Below, piece by piece: positions 1 through 60,753 of a stretch of 60,753 bases of DNA. Made by a program: the position numbers and the translations under genes. This DNA comes from Saprospiraceae bacterium. Its GTDB lineage: Bacteria; Bacteroidota; Bacteroidia; Chitinophagales; Saprospiraceae. How positions within the stretch are numbered: the stretch's first letter is position 1; each line of letters begins with the position of its first letter. Below the pieces are notes generated by a model. The model saw only the letters and a list, made by a program, of their open reading frames with translations. It had not been told where the DNA came from and ran no database searches. The stretch covers positions 1-60,753 of the forward strand of contig JALHOZ010000025.1 in NCBI GenBank assembly GCA_022842725.1, written 5' to 3'.

Positions 1-849
1 GCCAGCACCCAATTTTTTATGGCTCCGATGAATCTTTTGCCTGAAGGTGGCAAAGCGGCTTATGCAGATACAGGTACCTGGGCAGCCAAAGCCATCAAAG
101 AAGCCAAAATTTTTGGGACCGTCGATGTGGTAGCTTCTTCAAAAGCTGACAACTACACATACATTCCGAAAGACAATCCGGTCACTAACGAACATCAATA
201 TCTTCACATCACCAGCAACAATACGATTTACGGAACGCAATACCATAATTTTCCCGAGGTAGCGGTACCATTGGTTTGTGACATGTCATCCGATATTTTT
301 TCACGGCCTTTTGACATCTCAAAATTTGATATGGTCTATGCAGGTGCACAAAAAAATATGGGCCCGGCCGGCACGACACTTGTGATCGTCAAAAAATCAG
401 CTCTCGGCAACACCGGGAGAACCCTTCCGGCCATGGTAGATTTCCGCAATCACATCGAAAACGGTTCTATGTACAACACACCTCCGGTTTTCGCTATTTA
501 TGTTTCTATGTTGGTTTTGCGTTGGCTGGACAATCTCGGTGGTCTTGCAGAAATTCAAAAAATGAATCAACATAAAGCCGGTCTTTTGTATTGGGAAATT
601 GAAAGGAACCCGATGTTTTATTGCCCTGTTCACGCAGATGACCGTTCCCTGATGAATGTCAACTTTTTATTGCACGATAATACATTGGAAGCTGCCTTTC
701 TCGAACATGCCAAATCCGTAGGATGTCAGGGCATCGCCGGACACCGTTCTGTCGGGGGTTTCCGGGCATCCATATACAACGCTATGCCGGTGGAAGGTGT
801 TATGGCGCTGATCGGAGCTATGCAAAGTTTTGAACAACAAAACGGATAA
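1..849 (+). CDS. serC: Phosphoserine aminotransferase, 5' end missing
   Basis: Class V PLP-dependent aminotransferase that makes 3-phosphoserine from 3-phosphohydroxypyruvate and glutamate (serine and PLP biosynthesis, cytoplasm). The reading frame is open from base 1 (ASTQFFMAPMNLL...), so the true start lies to the left of the window and the first ATG at 19 is internal. The motif QF.MAPMNLL and the PLP-lysine region YAGAQKNMGPAG (about codons 115-126 of the visible part) are characteristic; the C-terminal end ...GHRSVGGFRASIYNAMP also fits SerC. About 280 of the usual 355-360 residues are visible. The stop is 6 bases from the next ATG, so the metallopeptidase gene is probably cotranscribed. 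Confidence 0.96.
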   Translation, partial: ASTQFFMAPMNLLPEGGKAAYADTGTWAAKAIKEAKIFGTVDVVASSKADNYTYIPKDNPVTNEHQYLHITSNNTIYGTQYHNFPEVAVPLVCDMSSDIFSRPFDISKFDMVYAGAQKNMGPAGTTLVIVKKSALGNTGRTLPAMVDFRNHIENGSMYNTPPVFAIYVSMLVLRWLDNLGGLAEIQKMNQHKAGLLYWEIERNPMFYCPVHADDRSLMNVNFLLHDNTLEAAFLEHAKSVGCQGIAGHRSVGGFRASIYNAMPVEGVMALIGAMQSFEQQNG

Positions 850-855
850 TCCCGG

Positions 856-1584
856 ATGATTTGTTATCTCAAAATCGGAACCCATGATATCCCTGTAAAA
901 GTGATCCAGGAATGGCGCAGAAGTACGCGCGTCGCCCTGGGCAAAGAACACGTTATCCTCAGGATTCCGAAAACCTTGTTTCAGGATCAGATGAATGCCC
1001 ACCTTTTATGGGCTTCCAAATGGCTTCATCAGGTGGACATCAAAAAACCGAATCTTTTGCTTCGGTATGTTCACCACAAAAAGTATGAAAACGGTTCGGT
1101 ATACAACATCGGTGGGCGGGAGTTTATCCTTTCTATCACACCTTCTTCATCAGGAACTGCCACCATAAAACTTGTCGGAGGTATTACCCTTGCCATCGAA
1201 GTACCTTTTGTGCAGGGAGTGGATACCCAAAAAGTGATTAAAAAACTACTTTCCGGATTTTTTTGCCGTTTTTTCCTTCTGGAAATAAAGACGCGGGTCA
1301 AAGAAATCAACGATCAATATTTTGGTCAAAGCTACCGTTCTGTTCGTTTGAAATACAATTCTTCCAATTGGGGTAGCTGCTCGGGAGACCGCAACCTCAA
1401 CTTTTCTGTTCGTTTGTTTTTTGCACCACCGGACGTAAGAGATTATGTCATCGTGCACGAACTCGCCCATTTGCTGGAGATGAATCATTCCCCAAAGTTT
1501 TGGAACATTGTTGAAAAAATCATGCCTGACTACGAGAGCAAAGAAAAGATGTTGAAGGTCAACAGCCACGAGTTTGATTTTTGA
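856..1584 (+). CDS. YgjP-like (DUF45) zinc metallopeptidase
   Basis: A 242-residue cytoplasmic protein of the YgjP/WLM metallopeptidase family. The family signature is visible: NSSNWGSCS at about residue 170, then HELAH (about 201-205) followed by the third ligand region EMNHSPKFW, so both zinc histidines, the catalytic Glu and the downstream His are present. No signal peptide. The physiological substrate of YgjP proteins is not settled. The gene follows serC by 6 bases. Its last 65 or so bases recur at 6513-6763, beyond the tandem array, so this gene end is one border of a duplication or insertion. Confidence 0.88.
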   Translation: MICYLKIGTHDIPVKVIQEWRRSTRVALGKEHVILRIPKTLFQDQMNAHLLWASKWLHQVDIKKPNLLLRYVHHKKYENGSVYNIGGREFILSITPSSSGTATIKLVGGITLAIEVPFVQGVDTQKVIKKLLSGFFCRFFLLEIKTRVKEINDQYFGQSYRSVRLKYNSSNWGSCSGDRNLNFSVRLFFAPPDVRDYVIVHELAHLLEMNHSPKFWNIVEKIMPDYESKEKMLKVNSHEFDF

Positions 1585-1587
1585 GGG

Positions 1588-1894
1588 TAAAGAAGCAAAA
1601 AAGACTTCTCTCCAATAGATAAATATGTTGTCAGTGCGACAAATGTAGAAATATTTGGTATTTTTTCTTTTGGATAGGTAAATTATAACTAATTTTGGAA
1701 AATAAACTTATTCTCGTGAAGGTAATGAACTTTATTTTTAGAGATCACTTGAAAATTTCAGAAAAAGTAACATTTAATTTTTCAAATAACTTATTTTTAT
1801 ACACCTACTTCTAACTTATCAACCTTAAAACTCAATGAAATGTATTCTTCAAAAAAAATATTTGATTTTAATTTAAAAAAGAGTGTCTATTTTA
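1588..1894. other. AT-rich intergenic region
   Basis: About 300 bases between the metallopeptidase stop and the first array remnant. I see no open frame of note, no RNA gene and no convincing TAnnTTTG promoter. It may contain the array promoter, but nothing allows it to be placed. Confidence 0.5.
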
Positions 1895-1952
1895 TAAGGA
1901 TAGAAGGCACAGCTTATCTTCATCCCCAGGTAAATAAACTCATTAAATTGTA
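1895..1952 (+). pseudogene. 3' remnant of a fourth array unit
   Basis: This piece matches the last 58 bases of the 504-codon genes (compare 3415-3472), at exactly one 1520-bp period upstream. It encodes the end of the sorting domain (RIEGTAYLHPQVNKLIKL) and its TAA. Sequence before about 1893 does not match, so it is the stump of a deleted unit or the left edge of an unequal-crossover event. Confidence 0.85.
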
Positions 1953-1958
1953 ATCTTC

Positions 1959-3473
1959 ATGATGAGAATACAAATATTTGTCATTTTCATCCTTTGGATT
2001 GTGACCCTGCCATACGGCAGGGCACAATCCAAATATGACTATACCTGGATATTGGGGTATGAATTTACTACATTTGATAAAGGAGGTTTTGACGATGCCG
2101 CAGAAGGTATGATCCTCAATTTTAATCAATCACCTCCCCTATTAAATAAAAAACCAATCCCTAACGGATTATGGTCATCAGCTGTTTTAAGTAACTCTGA
2201 AACAGGGCAACTTATGTTTTACACCAATGGATGCAGGATCTTCAATAAAAACCATGAGACCATGACCGGAGGAGACAGTATCAATCCCGGAGTCCAGTTT
2301 ACCTATTTTTGTAATGAAGGACCATCAAGTTATTATAGTGACTTTAATGGAAATCTCGCCTTGCCCTGGCCGGGGACTTTAAACAAAAACAAATATATTT
2401 TATTCACCAGGCCTAAAAATTTGTCATCTCCATCTATTGAAAAGATTTTATATCACATCATAGACATGGATACATCAGATAGTTTGGGAAGAGTCATACA
2501 AAAAAATGTAGAAATTTTTAAAAGTAATGAATTAGCATTAATTTCTCTTCAGGCTTGCAAACATCAAAACGGCAGGGATTGGTGGATTTTATTTTGGGAG
2601 CGGCACCGACCCGAATATCACGTCCTGCTCCTCGACGAAAACGGACCAAGATACAGCCATTCGGCTAACATAGGTTCCGTTGGTCCTTCTTCTATAGGAC
2701 AGGCTTGTTTCAGTCCGGACGGCAGCCAATATATCTGGTTTGATCATACAAAAGGTTTGGTACTTTATGATTTTGACCGGCAGACCGGGACTTTATCAAG
2801 ACCCCGGCATAAAATCATCTTACCGTATTATCAATATGGTGACGGAGGCGTGAGTTTTTCTCCCTCAGGCAGATTTGTATATCTTTCCTCAAGACAAGAA
2901 CTTTTTCAATTGGACACCTGGGAGGAGGACTTTGACAAAGCATTTACCCTGATTGATACCATCAATTTTGTCACTTTTGTTGGCATACCTTTGGATTTTT
3001 CAAACAGCATGTTGGCACCAGATTGTAAGATATATATCAGCACTTCGTTTACATGGTTTTTTTATCATGTCATCCACCATCCGGATGAAAAAGGGGCTGC
3101 CTGCGGACTTAAAAAAATGGATCTTGAGCTGCCCTGGCCTAATAGCAACAGTGCGGTACCCAATATGGTACACTACCGTATGGATGAGGAGGAGATTTGT
3201 GATCGCAGTCTTACTTACCTCTTTCCGGAGGAGTGGTATCAATACAAAAAGGTCAAAATCTACCCCAACCCTGCTTACGACCGACTACACATAGAGGCCG
3301 AAGGTGACGTCACAGTCAGTATGATCAACATAGCCGGAGAGACAGTAATACGCACCTCTGTGATCGACAAAAGCTCCATCGACATCTCTACCCTGCCGGC
3401 AGGTATCTATTTTGTGAGGATAGAAGGCACAGCTTATCTTCATACGCAGGTAAATAAACTCATTAAATTGTAA
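1959..3473 (+). CDS. Secreted T9SS-sorted propeller-like protein, copy 1
   Basis: A 504-residue secreted protein. Residues 1-22 form a signal peptide (hydrophobic VFIILWIV-type core, cleavage near GRAQS). The middle holds WD/propeller-like blades (QACFSPDGSQYIWFD about 245, GGVSFSPSGRFVYLS about 300). From about residue 430 there is a type A type IX secretion sorting domain: YPNPAYDRL, then LPAGIYFVRI and a basic end LIKL. It is therefore predicted to cross the outer membrane and be attached to or released from the surface. Function unknown; no catalytic motif was seen. No promoter could be placed directly before it, because the preceding DNA is the remnant unit. Confidence 0.88.
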   Translation: MMRIQIFVIFILWIVTLPYGRAQSKYDYTWILGYEFTTFDKGGFDDAAEGMILNFNQSPPLLNKKPIPNGLWSSAVLSNSETGQLMFYTNGCRIFNKNHETMTGGDSINPGVQFTYFCNEGPSSYYSDFNGNLALPWPGTLNKNKYILFTRPKNLSSPSIEKILYHIIDMDTSDSLGRVIQKNVEIFKSNELALISLQACKHQNGRDWWILFWERHRPEYHVLLLDENGPRYSHSANIGSVGPSSIGQACFSPDGSQYIWFDHTKGLVLYDFDRQTGTLSRPRHKIILPYYQYGDGGVSFSPSGRFVYLSSRQELFQLDTWEEDFDKAFTLIDTINFVTFVGIPLDFSNSMLAPDCKIYISTSFTWFFYHVIHHPDEKGAACGLKKMDLELPWPNSNSAVPNMVHYRMDEEEICDRSLTYLFPEEWYQYKKVKIYPNPAYDRLHIEAEGDVTVSMINIAGETVIRTSVIDKSSIDISTLPAGIYFVRIEGTAYLHTQVNKLIKL

Positions 3474-3478
3474 TCTTC

Positions 3479-4993
3479 ATGATGAGAATACAAATATTTG
3501 TCATTTTCATCCTTTGGATTGTGACCCTGCCATACGGCAGGGCACAATCCAAATATGACTATACCTGGATATTGGGGTATGAATTTACTACATTTGATAA
3601 AGGAGGTTTTGACGATGCCGCAGAAGGTATGATCCTCAATTTTAATCAATCACCTCCCCTATTAAATAAAAAACCAATCCCTAACGGATTATGGTCATCA
3701 GCTGTTTTAAGTAACTCTGAAACAGGGCAACTTATGTTTTACACCAATGGATGCAGGATCTTCAATAAAAACCATGAGACCATGACCGGAGGAGACAGCA
3801 TCAATCCCGGAGTCCAGTTTACCTATTTTTGTAATGAAGGACCATCAAGTTATTACAGCAATTTTAATGGAAATCTCGCCTTGCCCTGGCCGGGAGTTCA
3901 AAACAAGAATAAATACATTCTTTTTACAAGACCTAAAAGTTTATCAGACCCTTTTATGCAATCTATATTATACCATATCATTGATATGGAAACACCGGAT
4001 AGTTTGGGTGTTGTTGCTCAAAAGAATGTTAAAGTTTTTAAAGGTCAAAATTTAGCTTCTATTTCTTTACAAGCCTGCAAACATCAAAACGGCAGGGATT
4101 GGTGGATTTTGTTTTGGGAGCGGCACCGGCCTGAATACCACGTCCTGCTACTTGATGAAAACGGACCAAGATACAGTCATTCCCGAACAATTGGCACTAT
4201 AGGACCATCCACTATTGGCCAGGCTTGTTTCAGTCCGGATGGCAGTCAATATATCTGGTTTGACCATACCAAAGGTCTGGTTCTTTATGATTTTGACCGG
4301 CAGACCGGGACACTCTCAAGACCCAGACATAAAATCATCCTACCTTATTATGAATATGGAGTTGGAGGCGTTAGTTTTTCGCCTTCGGGTAGATTCGTTT
4401 ATTTGTCTGCAAGACAAGAACTTTTTCAATTGGACACCTGGGAGGAGGACTTTGACCAGGCATTTACCCTGATTGATACCATCAATTTTGTCACTTTTGT
4501 TGGCATACCTTTGGATTTTTCAAACAGTATGTTGGCACCGGATTGTAAGATTTATATCAGCACTTCGTTTACATGGTTTTTTTATCATGTCATCCACCAT
4601 CCGGATGAAAAAGGGACTGCCTGCGGCCTTAAAAAAATGGATCTGGAGCTTCCCTGGCCCAATAGTAACAGCTTTGTTCCAAATATGGTCCACTATCGTA
4701 TGGATGAGGAGGAGATTTGTGATCGTAGCCTTACTTCCCTCTTTCCGGAGGAGTGGTATCATTCTAATAAGGTCAAAATCTACCCCAACCCGGCTTATGA
4801 CAGGCTGTACATAGAGGCCGAAGGTGATGTCACAATCAACATGATCAACATAGCAGGAGAGACAGTCGTACGCACTTCTGTGATCGATAAAAGTGCCATA
4901 GACATCTCAACCCTACCTCCCGGTGTCTATTTCGTCAGGATAGAAGGGGCTGTTTATGCTCAACCACAGGTTTTGAAACTTATCAAATTGTAA
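3479..4993 (+). CDS. Secreted T9SS-sorted propeller-like protein, copy 2
   Basis: Paralogue of the preceding gene with identical length (504 aa) and the same signal peptide and first 130 or so residues. Differences concentrate in residues 130-190 (for example GVQNKNKYILF against GTLNKNKYILF, and SLSDPFMQS against NLSSPSIEK) and in the last 20 residues (GAVYAQPQVLKLIKL). The sorting domain is intact. With a 5-base spacer it is very likely read on the same transcript as copy 1. Confidence 0.88.
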   Translation: MMRIQIFVIFILWIVTLPYGRAQSKYDYTWILGYEFTTFDKGGFDDAAEGMILNFNQSPPLLNKKPIPNGLWSSAVLSNSETGQLMFYTNGCRIFNKNHETMTGGDSINPGVQFTYFCNEGPSSYYSNFNGNLALPWPGVQNKNKYILFTRPKSLSDPFMQSILYHIIDMETPDSLGVVAQKNVKVFKGQNLASISLQACKHQNGRDWWILFWERHRPEYHVLLLDENGPRYSHSRTIGTIGPSTIGQACFSPDGSQYIWFDHTKGLVLYDFDRQTGTLSRPRHKIILPYYEYGVGGVSFSPSGRFVYLSARQELFQLDTWEEDFDQAFTLIDTINFVTFVGIPLDFSNSMLAPDCKIYISTSFTWFFYHVIHHPDEKGTACGLKKMDLELPWPNSNSFVPNMVHYRMDEEEICDRSLTSLFPEEWYHSNKVKIYPNPAYDRLYIEAEGDVTINMINIAGETVVRTSVIDKSAIDISTLPPGVYFVRIEGAVYAQPQVLKLIKL

Positions 4994-4998
4994 TCTTT

Positions 4999-6513
4999 AT
5001 GATGAGAATACAAATATTTGTCATTTTCATCCTTTGGATTGTGACCCTGCCATACGGCAGGGCACAATCCAAATATGACTATACCTGGATATTGGGGTAT
5101 GAATTTACTACATTTGATAAAGGAGGTTTTGACGATGCCGCAGAAGGTATGATCCTCAATTTTAATCAATCACCTCCTCTATTAAATAAAAAACCAATCC
5201 CTAACGGATTATGGTCATCAGCTGTTTTAAGTAACTCTGAATCAGGGCAACTTATGTTTTACACCAACGGATGCAGGATCTTCAATAAAAACCATGAGAC
5301 CATGACCGGAGGAGACAGCATCAATCCCGGAATCCAGTTTACCTATTTTTGTAATGAAGGACCATGGAGTTATTACAGTGATTTTAATGGAATTCTCGCC
5401 TTGCCCTGGCCGGGGACGATAAACAAAAACAAATATATTTTATTTACCCGTCCTAAAAGCTTATCTGACCCATTTATCCAATCCATATTGTATCACATTA
5501 TTGATATGGATACACCAGATAGTTTGGGTGCTGTTGCTCAAAAGAATGTTGAAGTTTTCAAAGGTAAAGATCTTGGATATATTTCTTTACAAGCCTGCAA
5601 ACATCAAAACGGGAGAGATTGGTGGATTTTGTTTTGGGAGCGGCACAGGCCTGAATACCACGTCCTGCTACTTGACGAAAACGGCCCCCGTTTCAGTCAT
5701 ACATCTACCATCGGCCAAATAGGACCATATTCTATTGGTCAGGCTTGTTTCAGTCCGAATGGCAGCCAATATATCTGGTTTGACCATACCAAAGGATTGG
5801 TCCTTTATGATTTTGATCGGCAGACTGGAACACTCACAAGACCCAGACACAAAATCATCCTACCTTATTATGAATATGGAGTTGGAGGTGTAAGTTTTTC
5901 GCCTTCGGGCAGATTTGTATATCTGTCTGCAAGACAAGAGTTGTTTCAATTGGACACTTGGGAGGAGGACTTTGACCAGGCTTTTACCCTGATTGATACC
6001 ATCAATTTTGTCACTTATGTAGGAATTCCTCTAAACTTTTCAAACAGTATGTTGGCTCCGGATTGTAAAATATATATCAGTACTGGTTTTACCTGGTTTT
6101 TTTATCATGTTATCCACCATCCGGATGAAAAAGGGGCTGCCTGCGGACTTAAAAAAATGGATTTGGAGTTTCCCTGGCCCAATAGTAACAGCTTTGTTCC
6201 AAATATGGCCCACTACCGTATGGATGAGGAGGAGATTTGTGATCGCAGTCTTACTTCCCTCTTTCCGGAGGAGTGGTATCAATCCAATAAGGTCAAAATC
6301 TACCCCAATCCGGCTTATGACAGGCTGTACATAGAGGCCGAAGGTGACGTCACAATCAATATGATCAACATAGCCGGAGAGATAGTCGTACGCACCTCTG
6401 TGATCGACAAAAGCTCCATCGACATCTCTACCCTGCCGGCAGGTGTCTATTTTGTGAGGATAGAAGGCCCAGCTTATCTTCATCCGCAGGTAAATAAACT
6501 CATTAAATTGTAA
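4999..6513 (+). CDS. Secreted T9SS-sorted propeller-like protein, copy 3
   Basis: Third 504-residue paralogue. It is closest to copy 2 in the variable middle (SLSDPFIQS) but its C-terminal end (LHPQVNKLIKL) is like copy 1 and the upstream remnant, which again points to recombination between units. Signal peptide, propeller-like FSPNG/FSPSG strands and sorting domain are intact. Directly after its TAA the sequence switches to a copy of the metallopeptidase gene end. Confidence 0.88.
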   Translation: MMRIQIFVIFILWIVTLPYGRAQSKYDYTWILGYEFTTFDKGGFDDAAEGMILNFNQSPPLLNKKPIPNGLWSSAVLSNSESGQLMFYTNGCRIFNKNHETMTGGDSINPGIQFTYFCNEGPWSYYSDFNGILALPWPGTINKNKYILFTRPKSLSDPFIQSILYHIIDMDTPDSLGAVAQKNVEVFKGKDLGYISLQACKHQNGRDWWILFWERHRPEYHVLLLDENGPRFSHTSTIGQIGPYSIGQACFSPNGSQYIWFDHTKGLVLYDFDRQTGTLTRPRHKIILPYYEYGVGGVSFSPSGRFVYLSARQELFQLDTWEEDFDQAFTLIDTINFVTYVGIPLNFSNSMLAPDCKIYISTGFTWFFYHVIHHPDEKGAACGLKKMDLEFPWPNSNSFVPNMAHYRMDEEEICDRSLTSLFPEEWYQSNKVKIYPNPAYDRLYIEAEGDVTINMINIAGEIVVRTSVIDKSSIDISTLPAGVYFVRIEGPAYLHPQVNKLIKL

Positions 6514-6763
6514 AAACATCATGCCTGACTACGAGTGCTCTGTCCAGATACTAAGTTAAATTATAATGGCAGTTATTTTTTTGAAGATCAAGTCAAAAAA
6601 TTTTAATGCCGCCAAAGCGGTACACAGGCATCTCGTCAACTATTGACGAGAATGACGCTGAGATTCGAAAAAAGAACAACAATTAATTAAGTTCTTTATC
6701 TGGACAGAGCACTATAGCAAAAAAAAGATGTTAAAAGTCAACAGCCACGAGTTTGATTTTTGA
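6513..6763 (+). pseudogene. Duplicate of the YgjP-like gene 3' end, split by an insertion
   Basis: Bases 6519-6534 repeat the metallopeptidase coding sequence around 1522-1537 (ATGCCTGACTACGA), and 6715-6763 repeat 1538-1586, ending in the same HEFDF codons and TGA. The two halves are separated by the MITE-like element. There is no start and no catalytic part, so this is a gene fragment, not a gene. It forms a direct repeat with 1519-1587 around the array. Confidence 0.9.
6535..6712. mobile_element. MITE-like element, 178 bp, 16-bp perfect terminal inverted repeats
   Basis: The ends GTGCTCTGTCCAGATA (6535-6550) and TATCTGGACAGAGCAC (6697-6712) are perfect reverse complements, with weaker complementarity continuing inward. 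The inside has no reading frame but has a perfect hairpin CTCGTCAA-CTA-TTGACGAG. It splits the duplicated metallopeptidase tail, which proves insertion. A target duplication is not clear: the right flank begins TATAGC where the intact copy has GAGAGC. The parent transposase is not in the window. Confidence 0.82.
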
Positions 6764-6892
6764 GGACCACTCCTACGGTGACTCAAAATATGTAAAAATT
6801 CATTTTCACAACGATACCAACTATAAAAAAGATTATACATTGTTCATTTTGATATGTATATATTCTTAAGACCTGGTATCAGGTAGTGGTGG

Positions 6893-7843
6893 CTAAACCA
6901 AAGGTTTTATAAACTGCATTATACTTCCGGATTGATTTAGTTGATGTTCATAAAAAGTATTATCTATCATCCTTTGTATCAGGTCTTCCATTTGAATGCC
7001 ATGATAAAAACACAAAGCAGGCATGAGCGATTTTTCAGGATCCATGTTTGGCATGGCATTTACGTCCAGAACATAAATGGTACCATCATGGGCCATTCTG
7101 AAATCGGTTCTTGACATCCCTTTTAAACCGATTTCATTATGTAACATCACAGCCTGACTCATCAACATTTTTTGTTGATGGTCTGTCAACACCGGGTTTA
7201 GGTCTCTCATCGTTTTACCAAAACTGTGGCCTGCAATATAAATGGTTGACGCTTCTTCCGGTTTGATTTCTATAGGTGGTAATGCCATATAATTCATACC
7301 TCGTTCATCAGGTATAACAGCTACTGAAAATTCCCGGCCTTCAATATAAGGCTGGATAATTAAGTCTTTTTCTACGGTATCCAAATATTGTTTCATCCAA
7401 TTTCCGGTATTGATGGTAATATCCCGGTGGCAACTGCCTTTGCGGGGTTTTGACAGATACCAAAACGTATCCTCCAGATTTTCAACGGAGGTCATAATCT
7501 CCGGAGTATTGATATGTAAATGTTTACAAATTTGCGGCAATAATGCTTTATCCTGCGCTTTGACCAATGCTTTATGAGATGAAGCGGTATGTAAAATTCC
7601 GTTTTTTTCCAACCAACCAGCTACTTCAACCTGTCCGTAATTTTGGAATCCGTAAGATAGATTAAAAACCAAATCAAATTTTCGAAGGTTTTCCAGTACT
7701 TTATTTTCAAAACCATCAAAATGAACAATGGCTGTTTCAATATCGACCGGTGTATGGGCAACCAAAAAGTTTAATGTATTTTCATTGACATTTTCTTTCC
7801 ACGGAGTCAGGTCAGAATCGGTGTATAAATAAACAAGTTTCAT
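6893..7843 (-). CDS. ATP-grasp ligase related to D-alanine-D-alanine ligase
   Basis: A 316-residue ATP-grasp protein. The C-terminal half has the Ddl-type order: a flexible phosphate-binding segment near YLSKPRKGSCHRD, the YIEGREFSVAV strand, and the metal-binding end MSRTDFRMAHDG...VLDVNAMPNMDP. The N-terminal third resembles a pre-ATP-grasp domain (FDLVFNLSYG). It probably joins an amine to a carboxylate using ATP, but it is shorter and more divergent than true DdlA/B, so the substrate is open (dipeptide or peptide-type ligase). It is last in line behind the phosphoesterase operon, with a 138-base gap, and may have its own promoter. Confidence 0.8.
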   Translation of the reverse strand: MKLVYLYTDSDLTPWKENVNENTLNFLVAHTPVDIETAIVHFDGFENKVLENLRKFDLVFNLSYGFQNYGQVEVAGWLEKNGILHTASSHKALVKAQDKALLPQICKHLHINTPEIMTSVENLEDTFWYLSKPRKGSCHRDITINTGNWMKQYLDTVEKDLIIQPYIEGREFSVAVIPDERGMNYMALPPIEIKPEEASTIYIAGHSFGKTMRDLNPVLTDHQQKMLMSQAVMLHNEIGLKGMSRTDFRMAHDGTIYVLDVNAMPNMDPEKSLMPALCFYHGIQMEDLIQRMIDNTFYEHQLNQSGSIMQFIKPLV

Positions 7844-7981
7844 GGATTAATTATTTTTCCAAAGGTAAACCTATGCTTACTTAAGAGATGAAATTCATTA
7901 TTAATTTTGGATTAAGGAATCGTATCCAATATAAAAAATATATTTCCCCGAAAGGTAAAAAACCATTCTTTTCGATAAAAT

Positions 7982-9079
7982 TTACTTTATCACTCCGGGA
8001 ATTACTTCTCCAACCTCTTCCTTATTCTGATAGTCAAATCCTAAAAAGGCTGCAACCGTTTTGGCTACCTGATTTTGAAAAAAACGACCTTTGTCTTTTC
8101 TTTCTCCTGATGCCGGTGTGTCAGGACCCAAAAATGCCATCCAGATTTCATTTGAACCGACAAAAATTTTGCCGTGGGAAGTCCATTCTTTTTTGACGAC
8201 GTCTCCTCTGCCGTGATCTGTAGTGATTACAAACGTTGTTTTGTCTTTATAAACCGGATCCTGCTGACAAAAATCCCATAATTCCTGAATAAATTTGTCT
8301 GTTCTTTTGGTCGCGTCCAGGTAATGATCGTACCTGCTGTCGTGGGCAAAATCATCGGTTTCGCCGTAAGAAATAAACATCACTTTCGGATGTTTTCGTT
8401 TGGCATATTCGACAGCGTAATGGTGGGTAAAAACATCGAGACGAACACTTGACCAGGGACTGTGGGTCTGTCCCTGAATTTCATTGAGATATATTTCTTT
8501 GATACTCAGGTCTTCACCTTTGGCAATATCAAAGCCGGCATTGACCGGAATTCCAGATCTTTCTGTATTGATAATATAAGGAAACACAACCCAGGAACCA
8601 AATGCTGCCACCCTGCCATTAAGTTCGGGTTTTTGGTTCAGCCATTCCAATACCGTGATGTTCGGATTATTTATTTTATCGTTGGATTTGATATAAGGAT
8701 CTGTATAGCCGGTCAGGATTTCGTTATATCCCGGATATGAAAACCAGTGAATATTGGTTACCAAAGCTAAATTTCCCAGATTTTTATTTCCTAATATCTG
8801 ACCATTATCCGCTAAGGTGCTCCAAAACCAAGGCATCAGGATTTTTCTTTTTTCCTGGTAGGTAGGTGCCCAATAGGACTTTTTCAGCGCTGCGGTATCT
8901 TTGACAAATTTTATGTTGGTCAACAAACTATCATCCGCTCCGTAAAACAATTCCTGCCATCTTAACCCGTCCAGGGTAATAAAAAATACATTTTCGGTAT
9001 TGAGTGTGGCTGACTGAGCGTAAACACAAACAACATTAAAAACCAAAATTCCTGCTAAAAACCATTCTTTAACCTTCAT
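7982..9079 (-). CDS. Secreted alkaline-phosphatase-superfamily phosphodiesterase
   Basis: A 365-residue exported protein (signal peptide MKVKEWFLAGILVFNVVCVYAQ). It has alkaline phosphatase/nucleotide pyrophosphatase superfamily traits: the first metal Asp in FFITLDGLRWQ, a nucleophile-type segment SYPGYNEILTG, a distal GETDDFAHDSRYDHY and ITTDHGRG. It should cleave a phosphate ester, diester or phosphonate ester in the periplasm; the exact substrate cannot be read from sequence. Its ATG overlaps the stop of the metallophosphoesterase gene (TAATG at 9077-9081), showing translational coupling in the phosphonate operon. Confidence 0.83.
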   Translation of the reverse strand: MKVKEWFLAGILVFNVVCVYAQSATLNTENVFFITLDGLRWQELFYGADDSLLTNIKFVKDTAALKKSYWAPTYQEKRKILMPWFWSTLADNGQILGNKNLGNLALVTNIHWFSYPGYNEILTGYTDPYIKSNDKINNPNITVLEWLNQKPELNGRVAAFGSWVVFPYIINTERSGIPVNAGFDIAKGEDLSIKEIYLNEIQGQTHSPWSSVRLDVFTHHYAVEYAKRKHPKVMFISYGETDDFAHDSRYDHYLDATKRTDKFIQELWDFCQQDPVYKDKTTFVITTDHGRGDVVKKEWTSHGKIFVGSNEIWMAFLGPDTPASGERKDKGRFFQNQVAKTVAAFLGFDYQNKEEVGEVIPGVIK

Positions 9080-10323
9080 TATTTTTTAATTGTAAGTTGA
9101 TCTAATGTTTTCCCATCTGTACCATATACGGTCAGTTGAGCTTCTTTTTGTTGCAAACACAACCTGCAAAAGTGGTGTTTTTTGATGACTTTGTCCATGA
9201 CCGGGACAGGATTAGATTCTGAGGGTTCCATACTTCCTCCGGCACCTCCACTGACAATACACGTAGTCTTTTGTTTACCAAAAGATTTGTTTATTCTTTC
9301 ATAATCATGAATATGTCCGCTCAATACAAAGTCAATTTTATACTTTTCTGCCACTTTTTCCAACCAGGCTTTTACGACCTCTTCACCGGCATAGGATTTC
9401 CAACCCTGGCCGTAAGGTGGCTGGTGAACCAAAACAAAACGCCATTCTGCATGTAACCAATCCGGTAAAAGAGCGACAGAATCAAAGTACATCATTTGGT
9501 CATCATCGATACCCAAAGGAAAATTTCGATTGATATCCAAAGCCATAAAAACGTTTTTTCCTGCAGCAAACCAACCGTACGTTTGTTCGTCGGCTTTTAT
9601 TCCGGTATATTTTTTATACATCACAGGAATAAGATCGTCATAATATCCGTCGTAATCATGGTTGCCTGCAATGGTAAATATATCGGTATTTCCAACCAAG
9701 GGATACACACATTTTTGAAAACCTTGCCATTGGGTTTTGTCTCTACCGTTGGCCGTCAGATCTCCTAATCCAATCGTCATCTCATCTCCAAATGACAGGA
9801 TTTGATCCACAAATCCTGAAAAGGTCTCCCACCCTCCCTGACTGTCTCCCCAAAAGGTAAAACAATAAGGTTGATCGGACAATTGGTTTGTTCCAATCTT
9901 TTCTGAATGGTTTTGGTACACCAAAGTCGCACCATTCAGACCCCCTGCTAATGCATTATTCAATACACGAACTACAACTTCAACATTCCCTTCTGTGTTT
10001 TCAAACAGATATTTTCCTTCATCATTTATCAAAATGCGTTTACGATTCATCCAAACCTGAGCACCATCATCTGCCCGAAACAAAAAGTAGCCACTGCCTG
10101 AAATCAACATTGTACTGCGATACCAAAAAACACTGTTGGGCCGGATAAGTCTGTGAGGCAACATTACCTTTTCAGCGTCATCAAAATCCGGAATGACAAA
10201 ATTGTGCAATGTTTCATTATCTTTTCCGGCGACATATTCCCAATTTTGAATGGAAACCGATTCCTGTGCCGGGAGCCATAACACATGGCAAAAAATACAT
10301 AATCCCACCAAAAATTCAGACAT
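9079..10323 (-). CDS. Secreted calcineurin-like metallophosphoesterase
   Basis: A 414-residue protein with a signal peptide (residues 1-20). About residues 25-120 form a beta-rich PA14-like front part (YFLFRADDGAQVWMN). The metallophosphoesterase core follows with all blocks: GDSQGGW, GLGDLTANG, AGNHDYDGYYDD, VHQPPYGQGW and SGHIHDYERI. It is predicted to be a periplasmic phosphomonoesterase or phosphodiesterase. The gene lies 10 bases after the FAD oxidoreductase and overlaps the next gene by one base, in the middle of the phosphonate operon. Confidence 0.88.
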   Translation of the reverse strand: MSEFLVGLCIFCHVLWLPAQESVSIQNWEYVAGKDNETLHNFVIPDFDDAEKVMLPHRLIRPNSVFWYRSTMLISGSGYFLFRADDGAQVWMNRKRILINDEGKYLFENTEGNVEVVVRVLNNALAGGLNGATLVYQNHSEKIGTNQLSDQPYCFTFWGDSQGGWETFSGFVDQILSFGDEMTIGLGDLTANGRDKTQWQGFQKCVYPLVGNTDIFTIAGNHDYDGYYDDLIPVMYKKYTGIKADEQTYGWFAAGKNVFMALDINRNFPLGIDDDQMMYFDSVALLPDWLHAEWRFVLVHQPPYGQGWKSYAGEEVVKAWLEKVAEKYKIDFVLSGHIHDYERINKSFGKQKTTCIVSGGAGGSMEPSESNPVPVMDKVIKKHHFCRLCLQQKEAQLTVYGTDGKTLDQLTIKK

Positions 10324-10333
10324 ATCGTTGTTT

Positions 10334-11488
10334 TTATAATCCTAAAATTGTTTGGATATTTTTTTCTGCCCATCCCAGACTTCCGGTCATTCCTTTTCCA
10401 CCTATGGCTGTGGCAATATGGATTCGCCCATCAATAGTCCGGGTAAAAATCTCACCGTTTTTACTTTGACTGTACATACCATTCCACGTTCTCAGCATAC
10501 TATAATCTATATCCATGATTCTGTTAGCAGCAAACAACATAAAACCGTTGAGTTCTTCATCGGTTTCAAATGGTTTGAGTTGATCACTTTGACTTACAGG
10601 AGCATATTCGTGCGAATCACCTATGATGACCGTACCTTCTGCTGTTTGTTTGAATAATATATGGATTCCTTTTTCTTCTTCATAATCACTTTTGTTCTGT
10701 TTTTCAGTGATTCCATGATAGGATGGACATTCTTTAAAACTTTCATACCTACGGATCGTTCGCCCCGTCAATACCGATCCGGGTATTACCACATCCTTTC
10801 GTTGGGGTACCGTCTCCATCATCTGAAGTTTGACAACTTCGATATCACTTTCCCGGAAAAGCTCCGGAAAAAGCAGCGAAAACTCATCGCCATTACAAAG
10901 CACTACCTGATCGCCAATCCATTTTTCTCCATAATTATCAAATAAGATAACCTCCTTGTCCGTGGCGTGAAGATCTGTTATCATTTTTTGATACCCGGCT
11001 TCCATACCCATACTTTGCAGGTACAAGGCCAATGCCGGCATGGTCTTGCGGCTGTCTGCATTCCATTCTTCCGGAAAAAACAACCCTCCTTTGACATAAG
11101 AAGGATGGAGATTAGGGTATCTTTCAATACAAGCGGATTTATTCCATAAAACTGAGACGTAATCCCGGCTTTTGTTTATGGCTGCGAGTTCTTCGAGCAA
11201 CAACATTTCTTCATTATCAGAGGCAATATAGATACTGCCTTCCTTCCTGATACTGATATCTGCTTTTGAATGGATGTCAGCATAATGCCTGAGTGATGCT
11301 CTTCCTAAGGTTTGCCATCTTTCGCCAAAACCTGAAGGAACAATCTGCCCGAAATTGCGAACGCTGGCACCCAATGCCAACGAATTTTTTTCCAACAACA
11401 AAACTTTTTTTCCTGCCTTCAATGCATGGTAAGCATGCGATAATCCCAGAATACCGCCTCCGACAATTATTATATCGTATTTTGTCAT
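10334..11488 (-). CDS. FAD-dependent oxidoreductase, TIGR03364 type (phosphonate-associated amine oxidase)
   Basis: A 384-residue DadA-like flavoprotein. The N-terminal dinucleotide fold is clear (DIIIVGGGILGLSHAYHAL, then LLLEK), and the C-terminal FAD contact (GGKGMTGSLGWAEKNI) is present. Family knowledge: members of this group recur in phosphonate gene clusters, and related flavoenzymes (PbfC/PbfD type) oxidise aminoethylphosphonate or its N-methyl form to phosphonoacetaldehyde. Here the next upstream gene but one is a phosphonatase-like hydrolase that could consume this aldehyde. No signal peptide, so it acts in the cytoplasm. Only 4 bases separate it from the DUF5690 gene. Confidence 0.88.
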   Translation of the reverse strand: MTKYDIIIVGGGILGLSHAYHALKAGKKVLLLEKNSLALGASVRNFGQIVPSGFGERWQTLGRASLRHYADIHSKADISIRKEGSIYIASDNEEMLLLEELAAINKSRDYVSVLWNKSACIERYPNLHPSYVKGGLFFPEEWNADSRKTMPALALYLQSMGMEAGYQKMITDLHATDKEVILFDNYGEKWIGDQVVLCNGDEFSLLFPELFRESDIEVVKLQMMETVPQRKDVVIPGSVLTGRTIRRYESFKECPSYHGITEKQNKSDYEEEKGIHILFKQTAEGTVIIGDSHEYAPVSQSDQLKPFETDEELNGFMLFAANRIMDIDYSMLRTWNGMYSQSKNGEIFTRTIDGRIHIATAIGGKGMTGSLGWAEKNIQTILGL

Positions 11489-11492
11489 TTTA

Positions 11493-12797
11493 CTAAGTAA
11501 TTTGTGGTAATACTATCTCAGAAGTTGCTTCTGCCGGTTTACTGATTTGTTTGGTGTACACAAGAGTCAACAACATAAAAACCAAACATATACTTCCTGC
11601 TATCAGGCACAAAACCATATAAAAATCCAACCATGAGATGTTTTTGTTGCCAAAGTTTTTATACAACATAATTCCAACACTCGCCAGATAACCGAAGGCA
11701 TCTGCTATATACATTAAAAAACCAACATTGGCTGTAATCCGGAATGCTCCGATAAACCGATCAAATAAAATTCCGTTAAACAGTATGTATGGAATAAATA
11801 ATCCCATTCCGGAAACAATCATCCAGGTTGCTCCGTCAATCCTGCCGGCAGAAAACAAAAGGGTCATCACCAAAAGTATCAATATTCCCGCCACATTCAG
11901 CAGGAGATTGACCATATAGGCTGTTTTATTGTTTTTAAAAAGAAACAATAATCCCAATGTAAACAAAACGATCAAAGTGACTGGTAGCTCTGCCATGGTA
12001 TACATTCCGGCATTTTCTCCGTATCCAAGGTTTTGCCAGATTTCTACTCCAAAATTGTCTCTGACATCACGGATGACCGTAAGAATTATGTAGGTGATGA
12101 CAAAAAATGTTACCACCACACCATACTTCTTTAAAAATTGTTTTCGCTGAAAAGAATCCATGGGCAATCTTTTGGTTCGTAGTTTTATATCTTCATCAGA
12201 GGGCGGCGGAATCATGGACAACATATAAATTCCAATCAGACTGACAGGCAAAAAAAGTAATCCCACCATTGCCGGCATGGTCGTATCAGAGATACCGTTT
12301 TGGATCATCCACTGTCCAATGGTTTTGGCTATTCCGGAAGATATAATAAAATTTGCACTCAGGATAACTGTCAGGATTTCGGTTATTTTTCTGCCTTCAA
12401 GATATTGAAAAACAATGCCCCATATCAAACCCAAAGGAAGTCCGTTGACAAATAACCAGAATATATTGTAAGGACTTTCTGTCAACATAAATCCCACCAA
12501 AGCCAGAAATGCTATTAAGATCAATAGAATAAAATATTTTAACCTTTGAGATTCTTTGAGTTCGGAAATCAACCGGATGCCGACAAATTTTGATATGGCA
12601 TACCCTATCACTTGTGCTATGACCAATAGTATTTTATAGTCCATTTCTCCAACAGTCTCGCCTTCAAAAGTGGCGGCTGTAAATGGTTTTCGGTACATAT
12701 ACATGCTCAGATACGCCAAAAAAGCGGCTGTTCCTGCCCACCACACGATGAAAACAGGGTGTTTTGTCAACCAAAGACGGATGGTTTTACTCATCAT
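11493..12797 (-). CDS. DUF5690 family integral membrane protein, probable transporter
   Basis: A 434-residue protein with about 12 hydrophobic segments and a major-facilitator-like layout, e.g. MYRKPFTAATFEG after the first helix and a GLIWGIVFQYLEGRK cytoplasmic loop, reminiscent of organophosphate antiporters. I recognise it as DUF5690. Its place between a phosphonatase-like gene (stop overlaps its ATG, TAATG at 12795-12799) and the FAD oxidoreductase suggests uptake of a phosphonate or organophosphate across the inner membrane. That role is inferred from position, not from a substrate motif. Confidence 0.85.
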   Translation of the reverse strand: MMSKTIRLWLTKHPVFIVWWAGTAAFLAYLSMYMYRKPFTAATFEGETVGEMDYKILLVIAQVIGYAISKFVGIRLISELKESQRLKYFILLILIAFLALVGFMLTESPYNIFWLFVNGLPLGLIWGIVFQYLEGRKITEILTVILSANFIISSGIAKTIGQWMIQNGISDTTMPAMVGLLFLPVSLIGIYMLSMIPPPSDEDIKLRTKRLPMDSFQRKQFLKKYGVVVTFFVITYIILTVIRDVRDNFGVEIWQNLGYGENAGMYTMAELPVTLIVLFTLGLLFLFKNNKTAYMVNLLLNVAGILILLVMTLLFSAGRIDGATWMIVSGMGLFIPYILFNGILFDRFIGAFRITANVGFLMYIADAFGYLASVGIMLYKNFGNKNISWLDFYMVLCLIAGSICLVFMLLTLVYTKQISKPAEATSEIVLPQIT

Positions 12798-13486
12798 TAC
12801 AATGATTTGTTTACATCTTCTATCAGTGGTATCAGCTCCCTCAAATGATGAATCACTTTATCCGGGCCGGCGGTCATCAATTCAGCTTCCTTTTGTGCTC
12901 CGGTGGTAATGCCAATGCTGTATGCAATTTTAGCATTTTTCCCTTCGAGGATATCAACAACCGAATCTCCTATTTTGAGACAAGCGGCCGGCTTTATCTG
13001 AAATTTTTCCAAAGCAAACAATATCATATCCGGTGCCGGTCGTCCGTTTGATACCATATCAGCAGTAACCAAAAGATCAATATCTTTTCCTTCGGTTATT
13101 CCGGCTTTTAACAATATCTTTCTTGCTACATCTTCAGTATAACCGGTATTAAAAACAATAATGATCTGATTTCTTCTCAGGAAATTTTTTAATGGTAAAA
13201 AATCATCAAAAACCCTAAGTTGCATGATGTCATACGCTTCTTCTAACAGTGAAAAAAATGATACATAAATGCCATCAACCAACGTATCTTCCGGTTTATG
13301 TCCTGTCAGAAATGTACACATATCCACAATAGCCTGTCTTTTTTCTTTTCCGGCTGCAATAAGAAGCACATCTTCCAGATCAACCAAAAATCCATGGTTG
13401 GTCAATGCTTTTTGTACACATTTGTACACCATATTATCCTCATCAATGGTTGTACCTGCCATATCAAAAACCACAAGACGTATCAT
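12797..13486 (-). CDS. PhnX-like phosphonatase (HAD superfamily)
   Basis: A 229-residue HAD hydrolase of the PhnX-like type (TIGR03351). The nucleophile loop is D8-M-A10-G-T-T: phosphonatases have Ala where ordinary HAD phosphatases have a second Asp. In the cap, G46-K-E-K49 matches the G-x-x-K spacing of the Schiff-base lysine of phosphonoacetaldehyde hydrolase. The rest of the core is present (VFNTGYTED, GRPAPDMI, KIGDSVVDILEGKNA). Predicted reaction: phosphonoacetaldehyde or a close analogue to acetaldehyde and phosphate. It is the first gene of the minus-strand operon and diverges from the HD oxygenase gene. Confidence 0.88.
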   Translation of the reverse strand: MIRLVVFDMAGTTIDEDNMVYKCVQKALTNHGFLVDLEDVLLIAAGKEKRQAIVDMCTFLTGHKPEDTLVDGIYVSFFSLLEEAYDIMQLRVFDDFLPLKNFLRRNQIIIVFNTGYTEDVARKILLKAGITEGKDIDLLVTADMVSNGRPAPDMILFALEKFQIKPAACLKIGDSVVDILEGKNAKIAYSIGITTGAQKEAELMTAGPDKVIHHLRELIPLIEDVNKSL

Positions 13487-13643
13487 ATTTCCCTTTTTTT
13501 ATTACAAGACTCAAATGTCAGTTTTATCTTTTTAAATCACTGCAACCCATTATTATCATATTGTTATAAGATTATTAATATCAAGGACTTATATTTAATT
13601 TTGAATTAATGTTTGGTATAACTGCGAGGCGGTTCAGATTTGA

Positions 13644-13651
13644 TATTTTTG
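13644..13651 (+). promoter_or_regulatory. -7 promoter element TATTTTTG for the PhnZ-like operon
   Basis: The Bacteroidota -7 consensus TAnnTTTG is met perfectly, 15 bases before the preferred ATG at 13667. A TTTG at 13612 could be the -33 box but is about 8 bases too far. The element lies inside the longer TTG-started frame, which argues for the ATG at 13667. The 180-bp divergent region 13487-13666 must serve both operons. Confidence 0.5.
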
Positions 13652-13666
13652 CAAAAACAATATCAA

Positions 13667-14248
13667 ATGTCTTCGCATATAGAATTAAAAACAAATCAAA
13701 TCCTGGATTTGTACCAAAAATACGGCCATGAACTGTATTTCGGAGAAAATGTAACCCAATTGCAACATGCATTACAATCCGCCGAACTGGCAAAAGCCAA
13801 ACAAAGTGATGATGAAACTATCCTGGCAGCATTTCTCCATGATATCGGCCACATTTGTCTGGAAGAAACAGAACCTCACCTTTGGATGGATTCTTACGGA
13901 GCTGTGGATCATGAAACACTGGGAGCTGACTTTCTCAGAAAAATCGGCTTTTCTCAAAAGGTGTGTCGTTTGGTAGCATCTCATGTGGCAGCAAAAAGAT
14001 ACCTTACATCTGTAGACCAGGAATATTATGAAAAACTTTCAGAAGCAAGTAAAAAAACACTTGAGTTTCAGGGTGGGATTATGACCCAAGATGAAGCTGA
14101 CCAATTCAGAAATGATGTTCTGTTTATTCAGTTTATTCAATTAAGAAAATGGGATGAAGAAGCCAAATCAGAAATTCCTGTCTTCGAAGATTTATCATTT
14201 ATCAGAAATTTAATTATCCGACATCTCGAAAACCAACATCAAAATTAA
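13667..14248 (+). CDS. PhnZ/TmpB-like HD-domain diiron oxygenase
   Basis: A 193-residue HD-domain protein of the phosphonate-associated group (TIGR03276). With the start at 13667 the residues fall on PhnZ positions: Y24 and E27 (motif YFGE) of the mixed-valent diiron oxygenases, and ligands H34, H58-D59, H82, H106 and D163; HVAAKRYL supplies the substrate-binding Lys. PhnZ cleaves 2-amino-1-hydroxyethylphosphonate to glycine and phosphate using O2. A PhnY-type hydroxylase to make that substrate is not in the window, so another 1-hydroxyphosphonate is possible. First gene of the plus-strand operon, 7 bases before the next gene. Confidence 0.9.
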   Translation: MSSHIELKTNQILDLYQKYGHELYFGENVTQLQHALQSAELAKAKQSDDETILAAFLHDIGHICLEETEPHLWMDSYGAVDHETLGADFLRKIGFSQKVCRLVASHVAAKRYLTSVDQEYYEKLSEASKKTLEFQGGIMTQDEADQFRNDVLFIQFIQLRKWDEEAKSEIPVFEDLSFIRNLIIRHLENQHQN

Positions 14249-14255
14249 CAGACCT

Positions 14256-16157
14256 ATGTTCCTCTCCAACAAAATAACGTTTATCTTCCTTCTGATATCT
14301 GCATTAGGTTTTTCAGCTACAGGAAGTGATTCTTTAACCTTTATTGTTAAACCATACCTTCAGTTTTCGACACAAAACAGTATCCACATCCTTTGGGAAA
14401 CCAATGAATCTTCAACAGCAATGGTGGAATATGGTCCTGCTTTGACCGGTGCACAACAAGCCAATCTTTCTCTCAAAAAAGAAACCGAAGGATTACGCTC
14501 TTTACATGTGGTTAAACTTGAAAATCTGGAAGCCGAAACAACCTACTTCTGGAGGGTTACTTCAAAAACAAAATCGGGATTGGTGATCACTTCTTCCATA
14601 TCCACTTTCAAAACCGCTGTCGGTCCGGAAAGTGCTGTGACCTTTGCCCTGATCAGTGATACCCAGAGAAACAACGACACTCCCTGGGGTTGGGGCAAAA
14701 TAGCTGAAAAAGTTTGGTCGGAAAGACCGGATTTTGTAGTCCACGCCGGTGATCTGGTAGATAAGGGATTGCGAAAAGAAGACTGGACACAACATTTTTT
14801 TCCTTTTGGTGCGGAACTGATGAAAAGAGTGGTTGTATTTTGTGTGTTGGGCAACCACGAACAAGATGCTCCAAATTATTATGATTACACCGTTGCTCCG
14901 GCTCCTGAATATTACTACACCTTTAATTACGGTAATATCCAGTTTTTTATGCTTGACTCTAACCGGGATGTGGATGAAGATTCAGAACAATACACCTGGC
15001 TCGAATGGGAGCTGGCAAAATCAACCGCCCAATGGAAAATTGTCATTCATCATCATCCTCCTTACACTTCTGACAGCAATGACTACGGAGATACAGCTTT
15101 TGCCAAATCAGCTTTGGGCTCAAAAACAAGGGTTCTCACAAATCTGTATGACAAATATGGTGTCGACTTCTGTTTTTACGGTCACACCCACCTTTATGAA
15201 AGAACGTGGCCGATTAAAAATCAAAAAATTGATACTGAAGACGGGGTTATCTATATCAATGCCGGTGGAGCAGGAGGATATATTGAAGATTTTGCTCCCA
15301 CCAGAAGTTGGTTTACCAAAGAACTTCAGGCTGTCCATCATTTTTGTACCTTCAGCATTTATCAGGATCAGTTAGAGTGTAAGGCAATCGACTTTGAAGG
15401 CAAACTCATAGATGTATTTGCCATGAAAAAACTGCGAAAACCAATGACCAATAACGCACCACCACGAGTAAAAACCCTTTATTCCTCTTCCATTTTTACG
15501 GATACAATGTCTGTTATGCTCAAATCTGCCTTTGATCACCATACCATTGTTTATACCACAGATGGCAGTGAACCGAATTCATCATCAAAAGTCTATCAAA
15601 ACCCGATTCTGTTATCTGCTACCACCGTTTTAAAAACCAGAGCAATAGCTACCGACGGACATCCCGGGGATATTTCCGTAACCTCGTTCAGAAAGATGGC
15701 TCCCCAAAAGTCTCAAAAGATCAAAAATCCGAAAAATGGTCTTAAATATCAATATTTTGAAGGAAGTTGGGACGAATTGCCATCATTTTCAAAACTTACA
15801 TCTGTGCACTCTGGTGTGACGTCTTCTGCCACTCTAGAGAAAACAAAAACCAAAGACAAAAACTTCGCATTGGTTTGGGAAGGGTATGTGGAAGTTAAAA
15901 ATACAGGAAGACAAAAGTTTTATATCAATTCAGATGATGGCTCAAAACTGTTCATCAATGACGAACTCATCATCAACCACGACGGCCACCATAGTGCCAT
16001 GACCAAAACCGGTGAAACCATATTGGAAAAAGGATTGCACAAGGTCAGAATAGAATACTTTCAGGGTTCAGGATCTTATTTTCTCGAAACCGGCTGGATC
16101 AATGAAAAAGGAAAAGAAATCAAATGGACAGAAAAAGAGTTTTTCATTTCTGAATAA
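14256..16157 (+). CDS. Secreted purple-acid-phosphatase-like phosphoesterase with PA14 domain
   Basis: A 633-residue exported protein. Order of parts: signal peptide (1-22), a fibronectin-III-like purple acid phosphatase N-domain (25-120, PYLQFSTQNSIHILWET), a calcineurin-like core (125-350: LISDTQRN, HAGDLVDKG, LGNHEQD, IHHHPPYT, YGHTHLYER), a chitobiase-type beta module (410-475, YTTDGSEPNSSSKVY), and a PA14-like C-terminal domain (485-615, INSDDGSKLFIND). Predicted to release phosphate from esters in the periplasm or on the surface, with the PA14 part binding a glycan or lipid. Same operon as the HD oxygenase. Confidence 0.88.
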   Translation: MFLSNKITFIFLLISALGFSATGSDSLTFIVKPYLQFSTQNSIHILWETNESSTAMVEYGPALTGAQQANLSLKKETEGLRSLHVVKLENLEAETTYFWRVTSKTKSGLVITSSISTFKTAVGPESAVTFALISDTQRNNDTPWGWGKIAEKVWSERPDFVVHAGDLVDKGLRKEDWTQHFFPFGAELMKRVVVFCVLGNHEQDAPNYYDYTVAPAPEYYYTFNYGNIQFFMLDSNRDVDEDSEQYTWLEWELAKSTAQWKIVIHHHPPYTSDSNDYGDTAFAKSALGSKTRVLTNLYDKYGVDFCFYGHTHLYERTWPIKNQKIDTEDGVIYINAGGAGGYIEDFAPTRSWFTKELQAVHHFCTFSIYQDQLECKAIDFEGKLIDVFAMKKLRKPMTNNAPPRVKTLYSSSIFTDTMSVMLKSAFDHHTIVYTTDGSEPNSSSKVYQNPILLSATTVLKTRAIATDGHPGDISVTSFRKMAPQKSQKIKNPKNGLKYQYFEGSWDELPSFSKLTSVHSGVTSSATLEKTKTKDKNFALVWEGYVEVKNTGRQKFYINSDDGSKLFINDELIINHDGHHSAMTKTGETILEKGLHKVRIEYFQGSGSYFLETGWINEKGKEIKWTEKEFFISE

Positions 16158-16246
16158 GTTTATATATTGCCTGTTTATTTAGGATAGTAAAAAAGTTTTT
16201 TTTCTGAAATCGAATACACAAACCATTAATATTTTCAATATAAAAA

Positions 16247-17935
16247 ATGATGTTTAATTTTAAAATCATGATATCCAAATCGCTGCTTTTTGTTATAATA
16301 CTATCAGGAATGACTGTTCACATCCATGCACAAAAAAAGGAACTTCCGGTTGACCGGCTAACATCTCTTTTTGTTCTTGATTCAGTCCTGGCCGTTCGTC
16401 CTCCGCTCAGTATCCAGGTATTATTTATTGGTGGTCATGATCTGGTGAGTACTTCAGGCAATTATCATCATTCTATGGGTTATGCTGTGGCTAAAGAAGG
16501 ACATGATTTTATTGGCATAACCTCTGATCCATCTGACAAATCTCTTTGCTGGATATCCGTAAATCACGAATTGAATTACAAAGATGACCGGTTGGGTGAC
16601 GGAGGCGGCATGACTTCTTTCAGAGTTAAAAGAAAACAAGACGGTACCCTCGAGGTAATGGACCAGGTTTTGTTGGATGGACGAAAAGGAAAATTTTTTA
16701 ATGTTGAATTTGCCAAAAACGTTGGGGAAACAGGAATGAATTGCGGAGGCATTCAAAGTCCGGATGGCCGGATTTGGACCGCAGAAGAATGGTTTAAAAC
16801 GGATAATCGATCCATATTTTACGGAGAACCCAATCAAAAAGCTTATCCGATGGGTGTAGGAGGTATTACAGCAGGTCAAGGCATCAGAGACACTGCAGAC
16901 TTTACGATCAAATCCGATATTCCTTCATGGGATGGTACCGTGGTTAAAAAGTTTCAGAATTTTAACTGGTTTGTCGAAATAGACCCGAAACAAGCTAAAG
17001 CCATCAGAAAACAATACAATTGGGGAAGGGCCGGATGGGAAGGAGGCGCCATCAGCAACGATAATAAAACCGTTTATTTTGGTAATGATGAGGCTCCGAC
17101 AGCTTTTTTTAAGTTTGAGGCCGATGAAGCAGGTTCATTTTCAGAAGGAAACCTCCATTTTTATAAACATGATAACTCCGGACCTTCACCTTGGGTTAAA
17201 ATCCCGGGAGAAAAACAGATTCTGTTGGAAAGTGTGAATCAATATGCCATATCCCAGGGAGCAACCATGTTTTTAAGGAATGAATGGGTCACCGTTGACC
17301 GCAAAACCGGTATGGTTTATTGGAGTGAAACCGGCAAAGATGATGGTGGCAAAGAATTTAAAACAGGAATAAGATCAGGTGGCGTGTTGCATCCTGTTCA
17401 CGATAGTCTGGCAAAATCCCGGGGGTTGATGACTGCTGCTGATGACAACTATAATGATTTTTTTGGAAGGGTTTGGTACTACAATCCAAATACAGGGGAG
17501 ACAGGTATTGCCGTCAATGGCGGACCTTCAGCAAAATCAAAACCCACGGACCAATGGAATGAAAGGGATTACCACTTGTCCAACCCGGATGGTTTAACTA
17601 CGCTCGTCATTGGAGACAAAACATATTTGGTAATCTGCGAAGACCTGAATGGTACTTCTTTTGGCCGGGTGCCTCCCGGCGTAGACAATAAAACTTGTGA
17701 GGTATTTATCATACCGATAGAAAAGGCCAAAAAAGGCAATGCTTCCGATCTTTTCAGGATTTCAGCGGTACCACGGGGAGCTGAAGTGACCGGAGCTAAT
17801 GTAACCCCTGACGGCAAATCTCTGTTGCTCAATGTTCAACATCCGGATTATACAAACCCTTTTCCGTTCAACCACTCATTGACTTATGCTATTCATGGTA
17901 TTGACAAACTTTCTGAATTTCTCAAAAAACCATAA
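16247..17935 (+). CDS. phoX: PhoX-type alkaline phosphatase (DUF839)
   Basis: A 562-residue secreted protein of the PhoX/DUF839 family, the calcium- and iron-dependent alkaline phosphatases. Visible family segments: SVNHELNY, a GMNCGGIQSPDGRIWTAEEW block, GRAGWEGGAIS, YFGNDEAPTAFFKFE, and YVVICED-like YLVICEDLNG near the end. A signal peptide ends near HIHAQ; any of the Met codons at 1, 2 or 8 could be the start. It lacks an obvious twin-arginine motif, unlike many PhoX proteins. It supplies phosphate from phosphomonoesters, in keeping with the neighbouring phosphoesterases. Confidence 0.85.
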   Translation: MMFNFKIMISKSLLFVIILSGMTVHIHAQKKELPVDRLTSLFVLDSVLAVRPPLSIQVLFIGGHDLVSTSGNYHHSMGYAVAKEGHDFIGITSDPSDKSLCWISVNHELNYKDDRLGDGGGMTSFRVKRKQDGTLEVMDQVLLDGRKGKFFNVEFAKNVGETGMNCGGIQSPDGRIWTAEEWFKTDNRSIFYGEPNQKAYPMGVGGITAGQGIRDTADFTIKSDIPSWDGTVVKKFQNFNWFVEIDPKQAKAIRKQYNWGRAGWEGGAISNDNKTVYFGNDEAPTAFFKFEADEAGSFSEGNLHFYKHDNSGPSPWVKIPGEKQILLESVNQYAISQGATMFLRNEWVTVDRKTGMVYWSETGKDDGGKEFKTGIRSGGVLHPVHDSLAKSRGLMTAADDNYNDFFGRVWYYNPNTGETGIAVNGGPSAKSKPTDQWNERDYHLSNPDGLTTLVIGDKTYLVICEDLNGTSFGRVPPGVDNKTCEVFIIPIEKAKKGNASDLFRISAVPRGAEVTGANVTPDGKSLLLNVQHPDYTNPFPFNHSLTYAIHGIDKLSEFLKKP

Positions 17936-17953
17936 ACATTTTTGGAAGGAAAA

Positions 17954-17992
17954 AAAGTTCCAATAACCATTGATAAATTGGTACCAACTTTT
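17954..17992. terminator. Possible bidirectional terminator between convergent genes
   Basis: AAAGTTCCAAT and ATTGG-TACC-AACTTT can pair around a short loop, with A-rich and T-rich flanks, between the convergent stops of phoX (17935) and the di-haem peroxidase (17998). The stem has a 4-base bulge. Confidence 0.35.
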
Positions 17993-17997
17993 ATTGA

Positions 17998-19818
17998 TTA
18001 ATCATAAACCTCAGTTGTTGTCAATGATTCCATAAAACGGACAATATCTTTGATCTCGTTTTGTGTCAGATTTACCGGATCCGATGATAATGTCTGATGT
18101 TTCAAATCAAAGCCCAGACCATTTCCTCCTCCTTTGTTGTAAAAATCCATCACCTCTTCCAGATTTTTAAAGGCCCCGTTGTGCATATACGGACTTGTTT
18201 TGGCTACGTTTCGTAACGTTGTGGTTTTGAACGAAAATAAAAGATGTTCTGTTTCATCCCGTGGCCTTCCACTACCTATCCTGCCCGGATCGGGATCGGG
18301 AGTCATCGCAAGATTGGTCAACCATTTTTCGGGAATACCTAAAACCTCACTTTCACTTTCTTTATAGGACGGAGGAACCAATCCACTGAAAGTCGGCATA
18401 AAATGACACGTAGCACAGGCTGCTTTTCCGGCAAAAAGATTAAATCCTCTTATCACAGCAGAATCAATAGAAATGATTTCATTTCTCATAAACCGATCAA
18501 AAGGCGAATTCATATCTGTAAGGGTTGCGACATACGTCGTTATCGCTGCAGTTACAGCATATTTACTTATTTTTTCTTTGGGAAAAATTTTATCAAATTG
18601 TTTTTTGTACTCCGGATGATGCTCCAACTTTTCCATGATTACCATAAAATCTGAATTAAACTCAGATTTATCCATGACTACTTGGACAATCTGCCGCGAC
18701 GGATCATCTTCTCTCAGATCATAAAAAAATCCTTTGGTATAGATCGCATTTATCAACGTAGGCGTATTGCGAAACCCTTGCAAACCTGTGGTATTGGTGG
18801 CAGATTTTTCCAAACCATCTGTAAAATAAAGTTCGGGTTTGTGGCAGCTTGCACAGGACATGGTACTATCTGAGGATAAAATCGGGTCGTAAAAAAGTTT
18901 TTTACCCAGTTCCAAAACATTTGGATCTTCAATCATTTCCGTTGGCAGATTGGCAAAATAGTCTTTTTTGAAAAAGTTTTCTAAAAATAAGTCCTGTGCC
19001 TGAAAACTCAATGCATATTTTTGGTTTGGCACTCTTGCCATTACTTCACGCTCATTGGGTTTCCACGATGATAGAATTTGTAATAAAGGTCTGATATGTT
19101 TTTTATAGAAAAAAACCCGATCAAAGGTGTTGAAATCTGTGTTATGATTCAAATATTTTTCAGCGGCACGACATTCTTTATCCACCAATGTCAACACTTC
19201 GTGTTGTGGAAAAACCTGTCGGATACATTCCTGTATTCCGATAAGATTTTGTTTGCTGTTTTGCAGACCGGATCCTGAACCCGGTGTATCAAAACCCGTG
19301 ACCTGAAGCGTGTACAATCTGATGATATCTTTGTATAGCGCCATTTTGATATCTGCCTCCACCAAATCATACCTTACAAATACATTTTTGGTTTTTTTGA
19401 TACTCCTATTCAATTCCCGAACTTTTTCCAATATTGTTTTTTTATTGGGCTGTTCTTCATAGAGAAATTCATCAATTACCTGTAGTCCTTCGGGCTCCAA
19501 AACATTTACCGTTGGAATATTTTGTTCTACCGACAATAAAGGTGGTCCGTTATAGTATCGTTTTACGGTTTCTTCACTAATATATTCCAACAAAAACTGA
19601 ATTTGCCTGAACCCACCCTGAAACTTTGTGTATTGATTTTTAATTTTTTCTTCAGAAACATCTGACTCCAACGCTTTTTCCAAAATCAATCCGTTTTGAT
19701 AAAAAGTATCCAGCTTATTATCCAAAAAAAGGAGCAAGGGCGATTGTTGCTCTGTTTTATCAAAAGAAAAAAAACCAACCACAACTACCAATATTGTATA
19801 TAAAATTTTCCATTTCAT
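17998..19818 (-). CDS. Di-haem cytochrome c peroxidase/MauG-like with extra N-terminal domain
   Basis: A 606-residue periplasmic protein. After a signal/anchor (residues 1-20) there is a helical region of about 270 residues of unknown role (possibly imelysin-like), followed by a CCP/MauG module with two haem sites, CASCHKPELYFTDG and CATCHFMPTFSG, plus the linker RNTPTLINA. A C-terminal motif THNGAF-like YMHNGAFKNLEEVMDFYNKGGG is typical of this family. Its function next to phosphate genes is not clear; it may be an independent unit with its own promoter in the gap 19819-20050. Confidence 0.88.
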   Translation of the reverse strand: MKWKILYTILVVVVGFFSFDKTEQQSPLLLFLDNKLDTFYQNGLILEKALESDVSEEKIKNQYTKFQGGFRQIQFLLEYISEETVKRYYNGPPLLSVEQNIPTVNVLEPEGLQVIDEFLYEEQPNKKTILEKVRELNRSIKKTKNVFVRYDLVEADIKMALYKDIIRLYTLQVTGFDTPGSGSGLQNSKQNLIGIQECIRQVFPQHEVLTLVDKECRAAEKYLNHNTDFNTFDRVFFYKKHIRPLLQILSSWKPNEREVMARVPNQKYALSFQAQDLFLENFFKKDYFANLPTEMIEDPNVLELGKKLFYDPILSSDSTMSCASCHKPELYFTDGLEKSATNTTGLQGFRNTPTLINAIYTKGFFYDLREDDPSRQIVQVVMDKSEFNSDFMVIMEKLEHHPEYKKQFDKIFPKEKISKYAVTAAITTYVATLTDMNSPFDRFMRNEIISIDSAVIRGFNLFAGKAACATCHFMPTFSGLVPPSYKESESEVLGIPEKWLTNLAMTPDPDPGRIGSGRPRDETEHLLFSFKTTTLRNVAKTSPYMHNGAFKNLEEVMDFYNKGGGNGLGFDLKHQTLSSDPVNLTQNEIKDIVRFMESLTTTEVYD

Positions 19819-20054
19819 TTGTGTATTTTTTGTTGGTGGGTTGATGGTCTGCTTTTTAAAAAACGTTTCTGTTTCATCATGTTTTGTCGTTCAGGACTCA
19901 ACAAATAATCAGATTTTATCTTTTTGTTTTAATTTAATAAGGAAGAACTTTTACCTATATGATAAAAATAGTAATGTTGATCCTTTGGTTTGATTTTTCT
20001 CCATACATTTTATAAAAGAACAAAAATAAGGCCGTTAAGTTATCCCAATAAAAA

Positions 20055-20078
20055 AGCTCCGGTCTGCTGACCGGAGCT
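20055..20078 (-). terminator. Rho-independent terminator of the SusC/SusD operon
   Basis: A perfect 10-bp stem AGCTCCGGTC/GACCGGAGCT with a 4-base loop, followed on the minus strand by a run of T (the plus strand shows AATAAAAAA before it). It lies 30 bases after the SusD stop. Confidence 0.85.
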
Positions 20079-20108
20079 CTTTCATTCATATAAATAAACA
20101 AACATCAA

Positions 20109-21575
20109 TTACTTCAGATACCACATTAATGTGTTGATATCATCACCGCCTTGTCTGGTGACTGCTTCTGTCCTGTTGCTTCCGTTTAATGCCTGCTCTC
20201 CGATAGGATAGATAAATCTTACCGGTATTTTTCCACCGTTCTGATTGGATACGGCAGGAGTAAGTGCAGGTATTTTGGTTCTTCTCCAGTCAAACCATGC
20301 TTCCATTCCCTGGTAAAACAAACTGATCCATTTCTGGAAGCCGATTTTTTTCAGGTCTTCGCCGGCATTTCCGGTAAGAGCCACTTCCGGTTGTATAAAA
20401 TAATCAGGCTCTACGCTTCTGTCGTAATATCCCAAAGATGCATTGATACCGTTGGTATAATAGGTATTCACATTTCCGGATATCCAACCTTTGGCTGTTG
20501 CTTCAGCTAATAAAAACTGCAACTCTGCATAGGTCATAATCACACCTTTTGCGATATTTAATCCTTCTGCAGAAATAGCGTCTTCATAAAATAAAGCGCC
20601 TATTCTGGATTGATTGTCCGGTCCACCGGCATATGTCAAAGCATCTACATCATTTAATCCGTTAGGAATTCCGATAAACACTTCGTTGGCACTTCCTTCT
20701 GTTTTAGGTGTAGCCCTGAAAAACACAGTCAATCTCGGGTCTCCCAACGTTTTTAAAGTATCCAACATAAACTTACTGGCTCTGAACTCATTAAATGAAC
20801 CACTTCTGGCAGAAAACAGCGGAAACTGATCCGGAGATGCTGCTTTAAAGGTAAAAACAGCGTTATCATTGTTATTTTCAAACAAAGGATTGGCAACGGC
20901 ATTGGATATCATCTCATTTAAAGCAGCAGCAGGCGACTTTTTGTTGGAGATTCTGATCAGATATCTCACTTTCAAAGAGTTGGCCAACTTTCTCCACTTA
21001 GCCAGATTGCCATTATAAATAAGATCTCCGGCTACCACACCTGAAGTTCCGGCAATCAATTGGTTGGCTTCGGTCAAATCTGCCAGAATACCGGTGTAGA
21101 TATCTTCCTGGCTGTCATATTTTGCATAATAAATACCACTTTTTGCTTTGATTGCTTCAGAATAAGGTACATCACCATATGCATCAGTCAATAACGAATA
21201 CATCCATGCTCTCATAATAAGAGCAACCGCTTTGGTTCCGTTATCACCTGTTTCATCAGCCAGTATTATTATGTTTTCGATGTCTCTCAGTCTGCCATAG
21301 GTAGTATTCCAGATACCGTTGATTTCACCCCAAAGGTATCGGTCTTCGTTGACAAACTGGTTTTTTGCTGTATGTTGAATAACAATATTGCCAATACCCC
21401 AGGCTTCTCCCAAAACCTGATTGATCATATCCCGCTGAATATCCGGCAACAATAATTGAGACGTCACTTTGACCGGAGCATTGTTGTTTGTATTGATCTC
21501 TTCAAAATCCTGTGTGCAGGCAAACAAAGATACAATGACAAACAAAGCACCTATAAAATAATATAATTTGTTCAT
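20109..21575 (-). CDS. SusD/RagB-family outer-membrane lipoprotein
   Basis: A 488-residue lipoprotein (LFAC lipobox at residue 20). SusD-like features: helical TPR-type body (YSLLTDAYGDVPYSEA, a hallmark motif), NLAKWRKLANSLKVRYLIRIS, and the C-terminal YPIGEQALNGSNRTEA. It is the surface lid that passes ligand to the TonB-dependent porin encoded 21 bases upstream. The ligand is unknown; the island suggests a phosphorylated compound instead of a glycan, since no glycoside hydrolase accompanies it. Confidence 0.93.
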   Translation of the reverse strand: MNKLYYFIGALFVIVSLFACTQDFEEINTNNNAPVKVTSQLLLPDIQRDMINQVLGEAWGIGNIVIQHTAKNQFVNEDRYLWGEINGIWNTTYGRLRDIENIIILADETGDNGTKAVALIMRAWMYSLLTDAYGDVPYSEAIKAKSGIYYAKYDSQEDIYTGILADLTEANQLIAGTSGVVAGDLIYNGNLAKWRKLANSLKVRYLIRISNKKSPAAALNEMISNAVANPLFENNNDNAVFTFKAASPDQFPLFSARSGSFNEFRASKFMLDTLKTLGDPRLTVFFRATPKTEGSANEVFIGIPNGLNDVDALTYAGGPDNQSRIGALFYEDAISAEGLNIAKGVIMTYAELQFLLAEATAKGWISGNVNTYYTNGINASLGYYDRSVEPDYFIQPEVALTGNAGEDLKKIGFQKWISLFYQGMEAWFDWRRTKIPALTPAVSNQNGGKIPVRFIYPIGEQALNGSNRTEAVTRQGGDDINTLMWYLK

Positions 21576-21596
21576 GATTTCTTTTTTTTAAAATGA

Positions 21597-24500
21597 TTAG
21601 AATTTCAGTCCTACATTGACACCGATACTTCTCGTGGAAGGAATTGCCACTGACTCCACACCCGGGATAATCGTTCCTCCGGCTGTAGAAGCAGTTTCAG
21701 GATCAACATGTGGCACTTTAGACCATAATGCAAGATTTCTTCCTACCAAAGAAATATTAATATCTCTTACACCTGATTTTCCAAGCCACTTATTAGGAAT
21801 AGTATACGACAAAGTAACCTCACGAAGTTTGGTAAAGCTTGCATCATACATTACACCTTCGATCAATCTTCTGCCTAATGTATAACTTGTATGCCATTCT
21901 CTTGCAGAAAGTTTGGTTGCATTTGGCGCAAAACTTCCGTCAGCATTCTGAACCACACCCTCACCGATGACACCATTACCTTCTTTGGAAAGGTCATATC
22001 CATCTGCTCTTCCTTCGAGGGTCTCAACGATGATTCCACCTTCACGACCTACGGTCTGTGTATGTGAATATATTTTTCCGCCCTGTCTGGTGTCAAACAA
22101 TACAGACAATGCCAATCCTTTGTAAGAAAATGTATTTCTCAAACCAGCCAACCAATCAGGATTATAATTACCCAGATTGATTCTTTCTGTGGTTGCTACC
22201 GGTTTACCATTTGCTGAATACACGATTTGACCGACATATTGTCCTGAAGCATCATAATATTTATCATTCGGATCAGAAGATACTCTTTCAAAACCGATTC
22301 CATACATTTCTCCCATTCTTTCACCGACTCTTGCTTCAACCGTCACATATCTGGACGCCATGACATAATTGGTGATTTCCTGTCCTGATTCAGGGTCAGT
22401 AAATAATTCTTTGACTTCACTTCGGTTTGTTGACCAGTTTACGTCAATATCCCAATTGAAGCCGTCATTTTTCGAACTTTTGAAAGGAGATAAGTGCAAC
22501 ATAGCCTCAAATCCGTTATTCTGAATCAATCCGGCATTGATGATACGGGAAGTATATCCGGTTGTATTACTCAACTGAATAGGTAATATCTGGTTTCGGC
22601 TGTTGGTGTTGTAATAGGTAAGATCAAGTCCTACTCTGTTGAGCCAAAACTTCAATTCTGTTCCTACTTCAAAAGAGCTGCTGATTTCAGGTTTTAACGC
22701 TGCATTAGGCAACACGGAAGACTCTTCAAAAGTTGGCAATCCGTTAGCTGCTGTTTGTGCATTAAATGTGGCAAGTAATTGATAAGGATCGGTATCATTT
22801 CCAACCTGAGCATATCCAAGTCTTAATTTTCCAAAAGAAAATACATCGCTCTTAATGTTCATTGCTTCTGTAAACACAAAACTGGAGCTCGCACTATAGT
22901 ACAAATAACTGTTGTTATCAGCAGGAAGTGTACTGGACCAGTCATTACGCAATGAAAAATCAAGGAATAAATAGTTTTTATATCCCAGATTCGTAAAAGC
23001 ATACAAACTGTTGATTCTTTTTTTGGAATTAAATGTAAAAGACTGTAACGGCACCTTGGTATTGTTTAACGAATAAATACCCGGTACAGCCAGTTCAGGA
23101 GCACTCACGTCAGATTGATTAAATCTTTGATCCAATCTGTTTCCTCCAAGGGACACAGAATAAGAAAAATCGTTATCATTTTGCGGAGCAAATGCCAATA
23201 AAAAGTCAGTATTTCTTTCTTCAGAAAAGATTTTTTCCTCTCTGTAGCTACCCAGTTTAAATCTTTGGGTACTGTAAGCTCTTCTTCTGTCTCTGAATTC
23301 ATTATTGATGTCTGTACCGCTTCTCAACATCAGACTGAGTGCCGGTGTAAACTGATAATTCAAAGAAAGATTTCCGAATACTCTGTTGAGATCCTGACTG
23401 TTTGTATTTTCAAACACATTAAAATACGGATTGTCGTGATAGTTATAGTTGAATCCGAATTGATTCAAACCTTCACGACCGGCCATCCAGTAATTTCTGG
23501 AATTTTCCGTGTTGATATTTCTTGGAAACCAACAGTTAAACAGGTACATGATGTTTTCAGTACCATAACTCAGGTTGGGTCTGTTTCCGCTTTTATTGTT
23601 CATGATATTGACGTTCATCCTTACTTTAAATTTATCGGTAAGGTTGTATCCACCGTTAAATGCCGTCGTATATCGGTTCAGATCCGTATTAGGCACGATA
23701 CCTGTCTGATTCAAAGAGGTAAAAGACACCCTGAAATCACCTTTATCATTGCTTCCTGCGATCGCTACATTATTGGTAAATGCATGACCGGTTTGGAAAA
23801 AGTTTTTGATATTGTCCGGTTGAGCTGAAAATGGTGTGGCTGTGATCTGTCCTCTTTGTGCCAATTGGGCTGAAATAGAAACAGGTCCGATGACAGGAAA
23901 AAGATTTCCTACATCACCACCTCTGAAACCATTAGCTGTAGGTGAGTCGTACTGAGCGATAAGCTGGCCATCCATTTTAGGTCCCCAACTTTCGTCCACA
24001 CCGTCTCTCAATCCTCCGCCATTACCATCTACAAAGTTGAACTCTCCGTTCAAACCCTGACCGTATACATTCTGATATTCCGGAAGGATTAATGGATTTT
24101 CAAACGAAACCGAAGAATTGACAGAAATTCCAAGTCCCGGATTTTTTTTACCTGTTTTGGTTTTGATGACGATAGCACCATTGGCAGCTCTCGAACCATA
24201 CAAAGCCGTAGCACTGGCACCTTTTAATACCGTAACCGTTTCAATATCATCAGGATTGACAAATCCGGCACCGTTACCGTAGTCAGCTTCCTGAAAACTT
24301 CGACCTGAAGATCCGTTAAACTGGTTGGTGATCGGCACCCCATCCACGACAAACAATGGTTGATTGTTGTTGATATTCAAAGATCTTTCTCCCCGGATAG
24401 AGACCCTTGCCGATGCTCCGATACCACTGGGATTACCCACGATGGTAACTCCGGCCACTTTTCCTGCCAAAGAGTTCAGCAAATTGGTTTCTCTTGCCTT

Positions 24501-24902
24501 AGTCAGGTCATCACCCTGTACGTCCTGTACAGCATAACCCAAAGCCTTTTTTTCTCTTTTGATACCAAGTGCTGTAACTGTAACCTCATTCAGACCTACG
24601 GCATCATCTTCCATTTCAATATTCTGGAAGGTTGTACTTTCTACAGTGATTGTTTTGGTTTTATAACCAATGTAAGAAATGACCAACGTGGCCGGCATAT
24701 TTGACACCATCATTTCAAATTTTCCATCGATATCGGTGATGGTTCCTACAGTAGTACCTTTTTCAATGACAGAAGCCCCTATCAAGGGTTCAGAAGAGAT
24801 ACTTCTGATGACACCTGTAATTTTTTGTTGTCCATAGACTGACCATGACATCCCAAACAGGAGCATGAACCATAAAAATCGTGTAAAAATTTGGTTTCGC
24901 AT
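21597..24902 (-). CDS. SusC/RagA-family TonB-dependent outer-membrane transporter
   Basis: A 1101-residue protein: signal peptide (1-24), carboxypeptidase-like domain (26-105, VIRSISSEPLIGASV...DGKFEM), plug domain (about 115-230, ending GSRAANGAIVIKTK) and a large beta-barrel ending in GVNVGLKF. The TonB box is not obvious. With the SusD protein it forms a pedal-bin type uptake complex for a substrate too big for porins. Directly beside five phosphorus-acquisition genes it may import organophosphate or phosphonate compounds; this is inferred from context. Confidence 0.94.
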   Translation of the reverse strand: MRNQIFTRFLWFMLLFGMSWSVYGQQKITGVIRSISSEPLIGASVIEKGTTVGTITDIDGKFEMMVSNMPATLVISYIGYKTKTITVESTTFQNIEMEDDAVGLNEVTVTALGIKREKKALGYAVQDVQGDDLTKARETNLLNSLAGKVAGVTIVGNPSGIGASARVSIRGERSLNINNNQPLFVVDGVPITNQFNGSSGRSFQEADYGNGAGFVNPDDIETVTVLKGASATALYGSRAANGAIVIKTKTGKKNPGLGISVNSSVSFENPLILPEYQNVYGQGLNGEFNFVDGNGGGLRDGVDESWGPKMDGQLIAQYDSPTANGFRGGDVGNLFPVIGPVSISAQLAQRGQITATPFSAQPDNIKNFFQTGHAFTNNVAIAGSNDKGDFRVSFTSLNQTGIVPNTDLNRYTTAFNGGYNLTDKFKVRMNVNIMNNKSGNRPNLSYGTENIMYLFNCWFPRNINTENSRNYWMAGREGLNQFGFNYNYHDNPYFNVFENTNSQDLNRVFGNLSLNYQFTPALSLMLRSGTDINNEFRDRRRAYSTQRFKLGSYREEKIFSEERNTDFLLAFAPQNDNDFSYSVSLGGNRLDQRFNQSDVSAPELAVPGIYSLNNTKVPLQSFTFNSKKRINSLYAFTNLGYKNYLFLDFSLRNDWSSTLPADNNSYLYYSASSSFVFTEAMNIKSDVFSFGKLRLGYAQVGNDTDPYQLLATFNAQTAANGLPTFEESSVLPNAALKPEISSSFEVGTELKFWLNRVGLDLTYYNTNSRNQILPIQLSNTTGYTSRIINAGLIQNNGFEAMLHLSPFKSSKNDGFNWDIDVNWSTNRSEVKELFTDPESGQEITNYVMASRYVTVEARVGERMGEMYGIGFERVSSDPNDKYYDASGQYVGQIVYSANGKPVATTERINLGNYNPDWLAGLRNTFSYKGLALSVLFDTRQGGKIYSHTQTVGREGGIIVETLEGRADGYDLSKEGNGVIGEGVVQNADGSFAPNATKLSAREWHTSYTLGRRLIEGVMYDASFTKLREVTLSYTIPNKWLGKSGVRDINISLVGRNLALWSKVPHVDPETASTAGGTIIPGVESVAIPSTRSIGVNVGLKF

Positions 24903-24940
24903 ACAAATAAATTTTGGTTTTACATTTGAATGCGCTAAGG

Positions 24941-24957
24941 TGATAAGTTAATGTTAA
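24941..24957 (-). promoter_or_regulatory. Candidate PhoP/PhoB-like direct repeat upstream of susC
   Basis: On the minus strand TTAACA-TTAAC-TTATCA gives two 6-mers 11 bases apart, the arrangement of PhoP boxes (TTAACA-like) in Firmicutes. It is 39-55 bases before the susC ATG. An inverted partner AACATTAA lies at about 24973. The Pho box of this lineage is not known to me, so the assignment is tentative. Confidence 0.25.
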
Positions 24958-25255
24958 GGGAATAATGAATCAACATTAAGTTGATGTAATCAATAGGTTA
25001 AGCCATCTCCGGATTTTTATATTACATTAACATGTCGGGCGGATAAGATTCAAATATTTGTAGCCATCCATATATATGGCCAACAAAACCAAAGAAAATA
25101 TACTCTTCCGAAGTTCATATACATTTTATGTTGGTAATATTTTTTTAACGTAGCAAACGTTTTTATTCAAACATTTTGGCAAAAACGTTACCATCAAAGC
25201 AGGCTTTTGGATTAACGATATTTAAGACCCAAAACTTTAGATTTCAAAACCTAAC

Positions 25256-25292
25256 AAAAAGGCACATCACTGAATGGTGGTGTGCCTTTTTT
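25256..25292. terminator. Strong bidirectional terminator hairpin
   Basis: AAAAAGGCACATCAC and GTGGTGTGCCTTTTT pair over 14-15 bases (one mismatch) around TGAATG, with T-runs in both directions. On the minus strand it lies 115 bases after the DUF262 stop and is probably its terminator. Confidence 0.75.
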
Positions 25293-25330
25293 ATTTGGGG
25301 GAGGTGGATATTAAGGGAGGGATGGGTCTG

Positions 25331-25395
25331 GCGCTTGGCGCCGTTTTTCTGTGTTGCGCCTGCGGCAGAAAAATGCAGCTAAGCGCATGTTAGCA
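25331..25395 (-). repeat. Long palindrome with attC-like borders next to the FRG-DUF262 module
   Basis: Arms 25331-25351 and 25366-25386 are complementary at 17 of 21 positions, with a 14-base loop (TGTTGCGCCTGCGG). GC content is far above the surroundings. GTTAGCA follows at 25389. Read on the minus strand this is TGCTAAC, then the stem: the order of an integron attC site (R'' box, then imperfect palindrome). The expected GTTRRRY box at the far end is not seen, so the site is either decayed or of another kind. Confidence 0.5.
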
Positions 25396-25406
25396 GAATT
25401 TTTAAA

Positions 25407-26456
25407 TTAAAGATATTCTGAAATTATCCTTAGTCTTTCTTTGATATTCGAAACGTCATTTGTTCCATATTGTGATAATCTATCAAATTCAATCAAATCA
25501 AAATTGGCAAATTCATAACTTTCTTCTGCAATTTTTCTATTTTCTTTAACTCGTTCTTCAAATTTTTCAAGTTGAATTCTTGTGATTTTTTTACCATCTT
25601 CCATATATGATTTAAAAAGAAGATAATAAATAACCATAATACCTTGCGTTCTTAATAGAGGATCTTGATCAATAAACACTGTGACCATTTCATCTAAAAT
25701 TTTATTTACCGTATTTTGAAATTCGTCAACTGAACTTTTTTTACCTGTTTTATAATTTCTTGCCATTAAATCTAAAAACACCTTCTTTGTATCAACTATA
25801 CGATTGTTTTCATGGACAGATACTTCAAGTAACAAGAATCTACCAGCAACTTCATAATGTTGGTATCTGTTGTTTTTGAATCTAACTTTTGCTGTAAATA
25901 AATTGTTTTCAGAAATATATCGAATTGCTCTAACCATATCGCCTCCGAAAGCGTTTCTTTTTTCAGCTGAATTAAGAGGAACCGCCTCATTTAATCTTGA
26001 AAACATATCTTCAATTAATTCAATATCATCAGTCGCCACTCCAACAATTGGCAAAACGAATGAATCAAATTTTATTCTGATTTTTGGATATTCTTGAGCG
26101 ATATCATTATAGCTCATTCCGTTCAATTTAGTAGTTGGGTCATCCTGGTAATCAAAATCATCAGATAACCTAAACTTTCCTTCAATAAAAGCCCAAATGG
26201 TTTCTAATCTTTGCTTTCCATCAATAATGGCAAATGATTTTCCTTGTAAAACTCTCTCATCTCTTGAAAATTGATGAAAATAAATTTTTGGAATATCATA
26301 ATTGTTTAAAATTGAATCTATCAATAATTGTTTCTTTTCAGGTGTCCAAACACCTCCATTTCTTTGATATTCTGGGTCAACGATAATTTCGTCCTTTTCT
26401 GAATAAATCCGTAAAATTGTTGAATGTTGAACTGGGAACGTTTCTATATAACTCAT
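25407..26456 (-). CDS. DUF262 (ParB/GmrSD-N-like) protein
   Basis: A 349-residue protein with the DUF262 fold: EYQRNGGVWTPEKKQLLIDSIL (residues 29-50) and the ParB-type D79GKQR83 motif, followed by NAFGGDMVR. Such domains are nucleotide-dependent nucleases or regulators in GmrSD, Ssp and related anti-phage systems. No HNH (DUF1524) domain follows here; the C-terminal part is helical and unrecognised. Its ATG overlaps the FRG gene stop (ATGA, 26453-26456), so both are made together. Second gene of a probable defence or toxin-antitoxin module. Confidence 0.87.
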   Translation of the reverse strand: MSYIETFPVQHSTILRIYSEKDEIIVDPEYQRNGGVWTPEKKQLLIDSILNNYDIPKIYFHQFSRDERVLQGKSFAIIDGKQRLETIWAFIEGKFRLSDDFDYQDDPTTKLNGMSYNDIAQEYPKIRIKFDSFVLPIVGVATDDIELIEDMFSRLNEAVPLNSAEKRNAFGGDMVRAIRYISENNLFTAKVRFKNNRYQHYEVAGRFLLLEVSVHENNRIVDTKKVFLDLMARNYKTGKKSSVDEFQNTVNKILDEMVTVFIDQDPLLRTQGIMVIYYLLFKSYMEDGKKITRIQLEKFEERVKENRKIAEESYEFANFDLIEFDRLSQYGTNDVSNIKERLRIISEYL

Positions 26457-27190
26457 TTTAATTTCATTTTTAATATTTCACCAATACTTGATAGTTCTGG
26501 AAAGAGTGAAAATTTATTAACACTTAATAAGTCTAATTCTTTACGCAATGTACCTTTAGACTCAAGTGGTATTCTATATTTTCGAATGATTCCATCATCA
26601 CAAAAGCTTTCTAGGGGTTGTTTGTCGATGTGATGAATTGTGAATACTCCGAGTTGAGCTTGGATTCTAGGATTATTTCTAGTGGCTATGGTTGCTACTG
26701 GAGATAATTCAACTCTTTTATTTGAGTTGATATTTTCAATATTGTAACTTTTTAAAAACTCATCATCAAAAGAAGGTATAAAATTTTTTTCACTTGTTTT
26801 AATATTTGCTTTCTTATTTAGCTCGATAGGTTTTAACATCCACAGTGCACTATCGGTTTCATTATTTTCATCATTTACAGCAAAGTACAAAGCAGTAAGT
26901 GGGCTCTCTGACCAATCCAATAATCTTGTAGGTACACCATAATGTTGCATTAAAAACATCCAATCAAAATCATCTTTGGGAGCAGTATCTATAAGTAAAG
27001 AGGCTGATTGCTTAAATCTTGTTAAAAGAGTCAATTCAGAAGATCCTTCTGCATATCTAAAAATACCTGGTGTTAATTCCCATTTGAAATCACTTTGACC
27101 TCTATACCAAATATCCTCATCATAAGTCCCAATGTCATTGACAAGTATCGATATTAGGTCATTTACATTATTAATTGTTTTATAACTCAT
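26453..27190 (-). CDS. FRG-domain protein
   Basis: A 245-residue cytoplasmic protein with an FRG domain. The name-giving motif is here W-Y29-R30-G31-Q; the second signature, QHYGVPTRLLDWSESPLTALYFAV (residues 82-105, shown here in part as TRLLDWSESPL), is complete. The biochemical activity of FRG domains is not established to my knowledge; they are frequent in defence islands and toxin-like contexts. First gene of the two-gene module, with the stop overlapping the DUF262 start. A 7-mer GTTAGCA (minus strand, 27204-27210) lies 14 bases before its ATG. Confidence 0.86.
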   Translation of the reverse strand: MSYKTINNVNDLISILVNDIGTYDEDIWYRGQSDFKWELTPGIFRYAEGSSELTLLTRFKQSASLLIDTAPKDDFDWMFLMQHYGVPTRLLDWSESPLTALYFAVNDENNETDSALWMLKPIELNKKANIKTSEKNFIPSFDDEFLKSYNIENINSNKRVELSPVATIATRNNPRIQAQLGVFTIHHIDKQPLESFCDDGIIRKYRIPLESKGTLRKELDLLSVNKFSLFPELSSIGEILKMKLK

Positions 27191-27854
27191 GTTTCTATGT
27201 TTCTGCTAACTTGTTACCAGACAAACAAAAAATACAGCAACTTTCGGTTCTTTCTCAAAATTTATAAACATGATGGTTAAAGCCCCTATAGTCACTATAA
27301 TATTTTGTCCTGATACACAAAAGTAAGGTATCAGGTTTGATAAAAAAAATTATTTTAAGATTTTGTCAGGAGTTGGTATAAATAAACCTATTAGCACATA
27401 TTCAATCGGCAGTTTACAACTTCGATGTTGTATTTTTAAACATTTTTAAAGTTTAAACCACTCATTTCCCAAAAGCCGCTTTATTTATTTAGAATCATGT
27501 TGACTATAAATTACATATTCATAAAGATCAGGATCACAGTTGAAAACTGCCACAATCGGGGTTTCTTAGAAAAAATGACGTATTATGACATACCAAGAGA
27601 ATTTAAGATTAATACTAGTACAAGAATACAGTAATTAACTAATAAAGATAGAAATATACTATACTTTGTTTTACATAACAAATATTTATTTTGAGATGGT
27701 AAAAAAATAAGGGGTAATTTTAAGATGATCGGATGTACCGGTTTTGATGACATATATAAAGACATAATTGAATATTGTTATTTGTTTTAAAAACAACAAT
27801 ACCAAGTGCCGTGACCCAGACTTAAGTATGGTTTTGATGGCGAAATAATTATTG
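27191..27854. other. AT-rich noncoding region
   Basis: Its start holds TTCTGCTAAC (27201-27210), the inverted partner of GTTAGCAGAA at 25389-25398. An 8-bp inverted repeat CCTGATAC/GTATCAGG lies at 27309-27335. Otherwise I see no credible gene; short frames here have biased, low-complexity translation. Confidence 0.5.
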
Positions 27855-28298
27855 TTAGTAAAAAATGCCAACCAAGAGTTGAGGATTAAACGTTGGCTGA
27901 AAATCATAATTATCAAATTTTAAATCTTTGTTTAGGATGCAACTAAACTGTTCGTCATTGGGAAAATATTGCAACAAGTATTTTTCGTTTTGAATATCAA
28001 ATTCCAGTTTTATTTTATCAAAAATATGATGACGAAGTTCGAACATTAAAGATGTTACAGCCTCTTCAATTTCAAAATCATCGTGCAGAAACCCAGATAA
28101 TATAATTAAAGTTTTATGCACTACTTTTTCAGGTTCTTCGTTGAGCTGTTTTACAAGAATATCTGTCTCTACAATTAATTTGGTATTGCTTTCAATTAAA
28201 TTGTATTCTTGATAGTATGAAAGGAGGTTTTCAATATTTTCAATCTGTCGGTCAAATTTTCCGTTTTTAATCTGAAATTTACAAGATTTATTCAGCAT
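27855..28298 (-). CDS. Hypothetical protein
   Basis: A 147-residue cytoplasmic protein rich in Glu, Asn and Ile, mostly helical, with no signal peptide, no transmembrane stretch and no motif I know. The reading frame has normal composition and starts with ATG. It may belong to the same accessory stretch as the FRG-DUF262 module but is separated from it by 660 bases. No function can be given. Confidence 0.55.
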   Translation of the reverse strand: MLNKSCKFQIKNGKFDRQIENIENLLSYYQEYNLIESNTKLIVETDILVKQLNEEPEKVVHKTLIILSGFLHDDFEIEEAVTSLMFELRHHIFDKIKLEFDIQNEKYLLQYFPNDEQFSCILNKDLKFDNYDFQPTFNPQLLVGIFY

Positions 28299-28676
28299 AA
28301 TTTGTTTGTTTTAATTGTCATTAACTTGTTTAATTGTTCTACAATTTTGTGAAAAACTTAGGTTTTTCCGGATATTGTCAGCCCCTCTTATCTCGCTTTC
28401 CAAAAAGAAAAAAACTTGTTTCGTAAAAGCGCTTCTATTCATATCGCTACCTTATGATACAACAAAACTAAAACATATTTTGGAATGGTGGTGGAGTTTT
28501 GTATATAATTTTGAGAAAAAAGGACCATTTCGCTTCGAAATAGGTGACTCACTTTACTCCGGAATCTTCTCCTTTTACGTTTCTTCCCATTAAAAACCTA
28601 TCAAACCGGGACAACTTCTTTGTTTTTTTTTTACTTTTGATACAAAAATAGTTCTTTTTAACTCAAAACAACTCAA
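28299..28676. other. Intergenic region upstream of the methyltransferase
   Basis: No convincing gene in about 380 bases. The last 50 bases contain the methyltransferase promoter. A plus-strand open frame (28315-28593) has low-complexity, unlikely translation. Confidence 0.45.
28632..28639 (+). promoter_or_regulatory. -7 element TACTTTTG of the methyltransferase gene
   Basis: Perfect TAnnTTTG match 38 bases before the ATG at 28677, preceded by a T tract. No clear TTG -33 box at the usual 19-23 spacing. Confidence 0.5.
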
Positions 28677-29429
28677 ATGGATAGTACCTATACCGTCGGC
28701 GACCTGATCTATGACGCAAACATATATGATGGCATGAATACCCACATGGATGATTTGCCCTTTTACAAACGGTGGTTGCCCAAAAACAAAGATACCCGCA
28801 TCCTCGAACTTTGTTGCGGCACCGGCAGGCTTACCCTACCCATCGCATCGGAAGGTTACGATATAACCGGTGTGGATTATACGCCTTCTATGTTGCAAAA
28901 AGCAAAAACGAAAGCCACTGAAGCAGGATTGGATATAAAATTTGTCGAAGCAGATATGAGATTTTTACAATTACGTGAATCCTTTGACATCATTTTTATA
29001 CCTTTTAATTCAATCCACCATCTATACACCAATGAAGATTTAAAGACAACATTACAAGGGGTCAAAAACCATCTCAAAAAAGGGGGAACCTTTTTGTTTG
29101 ATTGTTACAACCCGAATATTCACATCATAGTCGATGGTGAAAAAGAACTTCTACCTATAACACAATTTACCACCCCGGACGGCAGAGATGTATCGATCCA
29201 ACAAATCATGAAATATGAAAAAAAATCCCAGATAAATCGTATTGAATGGCACTACTTTATCAACGGAACTTTTGATTCCAAACAACATCTGGATATGAGA
29301 ATGTATTTTCCTCAGGAATTGGATGCCTGGTTGAAGTGGATGGGATTTGACATCATCCATAAGTTTGGAAATTTTGAAGAAGCCCCTTTTGAAGATGATT
29401 CTGACAAACAGATATTTGTTTGCAGGTAG
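28677..29429 (+). CDS. Class I SAM-dependent methyltransferase
   Basis: A 250-residue cytoplasmic enzyme. SAM-binding motif I is ILELCCGTGRLTLPIA (about residues 41-56), motif II acidic end GVDYTPSML, and VEADMRFLQL precedes the IIFIPFNSIHHL strand. The C-terminal half has beta strands typical of the methyltransferase domain 25 group. The acceptor is unknown. It stands alone with its own promoter and a shared terminator at 29503-29542. Confidence 0.85.
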   Translation: MDSTYTVGDLIYDANIYDGMNTHMDDLPFYKRWLPKNKDTRILELCCGTGRLTLPIASEGYDITGVDYTPSMLQKAKTKATEAGLDIKFVEADMRFLQLRESFDIIFIPFNSIHHLYTNEDLKTTLQGVKNHLKKGGTFLFDCYNPNIHIIVDGEKELLPITQFTTPDGRDVSIQQIMKYEKKSQINRIEWHYFINGTFDSKQHLDMRMYFPQELDAWLKWMGFDIIHKFGNFEEAPFEDDSDKQIFVCR

Positions 29430-29502
29430 TCGATATAGGTTTTGTGACAATATACATTCGCATACCTAACCCTTATCGTCTGCTGCAACCCTTTTTATTA
29501 AA

Positions 29503-29542
29503 AAAGGGACAATGGATTTTTTATTTGTTCCATTGTCCCTTT
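29503..29542. terminator. Bidirectional terminator, 14-bp perfect stem
   Basis: AAAGGGACAATGGA and TCCATTGTCCCTTT pair perfectly around a 12-base T-rich loop, between the convergent stops at 29429 and 29550. Flanking A and T runs serve both directions. Confidence 0.85.
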
Positions 29543-29549
29543 ATATAAT

Positions 29550-31235
29550 TTACCAGCTTCCACCACCACCGCCGCCGAATCCGCCGCCGACACTGCCGCC
29601 ACCGCTGAATCCGCCGCCGCTTCCCGAAGAACTTGGGGTGCTGTTAAATACACTTTTGATTTCGTTCATACTGCTGTCAAACGACGAACCAAATGCTGCC
29701 GGAGAAAAATGACCGGCGTGATACATCCCTCCCGGACCGACATACCATCCCGGTGGTTCGAGCAATAAACCTTCAAACTTTTTACTCCAGCTTTTGGCAT
29801 ATCCAAAAACCATGGCATAAGGCAATGTTTTTTCAAAATACATCGGATCATCCTGAAGCATTCGTTCGATTTTATCTTTCTCCGCTGCTTTGACAAACAT
29901 TTTAAATCCTAATGTTTCCTGATACAACCTGACACCATTCTGATTTTTTTTCACCATAAAATTGGTAAAGATAAAGCCTAAACCACCGGCGAGACCTAAA
30001 GCAATGCCGACAGACAATAATCCGAATACAAAAGTTACCAAAATGCCTGCCGCCACCAACACAAAAGAAAACACTCCGGTCATCAGTTGATACCGTATCG
30101 AAATCGGATAATAAATATCTTTGGTATTGAGGCTTTGTTTGAGACTGGTTTTGGCAGAAGCCATGGTTTCGTAAAAAGTATTTTCCAATTCGGAGACCAT
30201 AATTTCATTTCCGGAAGAAAACAAACCATTAAACATGATTTTTTCGTACGCCGGGACATCATCCGGAAGATTTTTGATTTTGATCAGCTGATGATCATCT
30301 TTTGCCCATTTTTTTTCTATCATCTTGATCAGGATATACCCGTTGTGTGCCCAATAAGGCAACAATGCCAAAACGTCCACATTGTCCGCTCTTTCGTCGA
30401 TGATGACACCGGCTTCAGAAGGCGTCAGTTCTTTGGGCGGTATGTATTGTACTGCACGGATGATCGGATATTCTTTGCCGTATTTGTACCACAAACGATA
30501 GAAAAAACCGAGTAATCCGGTAAAAAGGATACCTGCGATGGTCAACCAACCGTATTTTTCCATCCAAACTTCCCACTCGCCGGGTCTGACGATATAATCT
30601 TTGGGAAGTTTGATGTATAAGGTCATACCTTCGCCCGGAGCCAATGTTTTGGTGGATTCACCGACGATTTTGTTTTGTAAAAACTGAGCGGTGGCAAACG
30701 TTTCGGAAGATCCTTGTGCTCCGGCGTTAACAAAATAATCTTCTTTGGTAAGGTTGAGGTTTTTGTCAAAAAAGACGCCAAAACCTGCACTTTCTATGGT
30801 GGATGGCCAATCTGTTCCGGTCAGGTTCCATTGAAATTCGGTATGATTTTCCTGAAACAGAAATGCTTTTTTGACTTTATATCTGATGATATATTTCTGG
30901 TCACCGGTGAGAAAAATATCTTTACGCCCGATTTTGATGACGACATTGTTGTCCCTTCTACTGACATCATAATGATAATTATCGACAGTCACGTCATAAA
31001 TTTTGATTTCGTATACTTTGCCGTCAAGTTTGACCTTGTAAGGAATATTTCTGAATATCCCCCTTCTGCTTTCGTGAAAAAAAACATCAATGGTCTCTGT
31101 GACTTCCATCACGCCGGAAGACTTTACATCGATATTTGACTGAAAATGTCGGATGGTAAAGTCTTCGGCAGATAATGGGATACAGAAGCTACCAAAAATC
31201 AGAAATAAAAATATCAGGATTGTTTTGGTACTCAT
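29550..31235 (-). CDS. DUF2207 domain membrane protein
   Basis: A 561-residue protein with signal peptide (1-23), an extracytoplasmic DUF2207 beta domain (25-215: GVMEVTETIDVFF, RRGIFRNIPYK, YIIRYKVKKAF, FQWNLTGTDWP), a transmembrane helix near 230-250, a cytoplasmic part, two more helices near 385-430, and a Gly/Ser-rich end finishing GGGGGGSW. The glycine tail is typical of the family. DUF2207 and LemA proteins occur together in many bacteria; their joint role (possibly envelope stress or membrane remodelling) is not defined. It follows lemA by 9 bases. Confidence 0.9.
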   Translation of the reverse strand: MSTKTILIFLFLIFGSFCIPLSAEDFTIRHFQSNIDVKSSGVMEVTETIDVFFHESRRGIFRNIPYKVKLDGKVYEIKIYDVTVDNYHYDVSRRDNNVVIKIGRKDIFLTGDQKYIIRYKVKKAFLFQENHTEFQWNLTGTDWPSTIESAGFGVFFDKNLNLTKEDYFVNAGAQGSSETFATAQFLQNKIVGESTKTLAPGEGMTLYIKLPKDYIVRPGEWEVWMEKYGWLTIAGILFTGLLGFFYRLWYKYGKEYPIIRAVQYIPPKELTPSEAGVIIDERADNVDVLALLPYWAHNGYILIKMIEKKWAKDDHQLIKIKNLPDDVPAYEKIMFNGLFSSGNEIMVSELENTFYETMASAKTSLKQSLNTKDIYYPISIRYQLMTGVFSFVLVAAGILVTFVFGLLSVGIALGLAGGLGFIFTNFMVKKNQNGVRLYQETLGFKMFVKAAEKDKIERMLQDDPMYFEKTLPYAMVFGYAKSWSKKFEGLLLEPPGWYVGPGGMYHAGHFSPAAFGSSFDSSMNEIKSVFNSTPSSSGSGGGFSGGGSVGGGFGGGGGGSW

Positions 31236-31244
31236 GGGTGGGGT

Positions 31245-31799
31245 TTAAAATTTAACTTCCGGAGTGGCTCTTTCTGCGTCACTTTCCAATTCGAAAAATT
31301 CAAACTTTCCAAACTGAAAGGCATTGGCGATGAGGTTGGAAGGAAAACTTTCCACGTATGTGTTGTTGTCTCTTACCAAAGCATTGTAATACCTTCTGGC
31401 GTTGGCGAGGCTTTCCTCTATTTCCGAAAGGGTATTTTGTAAAGACAGGAAGTTGGTATTGGCCTTCAGGTCCGGATAACTTTCAGACAGGGCAAAAAGA
31501 GATCTCAGGGTACCGCTCAAAGCGTTTTCAGCCTGGATTCTGTCGCCGATGTTTCCTGAGTTGCCGGCAGACATAGCCTGATTTCTCGCCTGAATGACTT
31601 TTTCGAGGGTACCGCTTTCGTGGGCAGCATACCCTTTGACGGTATTGACAATATTTGGAATCAGGTCATACCTTCTTTTCAACTGGACGTCGATGCCGCT
31701 CCAGGATTCCATAACCTTGTTTTTTAATGAAACCAATTTGTTGTACGATCCCATAAAAAAGAGACCAACAAGCACTACTAAAGCAATTACGATAAGCAT
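31245..31799 (-). CDS. lemA: LemA family protein
   Basis: A 184-residue protein with an N-terminal transmembrane segment (1-18) and a helical domain with the family motif [30 protein letters not shown] (quoted in parts) and [10 protein letters not shown]. Length is usual for LemA. It is the first gene of a two-gene operon with the DUF2207 protein. The N-terminus probably faces the periplasm with the coiled body in the cytoplasm or the reverse; this is not settled for the family. Confidence 0.94.
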   Translation of the reverse strand: [184 protein letters not shown]

Positions 31800-31980
31800 A
31801 ATGGAATTATATTTTGTTCACCGTAATAAACCAAAACAGTTGGTAATAAGTTCTCAAACGACCTTCTTACCGACCAAAGAATCATTAAATCGGATCGGGT
31901 GAAGGAAAAGAACGATAAAAAGGGGGTCTGAAATCCGCACGATCAGCGTGGAAAGAGATGGTTATGAGGCACGGGATTAC

Positions 31981-32094
31981 ATGGAGTATTACACACTTCG
32001 TTTATTGTCCAGGAAAGGCAAAATATTTATGATACAATATTTTCTCAAAAGTCACATGAATGTGTTGAATCCGGACAGTAAGCATAAAATTTAA
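31981..32094 (+). pseudogene. Possible remnant of a coding sequence
   Basis: A plus-strand frame open from about 31903 to 32094 has protein-like content (TISVERDGYEARDYMEYY, then LSRKGKIFMIQYFLKSH) but no early start; the first ATG is at 31981 and gives only 37 residues. I cannot name the family. It may be the end of a decayed gene between lemA and the MntA-HepT pair. Confidence 0.3.
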
Positions 32095-32140
32095 AACGCT
32101 TTATATCATACACTGAAACCAAAAATTACAAAATGGTGTT

Positions 32141-32157
32141 TATCATACTATATGATA
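32141..32157. promoter_or_regulatory. Palindromic operator candidate for mntA-hepT
   Basis: TATCATA-CTA-TATGATA is a perfect 7+3+7 palindrome ending 17 bases before the preferred mntA start. A further half-site TATCATA lies at 32104-32110. Toxin-antitoxin operons are usually autoregulated through such sites. Confidence 0.5.
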
Positions 32158-32174
32158 CGTTCAGCCACAATATT

Positions 32175-32474
32175 ATGATCCAAAAAGAAGATATATTAGA
32201 TTTTTTAAGAGAGAAAAAGACAGTATTATTTTCAGATTATCAACTGTTAAAGATTGGATTGTTTGGATCTTTTGCGAGGAATGAAGCAAATGATGACAGT
32301 GACATAGATATTATTGTAGAATTTGAGCCTGAGACTGAAAATTTATCAGAGAAAAAAATGTTGATAAAGAATCTGATTTCAAATAGGTTTGATAGAAATG
32401 TTGACTTATGCAGAGAAAAATATATCAAACCATATTTCAAATCTCAAATCCTGCAATCTGCCATTTATGTCTGA
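32175..32474 (+). CDS. mntA: MntA-like nucleotidyltransferase antitoxin
   Basis: A 99-residue minimal nucleotidyltransferase. The catalytic pattern GSX10DXD is exact (GSFARNEANDDSDID), and a third carboxylate lies near VDLCRE. In characterised MntA-HepT pairs the antitoxin adds AMP groups to a Tyr of the HEPN toxin. I start it at 32175 (MIQKEDILDF) and not at the upstream ATG 32133, because the operator palindrome would otherwise lie within the gene and the added residues fit no family. Overlaps hepT by 8 bases. Confidence 0.9.
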   Translation: MIQKEDILDFLREKKTVLFSDYQLLKIGLFGSFARNEANDDSDIDIIVEFEPETENLSEKKMLIKNLISNRFDRNVDLCREKYIKPYFKSQILQSAIYV

Positions 32475-32805
32475 AAAGGATAAAGCGAATTTACTGGCTA
32501 TTTTGGATAGTTGTTTTAAAATCCAAATATTTACTGAAAATCTCCCGGATGCAGATGCTTTTTTTGAAGATTCAAAGACCTTTGATGCTGTGCTTATGAA
32601 TTTTGTCATCACCGGAGAAGCTGTCGCACGACTTTCTTTACCTTTTAAAGAAAAAGAAAACCATATTCCATGGACAAAAATGAAAGGATTTAGAAATATA
32701 GTAGCTCACGATTATTTTGGCGTGGATGCAGAAGAAGTTTGGCAAATTGTGAAGGAATTACCCGAATTAGCTAAAGACATAGAGCAAATTTTATCCGGAT
32801 ATTAG
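32467..32805 (+). CDS. hepT: HepT-like HEPN ribonuclease toxin
   Basis: A 112-residue all-helical HEPN protein with the ribonuclease motif RX4HXY as R76-NIVA-H81-D-Y83, where the Tyr is the target of AMPylation by MntA in known pairs. The ATG at 32467 lies within the end of mntA. The frame stays open further upstream (to 32389), but that part is only the shadow of mntA. Together they are a complete type VII-style toxin-antitoxin module. Confidence 0.91.
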   Translation: MSEKDKANLLAILDSCFKIQIFTENLPDADAFFEDSKTFDAVLMNFVITGEAVARLSLPFKEKENHIPWTKMKGFRNIVAHDYFGVDAEEVWQIVKELPELAKDIEQILSGY

Positions 32806-32834
32806 GTCAAATCAAATTTTACTTACAAAATATA

Positions 32835-33196
32835 AGGTTTTTTTATGAAAAAAATATTATTTCCCCATCCAAAACACCACAAACAATTTTATTCCGTTAT
32901 CATGTTATTTTTTTTATAAATAAAGAAATTATATTTTGTGTATACGTCATCACACAAAATCAGTAAAAGTTACATGTGGACATGGAATAAAAAAAATATT
33001 TCAAACTGCCAAATTTTGGCAGTGAGCGAATATATCTTTGTTCCGTTGATTTGATTCAAAGATACAAAAGGTGTTGTTGTACATCATTCTGACCATGCGG
33101 CCACATAGCAGAATATTTACAACCGGGGTGTACCCTTACCCGGCGGAATCATAAGTATGGGGAAGCGATGAAAAAGAGAGGGGGTAATATGTAAAA
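32835..33196 (+). repeat. Noncoding cassette-leader element, copy A
   Basis: About 360 bases that recur, at roughly 85 percent identity, at 36735-37087. Shared order: a short ATG frame MKKILFPHPKHH, a palindrome CTGCCAA-ATT-TTGGCAG (33006-33022), a -7 box TATCTTTG (33033-33040) exactly 10 bases later, an inverted CAAAGATA (33057-33064), and a leader of about 130 bases that is the best conserved part, including CCGGGG.GTACCCTTACCCGG, which can fold. All frames through the leader have stops or are short, so I read it as regulatory DNA plus an untranslated RNA leader or small RNA. Confidence 0.75.
33006..33040 (+). promoter_or_regulatory. Palindromic operator plus -7 box of cassette 1
   Basis: CTGCCAA-ATT-TTGGCAG followed after 10 bases by TATCTTTG. 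The palindrome would overlap the -33 region and could be bound by the HTH protein encoded at the cassette end. Confidence 0.5.
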
Positions 33197-33384
33197 ATTA
33201 AATACACAGTCTTAAATTTTAATGATCCTTATTTTTTAACAATGGATGCAAAAACATATGCATTACTTTAGTATTATATAAACACATCCTAATTAAAGTC
33301 GAATCAATATTTTTTTATTCACACCACAAACTTAAATTAACAACATGGTATAAAAAAATCTTCAATAAAAGGGCAAACCATCTC

Positions 33385-33528
33385 ATGAGATGGCACCTTA
33401 CATCCGATTTTAACTACCCAATTCCAAAAATTATAAAAAAAGGAGCCTACTTTGACCCATTTCGCGAAAAATGGAGTAAGCTCCCGACCGAAGAACTCGG
33501 AGAAACAAATGTAAGTTCTTTTTTTTAA
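33385..33528 (+). CDS. Small possible ORF, 47 residues
   Basis: A plus-strand frame between the leader element and the lipoprotein gene gives MRWHLTSDFNYPIPKIIKK followed by GAYFDPFREKWSKLPTEELGE. The composition is protein-like, and the frame remains open upstream to about 33228, without an earlier ATG. It has no counterpart in the second cassette. It may be a real small gene or the end of a lost one. Confidence 0.3.
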   Translation: MRWHLTSDFNYPIPKIIKKGAYFDPFREKWSKLPTEELGETNVSSFF

Positions 33529-33615
33529 AAATTGAATAAAAAATGGGTTAGTTTTTTTTTGTGTCTTTTTTGACACTTTGATTAATTAATTTTTAACATT
33601 TATAATATTTAAAAA

Positions 33616-35049
33616 ATGAAATATCTAAATTTTTCAAGCTATACCATAGCTTTTTTATTCGTTTTTTCCTGTTTGATCTATGTAGGATGTCAGAAAGAGG
33701 AACAAAAGAATGATATAAATAATTTTTCTGAACTTGAAAGCAGAAATTCAACTCCGGAAAATGGATGTAACTTGAATATTTCCAATGCCAGGATTGAGTT
33801 TGGCAAACTGTTGTATAACGCAATGGTTGAAGACATAGTATTATCAAATTATATCAAATCAAAAATGATTGAAGAGTTCAATACTAATTATTCCTTTTTA
33901 TACATTAAAGAAAGAAACCAAATTGTTCATTCCGGAAAAACTTTTGAACAATTATTAATTCAAAGCTCAAATATGCCCAGTCTTCAAGTCCAAACACAAA
34001 TCGATGACATAATTTGTAAAGATCCTTTGTTAACAATTTCTATGTCTGATGGTGACAATGTGAATGTTACAAACTGGACGAACACGATACCACAAATTGC
34101 AGCAGTAAAAGAGTGTATAGAAACTAAATACATTCTTTATGGCGCAAATTCACCCAATGGAATTGAGATGACCAATGATCCTGTAGCACCAACATTAAAT
34201 ATAATAAGCTCTGAAGTTTATTATTTGGTCAAACCTGACGGCACCACCAGCAAAATAAAAAAAATTGATGAATATATGCCATCCGGTCCAAGTATTACTT
34301 CCATTTTGAATTGTACAGTATTCAATAGTTCAGTTAGTAATTCAACTGTAAATACTTTCAATATTTGTGGAAATAGCTATAAGCTTTTTTACCATGATGA
34401 AATTTTACAAATGTATATCGACTGTTTTAATCTTAATACTCCGCCATATGTTAACGGAGATGGCCCAGGCGGTGGGGGTGGCGGACCAACCGGCGACCCA
34501 TGTACAAAACCATGTGCACGGGATTGTGAAACACTGGATGAGACATTAGTCAGGTACCGTATTAAAAATTGGCAGGTTTTTAAAGCCATTGCAAACAAAT
34601 TTTGGGAAAGATATTTTATTTTTCATGGAAAAATAATTGGAGCCATAAATTATTCTAACGGAGCTGCAAGTACACACCCCGGCATTTATGTTTCAGGAGT
34701 TCGTAAAAAGGGAGATTTATTGAACTGTAGTGGAGTCTGCACAGGAATATGGCAAACTCCAAATTATAGAATATGGCAGGATTGGGATGAGAGTAATTTT
34801 GGATCACCGTATTCGATTAGTTGGAGTGAAGAAGATAATGGAACTCAAACAATTGGTCTATCGGTTCCATACAGTACAAATTTTAAAGTTAAAATTGGTG
34901 GATTGGAAGTATCAACAACTTATGGTTTTACGGCTAATATATCCACAACAGCAGGCAGCACAGTATCATTAGGTGTTCAAGCTGTTTTTTATTGTGATCC
35001 GATCATGAAAGTAAATGATACAGGTTCATTACAATTCCAATGTAATTAA
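33616..35049 (+). CDS. Lipoprotein of unknown function (cassette 1)
   Basis: A 477-residue protein with a lipobox LIYVGC (Cys25), so it is anchored in the outer or inner membrane. Residues 30-280 form an unrecognised domain with scattered Cys; a Gly-rich hinge (GDGPGGGGGGPTGDPC, about 287-302) leads to a Cys-containing C-terminal domain (about 300-477: CTKPCARDCETL, HPGIYVSGVRKKGD, LNCSGVCTG) of beta character. No catalytic motif was recognised. First gene of a three-gene block ending in two beta-barrel proteins; it has no homologue in cassette 2. Confidence 0.75.
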   Translation: MKYLNFSSYTIAFLFVFSCLIYVGCQKEEQKNDINNFSELESRNSTPENGCNLNISNARIEFGKLLYNAMVEDIVLSNYIKSKMIEEFNTNYSFLYIKERNQIVHSGKTFEQLLIQSSNMPSLQVQTQIDDIICKDPLLTISMSDGDNVNVTNWTNTIPQIAAVKECIETKYILYGANSPNGIEMTNDPVAPTLNIISSEVYYLVKPDGTTSKIKKIDEYMPSGPSITSILNCTVFNSSVSNSTVNTFNICGNSYKLFYHDEILQMYIDCFNLNTPPYVNGDGPGGGGGGPTGDPCTKPCARDCETLDETLVRYRIKNWQVFKAIANKFWERYFIFHGKIIGAINYSNGAASTHPGIYVSGVRKKGDLLNCSGVCTGIWQTPNYRIWQDWDESNFGSPYSISWSEEDNGTQTIGLSVPYSTNFKVKIGGLEVSTTYGFTANISTTAGSTVSLGVQAVFYCDPIMKVNDTGSLQFQCN

Positions 35050-35116
35050 TTTTTATTTCAATATTCACTCCCGGTATAATAAAATTTTACCGGGAGTGAT
35101 TTATAAAAAAGTATAT

Positions 35117-35842
35117 ATGAAATTTTGGTTTTGCATTATCACATTATTAATTAACGTGGTTTATGGATTAAATGCACAAGAATCCATCAATAGGCACAGT
35201 ATTCTCTTTCATACAGGCCTGGCATTAGATGACGGCTTTGTTTATACAAACAATAATCTGCCTACTATTGGTTTAGGTTATAGTTACAAATTAAATAAAA
35301 CATTTTCCATTGATGCTAGTTTGTTTTCTGTTTATAAAAAATTAGGAGATCCAACCGTTTTTGGTTGGGAAGCTTTTAATATTATCACAAGAAATTCGAA
35401 TAGTTTATTCATATCGCAAGCTGATAGAGATAAGATCACTAATGTTGGGATTAAAGATTTAAATTCTGACGGACATGTTAAGTTTCTTCATGTACCTTTA
35501 AGTGTTTCACTAAATATACATCCTCTCAGAATTGGTCGCAGTACTCTTGGTTTTGCCATAGGTGCCACTGCTACTTATGGTTCCTACAAAGCATCAAGAG
35601 ATGAATTCACAATGAATATTACACTCAAAGATGGCACTGTATATGAAAATTTAACCTTTAAACAGGAAATAGAATCTCGCAATTTAGTTATCGGTGGTTC
35701 ATACTCTAAGCTCTATTATAGATATGACTTGAGTAAAAAAAATGCAATTCAACTGTCAATGCATTCGCTCGACTTCTTTTGGTCTTATAGAAATATTCTT
35801 GGCCACCATCTTTTGACCTTTGATTTTAATTCATCTTTTTAA
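35117..35842 (+). CDS. Outer-membrane beta-barrel-type protein (cassette 1)
   Basis: A 241-residue exported protein. I start at 35117 (MKFWFCIITLLINVV), where a normal signal peptide ending LNAQES begins; the longer frame from 35015 would add 34 residues overlapping the preceding gene. The mature part has alternating polar and nonpolar strands and ends in F (HHLLTFDFNSSF), as expected for an outer-membrane barrel of about 8 strands. It follows the lipoprotein by 67 bases, which include an inverted repeat (CTCCCGGTA/TACCGGGAG at 35068-35097), a possible attenuator. Confidence 0.7.
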   Translation: MKFWFCIITLLINVVYGLNAQESINRHSILFHTGLALDDGFVYTNNNLPTIGLGYSYKLNKTFSIDASLFSVYKKLGDPTVFGWEAFNIITRNSNSLFISQADRDKITNVGIKDLNSDGHVKFLHVPLSVSLNIHPLRIGRSTLGFAIGATATYGSYKASRDEFTMNITLKDGTVYENLTFKQEIESRNLVIGGSYSKLYYRYDLSKKNAIQLSMHSLDFFWSYRNILGHHLLTFDFNSSF

Positions 35843-35851
35843 TCTTTACTC

Positions 35852-36556
35852 ATGAAACATTATAAATTATTTATTTTCATTTCATTATTTATGATTATTT
35901 CTATAAATGTCAACTCCCAAAAAATACAACTCGAAGGATATGGAGGCCATTCCTATTTTCTTAAAAAAAATGCCGGTGGATATGATTTGGGCATCGGAAT
36001 CAACTATATATTAACAAAAACCTCTAAGATAGGAATCTCCTTAGGACACTCATATAATGATAGATCTCCTTTACCATCGGATCTTACGGATGCTAAAATT
36101 GTACTTAAAGAAGAATCCAACAGATTGCCGCTAGGAAATGGATTTTCTTCTTGGTTAGAAGACGATGCTTGGCCTAATATCAGATTAGAAGAACAACCCA
36201 ACAGATATTTTAGATTTAATATGGGTATACATTACACTTTTTCTAACCTAATAAAAAAAGATCACAACTTCATTGTATCTTTAGGTGCCATTATCAGTCA
36301 TAGAGATGAAAGTGAATTAATTAAAATAGTAGAAACATCAAAATTAAGAGGCCTCTTTTTAAGACCTACTGACGACCATTCTATTCCTATTTTCAGTTAT
36401 AATACTTACCTTGATGCCGGTTTAAAATGTGACTTTACGTATGTTTTTAAAAAATTCAAAGCCTTAGACTTGGGTTACAGATCATCGTTAATGATTTATC
36501 CAAAGTCAGGAGATATTATAATCAATAACGGATTGATAATCTCTTTATGCCCATAA
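35852..36556 (+). CDS. Outer-membrane beta-barrel-type protein (cassette 1)
   Basis: A 234-residue protein with a signal peptide (residues 1-22, ending NVNSQ) and amphipathic strands throughout (GIGINYILTKTSKIGISLGHSY, in parts; FRFNMGIHYTFSN; GLKCDFTYVFKKFKALDLGYRSS). It begins 9 bases after the previous gene, so they are cotranscribed. Function unknown; size fits small OmpW/PorT-like barrels, but I see no family signature. Confidence 0.7.
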   Translation: MKHYKLFIFISLFMIISINVNSQKIQLEGYGGHSYFLKKNAGGYDLGIGINYILTKTSKIGISLGHSYNDRSPLPSDLTDAKIVLKEESNRLPLGNGFSSWLEDDAWPNIRLEEQPNRYFRFNMGIHYTFSNLIKKDHNFIVSLGAIISHRDESELIKIVETSKLRGLFLRPTDDHSIPIFSYNTYLDAGLKCDFTYVFKKFKALDLGYRSSLMIYPKSGDIIINNGLIISLCP

Positions 36557-36584
36557 GTTTTGAGACAATTATTGACTTCGCTTT

Positions 36585-36713
36585 TGCAAAAAAGAAAAAA
36601 CATATTTTTTTGAAGAAGAGGTTAAATATGAATTCAGAATCACCGTCGAAAACGAAGATCTGATGAAAATAAAAGGAGGCGGTCAGGTTTGTCCGGAAGA
36701 GGAGGGAGAGTAG
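36585..36713 (+). pseudogene. 3' fragment of the HTH-IKGGG gene (cassette 1)
   Basis: An open fragment of 42 codons encodes CKKEKTYFFEEEVKYEFRIT-VENEDLMKIKGGG-QVCPEEEGE, nearly identical to the last part of the complete gene at 39530-39823. The HTH half is missing; homology starts abruptly at about 36581, 25 bases after the preceding stop. The third-position changes (GTC/GTT, AAA/AAG, GAA/GAG) show that it diverged while coding or recently after. Confidence 0.88.
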
Positions 36714-36734
36714 GAAGGCAATTTTATTAAAGAT

Positions 36735-37087
36735 AAGTTTTTTTATGAAAAAAATATTATTTCCTCATCCAAAACATCACCAATAATTTTATTCTGCTAT
36801 CAAGGAATTATTTTGTTAAATCAAAATTATATTATGTATATATGTCATTACACAAAATCGGTAAATACATTCCGTGAACATGGAATAAAAAAATATTTCA
36901 AACTGCCAATTTTTGGCAGTATGTGCACATACCTTTGTAAAGTTGATTTGATTCAAAGATACAAAAGGTGTTGTTGTACATCATGCTGACCATGAGGCCA
37001 CATAGCAGAATATTTACAACCGGGGAGTACCCTTACCCGGCGGAATCATAAGTATGAGGAAGCGATTAAAAAGAGAGGGGGTAATAT
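36735..37087 (+). repeat. Noncoding cassette-leader element, copy B
   Basis: Second copy of the element at 32835-33196. The palindrome is CTGCCAA-TTT-TTGGCAG (36903-36919) and the -7 box TACCTTTG (36930-36937), again at 10 bases. The arms are conserved while the spacer changed, which supports a selected palindrome. The leader ends 50 bases before the first gene of cassette 2, so it would be a 5' untranslated region of about 190 bases. The short frame MKKILFPHPKHH is kept with synonymous changes and then stops. Confidence 0.75.
36903..36937 (+). promoter_or_regulatory. Palindromic operator plus -7 box of cassette 2
   Basis: Same architecture as 33006-33040, with identical palindrome arms and spacing. 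Predicted to drive the genes 37138-39210. Confidence 0.5.
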
Positions 37088-37137
37088 GTTAGCATGGATT
37101 AGTGAAAAATAATTAGAACAATCCTTAACAAAAAGTC

Positions 37138-37869
37138 ATGCAAAGTAATTTAATTTCCTTATTTTTTATTTTACTAGTTACAACTTGCCATATAAATGGG
37201 CAAGTTGTAACTTTTGGATTTGGTCCAACTTATTTAATGGACAAAACAAAAGTTAGTTTACATCCGGAAATTCTTGGAAAAAGCAGTGGAAATGATGATT
37301 GGTTTTTAAATTTTAAATATATCCATTTTTTAAATACTAAATGGCAAATTTATGGAAGTTATACAAAATATCCAATTAGAACATATTACAATTTTAATAA
37401 TAATGGCAATGAAAGTGGAAGTCTTGGGTGGAGTGGTTCGAACGTAAAAAGGATAGATTTTGGACTGGTATATGATATATTTGATAAAAGTAATTTTATT
37501 GTAAATTTTAATTTAGGTATTGGGATTCAAAATTCAACTTCCAGAGATGTTGGTATTATAGGTAGTGAAGTACCTGATGGCATCAAGCCCGATAATTTTG
37601 AACTTTTGGAAGATATTGAAGCCTTTGCTTATTCCAGAACTCAAATAGTTCCAGTTATTGGTTTGAAATTTGGCTATGCATTTTGGGGTAGATTGGAGTT
37701 GTTTATGGATATTCAGCAGGTATTTGGTCATAAAATCATTCAAGAATTAAGGATGAGTTACACTTATAAAGGAATAGAACAACCACAAGCAATAAGTTAC
37801 TCAGATGGAACTGGTCGATTTTATGCATTAGGAATCGGGTATAGGTTTGTAAAGCCCAAGGAAAAATAA
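37138..37869 (+). CDS. Outer-membrane beta-barrel-type protein (cassette 2)
   Basis: A 243-residue protein with signal peptide (cleaved near CHINGQ) and repeated amphipathic strands (VVTFGFGPTYLMD, WQIYGSYTKYPIRTYYNF, IVPVIGLKFGYAFWGRLELFMDIQQVFG, quoted in parts). It ends GIGYRFVKPKEK. The size and pattern resemble small porin-like or OmpA-barrel proteins. First gene of a tight operon (spacers 8 and 1 bases). Confidence 0.7.
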   Translation: MQSNLISLFFILLVTTCHINGQVVTFGFGPTYLMDKTKVSLHPEILGKSSGNDDWFLNFKYIHFLNTKWQIYGSYTKYPIRTYYNFNNNGNESGSLGWSGSNVKRIDFGLVYDIFDKSNFIVNFNLGIGIQNSTSRDVGIIGSEVPDGIKPDNFELLEDIEAFAYSRTQIVPVIGLKFGYAFWGRLELFMDIQQVFGHKIIQELRMSYTYKGIEQPQAISYSDGTGRFYALGIGYRFVKPKEK

Positions 37870-37877
37870 TATTAAAC

Positions 37878-38570
37878 ATGCTTAAAAATAAAATGAACGT
37901 ATATACATTTCGTTTGGCTATTCTGATAATACAATTATTTGGAGGGCAGGTATACAGCCAATCTACCCATCAGGTAGAATTACGGTCAGGAATAATTTTT
38001 TTTGACAGCAAAGTAGCCAAAGGTGATTTCTTGGAAAGTGCCAGGGGCTGGGGAAGTCAGACTGATCTGACCTTTTTTAAATCTTTTGATATAAACAGAA
38101 AATTCAAGCCTGTTTTGGGTATCGGTTACACAAACTTTTTGTATTGGAACGTAGATTTTTTTGACTTATTACCTCAAGTTTTAGAACCTCCTTATTCTTA
38201 TGATTCTTTTGGAGGTGATTTTACATCACATTATTTAAATATTAAGTATGGTTTGTGTATAGACATATATAAAGAAAAATTAAAAACAAATATCATGGGA
38301 AGTCACTATATACTTCTGCACAAGGATTTACAAGGTTTTAACCAAAATCGTAGTTTTATGAATATTGATATTGGATTTACATATCAGTTAAGCAAAAAAT
38401 ACACATTGAGCCTTTCTACACCATTAACCATACATCCAATCGTTCAGGATCCTGTACAAAGAATTTTAAATCATGGTACTAATCCATATTTTGAAAGATT
38501 TGTTGAAATGAATGGCATCTTAATCGGCTTAATATACAGATTTCAAACATCTTCATCCTCTAAAAATTAA
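37878..38570 (+). CDS. Outer-membrane beta-barrel-type protein (cassette 2)
   Basis: A 230-residue protein; the signal peptide ends near QVYSQS, and Met1 or Met6 (37893) could be the start. The C-terminal half aligns with the next protein (LNIKYGLCIDIYKEKL...NRSFMNIDIGFTYQLSKKY against AIIKYGLSKRIYLDNL...RRAFTNAEVGLSYNINERF), so the two arose by duplication. No function known. Confidence 0.7.
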   Translation: MLKNKMNVYTFRLAILIIQLFGGQVYSQSTHQVELRSGIIFFDSKVAKGDFLESARGWGSQTDLTFFKSFDINRKFKPVLGIGYTNFLYWNVDFFDLLPQVLEPPYSYDSFGGDFTSHYLNIKYGLCIDIYKEKLKTNIMGSHYILLHKDLQGFNQNRSFMNIDIGFTYQLSKKYTLSLSTPLTIHPIVQDPVQRILNHGTNPYFERFVEMNGILIGLIYRFQTSSSSKN

Positions 38571-38571
38571 T

Positions 38572-39210
38572 ATGATGAAACTTCTGACATTTTTAATCCA
38601 TATTATTGTCTTCCTGATACAAAGCCAATTCTCTTATACACAGGATTATTATCAAATAACATTTAGATATAATATTTTAAATCATGTGCCCGGCAACTTA
38701 CCCAAAGAACTAAAAAATAATTGGCAAACATCCAGTAACACATTTGAACTTATTTTAGATAAAACATTGACTATTAATGATCACTTCAACCTGAATGCCG
38801 GATTAGGTTTTTCTGTTTTTCGATTTTCAAATTCTAATCTGTTTTCTCTTGACAATATCAGGCAAAGTAACTATGCTATTATAAAATATGGTTTAAGCAA
38901 AAGAATTTATTTAGATAATTTATTCCTTAATCTGGATATTTTACATTATGTGTTAGCCCGTAAAGAAAAACAGGATGATAATCAAAGAAGGGCTTTCACA
39001 AATGCCGAGGTGGGTCTCTCATACAACATAAACGAACGTTTCAAAATTTCATTCAGCAGTCCGTTTACATTGTACAGCATGTTTTTATTGAGAATAGGAA
39101 CCGGAAATATTGCCAACAATGAACCCATAACAAGATATAACAGTAAGGTGCGTAATTACGGGCTTAATTTTGGCTTTACATATACTTTTAAAAATAATCG
39201 GATTAATTGA
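38572..39210 (+). CDS. Outer-membrane beta-barrel-type protein (cassette 2)
   Basis: A 212-residue paralogue of the preceding protein, starting 1 base after its stop. Signal peptide MMKLLTFLIHIIVFLIQSQFS-type, then amphipathic strands ending YGLNFGFTYTFKNN. Function unknown. Last structural gene of cassette 2. Confidence 0.7.
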   Translation: MMKLLTFLIHIIVFLIQSQFSYTQDYYQITFRYNILNHVPGNLPKELKNNWQTSSNTFELILDKTLTINDHFNLNAGLGFSVFRFSNSNLFSLDNIRQSNYAIIKYGLSKRIYLDNLFLNLDILHYVLARKEKQDDNQRRAFTNAEVGLSYNINERFKISFSSPFTLYSMFLLRIGTGNIANNEPITRYNSKVRNYGLNFGFTYTFKNNRIN

Positions 39211-39529
39211 CAAAAGAGATATTAAAAATTACAAATAAAGGTGGCATACTTTACGCTAAACAATAACAAGAAGCCAATCTATTTATTTTAAAAAAGACAA
39301 CAGGCGACACAACATCAGATTTTTCATTAAATTGTTTTGAAATATTACTGAATCCGATGTACTTTTGAGATACCTGTATTAACTTCTTGTCCTGGAGTTG
39401 TCCCATTAACAACGACCATTGTTTTGACAATTCATCTGATTGTCTTGTACTATTATGTAAACTATGATTCCAGAAATAGAATCATAAAAATTGAAAGAAT
39501 TATTTTGAAAAAATTAAAAAAATATTATT
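39211..39529. other. Intergenic region before the HTH gene
   Basis: About 320 AT-rich bases with no credible gene. A 7-bp stem ATGATTC/GAATCAT at about 39463-39484 lies 45 bases before the HTH gene. Confidence 0.4.
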
Positions 39530-39823
39530 ATGAAATTAATGAACGAAGCACAATTGGTAGAGAGACTGTTTTGTCTGATCAAAAGAAAAGCTACAGGCAA
39601 CATAATTCAGCTGGCTGACAAACTCAACGTAAGTACACGAACGGTATACCGACTTATGACAGAAATGAAAGAATCCGGTCTCCCTGTCAAATATTGCAAA
39701 AAAGAAAAAACATACTACTTTGAAGAAGAGGTTAAATATGAATTCAGAATCACCGTTGGCAATGAAGATCTGATGAAGATAAAAGGAGGCGGTCAGGTTT
39801 GTCCGGAGGAGGAGGGAGAGTAA
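39530..39823 (+). CDS. Small HTH protein with double-glycine leader-like C-terminus
   Basis: A 97-residue protein. Residues 5-60 form a DeoR/HTH_11-type helix-turn-helix (QLADKLNVSTRTVYRLMTEM, the recognition part STRTVYRLM). After a short beta stretch (YYFEEEVKYEFRITV) the end reads NEDLMKIKGGG-QVCPEEEGE. The segment LMKIKGGG resembles the double-glycine cleavage site of Bacteroidota natural-product and bacteriocin leader peptides (..EEMKxIKGGG..C), leaving a 9-10-residue tail with one Cys. The fusion with a DNA-binding domain is unusual. A truncated second copy at 36585-36713 keeps exactly this tail. Confidence 0.8.
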   Translation: MKLMNEAQLVERLFCLIKRKATGNIIQLADKLNVSTRTVYRLMTEMKESGLPVKYCKKEKTYYFEEEVKYEFRITVGNEDLMKIKGGGQVCPEEEGE

Positions 39824-39878
39824 ACAAAAGGAAATTTGTTTTTATCATGTTCTATTTGTTTTATAAGTCAAAAAAATC

Positions 39879-40799
39879 TCATTCTAATGCCAACTCCGCA
39901 AATACCGCATCCAAACTTCTGCCGATGCCATCTCCTTTCCATTCTTCAGCACCGGGTATCACAACGGTACCGGCTTTAACTTCTGCCAGGCTTCTACCGG
40001 ACACAATACACGATTGTCCGAATTCCAGGAGTTTTTCAAGATAGTTTTGAAATGCACGCACATCTTCCACATTGCCGGTGACCTGATATCCTTCGCCTTT
40101 GTGACCAAAGATAAAAACCGTGTCTTTGGAAAAGGTATGCAACACCTTATCCAGAACCTGAACCCACGACTGTATGTTAGCACCCGCCGTTTTATCGATG
40201 TAAGGAAAACGACGGTTGAAAATCAGATCGGCAAGATGGGCAACGTTGGCTTTTTCATAATGGACCACAGCATCGCCGTTGGTATGTGCCGGACCAAAAT
40301 AATACAATCTGATGTCTTCATCACCGACCTCAAACCGGGTGGTATCCGAAAATGAGACCGTCGGAAACACCGCTTTATCCATGGCATTTTGTTCTGCGGC
40401 GACCCTTTTATAATGATTTATGGCATTCTCATGGGCTACGTGCACTCCGATTCTATCCTTGAGGACGATATTTCCGGATGTGTGATCACCATGATGATGG
40501 GTATTGATGAGCAGGTCAATTTTTTGACCTTTATGATATTTATCTATTTCGGCCAACAGGTTTTTTGCCTGATCAGGAAATTGTGTATCTACAACAGATA
40601 CAGCATTTTTGCGAATGGACCAGCCGATAGTGCCGCCTTTTTCTTCAAAATAACCAACACCTCTTCGAATTTCTTCAAAGCGATAGGTTCCGGAATTTAC
40701 AGAGGAAATCGGGATCATCCTGTTTGTTTTACATCCTGCAAATATAGCAAACCCGGCCGCTGTCATGGCAGATTGTCGGATAAAATTTCTTCTTAACAT
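39879..40799 (-). CDS. MBL-fold metallohydrolase, exported
   Basis: A 306-residue metallo-beta-lactamase-fold protein. The N-terminus LRRNFIRQSAMTAAGFAIFAGC combines an RR twin-arginine-like motif with a lipobox Cys, so it is probably a Tat-exported lipoprotein. The metal site INTHHHGDHTSGN and later ligands (YFGPAHTNGD, FIFGHKGEG) are complete. Substrate unknown; the closest functional types are broad-range lactonase/phosphodiesterase-like MBL enzymes. It is on the opposite strand to the HTH cassette and its stop lies 55 bases past the HTH stop. Confidence 0.88.
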   Translation of the reverse strand: MLRRNFIRQSAMTAAGFAIFAGCKTNRMIPISSVNSGTYRFEEIRRGVGYFEEKGGTIGWSIRKNAVSVVDTQFPDQAKNLLAEIDKYHKGQKIDLLINTHHHGDHTSGNIVLKDRIGVHVAHENAINHYKRVAAEQNAMDKAVFPTVSFSDTTRFEVGDEDIRLYYFGPAHTNGDAVVHYEKANVAHLADLIFNRRFPYIDKTAGANIQSWVQVLDKVLHTFSKDTVFIFGHKGEGYQVTGNVEDVRAFQNYLEKLLEFGQSCIVSGRSLAEVKAGTVVIPGAEEWKGDGIGRSLDAVFAELALE

Positions 40800-40892
40800 G
40801 GTTAATAATCATATTTATGGTAAATATACTATTTCTTTTATTTAGGTGAAAAAAAATACAATCCAATCTTAAAAAATCCTGACAAATAAATA

Positions 40893-40926
40893 AAAAAAAA
40901 GGAGGTCAAAACAACCTCCTTTTTTT
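40893..40926. terminator. Terminator hairpin with A/T flanks
   Basis: AAAAAAAAGGAGGT and ACCTCCTTTTTTT pair around CAAAACA. On the minus strand it is 20 bases downstream of the stop of the 161-residue protein gene. Confidence 0.75.
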
Positions 40927-40946
40927 TACGGATATATCGAAACAGG

Positions 40947-41432
40947 TCAGGCAGAAAATCCTACGCTGCTGTTGATTTGTTTAGACCATTTTTCGGATTT
41001 GGACAGTTGGTCTGAAACCTGAAAATCTTTTTCCAATGAAAAAAGATCAAAAACTTTTTCTCCTCCCTGACTCAGAACAAATAGCAATTGTATTTTGTCG
41101 ATGATTTCAGAACTACCGGATGCCGTCGTGACGCTTTTTTTGAGGGTGCGTACTTTACATTCTTTGATCTGTTCAAAAGAAAGGCAATCGTATGCTTCCG
41201 GCGTCTGAACATCCGGGGTAAAACAAACGAGCTTCTGATTGGTATCGATAGCAAGTCCTTTTTGGTTGTACAATTCTATGTTGCCTGAAGAAAAACCTTT
41301 AGGTCCGGCAAACGTGGAAAACGTTTTTTGAAGGTTTTTTTTGTTATTGTTTCTGGCCAGATACATCCATACAAACGGGATGATGATCAATGCCATAATG
41401 ATGATAGAAAATAAAATATTTCCTGATTCCAT
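40947..41432 (-). CDS. Hypothetical single-pass membrane protein
   Basis: A 161-residue protein with one N-terminal transmembrane helix (ILFSIIIMALIIIPFVWMYLA) and a soluble domain with regular beta content (GLAIDTNQKLVCFTP, SFEQIKECKVRTLKKS, IQLLFVLSQGGEKVFDLF) that looks PH-like. The layout is that of small Bacteroidota membrane proteins of unknown function. It has its own terminator. Confidence 0.7.
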   Translation of the reverse strand: MESGNILFSIIIMALIIIPFVWMYLARNNNKKNLQKTFSTFAGPKGFSSGNIELYNQKGLAIDTNQKLVCFTPDVQTPEAYDCLSFEQIKECKVRTLKKSVTTASGSSEIIDKIQLLFVLSQGGEKVFDLFSLEKDFQVSDQLSKSEKWSKQINSSVGFSA

Positions 41433-41579
41433 GGTTGTTTATTTTTTGATAATTAATGGTTGATTGCCCCCAAACCGAAGACAAAATAAAAATATAAAAA
41501 TGTTACCATCTTGATTGCAAAAACAATCAGATGATCTTTGCCCGAACCTTATAAAGGTTTGGCTACCAACATTTATGTA

Positions 41580-41936
41580 TTACCAAAAAAAATGAAACGG
41601 AAATAACGCCGCTGAAAGAAGGGAAACAGCAACAGAAGATGAAAATACCTGATTGTATTCCCGGAAACTTTGTTCCAAAACGCCTTTGTTAAATACTTCA
41701 AACATTTTGTACCCAAAACCAAAAGATTGATAGTCGTTTTGCTGAAAAGAAGATGTTTGCTGAAGGTTTTTTTCTAAAGTAGCCGCAAAGGTTAAGGAAG
41801 TATATCCTGCTTTAACTTCGTAGTGATTTTTTTTTCCTGAAGGCAAAAAAACTGGTTTTACCGGATTTCCAAACAAAGGAAACAGGTAGAAACATAATAA
41901 CAATAAAGAAGATAAAGTCCTTTTAATCGGATTCAT
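41580..41936 (-). CDS. Small exported protein, hypothetical
   Basis: A 118-residue protein starting MNPIKRTLSSLLLLCFYLFPLFG, a signal peptide. I reject the longer frame from 42029 because the -7 box TATCTTTG lies just before this ATG. The mature part (GYTSLTFAATLEKNLQQT, ALFPFHFFW at the end) has no family I recognise. The C-terminus is hydrophobic and may be a membrane anchor. Confidence 0.6.
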   Translation of the reverse strand: MNPIKRTLSSLLLLCFYLFPLFGNPVKPVFLPSGKKNHYEVKAGYTSLTFAATLEKNLQQTSSFQQNDYQSFGFGYKMFEVFNKGVLEQSFREYNQVFSSSVAVSLLSAALFPFHFFW

Positions 41937-41940
41937 AATA

Positions 41941-41948
41941 CAAAGATA
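41941..41948 (-). promoter_or_regulatory. -7 element TATCTTTG, 4 bases before an ATG
   Basis: On the minus strand TATCTTTG-TATT-ATG. The transcription start would fall on or within a few bases of the start codon, so the mRNA may be leaderless or nearly so. Confidence 0.5.
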
Positions 41949-42072
41949 CAGGAAAAATAGTTTGGTTTTATTAATGAATTGATAATGTGTGTAAAATGAT
42001 GTCATTTTGTTACTTCCGAAAGCTGGCATTTGTACACTTCATTTCAAAAACGAAGTGCACATTTACCCTACC

Positions 42073-43494
42073 CTATTCGCTTAGTTTTTTGATCATGCCG
42101 TTAAAAATCAATCCATGAAACGGAAGCACTGCATACCAGTACAATCTGCCCAAAACGCCAAGGGGACGAAACGTAGCGGTTTGATGTAATATATTGTTTT
42201 CGTCAATTCTGAATTCGAGCCATGCCTCGCCCGGAAGTTTCATTTCAGCGTATAATAAAAGCCTTTTTTCAGATTTTTCTGCAAGGAGAACCCGCCAGAA
42301 ATCCAGTGCGTCACCTGTAAAAATTTCCGTTTGACTTTTGCGTCCTCTGCGCATGCCCACACCACCAAAAAGCTGGTCAATAAATCCTCTGATTTCCCAA
42401 AGGATATTGCCGTAATACCATCCGTTCTGGCCACCTATTGACCAGATTTTTTCAAGCGTGCGCGGGAGGTCGACCACCTTACGGCTGCGGACGTCCAAAA
42501 AACAACCATTGACCGGAACTTCGATATATCTTGATATTCCTTCGCGGAGGATATCGCTTGTCAGAGCGTCTTTCCAGCTTGATATCACCTGATTTTGTTC
42601 GATTTTGCCAAATGCCAGGCGAATAGATGTTTCATAATCTATCAGGGTAATGCCCAACATGGATGCAAGGTCATTCGGTCTGCAAATCACCTCCACCTTC
42701 ATGCTGTTGACCAGATTTTTGGCCAGAGCGTAGGAGGTAGAGGTTACAAAATACAACCAATAGGAAGAAATTTTAGGTGTCATCACGGGAACAACAAAAA
42801 TATACCTCTTCAGCTTGCGGATTTTGGCAAAAGACAACAACATGGTTTTATAACTCAACACATCCGGTCCGCCGATATCATAAACATTTCCGAATGTGGC
42901 AGGTACATCCCTGACACCGTCCAAAAACTGAATCACATTGCGAATGGCGATAGGTTGACATTTGGTTTTTAACCATTTAGGGGTAATCATGACCGGGAGT
43001 TTTTCGACCAGATCCCTGATGATTTCAAACGATGCACTTCCGGAACCTACGATGATACCGGCACGGAGTGTTGTCAGGGCATACGAACCTTCTGTTAAAA
43101 TATCTTCTACTTTTTTTCTGGACGTAAGGTGGCGTGACAATTCTTTTTCATTGACGATGCCACTGAGATAGATGACCTGGCGAACAGTGGTTTGGTTCAT
43201 TCTGTTTTTAAAATTTTCTGCACAGGATTCTTCGAGATTTTCAAAATCTGATCCCACAGACGACATGGAATGAATGAGGTAGTACGCAATATCAATATCT
43301 TCCGGAATAAAACGCACAGAATCCGGGTTGAGAAAATCTACTTCAATAACCGTGATATTTTGTCTACTGTAATTATGATAATTAAATCTTTTGGCATCAC
43401 GGACACAACAAACCACATGATGACCTTTTTCCAGCAAAACGGGAAGCAATCTTTGTCCGATATATCCGGTCACACCGGTGAGTAAGATTTTCAT
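42073..43494 (-). CDS. SDR-family NAD(P)-binding protein with DUF2867
   Basis: A 473-residue protein of the YbjT-like atypical SDR type. N-terminal Rossmann motif LLTGVTGYIGQRLLPVLLEKG; middle part YLIHSMSS, TLRAGIIVGSGS and YDIGGPDVLSYKTML are typical of NAD-dependent epimerase-like proteins. The C-terminal DUF2867 domain (about 320-473) contains GDALDFWRVLL and GEAWLEFRI, ending LGRLYWYAVLPFHGLIF. Such proteins occur widely in Bacteroidota; the substrate is unknown. Single gene, no clear promoter seen. Confidence 0.87.
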   Translation of the reverse strand: MKILLTGVTGYIGQRLLPVLLEKGHHVVCCVRDAKRFNYHNYSRQNITVIEVDFLNPDSVRFIPEDIDIAYYLIHSMSSVGSDFENLEESCAENFKNRMNQTTVRQVIYLSGIVNEKELSRHLTSRKKVEDILTEGSYALTTLRAGIIVGSGSASFEIIRDLVEKLPVMITPKWLKTKCQPIAIRNVIQFLDGVRDVPATFGNVYDIGGPDVLSYKTMLLSFAKIRKLKRYIFVVPVMTPKISSYWLYFVTSTSYALAKNLVNSMKVEVICRPNDLASMLGITLIDYETSIRLAFGKIEQNQVISSWKDALTSDILREGISRYIEVPVNGCFLDVRSRKVVDLPRTLEKIWSIGGQNGWYYGNILWEIRGFIDQLFGGVGMRRGRKSQTEIFTGDALDFWRVLLAEKSEKRLLLYAEMKLPGEAWLEFRIDENNILHQTATFRPLGVLGRLYWYAVLPFHGLIFNGMIKKLSE

Positions 43495-43709
43495 GATTGA
43501 TTATGTTTATAAAAATTATAAGGATATCTTTTGGTTCAACCTCCGTTTATGGTATAGACGATGATAAGAAGGGTAAAATACATTCCATCGGTAATATCGA
43601 AACACAGCTGCGGGCGTTATGTTTCTTGTGATCCAATATAATAATTTTAAGCTGAGGAGGAGACTCGCTCATGTTGTGAAAACTGATTGTTTCAGACACA
43701 CCTGCGATA

Positions 43710-43772
43710 GTGATAGTAGCGAACACGCAGCGAAGCGGAGTATAGCGGATAGCACGGGCTGAAAGCATCGCC
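43710..43772. repeat. REP-like GC-rich noncoding segment
   Basis: GAACACGCAGCGAAGCGG and AGTATAGCGGATAGCACGGG are much more GC-rich than the region and have the look of a dispersed palindromic extragenic repeat, but only one copy is present in the window. Confidence 0.35.
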
Positions 43773-43786
43773 CAAAATATAAAAAA

Positions 43787-43810
43787 AATGCCCCCAAAAA
43801 AGGAGGCATT
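43787..43810 (-). terminator. Terminator downstream of the small lipoprotein gene
   Basis: AATGCCCCC and GGAGGCATT pair with one mismatch around an A-rich loop; on the minus strand the stem is followed by a T run. It lies about 85 bases after the stop at 43893. Confidence 0.55.
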
Positions 43811-43892
43811 GTTCAAAAAGCCAACCGCTGTAAAATATTTTCAATAGTTTTTTTCATAGTCAGAAAGCAGTTTTGAGCAGTTTTAAGCAGTT

Positions 43893-44279
43893 TTATTCAG
43901 GTCTGAATTCCCAGCTTGCATTTTTCGCAGCACAGTTGATTTTTACGGTCCCGTTCGGGTAGCGAAAGTGTAATTCATTGCTTTTAAGTGCCAGATACCT
44001 GAGATTGTCCACCGACAATCTTTCATGGTGAATGTTTACGGTAGTTTCATGAGTTTGAGGGTCGTTGAATGATACCAGGAGTTTTCCGTCATGTTGTAAA
44101 ATATGAATTTCTTCATTTTCGAAAATGATCGGTTTGGTGATTTCAATAGTGTCTTTAGTTGTTCTTGGCATTAACATAAATGTTAAAGCTACGAAACCGG
44201 CAGGTGAAGAAAATCCTTCGCCTTTTTCGCAAGAAAAAAGAGAAGAAGCGATGAGTAAAAAGATAAAGAAATTTTTCAT
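43893..44279 (-). CDS. Small lipoprotein, hypothetical
   Basis: A 128-residue protein with a lipobox SSLFSC (Cys17). The mature part is predicted beta-rich (EEIHILQHDGKLLVSF, TTVNIHHERLSVDNLRYLAL) and includes a single Cys near the C-terminus (KINCAAKNASWEF). No family recognised. It has a good promoter at 44319-44351, and three related palindromes lie just upstream of that. Confidence 0.65.
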   Translation of the reverse strand: MKNFFIFLLIASSLFSCEKGEGFSSPAGFVALTFMLMPRTTKDTIEITKPIIFENEEIHILQHDGKLLVSFNDPQTHETTVNIHHERLSVDNLRYLALKSNELHFRYPNGTVKINCAAKNASWEFRPE

Positions 44280-44318
44280 TGTATTTTTTGTTTAAAAATT
44301 TAGAATTATTTGACAGGA

Positions 44319-44351
44319 CAAAATTATAGTCAATTTTTCGTAATTTTTCAA
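44319..44351 (-). promoter_or_regulatory. Promoter of the small lipoprotein gene
   Basis: On the minus strand TTG, 22 bases, then TAATTTTG (44319-44326): both elements of the Bacteroidota consensus at acceptable spacing, 40 bases before the ATG. Confidence 0.5.
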
Positions 44352-44366
44352 GTTTTTTCAAAAAAG

Positions 44367-44470
44367 AGTTGCGGAATCCGCAACTTTGTTTCCTTATTGG
44401 CATACTTTTTTTCAAAAAGTTGCGGAATCCGCAACTTTTCCTCAAAAAAGTTGCGATATTAGCAACTTTT
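44367..44470. repeat. Three related palindromes AAAAGTTGC...GCAACTTTT
   Basis: 44367-44385 (AGTTGCGGA-A-TCCGCAACT), 44415-44439 (the same core with AAAA/TTTT flanks) and 44446-44470 (AAAAGTTGC-gatatta-GCAACTTTT). The arms are kept while the centre of the third differs, which fits either repeated operator sites or small mobile palindromes. Located upstream of the small lipoprotein promoter. Confidence 0.7.
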
Positions 44471-44540
44471 ATATATATGATTTCTCTATGTATTGTTATT
44501 TTGGTGAAGCACCAATATGGAAAATCCTGACTGAAATAAG

Positions 44541-44610
44541 GTGTGAGGTTTTAGGTTTTAGGTGTGAGGTTTTAGGTGTGAGGTTTTAGGTTTTAGGTTT
44601 TAGGTGTGAG
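44541..44610. repeat. Heptanucleotide tandem repeat, ten units
   Basis: Ten consecutive 7-mers of two kinds, GTGTGAG and GTTTTAG, in the order 1-2-2-1-2-1-2-2-2-1, with no indels. A minisatellite of this kind can expand or contract by slippage. It is noncoding, 80 bases beyond the glycosyltransferase stop. Confidence 0.9.
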
Positions 44611-44692
44611 GTGACTAGTTAAGAAAAAGGTTTACACAAACCATGTAAAAATGGAGTATGTAAACCGGGAGAGGAAAGTATGTAGTGACTTC

Positions 44693-47005
44693 TTAATATA
44701 AACCCACAATAGCCAGTCTTGCCATCAGATAGCTGACGGTAGACTCTGCTCCCTGATTGAGGTTGACATTATGTTCTTCCAGACCATCGTAACAGCCACC
44801 GGTTCGGGGATTATACATAATCTGATGTAAGTGATTTTTGCCTAAAAACCATTGGAAGGATTGTTTCATTTTTTCCTGATAGCCTTTGTTTTTAAATACC
44901 TCAGCAAATCGTTTTAAAGCAAGAACGGTATAAGCCACATCGATTGGTTGCTCACCGCCGGGGGTATAATCGGGCATTTTTTTATCTTTATACATCCAGG
45001 TTTGATTAGAAATCACTTTCATTTGATGACCATAAAATGTTTTTGACAATAAAAAGTCAAAGGATGTTTCAGCAGTTTCTTTGTAAATTTCTTCTCCGGT
45101 AGCGAGATAAGCGCACAACATAGCCTCAGGGATTGTACTGTTGCCGTACGTCAGATAAGATTCATACCACAACCAGGAAGGATTGGATTCGTGAAGGAAC
45201 ATATTGACCAATCTTTTAGCCAGCACAAAAATTAATAGTTTGTAAGTTTCATCCGGCAGATAAGTATTTGCAAAGTACAGACCTTTAACTATAAACGCCA
45301 TAGAACGTGTGGAATGAATTTTTGTCGCTCTTTTTATGGATGCATCAAATAAATCATGTACGTCCGTCAATAAACTTTGGGGTAACAATTCACCTATGGA
45401 AAGTAGGTAGCCTAATGACCAAATGGCTCTTCCGTTAGAATCTTCGAGATTGGTTTCAGCATTTTGAGTGGTAAATACCAGATTTTTATCCACATAGTTC
45501 AAAAAATCACCTTCCTTTTGAAAACATCTTTTTATAAAATAAAAATACGTTTTGATATACTGCAGATCATCGGGATCCAAAGTCATTTTGTAATGTTGGG
45601 AAATGGCTATCAAAGCACGGGCATTGTCATCCAGAGTATATCCTGTTTCCAAATCAGGAATGTTAATTTTAGAAAATTGTATGATGCCAATGTCCGTAGT
45701 CATTTTTTTGATATGCGACAGATTAATTTCAGGCAGATTATAATACAAATGAAAACGATCATGCAGCAGATTTCCAAATAAAACTGCATGTGAAATGGCA
45801 GAATTTTCCCAGGCGGTTGAAGCTATTTGATGCAGGCCGTTCATGCTCAGGGTATTCCTGAAATTTTCGTTTTCGAGCAAAAGAATGGCCGCTGCAGCCA
45901 ATTGATCAGGAGCACAAAAATCAATAATGACCCCGGCATCTTTTCCAAGCACTTCCGTAGCATGGGGAATCGGTGTGGAAATGATCGGACAGCCACAACT
46001 AATAGCATATACAAATGTGCCGCTGACAGCCTGGTTCGGATCTTTGGAAGTAAACAGATAAATATCGGTAAGTTGCAGGTATTCCAACAATTCTGTCAAA
46101 GGCAGAAAGGCATTTACAAACCTTACATGATCCTGTAATCCAAGGGCAGTAATCCGTTCTTTAAGCATATCTCTGTAAAACTCCCCTTCTCTCAAAATAG
46201 TCGATGGATGGGTTTTACCTATAATTAAAAAAACGGTGTCCGGTTCAAAGGATATAATTTCAGGCAATGCCGCGAGTGTAGTTTCAATATTTTTGCCGGA
46301 GCCGAGAAAACCAAAGGTAGATAATACCTTTTTGCCGGTCAAACCATATTTTGTTTTGAGCGTATCTTTGTCTTCATGAGCTACCAGATGGGTTCCATGA
46401 GGAATAACTTCAATTTTTGATTTTGAGATTTCATAGTCACGACTCAGAATCTCCAATGAATTTTTTGTCATCACAATCAGCCTGTCAGCAGAAACAGACA
46501 ATGCACGAACCATATTTTTGTGGAAAAGATTTGGATTGGGCAATACCGTATGAAATACAATCACCACAGGTTTTTGTATGTGATGCAACATGTTGATCAA
46601 TTCCTGACCATGCTGACCATATAACCCAAATTCATGTTGTAAAACCACCACATTGATCAGTGGATTATTGTTGATATCATCGGCCAACTTTTGATAAGAC
46701 TCTTTTTGATCGGTATGCAGAATGTGTGTGACTTTTTGGGTATACGTATGATTTTCCGATTCAGATGCCAATGCGCAGATCTTAATGTTGAAAGATTCCC
46801 CAAAAGATTTATTCAGCGTAAGTATTAAATCCTGTGTATAGGTAGCAATACCACATTCCCTTGGTGGAAAAGTTGTAATAAAAAGAATTCCGATTTTTTG
46901 TTTTTCGGGCGACAAAATATGGTTAATAACTCCTGATACCGATTCTTTTGTTTCGACCAAAGACAATACAGAGCCCATTTCCGGCTTAAGTGATTTAACT
47001 AACAT
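44693..47005 (-). CDS. GT4 glycosyltransferase fused to an alpha/alpha-barrel domain
   Basis: A 770-residue cytoplasmic protein. Residues about 35-410 are a GT-B, family 4-type transferase: FPPRECGIATYTQDL (acceptor loop), HEFGLYG, VIPHGTH, STFGFLGSGKNIET and the donor site SGTFVYAISCGCPIISTPIPHATE. Residues 430-770 form a helical six-hairpin-like domain (ETGYTLDDNARALIA, EDSNGRAIWSLGYLL, NLNQGAESTVSYLMA at the end). This fused arrangement is known next to GH130 genes. Likely role: synthesis or processing of a mannoside. Coupled to GH130 with a 1-base gap. Confidence 0.85.
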   Translation of the reverse strand: MLVKSLKPEMGSVLSLVETKESVSGVINHILSPEKQKIGILFITTFPPRECGIATYTQDLILTLNKSFGESFNIKICALASESENHTYTQKVTHILHTDQKESYQKLADDINNNPLINVVVLQHEFGLYGQHGQELINMLHHIQKPVVIVFHTVLPNPNLFHKNMVRALSVSADRLIVMTKNSLEILSRDYEISKSKIEVIPHGTHLVAHEDKDTLKTKYGLTGKKVLSTFGFLGSGKNIETTLAALPEIISFEPDTVFLIIGKTHPSTILREGEFYRDMLKERITALGLQDHVRFVNAFLPLTELLEYLQLTDIYLFTSKDPNQAVSGTFVYAISCGCPIISTPIPHATEVLGKDAGVIIDFCAPDQLAAAAILLLENENFRNTLSMNGLHQIASTAWENSAISHAVLFGNLLHDRFHLYYNLPEINLSHIKKMTTDIGIIQFSKINIPDLETGYTLDDNARALIAISQHYKMTLDPDDLQYIKTYFYFIKRCFQKEGDFLNYVDKNLVFTTQNAETNLEDSNGRAIWSLGYLLSIGELLPQSLLTDVHDLFDASIKRATKIHSTRSMAFIVKGLYFANTYLPDETYKLLIFVLAKRLVNMFLHESNPSWLWYESYLTYGNSTIPEAMLCAYLATGEEIYKETAETSFDFLLSKTFYGHQMKVISNQTWMYKDKKMPDYTPGGEQPIDVAYTVLALKRFAEVFKNKGYQEKMKQSFQWFLGKNHLHQIMYNPRTGGCYDGLEEHNVNLNQGAESTVSYLMARLAIVGLY

Positions 47006-47006
47006 G

Positions 47007-48041
47007 TTATACTAAATTTAATTTGAGTTCCTGAAGTAAAGCTTTGATACTGACTGAGGCACAAGCGATGCGCTCATCTGCCGCCCCGTAATAGATAAAC
47101 AATTCATCTTCTATAAGAATGGCACCTGTAGGGAAACAAACATTATTCACCTCACCGGTAAGCTCCCAGCCAAACTCAGGAAAAAACAGCGGATAAGGCA
47201 ATCGGGCAATTTCTTTTTTCGGATCATCTAAATCGAGAAGAGCGGCACAGGCAGAATATACATAACCTTCAACGGAATCGTGAACACCATGATAAATGAT
47301 GAGCCATCCATCTTTGGTTTTGACAGGGGGGCAGCCACCGCCAATATAACTCATTTCGTGCGTATATTTTGGTGCCATAACTATGTGGTCTGAAAAATTA
47401 TTCAGATAATTATTCCAAAATGCCTGAGTGAGATCTACCAGGGTATCAATAAACAAAACCACCTGAATATCCGGTTTGATCCGATGAAAAAAACATAACT
47501 TTCCATGTATCCTTTCGGGAAAAAATATTACGTTTTTGTCCCACACCAATATTGTATCGGACGTGGATTCATATCTTCTTTGGTGTTCGTTGTATCTGAG
47601 ATATTTATCATTGAGCGGACCGGAGTTATTAGTCAGATTTTTAAATTCCTGATAAGTGATTTGAGGAACAATAACGCCTTGTTTGTCCCAAGTTTTCAGA
47701 TCCGTTGATGTAGCCACTGCTCCGAGGGCATTGGTACCGTCGTAGGCTGCATAACTCATGTAAAATATTCCGTCAATATGCACCACTCTTGGATCTTCGA
47801 TACCTTGGGATTCATAATCAAATTCCGAAACCATCAAAGGAGTCTGTTTTCTGTATAATACGGTGAGCGGTGTATCCAATATACAATATCCTACGGTAGA
47901 ATGATTACCTGTATGAACCGCTCTGTAAAACATATGAATTTTGTTTTCAAAAATGATTACTCCGGGATTCAACACCCCTTCATTTTCAAAATCCAGCAAT
48001 GTTTTTTCCAGAACTACACCATGTTTTTTTACTTCCAGCAT
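47007..48041 (-). CDS. Glycoside hydrolase family 130 protein (mannoside phosphorylase or mannosidase)
   Basis: A 344-residue five-bladed propeller enzyme of GH130. Family segments: LNPGVIIFENKIHMFYRAV, GIEDPRVVHIDGIFYMSYAAYD, IGGGCPPVKTKDGWLIIYHGV and the closing FPTGAILIEDELFIYYGAAD (quoted in parts). GH130 members act on beta-mannosides, either as phosphorylases or as hydrolases. No signal peptide, so it acts in the cytoplasm. Upstream partner of the GT4 fusion; together they point to turnover of an intracellular mannose-containing oligosaccharide. Confidence 0.9.
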   Translation of the reverse strand: MLEVKKHGVVLEKTLLDFENEGVLNPGVIIFENKIHMFYRAVHTGNHSTVGYCILDTPLTVLYRKQTPLMVSEFDYESQGIEDPRVVHIDGIFYMSYAAYDGTNALGAVATSTDLKTWDKQGVIVPQITYQEFKNLTNNSGPLNDKYLRYNEHQRRYESTSDTILVWDKNVIFFPERIHGKLCFFHRIKPDIQVVLFIDTLVDLTQAFWNNYLNNFSDHIVMAPKYTHEMSYIGGGCPPVKTKDGWLIIYHGVHDSVEGYVYSACAALLDLDDPKKEIARLPYPLFFPEFGWELTGEVNNVCFPTGAILIEDELFIYYGAADERIACASVSIKALLQELKLNLV

Positions 48042-48145
48042 CCTTTGTTTTGTTTAATTGATGAAATGATTTTTTTCGTCCAAAAAGAAGGAAGCAACAA
48101 GCGTTCAAAACACGGGTTCTGTCCACTTGTTGCTATATCCAAACA

Positions 48146-48316
48146 TCAAGTCGTTTTTCCTGCCTTTCCGGTTGGTTTTGGGTGAAATGCCTCAATAACA
48201 CTGCTGGAAGTTGAAATTTTACCTTCATTTTTATATGAAGATCCTTCTTTGGTTTTACCGGCCGATTTGTCTGCCGGGGACTTTTTATGATTTTTTTGAC
48301 CTTTATCCTTGCTCAT
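48146..48316 (-). CDS. Small basic stress-associated protein
   Basis: A 56-residue Lys/Ser-rich, probably disordered protein, MSKDKGQKNHKKSPADKSAG and onward to KAGKTT. I use the ATG at 48316; the longer frame from 48349 would start within the leader. Similar short basic proteins occur in Bacteroidota beside stress genes. Its promoter belongs to the shared stress-promoter set (48354-48392). Confidence 0.7.
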   Translation of the reverse strand: MSKDKGQKNHKKSPADKSAGKTKEGSSYKNEGKISTSSSVIEAFHPKPTGKAGKTT

Positions 48317-48353
48317 AATATTAAAATTAAATTGTGAATACATTTTCACAAAA

Positions 48354-48392
48354 CAAAGGTCCGATTTATATGGTGGAAAAGATTACACAATT
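48354..48392 (-). promoter_or_regulatory. Stress-type promoter (small basic protein)
   Basis: Minus strand AATTGTGTAA (48383-48392), 21 bases, then GACCTTTG (48354-48361), which differs from TAnnTTTG at one position. 37 bases before the ATG. Confidence 0.5.
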
Positions 48393-48719
48393 TAATGATT
48401 ACATTACATAATCATATCTTTTTGGATAAAAAGACTTATATGAAAATTTAGTTTTTCTCTACCCTTAACTGTGTATTCAAAATAATTAACTTTTTTCAAA
48501 TAGCGGCCTTACTGAATCAATATAATCAATTTATTAAAAAAATACCTGAATACAAAACTATAAATCAGAATTGTATTACAGGTATCCAAACCAAGTATAT
48601 CTGGTCAGTCATGGGTCTTAAACCATGAGGAAATAAATAGGGAATTTCAAATAAGCAGAAATCATTCAGTAATGATATTTTTTTTAAAATTTGGAAAATG
48701 AATTTCCTTCATTTTCAGG
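48393..48719. other. AT-rich noncoding region
   Basis: No gene or RNA seen; it holds the 3' side of the YtxH gene and nothing else that I can support. Confidence 0.4.
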
Positions 48720-48902
48720 CTATTGTTCTGCCTTTTCAACAAATCCGTTTAATTTCGTTTCAAGATCAGCCATCAGTTTGTCTCCTTGTTCGCTCATCCT
48801 TCTTCTGGTGGACTTGCCTTTATGTGGTGCAAATAAAATACCTAATACCGCACCGGCAGCGGCTCCTGCCAAAACGCCTAAAAAAACTTTATTATTATTC
48901 AT
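48720..48902 (-). CDS. YtxH-domain small membrane protein
   Basis: A 60-residue protein with one transmembrane helix (VFLGVLAGAAAGAVLGILFAP), then the YtxH signature PHKGKSTRRRMSEQGDKL and a short helical tail. General-stress proteins of this type occur in many bacteria. A broken paralogue is at 53640-53822. Its promoter is 48934-48973. Confidence 0.9.
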   Translation of the reverse strand: MNNNKVFLGVLAGAAAGAVLGILFAPHKGKSTRRRMSEQGDKLMADLETKLNGFVEKAEQ

Positions 48903-48933
48903 CTGAATAAATTTATATTGTTATGTAATAGTA

Positions 48934-48973
48934 CAAAGATAGTTAGTAATAAACATCTTATCATTACATAATT
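48934..48973 (-). promoter_or_regulatory. Stress-type promoter (YtxH gene)
   Basis: Minus strand AATTATGTAA (48964-48973), 22 bases, TATCTTTG (48934-48941), 32 bases before the ATG. Confidence 0.6.
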
Positions 48974-49049
48974 TAGGAATATAATTACAAATTTAGTTTT
49001 GGAAAACCTATCAAATATCTTTCAATATATAATCAATATAATATAAAAT

Positions 49050-49086
49050 AAGAGGACTGCCTCAAAAATTGGAGACAGTCCTCTTT
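49050..49086. terminator. Terminator hairpin after the adhesin gene
   Basis: AAGAGGACTG-C-CTC and GAG-A-CAGTCCTCTT pair around a short A-rich loop, with AT-rich flanks. On the minus strand it lies about 140 bases after the adhesin stop. Confidence 0.7.
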
Positions 49087-49224
49087 ATACAAAAAACAAG
49101 ATTATTTATGCTAACTATTTTTTGTCGGTAGTGAATAATAGTTTGTTATTTAAAACGTTTTGTCTGCGAACCATACGTTTTTAAAACAACAATCATCAAA
49201 CATTACGGGCATGTCAATTTACCA

Positions 49225-52200
49225 TTATTTCATTAATATGATCTTTTTGGTAAAAACATGATCACCGCTAACAATTCTGTATATATAAATTCCCGGCAGA
49301 AGATGATCTGCCTGTAATTCTGTTGTATATAGTACACCTTTTTTGATATCCATATCTACCAGTGTGGATATTTTAGTTCCGGTAACATTATACAAATCAA
49401 TTAACACATGGACATCTGATGTTTCACTTTGAAATTCTACAGTTGAAATCGTACTAAATGGATTTGGATAAACCATAATGTTTATTTGGTCATTTGTGTC
49501 GTCAAAGGAACTACCTACATTTATGTCCGTTTTAATATTATTATATACATAAACACTGCATGAATTACGACAACCCAAATTATTGGTAATGGTAACAGAA
49601 TATGTTCCTGCTGCAAAAACCTTTATACAAGCCGTTCTTTCGCCTGTACTCCACAAGTATGAACTATATCCTGAAGGAGAACACAATGTTGTAGGCTGTC
49701 CGTTGGCTGGATATAAATTACCCGTTATGTTACATACAGGTTTCTCGATTTCTACAACGGTTTTTATTCCGGTATTGGTACAACCTCCTGCATCCGTGAC
49801 GGTGACCGTATGTGTTCCTTCTGTATTTATCGTAATACACTGAGTAGTGACTCCTTTACTCCAAAGGTAAGAAGCATAACCTGCAGGGGCACATAGTTTT
49901 GTAGAGGTTCCCTCACAAATACTGTTTTTACCGGTGATGGTGGCATCCGGTATCAGGGTACTTACTTCTACTGATTTGGTTCCGATACTTATACAACCAC
50001 TTTCTTCGGTGACGGTGACGGAATACATTCCTTCCATGTCCACAGTAATACATTTTGCTACAGATCCGGTGTTCCATAAATAAGTTGAATTATCAAAAGG
50101 TACACATAATGTTGTCGTGAAACTTTCACAAATACGGCTGTTTCCGGAAATGGTAAAATAAGGTATTTCTTTAATCACTTCAACTGGAAAACAACAAATC
50201 TCACCATACCCATTTGCATAGGTAACGGTTACTTCATAGAAGCCCGCACTATCCACCAATATACATCGGGTGGTAGCTCCGGTACTCCATAAATATGAGA
50301 CACATTCAAAAGGTGCACAAAGCAAGGTGGTTGTTCCTTCACAAATGACATGATCACCTGTGATGATACAATCAGGACTTGTATTTCCAATGCTGATAAA
50401 CTTGCTGCATGTGACAATACATCCCTCTTCATTGGTAACTGTAACAGAATACCAGCCTGTGCATGTGACATCAATACAATTCGTGGTATCTCCTGTGTTC
50501 CAAAGATAAAAATCATATCCTGAAACGACACAAAGTTGTGTCGCACCGTTTTCACAGATGTTTACATTACCAGTAATGATACAATCAGGAATATTTGCTT
50601 CCAATATTGTTTTGTTGCATGTCACGGAACAACCATTGTCATAAGTGACCGTAACAGAATAAGTGCCCGGAGCATAAACCATCAGACATCTGGTAGTATC
50701 TCCTGTGTTCCAAAGGTAATGTCCTCCACTTTCCAAAACACACAGTTGGGTTGAGTCCCCCGTGCAAAATGAAGTTTCACTGATAATTTCACACGTTTGA
50801 TTGTCATTTTCAACGACCAATATACTACAGACGCTGGTACAATTATTAGCGTACGTTACTGTAACTGAATAAGTACCTGCTGTGTTGACTGTGATACAAG
50901 AGGTTGTTGCCCCTGTATTCCACAAATATCCGGATGCTCCGGTTGGAACACATAATACTGTAGATCCACCCAAACATATCGATGGATTTCCTGTGATGAC
51001 ACATGTCGGATTGTTTGTTTCGGTTACTACAACACTGCACACGCTTACACAATTATTGGCATACGTTACTGTAACTGAATAAGTGCCTGCGGTATTCGCG
51101 GTGATACAAGAGGTTGTTGCTCCTGTATTCCATAAATATCCGGATGCTCCGGTTGGAACACATAATACTGTAGATCCGCCCAAACATATCGATGGATTTC
51201 CTGTGATGACACATGTTGGATTGTTTGTTTCAGTTACCTCAATACTACACACGCTTACGCAATCGTTGGTATATGTTACGGTCACTGAATAAGTACCTGC
51301 TGTGTTGACTGTGATACAAGAGGTTGTTGCTCCGGTATTCCACAAATATCCGGATGCTCCGGTTGGAACACATAATACTGTAGATCCGCCAACGCATATC
51401 GATGGATTTCCTGTGATAACACATGTCGGATTGTTATTTTCGGTTACTAAAACACTGCACACGCTTACACAATTATTGGCATACGTTACGGTCACTGAAT
51501 AAGTACCTGCTGTGTTGACTGTGATACAAGAAGTTGTTGCTCCTGTATTCCACAAATATCCGGATGCGCCGGTTGGGACACATAATTCTGTAGATCCGCC
51601 AACACATATGGATGGATTTCCAGAGATCACACATGTTGGATTGTTTGTTTCAGTTACCTCAATACTACACACACTTACGCAATCGTTGGTATATGTTACG
51701 GTCACTGAATAAGTACCTGCTGTGTTGGCTGTGATACAAGAGGTTGTCGCTCCGGTATTCCACAAATATCCGGATGCGCCGGTTGGAACACATAATACTG
51801 TAGATCCGCCAACGCATATCGATGGATTTCCTGTGATAACACATGTCGGGTTGTTTGATTCAGTTACCTCGACACTACATGAACTGGTACATCCGTTGGA
51901 ATCCGTAATCGTTACTGTATAGATGCCGGTCTGGCTAACCGGTATACAAGAAGTCGTTGCACCGGAATTCCATAAATAACCTGATAACCCGGATGGAGCA
52001 CAAAGCTCCGTTGATCCTCCGGGACAAAAAGAAAGATTACCTGTAATATTACAAACAGGATTAGTAAATAATGCCACAACATGCGTACATTGACTGGTGC
52101 AACCATTGGCATCGGTTATAGTCACGGCATAAGTGCCTCCCTGGCTAACTGTAATACAATTGGTCGTGGCGCCGTTATTCCAAATATAACCTGAAGCACC

Positions 52201-53586
52201 AACAGTTGCGCAAAGTTCTGTTGAACTTCCGCTGCATATGGAGGTTTCTCCTGTAATCATACAAACCGGCAAAGGATGAGCCGTAACTATCCGACTGCAT
52301 TGGCTGCTGCAACCATTAAAATCTGTTATTGTAACTGAAAATGTACCACTTTGACCTACCGAAATACAATTGGTTGTTGCACCGTTATTCCATATATAAG
52401 ATAAAGCACCTGGCTGAACACAAAGTTGGGTAGAGCCCCCGATACAAAATGATGAATTTCCTGTAATATTGCATACCGGAGCACTGTTTTCAATAACTTC
52501 CTCACTACATTGACTGGTACACCCGTTTGAATCCGTTATGGTAACGGAATAAGTACCTGCCGCATCAACAGAGATACAATTCGTGCTTTCTCCTGTACTC
52601 CATATATAACTTATGGCTCCTGAATCAACACATAGTTGTGTGGAACCTCCTGTACAAAAAGATGTACTGCCTGAAATGGTACAAATTGGATTTGGATTAA
52701 CCGTTATTAAGATATGGTTTGAAACAACACTACCACAATTGGTGGTATTGGTAACAAAATAATCACCGCTTGTACTGACTGTTATTGATGAAGTAGTAGC
52801 ACCGTTGCTCCATGTTCCTCCATTATTTCCCGAAAGGGTAATACTTGATCCCATACAAAAAGTAGTTGGATTGCCCCCGGCCGATATGGTAGATGCAATA
52901 GGTGTTTCTCCTATGGTAACTGTATTATTTTGTAGTGAAATAGCGCCGGCCTGAGAAAGGCCACGACCATCCAAAGTTGCACCGTCCAATAAATGAATGG
53001 CTCCGTTGACCAATAAATTGCCTTTAAAAACGGAGTTTTCACCTAAGTCAACCTGTCCGTTTACCTGCCACCAAATATTACAAAACGATGCCCCGTTAAC
53101 CATAAAAATACGGGATCCGACGGTAGTAGCCAGTGCTCCGTTAAATTTAAATATAAATAATGCATCAGGATTATTTTGTGCGTCCAGAAATAAGTCGCCG
53201 TTTATCGTAGTTGCGGCGCCTGTACAATACACTCCGGGGAGCAACATCTGTCCGTTTCCGAGGGTGGTTGTTATGGTTTGGCCACAGGTAACTGTGCTCA
53301 AACTACCGTATGCAAGGGCAACATCTGTAGCTGCAGCTGCTGTTACTGCATCAGCCACATGTATTTGTCCTACCAGAACTCCCGGTGGAAAACCACTAAA
53401 AGCACCTACGTTAGTACCTACATCACCGGTCACAAAAGTTGATGCACCGGTGACATTAAATGCCCCGGCTGCTGTAAACAAAGTAAAACTTTCAGCTGCA
53501 CCAAGATTGGGTGCCTGCCCAAAATGTACTTTTGGAAATAAAAAAATACAACTTATAATTAAGATGTGTAAAAATATACTTTTCAT
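49225..53586 (-). CDS. Large T9SS-secreted adhesin with ice-binding domain and Cys-rich repeats
   Basis: A 1453-residue secreted protein. Signal peptide 1-23; residues about 25-225 are a DUF3494 ice-binding domain (AAESFTLFTAAGAFNVTG, VTGDVGTNVG, LPGVYCTGAATTINGDLFL quoted in parts). Next comes one Cys-poor Ig-like module, then fifteen modules of about 70 residues with the pattern C.ITG..SIC.GGST.LC....YLWN.GATT.CI.V..AG.YSVTVT..N.C...C, so five or six Cys each. The last 80 residues are a type A sorting domain (VYPNPFSTIS, LLPGIYIYRI, KKIILMK). Predicted surface protein; ice binding is family knowledge, an adhesive role is inference. Confidence 0.9.
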   Translation of the reverse strand: MKSIFLHILIISCIFLFPKVHFGQAPNLGAAESFTLFTAAGAFNVTGASTFVTGDVGTNVGAFSGFPPGVLVGQIHVADAVTAAAATDVALAYGSLSTVTCGQTITTTLGNGQMLLPGVYCTGAATTINGDLFLDAQNNPDALFIFKFNGALATTVGSRIFMVNGASFCNIWWQVNGQVDLGENSVFKGNLLVNGAIHLLDGATLDGRGLSQAGAISLQNNTVTIGETPIASTISAGGNPTTFCMGSSITLSGNNGGTWSNGATTSSITVSTSGDYFVTNTTNCGSVVSNHILITVNPNPICTISGSTSFCTGGSTQLCVDSGAISYIWSTGESTNCISVDAAGTYSVTITDSNGCTSQCSEEVIENSAPVCNITGNSSFCIGGSTQLCVQPGALSYIWNNGATTNCISVGQSGTFSVTITDFNGCSSQCSRIVTAHPLPVCMITGETSICSGSSTELCATVGASGYIWNNGATTNCITVSQGGTYAVTITDANGCTSQCTHVVALFTNPVCNITGNLSFCPGGSTELCAPSGLSGYLWNSGATTSCIPVSQTGIYTVTITDSNGCTSSCSVEVTESNNPTCVITGNPSICVGGSTVLCVPTGASGYLWNTGATTSCITANTAGTYSVTVTYTNDCVSVCSIEVTETNNPTCVISGNPSICVGGSTELCVPTGASGYLWNTGATTSCITVNTAGTYSVTVTYANNCVSVCSVLVTENNNPTCVITGNPSICVGGSTVLCVPTGASGYLWNTGATTSCITVNTAGTYSVTVTYTNDCVSVCSIEVTETNNPTCVITGNPSICLGGSTVLCVPTGASGYLWNTGATTSCITANTAGTYSVTVTYANNCVSVCSVVVTETNNPTCVITGNPSICLGGSTVLCVPTGASGYLWNTGATTSCITVNTAGTYSVTVTYANNCTSVCSILVVENDNQTCEIISETSFCTGDSTQLCVLESGGHYLWNTGDTTRCLMVYAPGTYSVTVTYDNGCSVTCNKTILEANIPDCIITGNVNICENGATQLCVVSGYDFYLWNTGDTTNCIDVTCTGWYSVTVTNEEGCIVTCSKFISIGNTSPDCIITGDHVICEGTTTLLCAPFECVSYLWSTGATTRCILVDSAGFYEVTVTYANGYGEICCFPVEVIKEIPYFTISGNSRICESFTTTLCVPFDNSTYLWNTGSVAKCITVDMEGMYSVTVTEESGCISIGTKSVEVSTLIPDATITGKNSICEGTSTKLCAPAGYASYLWSKGVTTQCITINTEGTHTVTVTDAGGCTNTGIKTVVEIEKPVCNITGNLYPANGQPTTLCSPSGYSSYLWSTGERTACIKVFAAGTYSVTITNNLGCRNSCSVYVYNNIKTDINVGSSFDDTNDQINIMVYPNPFSTISTVEFQSETSDVHVLIDLYNVTGTKISTLVDMDIKKGVLYTTELQADHLLPGIYIYRIVSGDHVFTKKIILMK
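50846..51870 (-). repeat. Five near-identical 210-bp repeats within the adhesin gene
   Basis: Modules 5-9 of the adhesin differ from each other by only a few residues (SICVGG or SICLGG, TVNTAG or TANTAG, NDC or NNC), while modules 1-4 and 10-15 are well diverged. The block has therefore been homogenised or expanded recently by recombination in units of 210 bases. Confidence 0.9.
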
Positions 53587-53639
53587 ATTGGTTTTATTTA
53601 AGATTAAAAATGGGATAATTTAAAAACGGCGGTTACTGA

Positions 53640-53822
53640 TTATGATTCGGATTTTTCTACAAAACCGGTAATAATCCTTTTAAGGTCAGACCTGATTTTG
53701 TCTCCATGCTGAGTCATTTTCATTCTTGTACATTTGCCTTTTTGGGGAGCAAATAAAACACCTAATAAAGCACCGGTAGTGGCTCCTGCCAAAAACCCTT
53801 ATAAAATTTTTATATTATTCAT
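53640..53822 (-). pseudogene. YtxH paralogue broken by an early stop
   Basis: 61 codons aligned over the full length with the gene at 48720-48902 (MNNIKIL-stop-GFLAGATTGALLGVLFAPQKGK). Codon 8 is TAA, so the protein would end after seven residues. Promoter (53852-53891) and flanking bases are also conserved with the intact copy. No downstream Met restores the membrane segment. Confidence 0.9.
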
Positions 53823-53851
53823 CTGAATAAATTTTATTGTTACGTAATATA

Positions 53852-53891
53852 CAAAGGTATCTGTTTTGAAGCCGCAAAATTTTACATAATT
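53852..53891 (-). promoter_or_regulatory. Stress-type promoter (broken YtxH copy)
   Basis: Minus strand AATTATGTAA (53882-53891), 22 bases, TACCTTTG (53852-53859). It may now serve only the adhesin gene downstream. Confidence 0.55.
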
Positions 53892-53965
53892 ATTAAATAA
53901 AATTACAACTTTTAAGGAAGGATTAATTTTTTAAAAATAAGTGGATTATATAACTTTTAAAAAAC

Positions 53966-54003
53966 ATTATGTAAAATATTTCCAAAAAATACTTCAACCT
54001 TTG
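53966..54003 (+). promoter_or_regulatory. Stress-type promoter (beta-barrel gene)
   Basis: Plus strand ATTATGTAA (53966-53974), 21 bases, AACCTTTG (53996-54003; one mismatch to TAnnTTTG), 35 bases before the ATG at 54039. Confidence 0.45.
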
Positions 54004-54038
54004 TGTGTTCATTTTCGAACAATTTAAAATGTACAATC

Positions 54039-54644
54039 ATGACAAAAAAAGTTTATTTAGCAGTTGTTTTTCTGATGTTTACAGGATTCACCGCGACAGC
54101 TCAAACCATGTCCATAGGACCCATGGCAGGAGTCAATGTAATGACCATCAGTGATGTAAAATCACCAAAAATATTACCTGGTTTTATGGCAGGAATATTT
54201 GGAAATTACAGCATCAATGAAAATTTTGGCGTTAATGCCAAATTGCTTTTTTCTCAAATGGGAACAGGAACAGATATTTCTGATGACATAATCAGGTTAA
54301 ATTACATCCAACTCCCTGTTTCTTTGGTATATTTTTTTGGAAATAACGGCAATACATTAAGACCTAAATTATTTGCCGGTTTATATGGTTCCTATTTACT
54401 GCAGGCAAGAGATAATGATGGTAATGACATTGTATTTCCAAATGGCAATGATGTATACTTAAAAGCAGATTTCGGAGCTCAGATTGGTGCAGGACTTAAT
54501 TACATTATCCGACCACGTACCTGGCTGAATATAGATGCCGGTTACAGTACCGGATTCAACAGCATTGTAGATGTGGAAGGGACCAAAAACAGAAACAATG
54601 GATTTCAACTTAGCGCCGGCGTTAGTTTTCCTCTAAATGATTAA
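54039..54644 (+). CDS. PorT-like outer-membrane beta-barrel protein
   Basis: A 201-residue protein. Start chosen at 54039 (MTKKVYLAVVFLMFTGFTATAQ), a clean signal peptide; the longer frame from 54003 would begin within the promoter. The barrel pattern is clear (GPMAGVNVMTIS, NENFGVNAKLLFSQMG, YIQLPVSLVYFFG, KADFGAQIGAGLNYI, FQLSAGVSFPL). Typical size for the outer-membrane beta-barrel family of Bacteroidota. Transcribed away from the pseudogene. Confidence 0.85.
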   Translation: MTKKVYLAVVFLMFTGFTATAQTMSIGPMAGVNVMTISDVKSPKILPGFMAGIFGNYSINENFGVNAKLLFSQMGTGTDISDDIIRLNYIQLPVSLVYFFGNNGNTLRPKLFAGLYGSYLLQARDNDGNDIVFPNGNDVYLKADFGAQIGAGLNYIIRPRTWLNIDAGYSTGFNSIVDVEGTKNRNNGFQLSAGVSFPLND

Positions 54645-54716
54645 ACTGTATTAAATTAAAAACAGTTAATCACTCAACTGATCAAAAGATTAAGGTATTA
54701 GTTATTAATCGTTTTT

Positions 54717-54753
54717 AAGCCACCGGGATGTGATAATTCTGGTGGCTTTTTTA
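54717..54753 (+). terminator. Terminator of the PorT-like gene
   Basis: AAGCCACCGGGA and TTCTGGTGGCTT pair (two G-T pairs) around an 8-base loop, followed by TTTTTTATTT. 73 bases after the stop. Confidence 0.85.
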
Positions 54754-55540
54754 TTTATTGTACAGGTGTGAAATATCTCAGACAATCATTTATTTACAAA
54801 TAAGGAAATAACAGCTACTGAACCTTAATGACATTCTGTTGAATAATCAAACTATACTACCAACCTGTGCAAAATTAGCACAAAAGATGATGTTTGATAT
54901 TAGCCTACGACCATTATCCCTTTTGGCAGACAGCAGAAAACAATACTTCCCGTAAGGTATTACCTTATTTATAAATCTTTGTCGACCTCTTTATTAAAAA
55001 CAAAGATACGTTTCTTTTTTCAAAACAAAAGGTTTTAATCTGTGCACTTAAGGTTGTACTAAAAAAATGACGATCAATTCAACGTATTGATTTTGAAATA
55101 TAAAAGGCAAGATTAATTCCTTATTATATTGCTTAATTAGATATTTGACAACGAGAGCTTAACCAACCCCAATTAATGTACAATCCATCATTTTATTTTC
55201 AGTATTTAACCAACATATCAGAAATGTAGTTTATACCTTAAGATCATCAGGTTAATATCTGAAGTTAATACCAAATCAATATAAAAGGACAAGTACAAAT
55301 ATATAGATTTGTGTCCGTTCACTCATTCGCACCGGAATCTCTAACATCAGGTAAAGGATTAACATGAACGATTTAAAATAAAAATAATCTTACTTGTTTA
55401 GTTAATATGGTTAGCAGTAATACAAAATTTTAATACTTAAACACTTCCATAAATTTCACCAAGTAATCTTTGAGCATTCATTCTTATGATGCGTCCTTTG
55501 TCACCCATTTATTTTATATAGAGATTCTCCTAAAATAAAA
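54754..55540. other. Long noncoding region
   Basis: Nearly 800 AT-rich bases without a credible reading frame on either strand. A lone CAAAGATA (about 54999-55007) could be a minus-strand -7 box, but it has no gene after it. I see no RNA gene that I can name. Confidence 0.5.
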
Positions 55541-55576
55541 ACAAGTCTTATTTGTTGTTACACAAATAAAACTTGT
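55541..55576 (-). terminator. Terminator of the porin-family gene at 55628
   Basis: ACAAGTCTTATTTGT and ACAAATAAAACTTGT pair with one mismatch around a 5-base loop; the minus strand continues with a T-rich run. Confidence 0.7.
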
Positions 55577-55627
55577 CTGAGTACAGGAATAAAATTGTAA
55601 ATCTTTATATTCTGTTTTCCTGCTTAC

Positions 55628-56260
55628 TTATAATAAACGATACCCGGCAGTCGCCTGAAACCAGGCATTTTTGTATCTTGGCGTTGAATTGGTTCCATCA
55701 CCATGATTAGTAGTCAGGTCCCATGAACCTCTTAAACCTATCACAGTCCTGTCCAGATTAATATTAATACCGACAGAGGCGCTCAATATGTTTTTACGCA
55801 AATTTTCATTTTTAAACACTTCTGATTGTTCGAAACTCGATACCGAATTTTCAAATACGTCCTTTTGTCTTAATAAATATGAAAACTGTGGACCCGCCAA
55901 TATTGTCAGCGCATTTACTGGCTTCACGGCAAAATAAAGCGGAATGTCAATAAAATTTGTTGTTCTGGTCAGACTGTAAGAACTTCCCAACAAATTACCT
56001 TGTGCTTTAAATCCTTTTTGAGAAAAAAGGACCTCTGGTTGAACACCTGCATATTGACCCAGTGGAATTGCCATAAAAACGCCTCCAACAAAACCAAATT
56101 TTCCGTCCGCTCTGAACTCATCACCTTGTGCGTCATAAACATTTGCATAATTGGCTCCTGCTTTGACACCCATTTGAAATCTATTGCGACCTACATCCTG
56201 AGCAAAATTATTTCCGACAAACAGGATGGTAAAAAATAAAAATAAAATAAATTGTTTCAT
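55628..56260 (-). CDS. Outer-membrane beta-barrel (PorT-like) protein
   Basis: A 210-residue protein with a signal peptide (1-20, ending NNFAQ). Strand pattern FQMGVKAGANYANVY, VGGVFMAIPLGQYAGVQPEVLFSQKGF, NFIDIPLYFAVKP, LTILAGPQFSYLL, terminal WFQATAGYRLL; the PEVLFSQKG and IDIPLY motifs are typical of this barrel family. Likely a structural or small-solute outer-membrane protein; related to but distinct from the protein at 54039. Confidence 0.85.
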   Translation of the reverse strand: MKQFILFLFFTILFVGNNFAQDVGRNRFQMGVKAGANYANVYDAQGDEFRADGKFGFVGGVFMAIPLGQYAGVQPEVLFSQKGFKAQGNLLGSSYSLTRTTNFIDIPLYFAVKPVNALTILAGPQFSYLLRQKDVFENSVSSFEQSEVFKNENLRKNILSASVGININLDRTVIGLRGSWDLTTNHGDGTNSTPRYKNAWFQATAGYRLL

Positions 56261-56458
56261 GTGTTTATATTTAGTTTGACACTAAAAAGTGCATGTTTTA
56301 CAGGCAATACAAAATCAATAATTCTTACTTGTCAAGGGTTTTACCTGATTTATTTTTCGCATCATATGATCTTAAGGTAATTTTTACCACAAAAAGTCAT
56401 ATTATCGAAAACAATTGCCTGCGTTTAATAAATAAAATCTATTGTCTGGTTAAAAATA

Positions 56459-56893
56459 TTATTTTTTGTTTCCGAACTCAGTTATGGCATTACCCAGATT
56501 ATCCATATCCTTATCAAATTCTGTTTTGAACTTCTCCCAGCCGTCTTTACCGTCTGCTTTGTACTCGTCCATTTTCTTTTTCATATCGCTGTTTTTAAGT
56601 TCAAGCTCTTTGATTTTATTTTGATAATCAGCTTTAACTTCTTTTTTCTCTTTTGCGACACGAGCATTAAATTCTGCGATACTCTGTTCATTTGCTGTAA
56701 TTCTTTCGGAATACATCATTCTGTGTTTTTCAACATCAGCCAGGTAATCGTCTTCGGCTTCCTGAAGATCTTGTTCGGCTTCGACTACATTTTCTTCTGC
56801 ATTCGTTACCTTTTGTTTTGCACTGTCGCAACTGAACATTACTGTTATAAAACCTGATATTACAATCAGTGCTAATAATTTAAATGATTTCAT
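56459..56893 (-). CDS. sll1863-like stress-response lipoprotein, coiled coil
   Basis: A 144-residue protein with lipobox VMFSC (Cys22) and a long charged helix from about residue 25 to 140 (EENVVEAEQDLQEAEDDY, KNSDMKKKMDEYKADGKD). The end GWEKFKTEFDKDMDNLGNAI is characteristic of the sll1863-family stress proteins. Predicted periplasmic coiled coil. No stress-type promoter box was found directly upstream, unlike its neighbours. Confidence 0.82.
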   Translation of the reverse strand: MKSFKLLALIVISGFITVMFSCDSAKQKVTNAEENVVEAEQDLQEAEDDYLADVEKHRMMYSERITANEQSIAEFNARVAKEKKEVKADYQNKIKELELKNSDMKKKMDEYKADGKDGWEKFKTEFDKDMDNLGNAITEFGNKK

Positions 56894-57068
56894 TTTTTAT
56901 TATTTTTTCCGCAAATGGCGGCACATTCGTGAATAAATTTTCACTCAATTAATACTACATATTTTGGTATGTATGATTAATTTATTTTTACAAATAAAAA
57001 TTAAGAGAATAACCTCGGATATAACTACTTTATCTTTCAACAGATATTCCTGTTACATACTGAGCTTT

Positions 57069-57521
57069 TTAAAATCTTGCTGTAGTAATTACAACATCAT
57101 AATCAGGATTCAAAACATTTGCATCGTTTTCCGCTGTGATAAATATTTTTATCGGTGTAAAACTTGTCACTGTTTTAAATTCAGCTTTAAGTGTTTTGGA
57201 AAAAGTTCCGTTGTCTGTAATAATCTGTCCGATATTTTTTATCACTTTCTGATCCGTTTCCATCCATACAATATACATGGACTTGGCAGGAGACAATCGT
57301 GAAGGTTCGGCAAGATTAATCAGTGAAACCTCAATAGTATGGTTCTTATTTTTATCTATTTTTACCTTCACATTGCCTCTGGCAGCAGGTACTTTTGATG
57401 ATGTCAAAAATGCCTGTTTGTGGGTACATGAAGTAAAAAATAAACCAAAAAATAAAACTGTTGCCAAGACCTTTCCAATATGGAAATTTGGCAATCGAAA
57501 TGAAAAATTAAAATTGGTCAT
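57069..57521 (-). CDS. Lipoprotein, anti-sigma-like secreted domain, hypothetical
   Basis: A 150-residue protein with a membrane segment and lipobox LFFTSC (Cys32), then a beta-sandwich-like domain (ARGNVKVKIDKNKNHTIEVS, SPAKSMYIVWMETDQKVIKN in parts, FTPIKIFITAENDANV). I do not recognise a named family. Genes like this appear with stress genes in Bacteroidota. It has a perfect copy of the shared promoter (57541-57580), 20 bases before the ATG. Confidence 0.7.
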   Translation of the reverse strand: MTNFNFSFRLPNFHIGKVLATVLFFGLFFTSCTHKQAFLTSSKVPAARGNVKVKIDKNKNHTIEVSLINLAEPSRLSPAKSMYIVWMETDQKVIKNIGQIITDNGTFSKTLKAEFKTVTSFTPIKIFITAENDANVLNPDYDVVITTARF

Positions 57522-57540
57522 GATGATTAAATTTAGAATA

Positions 57541-57580
57541 CAAAGGTAAGAATAGCAGCAGATTTAATAGTTACACAATT
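57541..57580 (-). promoter_or_regulatory. Stress-type promoter (lipoprotein gene)
   Basis: Minus strand AATTGTGTAA (57571-57580), 22 bases, TACCTTTG (57541-57548). Confidence 0.6.
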
Positions 57581-57748
57581 ATAGGATTAATTTATAAAAT
57601 TTAATTTATTAAATACATAATTATAAAATATTTAAAAAGAAATAAAATCATCATTCTTTCTACAAAACCCAATGTATCTTCAAAATAAAATAACTGTAAA
57701 TAATTAAAGTCAGATCTGAATACAATCCGTGATTCATCAAATAATAAA

Positions 57749-58087
57749 CTATTCATAACCACTTTTAATGACGGTCTTGATCATTTTGAAACGACCATTA
57801 GGTTTGATCAGGTTGGGTGCATGCGCGGGTATTATGATACATTGCCCGATCCTCAAGTGGATTGATTCAAGATTGATCACTATTTCGGCCTGGCCATCAA
57901 TAACCTGGACAAAAGTATCAAAAGGAGATGTTTTTTCTTTCAATCCTTCACCAGTATCTACAGCCATAAGAGATATATTTCCTGTGTTTTTTTTAATTAT
58001 TGTTTTGATGACAACAGAATTTGGCACATATTCAATAATTTCTACTGTAACAAAAGCTTTTGATTTTTCAAACTCTGAATTATCCAT
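57749..58087 (-). CDS. Cupin-domain protein
   Basis: A 112-residue single-domain cupin starting MDNSEFEKSKAF at 58087 (the frame from 58138 adds 17 residues of unlikely sequence). Strands MAVDTGEGLKEKTSPFDTFVQVIDGQAEIVI and IRIGQCIIIPAHAPNLIKP-like (quoted in parts) carry the two cupin motifs, with one metal His replaced: the usual HxH is absent (SPFDTF) and only H85 of PAHAPN is seen. It may bind metal weakly or be non-enzymatic. Confidence 0.82.
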   Translation of the reverse strand: MDNSEFEKSKAFVTVEIIEYVPNSVVIKTIIKKNTGNISLMAVDTGEGLKEKTSPFDTFVQVIDGQAEIVINLESIHLRIGQCIIIPAHAPNLIKPNGRFKMIKTVIKSGYE

Positions 58088-58501
58088 CTTGATTAAATTA
58101 TTACACACAATTAAAACAATCAATGTATCGGTTTGCAACAGAAGATTTTTTTTTGCTACCTAAAACCAACTTTACAAATAAAATCCAATACTGTCCAAAG
58201 TTATCCGTTAATTTAATCCGTTTTGAAAATATAGCTATATATTCACGATTAACAACCAAACGAATACATTTTTACTTTTGCAACCCAAACATTTGATTCA
58301 GTCAGATTTTACAACTTTTCGAAAATCAAACTTAATTTTTACCAAAAGGTAACTACTTTGCTACTTATGAACAATTGGACAATTTATTTCTCAATATACA
58401 GCATTTCATACATCAAAACAATTAAAAATAACCACACTTCAAGAGAAAAATAATTACAATGTATTCATATTTATTATGCAGCAAAATAGTCACACTAACC
58501 G

Positions 58502-58687
58502 TTAATCTTCAGACATAATTTTGTTCAGCTCTTCTTTGGATTTACCCAATTTGATTTCAAGCTTTCCCATCATTTCATCCTTTTTACCTTCAACAAATAA
58601 TAAATCATCATCTGTCAAATTTGCAAAAACTTGTTTAAGTTTTCCTTTTTGTTTGTCCCACAAACCTTTTACTACTTCTTTGTTCAT
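58502..58687 (-). CDS. CsbD-family stress protein
   Basis: A 61-residue acidic/basic helical protein: MNKEVVKGLWDKQKGKLKQ, FANLTDDDLLFVEGKKDEM and GKLEIKLGKSKEELNK match the CsbD family (usual length about 60-70). A box TTACAAAATT lies at 58721-58730, but no TAnnTTTG is found at the right distance, so this gene may use a variant promoter. Confidence 0.92.
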   Translation of the reverse strand: MNKEVVKGLWDKQKGKLKQVFANLTDDDLLFVEGKKDEMMGKLEIKLGKSKEELNKIMSED

Positions 58688-58944
58688 ATTTATTGAGTTT
58701 GATCTCTTTTCAGAGAATTGTTACAAAATTCATTACAATCTTCTTCATAGATTATTTTAAATTATTCTTTTTCATCAGAGCATACCATGTACAAGGACAT
58801 TAAAGTCCATTAGTCAATACCAAATAAAGATATTGCTTTGTAATTATTATTTCCAAAACATGAAAATAATGATAAAAATTTAAACAGAACAAGTTACAAC
58901 TTATTCAAAATTTTTATTCTACAAATTAACTTAGCCTGATAAAT

Positions 58945-59100
58945 TTAAAACAATTTTCCTCCCTGAATTAACCTTAAAAGAATGGCTATTACAGCGATTA
59001 CTAAAAGTATATGTATAATACCGCCGGCATTATACCCGACAAATCCTATAAGCCAACCGATGATGAGTATGACTGCGATAACATAAAGGAGATTTCCCAT
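58945..59100 (-). CDS. Lmo0937-like 51-residue membrane peptide
   Basis: A complete 52-codon frame encodes MGNLLYVIAVILIIGWLIGF, then VGYNAGGIIHILLVIAVIAILLRLIQGGKLF. Two hydrophobic helices joined by YNAGG(I)IH are the mark of the lmo0937 family of stress-linked membrane peptides. Its promoter (59168-59207) is one of the best of the shared set, 67 bases before the ATG. Confidence 0.9.
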   Translation of the reverse strand: MGNLLYVIAVILIIGWLIGFVGYNAGGIIHILLVIAVIAILLRLIQGGKLF

Positions 59101-59167
59101 TTTTTGGATATTTAATCGTTTATAAAATATTTGTTGTCTTTATTGTCCTTTCACGGACCTGACAGGT

Positions 59168-59207
59168 CAAAGATAAGGCAGGGACAACCATAAACTTTTA
59201 CAAAATT
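59168..59207 (-). promoter_or_regulatory. Stress-type promoter (lmo0937-like gene)
   Basis: Minus strand AATTTTGTAA (59198-59207), 22 bases, TATCTTTG (59168-59175). Confidence 0.6.
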
Positions 59208-59276
59208 ATATCCAATATTTACAAAATTTTAATTCGGGTTATTTTCTGTTACTATTTGATGGTTTTGAAGTTATTT

Positions 59277-59840
59277 TCACAGGTCTTCAAGCTGTATTCT
59301 CGATCTATGTTGTTTTAATTTTTTAAAATACGTTGGTGTCAGACCTGTCACTTTTTTAAATTGATTGGACAAGTGCGCCACACTACTGTAGTTTAGCTTA
59401 TACGATATTTCCGTAAGATTTAATTCATCGTACAGCAATAATTCTTTGACTTTTTCAATCTTATGCGCTATGATAAAATGTTCTATGGTGGTACCTGTAA
59501 CCTCTGAAAACAATCCGGATAAGTAGGTATAATCCTGTTGAAGTTTTTTACTCAGAAAATCTGAATAATTTATTTCCGGGAGGTGATCAGAATAGTGAAC
59601 CATTTCCACCACTACATTTTTTATCTTTTCTATAAGCATGGATTTTTTATCATCCATTAAGACAAGGGAAAAAACAAGCAACTTTTTTCGCAAAGCAGCC
59701 AATTCTTCTGTAGAAAGGTCTTCAATGACATCTACTTCTCCCAATTCTAAGGACCGGTATTTTATCCCCATCTCTTCCAATGACGTTTTGACAGCCATCT
59801 TGCACCTCAGAGAAACCATATATTTGATGTATAACTTCAT
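59277..59840 (-). CDS. AraC-family transcriptional regulator
   Basis: A 187-residue regulator. The C-terminal 100 residues form the two HTH motifs of AraC/XylS (IEKVKELLLYDELNLTEISYKLNYSSVAHLSNQFKKVTGLTPTYFKK, quoted only by its ends here: LNLTEISYKLNYSSVAHLSN). The N-terminal part (MVSLRCKMAVKTSLEEMGIK) is short and typical of a Bacteroidota group with a small sensory domain. It is the only regulator in the stress cluster and so the first candidate for binding the shared promoter box. Confidence 0.9.
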   Translation of the reverse strand: MKLYIKYMVSLRCKMAVKTSLEEMGIKYRSLELGEVDVIEDLSTEELAALRKKLLVFSLVLMDDKKSMLIEKIKNVVVEMVHYSDHLPEINYSDFLSKKLQQDYTYLSGLFSEVTGTTIEHFIIAHKIEKVKELLLYDELNLTEISYKLNYSSVAHLSNQFKKVTGLTPTYFKKLKQHRSRIQLEDL

Positions 59841-60222
59841 TTTTAGATATTTGAATCAGATTCTTTTGGAAATAAAATACAAAATACATTAAAAACTTCA
59901 TTAAAAAATGTAAAATTGACTATATTTTTTCAATAAAAAAGTTTTCCTGATATTTTTTATCAGAAAATTTTAAAAAACACCTGTAAAGGAGGGAAAATAA
60001 GGTTTTTTTTTTACACCATCATTTCTTATTCTCTCTTAATACCAAAAAGGTATCGTTTGATTCAAACAAATCTTCCTGCGTATTGTCGCGATTCCATAAA
60101 TCAAAATTATATATATCTATGTTCACAATTAGTTTTCAACATATTTTACATTAAACCTGTTTTTACGATACCTTCCTTCTTCTTGAATATTTTTTAACGC
60201 TTATGTTGGTTATTAATTCTTA
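59841..60222. other. AT-rich intergenic region
   Basis: No gene or RNA seen between the AraC regulator start and the ABC ATPase stop. The regulator promoter must lie here, but I find no TAnnTTTG with the shared upstream box. Confidence 0.45.
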
Positions 60223-60753
60223 TTACAAAATCACACCGTCCCGCATTTCGATGACACGATCACTGTTTCGTGCAAATTCATCATCATGGGTAACAGCGAT
60301 AATGGTCTGACCAAAAGAGGATGTGAGCTCTTTGAAGATATCAAACACAATGGCCGTATTTTTGCTGTCGAGGTTGCCGGTGGGTTCGTCGCACATAATC
60401 ATCAAAGGATCGTTGATCAGGGCCCTGGCTATAGCGACTCTTTGTTGTTGCCCTCCTGATAATTTACTTGCAGGTTTGAGCGCCTGATCTCTGAGTCCGA
60501 GCATATCGAGTTTTTCGTAAGCTTTTGCCTCTATTTCCTGTTGCGAAAATTTTCCTAACCTAAGCGCCGGAATCATAATATTTTTCAGACATGAAAACTC
60601 CGGTAGCAGATAGTGAAACTGAAAAACAAATCCGATTTTGTGATTACGGAGAACGGCAAGATCATCCAGGCTTTTACCTGTGACTTTTTCGCCGTCAATC
60701 ATCAGCGACCCGTCGTATTCTGTATCCATGGTAGACAGAATATAGAGTAAGGT
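60223..60753 (-). CDS. LolD-like ABC transporter ATP-binding protein, 5' end missing
   Basis: The frame is open to the right edge (TLLYILSTMDTEYDG...), so the gene continues beyond the window and the ATG at 60729 is internal (it follows the Walker A region, GKSTLL). Visible: Q-loop IGFVFQFHYLLPEF, signature LSGGQQQRVAIARAL, Walker B LMIMCDEPTGNLDS and the switch His in IAVTHDDEF. This is the LolD/MacB-type class, probably part of lipoprotein release or a FtsE-like export complex. The stop is at 60223. Confidence 0.93.
   Translation of the reverse strand, partial: TLLYILSTMDTEYDGSLMIDGEKVTGKSLDDLAVLRNHKIGFVFQFHYLLPEFSCLKNIMIPALRLGKFSQQEIEAKAYEKLDMLGLRDQALKPASKLSGGQQQRVAIARALINDPLMIMCDEPTGNLDSKNTAIVFDIFKELTSSFGQTIIAVTHDDEFARNSDRVIEMRDGVIL

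Follow-up and report, generated by a model that had tools for sequence, protein, structure and literature searches.

A duplicated, probable promoter–leader element and a putative winged-HTH regulator with a Gly-Gly tail in a Saprospiraceae genome

Here we describe an element of about 360 bp, present in two copies in the genome of a Saprospiraceae bacterium (GCA_022842725.1; hereafter G000), which from sequence comparison probably (probability about 0.7) acts as both regulated promoter and 5′ leader in a cassette controlled by a small winged-HTH protein. The stretch analysed, referred to as the window, comprises 60,753 nt (contig JALHOZ010000025.1, positions 1–60,753, forward strand). In the proposed mechanism, the HTH protein, presumably a dimer, would bind a 5-7-5 inverted repeat overlapping the −33 region, and binding at a fixed distance from a TAnnTTTG box would switch transcription on or off. 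The transcript would open with a leader RNA, probably pseudoknotted, ahead of the first gene. In the closest relatives, the cassette is part of Gly-Gly-leader (RiPP) peptide operons that include a C39-peptidase exporter, and the terminal Gly-Gly motif of the HTH protein resembles that of those peptides; in G000, the two copies would instead serve genes for a lipoprotein-like product and for predicted outer-membrane proteins, which they precede. The comparison shows the operator–promoter geometry, the residue/base covariation, the RNA covariation (mainly in helix P3) and the neighbourhood.

Two copies of one plan

A sequence-only reading of this DNA had proposed two adjacent blocks of the same plan, and this is borne out: both elements carry a palindrome and a promoter box, and the HTH gene is complete at 39530 and truncated at 36584.

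32828..33192, + strand: control element copy 1 (spacer, operator, promoter, leader RNA)
36729..37089, + strand: control element copy 2
36584..36712, + strand: 3′ fragment of the HTH gene, 5′ half missing, 93% identical to the complete copy
39530..39823, + strand: putative winged-HTH regulator, complete, 97 aa, with C-terminal Gly-Gly tail LMKIKGGGQVCPEEEGE

That reading was silent on two irregularities: copy 1 has no HTH fragment upstream, and no element follows the complete HTH gene. In each element, a TAnnTTTG box lies 10 bp beyond a 5-7-5 inverted repeat and is followed by a leader RNA that has two helices plus a proposed pseudoknot. The copies are 88% identical to each other (93% in a 3′ block of 203 nt and 79% in the 5′ block). 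Within the 203-nt block the copies differ at 15 sites, 1 of 40 functional positions vs 14 of 163 others. Differences are thus not significantly rarer at functional positions (p = 0.31), and the only one within a helix (33160) changes a U-G pair to U-A.

A third copy was not found in G000 by sequence search or RNA model search; because the assembly is 95.5% complete, this and the other absences from G000 are provisional. A blastn search with the element found no match among phage and plasmid records, and a pattern scan of viral contigs likewise gave none. The same scan of genome contigs returned four loci, of which one (L026, Omnitrophota) was judged a chance match from its unrelated surroundings. 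Weak blastn matches (E 1e-4 to 1e-3) were also seen at L006–L012 and L015. It is highly improbable that the repeats serve mainly for homologous exchange of the surface genes between them: direct repeats do flank differing genes, and a relative (L040) has near-identical Gly-Gly peptides and similar leaders on both sides of its HTH gene, but only two copies were found in the genome, no recombinase was noticed by eye among the listed ORFs, and operator and RNA already account for the sequence constraint.

Operator geometry and the proposed reading of bases by the HTH protein

The HTH protein matches Pfam HTH_11 (PF08279) with 28.5 bits, over the cut-off of 25. A single-sequence structure model has a pLDDT of 65.8, with the tail (residues 85–97) under 50, and PDB sequence and fold searches returned generic winged-HTH proteins among other matches (best Foldseek E 8e-3). 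A profile search in a sample of 398 genomes from the window's family found relatives in 90 of them, own genome counted, and 122 non-window matches were listed. The 29 best non-window loci form the first set, 6 of which themselves supplied profile rows. From the other 93 matches, 80 were retrieved as a hold-out (13 mostly low-scoring ones were omitted), leaving 79 after removal of L208 as too short; three of the 80 (in G006, G018 and G023) had had their neighbours inspected earlier.

33006..33022, + strand: operator 1, CTGCC-N7-GGCAG, palindrome CTGCCAAATTTTGGCAG, a perfect 5-7-5 repeat, TTTG 14 bp past its end
36903..36919, + strand: operator 2, CTGCC-N7-GGCAG, palindrome CTGCCAATTTTTGGCAG, perfect, TTTG 14 bp past its end
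33033..33040, + strand: −7 promoter box TATCTTTG
36930..36937, + strand: −7 promoter box TACCTTTG

The boxes correspond to TAnnTTTG, given as the sigma-A −7 consensus in the part of PMC9723704 consulted. An operator with TTTG 13–15 bp downstream is present in 18 of the 29 first-set loci (shuffled mean 1.92), with perfect operators in 12 (shuffled mean 0.18). The geometry recurs in 34 of the 79 hold-out loci (shuffled 6.65), with perfect operators in 22 (shuffled 0.50). The spacing is exactly 14 bp in 16/18 and 33/34 cases, respectively. No operator of such geometry was found in 11/29 first-set and 45/79 hold-out loci. In the relatives, the cognate operator lies directly downstream of the HTH gene itself; behind the complete window gene (past 39823) there is none, and operator 2 instead lies behind the truncated copy.

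A comparison across some 100 relatives points to the amino acids in the HTH protein that may read particular operator bases. In the first set, residue 41, which lies in the recognition helix, and arm base 5 of the perfect operators pair as R-C (5), N-A (3), Q-A (2) and E-G (2). The rule drawn from this set, the only one fixed before the hold-out was seen, is that residue 41 is Arg if and only if base 5 is C, and it holds for 22/22 perfect hold-out operators (0 of 20,000 permutations as high). Residue 37 (Arg/Ser/Ala) corresponds to TGC/TCC/TCT in 21/22 (0 of 20,000 permutations), the Arg and Ser parts having been suggested by the first set and the Ala part framed after the hold-out was seen. 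Residue 36 (Glu/Arg) corresponds to base 1 (C/G) in 15/15 (8 of 20,000 permutations), a rule framed after hold-out inspection. First-set exceptions number 3/12 for residue 37 and 1/11, among Glu and Arg, for residue 36. The window's protein and operator obey the rules at residues 37 and 41. Descent and this covariation are not independent: a poorly resolved tree built from 56 columns has base 5 changing 5 times, and its well-supported branches hold only 1 independent pair. Given the geometry and the residue/base rules in the hold-out, binding of the element by the HTH protein is very probable.

Leader RNA, exported genes and neighbourhoods

33115..33196, + strand: leader RNA core 1 (P1 33124–33142, proposed pseudoknot P2 33133–33182, P3 33149–33160)
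37012..37093, + strand: leader RNA core 2

Outside G000, six matches to the RNA core were accepted as true, of which L038 came from a search directed to the DNA ahead of Gly-Gly peptides. All six lie directly before Gly-Gly-leader peptide genes, and several sit in RiPP/C39-exporter operons. In this the nearest relatives of the element depart from the sequence-only reading, which had looked to small beta-barrel genes in that position. A further model match (L065, in G024) was put down to chance, with no peptide downstream and upstream sequence that reads as coding. In the alignment of the core, 98.8% of 84 cells are paired and the covariation is 0.310 vs 0.177 (0 of 500 shuffles as high). It comes mainly from P3, since P1 is invariant and P2 has one two-sided change, the two being paired in all cells but one with hardly any variation. 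For two of the five measures the margin over the shuffles is smaller (pairs with two-sided changes, 24/500 as high; further pair types, 174/500), and single-strand folding energies are unremarkable (z 0.81 and −1.09), copy 1, the sole window leader folded, being no stabler than its shuffles (z 0.81). A descriptor of the P1 stem with a downstream purine-rich strand matches 15/31 leaders vs 113/3,100 shuffles, the L004 leader being mis-cut and the L082, L087 and L102 matches possibly outside the leader. The core as coding sequence was rejected by eye: window and relatives differ in frame, and in L004 a stop codon interrupts the frame of the relatives.

That the leader RNA is the main device, as a riboswitch- or attenuator-like pseudoknot, with the HTH gene nearby by chance, is unlikely. 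At L046, L023 and L024 the RNA core stands beside a different, divergent upstream gene (XRE-like by eye), the DUF805b RNA model matches at the leaders of L042/L077, L082, L029 and L099, and DUF805b-like RNAs in G000 precede varied genes; against this, the residue/base covariation is most simply explained by binding. Leader RNA and HTH protein may act together.

The genes that the two elements would control are the following.

33616..35049, + strand: lipoprotein-like protein, 477 aa (N-terminus by eye; fn3 sub-threshold in Pfam; no NCBIfam match)
35015..35842, + strand: predicted exported protein A, 275 aa (actual start perhaps more internal; no Pfam/NCBIfam family)
35852..36556, + strand: predicted exported protein B, 234 aa (no Pfam/NCBIfam family)
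37138..37869, + strand: predicted exported protein C, 243 aa (leader core 2 ends 45 nt before it)
37878..38570, + strand: predicted exported protein D, 230 aa
38572..39210, + strand: predicted exported protein E, 212 aa (paralogue of D)

All six have lipoprotein- or signal-type N-termini by eye. As putative beta-barrel proteins, the five ORFs A–E gave no Pfam match, and the four searched in NCBIfam (A–D) gave none there. Across the blocks there is one weak gene similarity (35015/37878, E 0.03), and D and E share 27% identity (E 1e-17). The C-terminal 45 aa of protein C are 53% identical to a stretch adjoining D-like genes in L127. Relatives of D/E occur in 10 other genomes of the 398 searched, in tandem in some.

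The neighbourhoods of the relatives point to peptide export. At 23/29 first-set loci the HTH gene has an exporter or ligase gene beside it, encoded on the same strand, and a Gly-Gly peptide follows within 900 nt at 20/29 of these loci vs 16/325 control positions. The HTH protein itself has a Gly-Gly tail in 27/29 first-set but only 23/79 hold-out cases; in the hold-out, a Gly-Gly peptide follows 9 of the 23 genes with the tail and 3 of the 56 without it. Among relatives that share the operator geometry, the genes that come next encode Gly-Gly peptides, lipoprotein-type proteins and other signal-bearing proteins. A crude export classifier, which favours longer ORFs and so skips some first-set Gly-Gly peptides, scores 16/20 hold-out operators (22 perfect operators minus 2 with no ORF in reach) vs 80/172 control gene starts from other loci (p = 0.008) and 40/300 random positions. 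The earlier proposal that control is kept while products are diversified is partly supported: the promoter–operator–leader unit and its regulator are conserved and the genes behind them differ, but the closest relatives are peptide-export operons.

It is unlikely that the locus is a decayed RiPP cluster, its elements and HTH pieces being relics of a lost Gly-Gly-peptide cluster, with unrelated surface genes and nothing controlled. Such decay would fit the truncated HTH copy, the 420 nt between leader core 1 and the first long ORF, and the D/E relatives elsewhere, which lack the cassette (13 regions around them hold no HTH relative and one operator-like match). It would also fit the failure to find the C39 peptidase (PF03412) and the grasp-with-spasm ATP-grasp ligase (TIGR04192) in G000; they are present in 1/10 and 2/10 genus genomes, respectively. 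A list of ATG ORFs by pattern gave no convincing Gly-Gly small ORF in 32820–39823, its sole match, a 31-aa out-of-frame ORF within gene C (37352–37447), being judged chance. However, both operators are perfect, their spacing is exact, the boxes are intact, the HTH gene is complete and the in-helix change at 33160 preserves pairing. Moreover, L093 and L098 also have a Gly-Gly-tailed HTH gene and a perfect operator ahead of a lipoprotein-type gene.

Under our preferred reading, a regulated promoter and leader, the tail may, tentatively, be a substrate or ligand of the C39 peptidase, coupling transcription to free export capacity; the window would then hold a derived export-sensing switch with a readable protein–DNA code, passed to surface-protein genes, a possibility that we regard as doubtful. 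The analysis links a small regulator family to a defined operator, a promoter and, near RiPP peptides, a leader RNA, and provides a residue-to-base code open to direct DNA-binding tests. It also places DUF805b-type RNAs in one context, and provides a case where a control system for exported peptides seems to have passed to other exported proteins. Inspecting the region behind such HTH genes may aid the discovery of precursor peptides.

Relation to known systems

The sequence-only reading knew of no described system with these parts. RiPP/C39-exporter operons and the DUF805b RNA are in fact described; an account of the HTH–operator–leader combination was not found in the literature searched. 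HTH_11 regulators differ from the present family in the Gly-Gly tail and, in the relatives, the cognate operator directly 3′ of the regulator's own gene.

Rfam searches of the window at gathering and low thresholds gave nothing credible. For the DUF805b RNA (RF02914, clan CL00115) there was no window match at gathering, and copy 1 gave none even at E values as high as 5; its 9 matches in G000 all lie outside the window. The window leader appears to resemble this RNA in standing just before a gene and in a short GG..CC stem with a GAAAA loop followed by AGAGUAGG, as at the L042 and L082 leaders. It differs in a longer insert bearing hairpin P3. The pseudoknot in the DUF805b-type descriptor is our own reading and is absent from the Rfam model.

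In Bacteroidales RiPP clusters (PMC10352776, in the part consulted), a PCAT accompanies GG-motif precursors, as in the window's relatives, and one cluster is noted as having an HTH gene; operator, leader RNA and GG-tailed regulator do not figure in that part of the account. Another close system is the grasp-with-spasm RiPP cluster (graspetide-type; TIGR04192/TIGR04193, with the C39-peptidase ABC exporter PCAT and HlyD). The window differs from it in that no precursor, ligase or exporter was found there, nor ligase or C39 peptidase across the G000 assembly. The likeness is that the same leader RNA precedes the precursor in G147 and G300, and that, in other genera, HTH relatives stand behind the exporter.

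The duplicated element and its surroundings

The duplicated region holds two copies of an element of about 360 bp (hereafter the element) that comprises an operator, a TAnnTTTG promoter box and a leader RNA. It also carries the gene for a winged-HTH regulator with a C-terminal Gly-Gly tail (hereafter the HTH protein) and a partial repeat of that gene:

32828-33192, element copy 1, 88% identical to copy 2
36584-36712, repeat of the 3' part of the HTH gene, immediately 5' of element copy 2
36729-37089, element copy 2, 88% identical to copy 1
39530-39823, HTH gene, complete, 97 aa

Identity between the two copies is 93% over a 203-nt 3' block and 79% over the 5' block, and no third copy was found in the genome itself (G000). 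The ORFs of the region encode one lipoprotein-like and five other proteins with signal-type N-termini, as judged by eye; none of these six has a Pfam match over cut-off, and the five scanned against NCBIfam (all except 38572) have no match there. A nucleotidyltransferase/HepT pair sits upstream. We propose that the region is a Gly-Gly-peptide control cassette that has been duplicated and would now stand ahead of genes for other exported proteins, the switch being an HTH dimer bound to the operator across the -33 region. We place the probability of this explanation as a whole at about 0.70, slightly lower than 0.72, since, of the three residue rules described below, two were completed on the hold-out loci.

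Other repeats were seen in the window. Between leader 1 and the lipoprotein-like gene (33350-33530) lie a long imperfect hairpin, identified by eye, and a 47-aa ORF; directly 3' of the lipoprotein-like gene, an inverted repeat with 25-nt arms (35056-35108, 80%) is perhaps a terminator. Three successive 504-aa ORFs (1959-6513), which share their first 60 residues and differ slightly at their C-termini, are a tandem triplication, and a 25-nt palindrome of the AAAGTTGCGGAATCCGCAACTTT type occurs three times in the intergenic stretch 44363-44469, the third being 80% like the first. A duplication likened to that of the window is found in L040 (a relative in genome G022, 1-1813), in which the HTH gene is flanked on both sides by near-identical Gly-Gly peptides with similar leaders.

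The HTH family, its operators and a proposed residue-to-base code

Relatives of the HTH protein, collected with a profile of seven proteins, occur in 90 of 398 family genomes. The 29 best non-window loci (the first set) include six that are rows of the profile itself; Gly-Gly peptides predominate downstream, with one at most 900 nt away in 20/29 loci versus 16/325 random control positions, and 23/29 have same-strand exporter, HlyD or ATP-grasp genes within the locus. Structure prediction gives a winged HTH with a hairpin (mean pLDDT 65.8, tail at low confidence). The Gly-Gly tail is constant in the seven aligned proteins, and the residues after it vary freely. By a looser test, the tail is present in 27/29 first-set proteins versus 23/79 lower-scoring ones, and among the latter a Gly-Gly peptide follows 9/23 tailed versus 3/56 untailed proteins.

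A 5-7-5 inverted repeat behind the HTH gene, followed by the TTTG of a TAnnTTTG-type box, was found in 18/29 first-set loci, 12 of them perfect (shuffled expectation 1.92 and 0.18, respectively). In several loci it falls within the 3' end of the HTH gene itself. For the hold-out, 80 of 93 further HTH loci were taken and 79 were usable; 34 have an operator, 22 of them perfect (shuffled 6.65 and 0.50). Both window operators are perfect. The distance from operator to TTTG is 14 bp in 16/18 first-set and 33/34 hold-out loci. For flavobacteria, TAnnTTTG is given as the sigma-A -7 consensus (PMC9723704). A spacing this constant suggests that the transcription machinery is contacted, and is compatible with either an activator or a repressor.

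Three residues of the HTH protein (window numbering) agree with operator bases. Arg at residue 41 coincides with C at arm base 5, and any other residue with another base, in 22/22 perfect hold-out operators, a rule derived from the first set ahead of the hold-out; when one mismatch was permitted outside base 5, C accompanied Arg in 11/12 and a non-Arg residue in 0/20. Residue 37 (Arg/Ser/Ala with TGC/TCC/TCT) agrees in 21/22 perfect hold-out operators and residue 36 (Glu/Arg with base 1 C/G) in 15/15; the Ala part of the former and the whole of the latter were framed post hoc on the hold-out and are thus fits, not predictions. Shared descent is a caveat on this agreement: a weak tree built from 56 columns has five changes at base 5, and well-supported branches give only one independent pair.

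Behind the 22 perfect hold-out operators, the ORF scored is signal- or lipoprotein-like in 16, a Gly-Gly peptide in one and other in three, with none in reach in two. By a crude classifier, applied equally to operators and control gene starts, signal/lipoprotein-like ORFs follow 16/20 operators versus 80/172 gene starts elsewhere (p 0.008). Three first-set loci (L093, L098 and L100) have lipoprotein-type genes in place of Gly-Gly peptides, the first two behind a perfect operator; the HTH protein of L100 is without the tail. Relatives of the predicted exported proteins D and E (37878-38570 and 38572-39210) occur in 10 other genomes of the 398 searched, twice in tandem and preceded by a lipoprotein-type gene (L125, L127). 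In the 13 regions taken around them no HTH relative was seen; a single match resembles the operator (L128), and two matches to the exporter reference are of ABC-transporter type (L123, L133).

The leader RNA and the peptide genes behind it

The 3' core has three strong relatives (L004, L014, L005) by blastn in 298 same-family genomes. A same-genus search gave a fourth (L027), and a fifth (L038) came from inspecting the sequence 5' of Gly-Gly peptides that follow an HTH relative. In the resulting seven-sequence alignment, helix P1, the proposed pseudoknot P2 and hairpin P3 are supported, with 98.8% of cells paired and two-sided changes in four pairs. Covariation was 0.310 versus 0.177, reached by 0/500 shuffles, and slid versions did not exceed 0.131. 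Of the five measures, two separate less clearly (reached by 24/500 and 174/500 shuffles), and covariation says nothing on P1, which is invariant. A covariance model gave nine matches in 6/398 genomes: the seven model-building sequences, L066 in another genus, and L065, which was rejected as a chance match. A Gly-Gly-leader peptide gene, identified by eye, lies directly 3' of all six true non-window matches (5/5 without L038, which was found by its context). One of four scanned peptides has weak, sub-cut-off matches to NCBIfam leader families. At three loci (L046, L023, L024), the leader RNA lacks an adjoining GG-tailed HTH gene, and the divergent upstream gene resembles, by eye, an XRE-type regulator.

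In genome G147 (C82), the peptide gene behind the leader RNA heads a cluster in the order Gly-Gly peptide, 338-aa protein, grasp-with-spasm ATP-grasp, SPASM protein, C39-peptidase ABC exporter and HlyD. The ATP-grasp scores 224.5 bits, slightly below its cut-off of 230, and the SPASM protein 272.3 against a cut-off of 175. In genome G300 (L049, 8492-9480), the grasp-with-spasm ATP-grasp match is divided between two reading frames. Searches of G000 found neither a C39 peptidase nor a grasp-with-spasm ligase; in its genus these occur in 1/10 and 2/10 genomes, respectively.

Comparison with known systems

In a search, mainly of openly available papers, of the literature on RiPP, graspetide and PCAT-C39 regulation and on DUF805 and Bacteroidetes RNAs, we found no description of the HTH-operator-leader combination. 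DUF805 RNAs were reportedly described in an earlier paper. Nine places in G000 (L052-L060) carry DUF805b-like RNAs, sometimes two in tandem, three of the nine being above the Rfam cut-off; in 8/9 an ORF starts 12-52 nt downstream, and lipoprotein-type genes are among these ORFs. The window itself has no match to the DUF805b RNA family, and its leader is therefore not assigned to it. The DUF805b model matches 4/19 related loci scanned, every match falling at the leader, and the two RNAs are related in layout.
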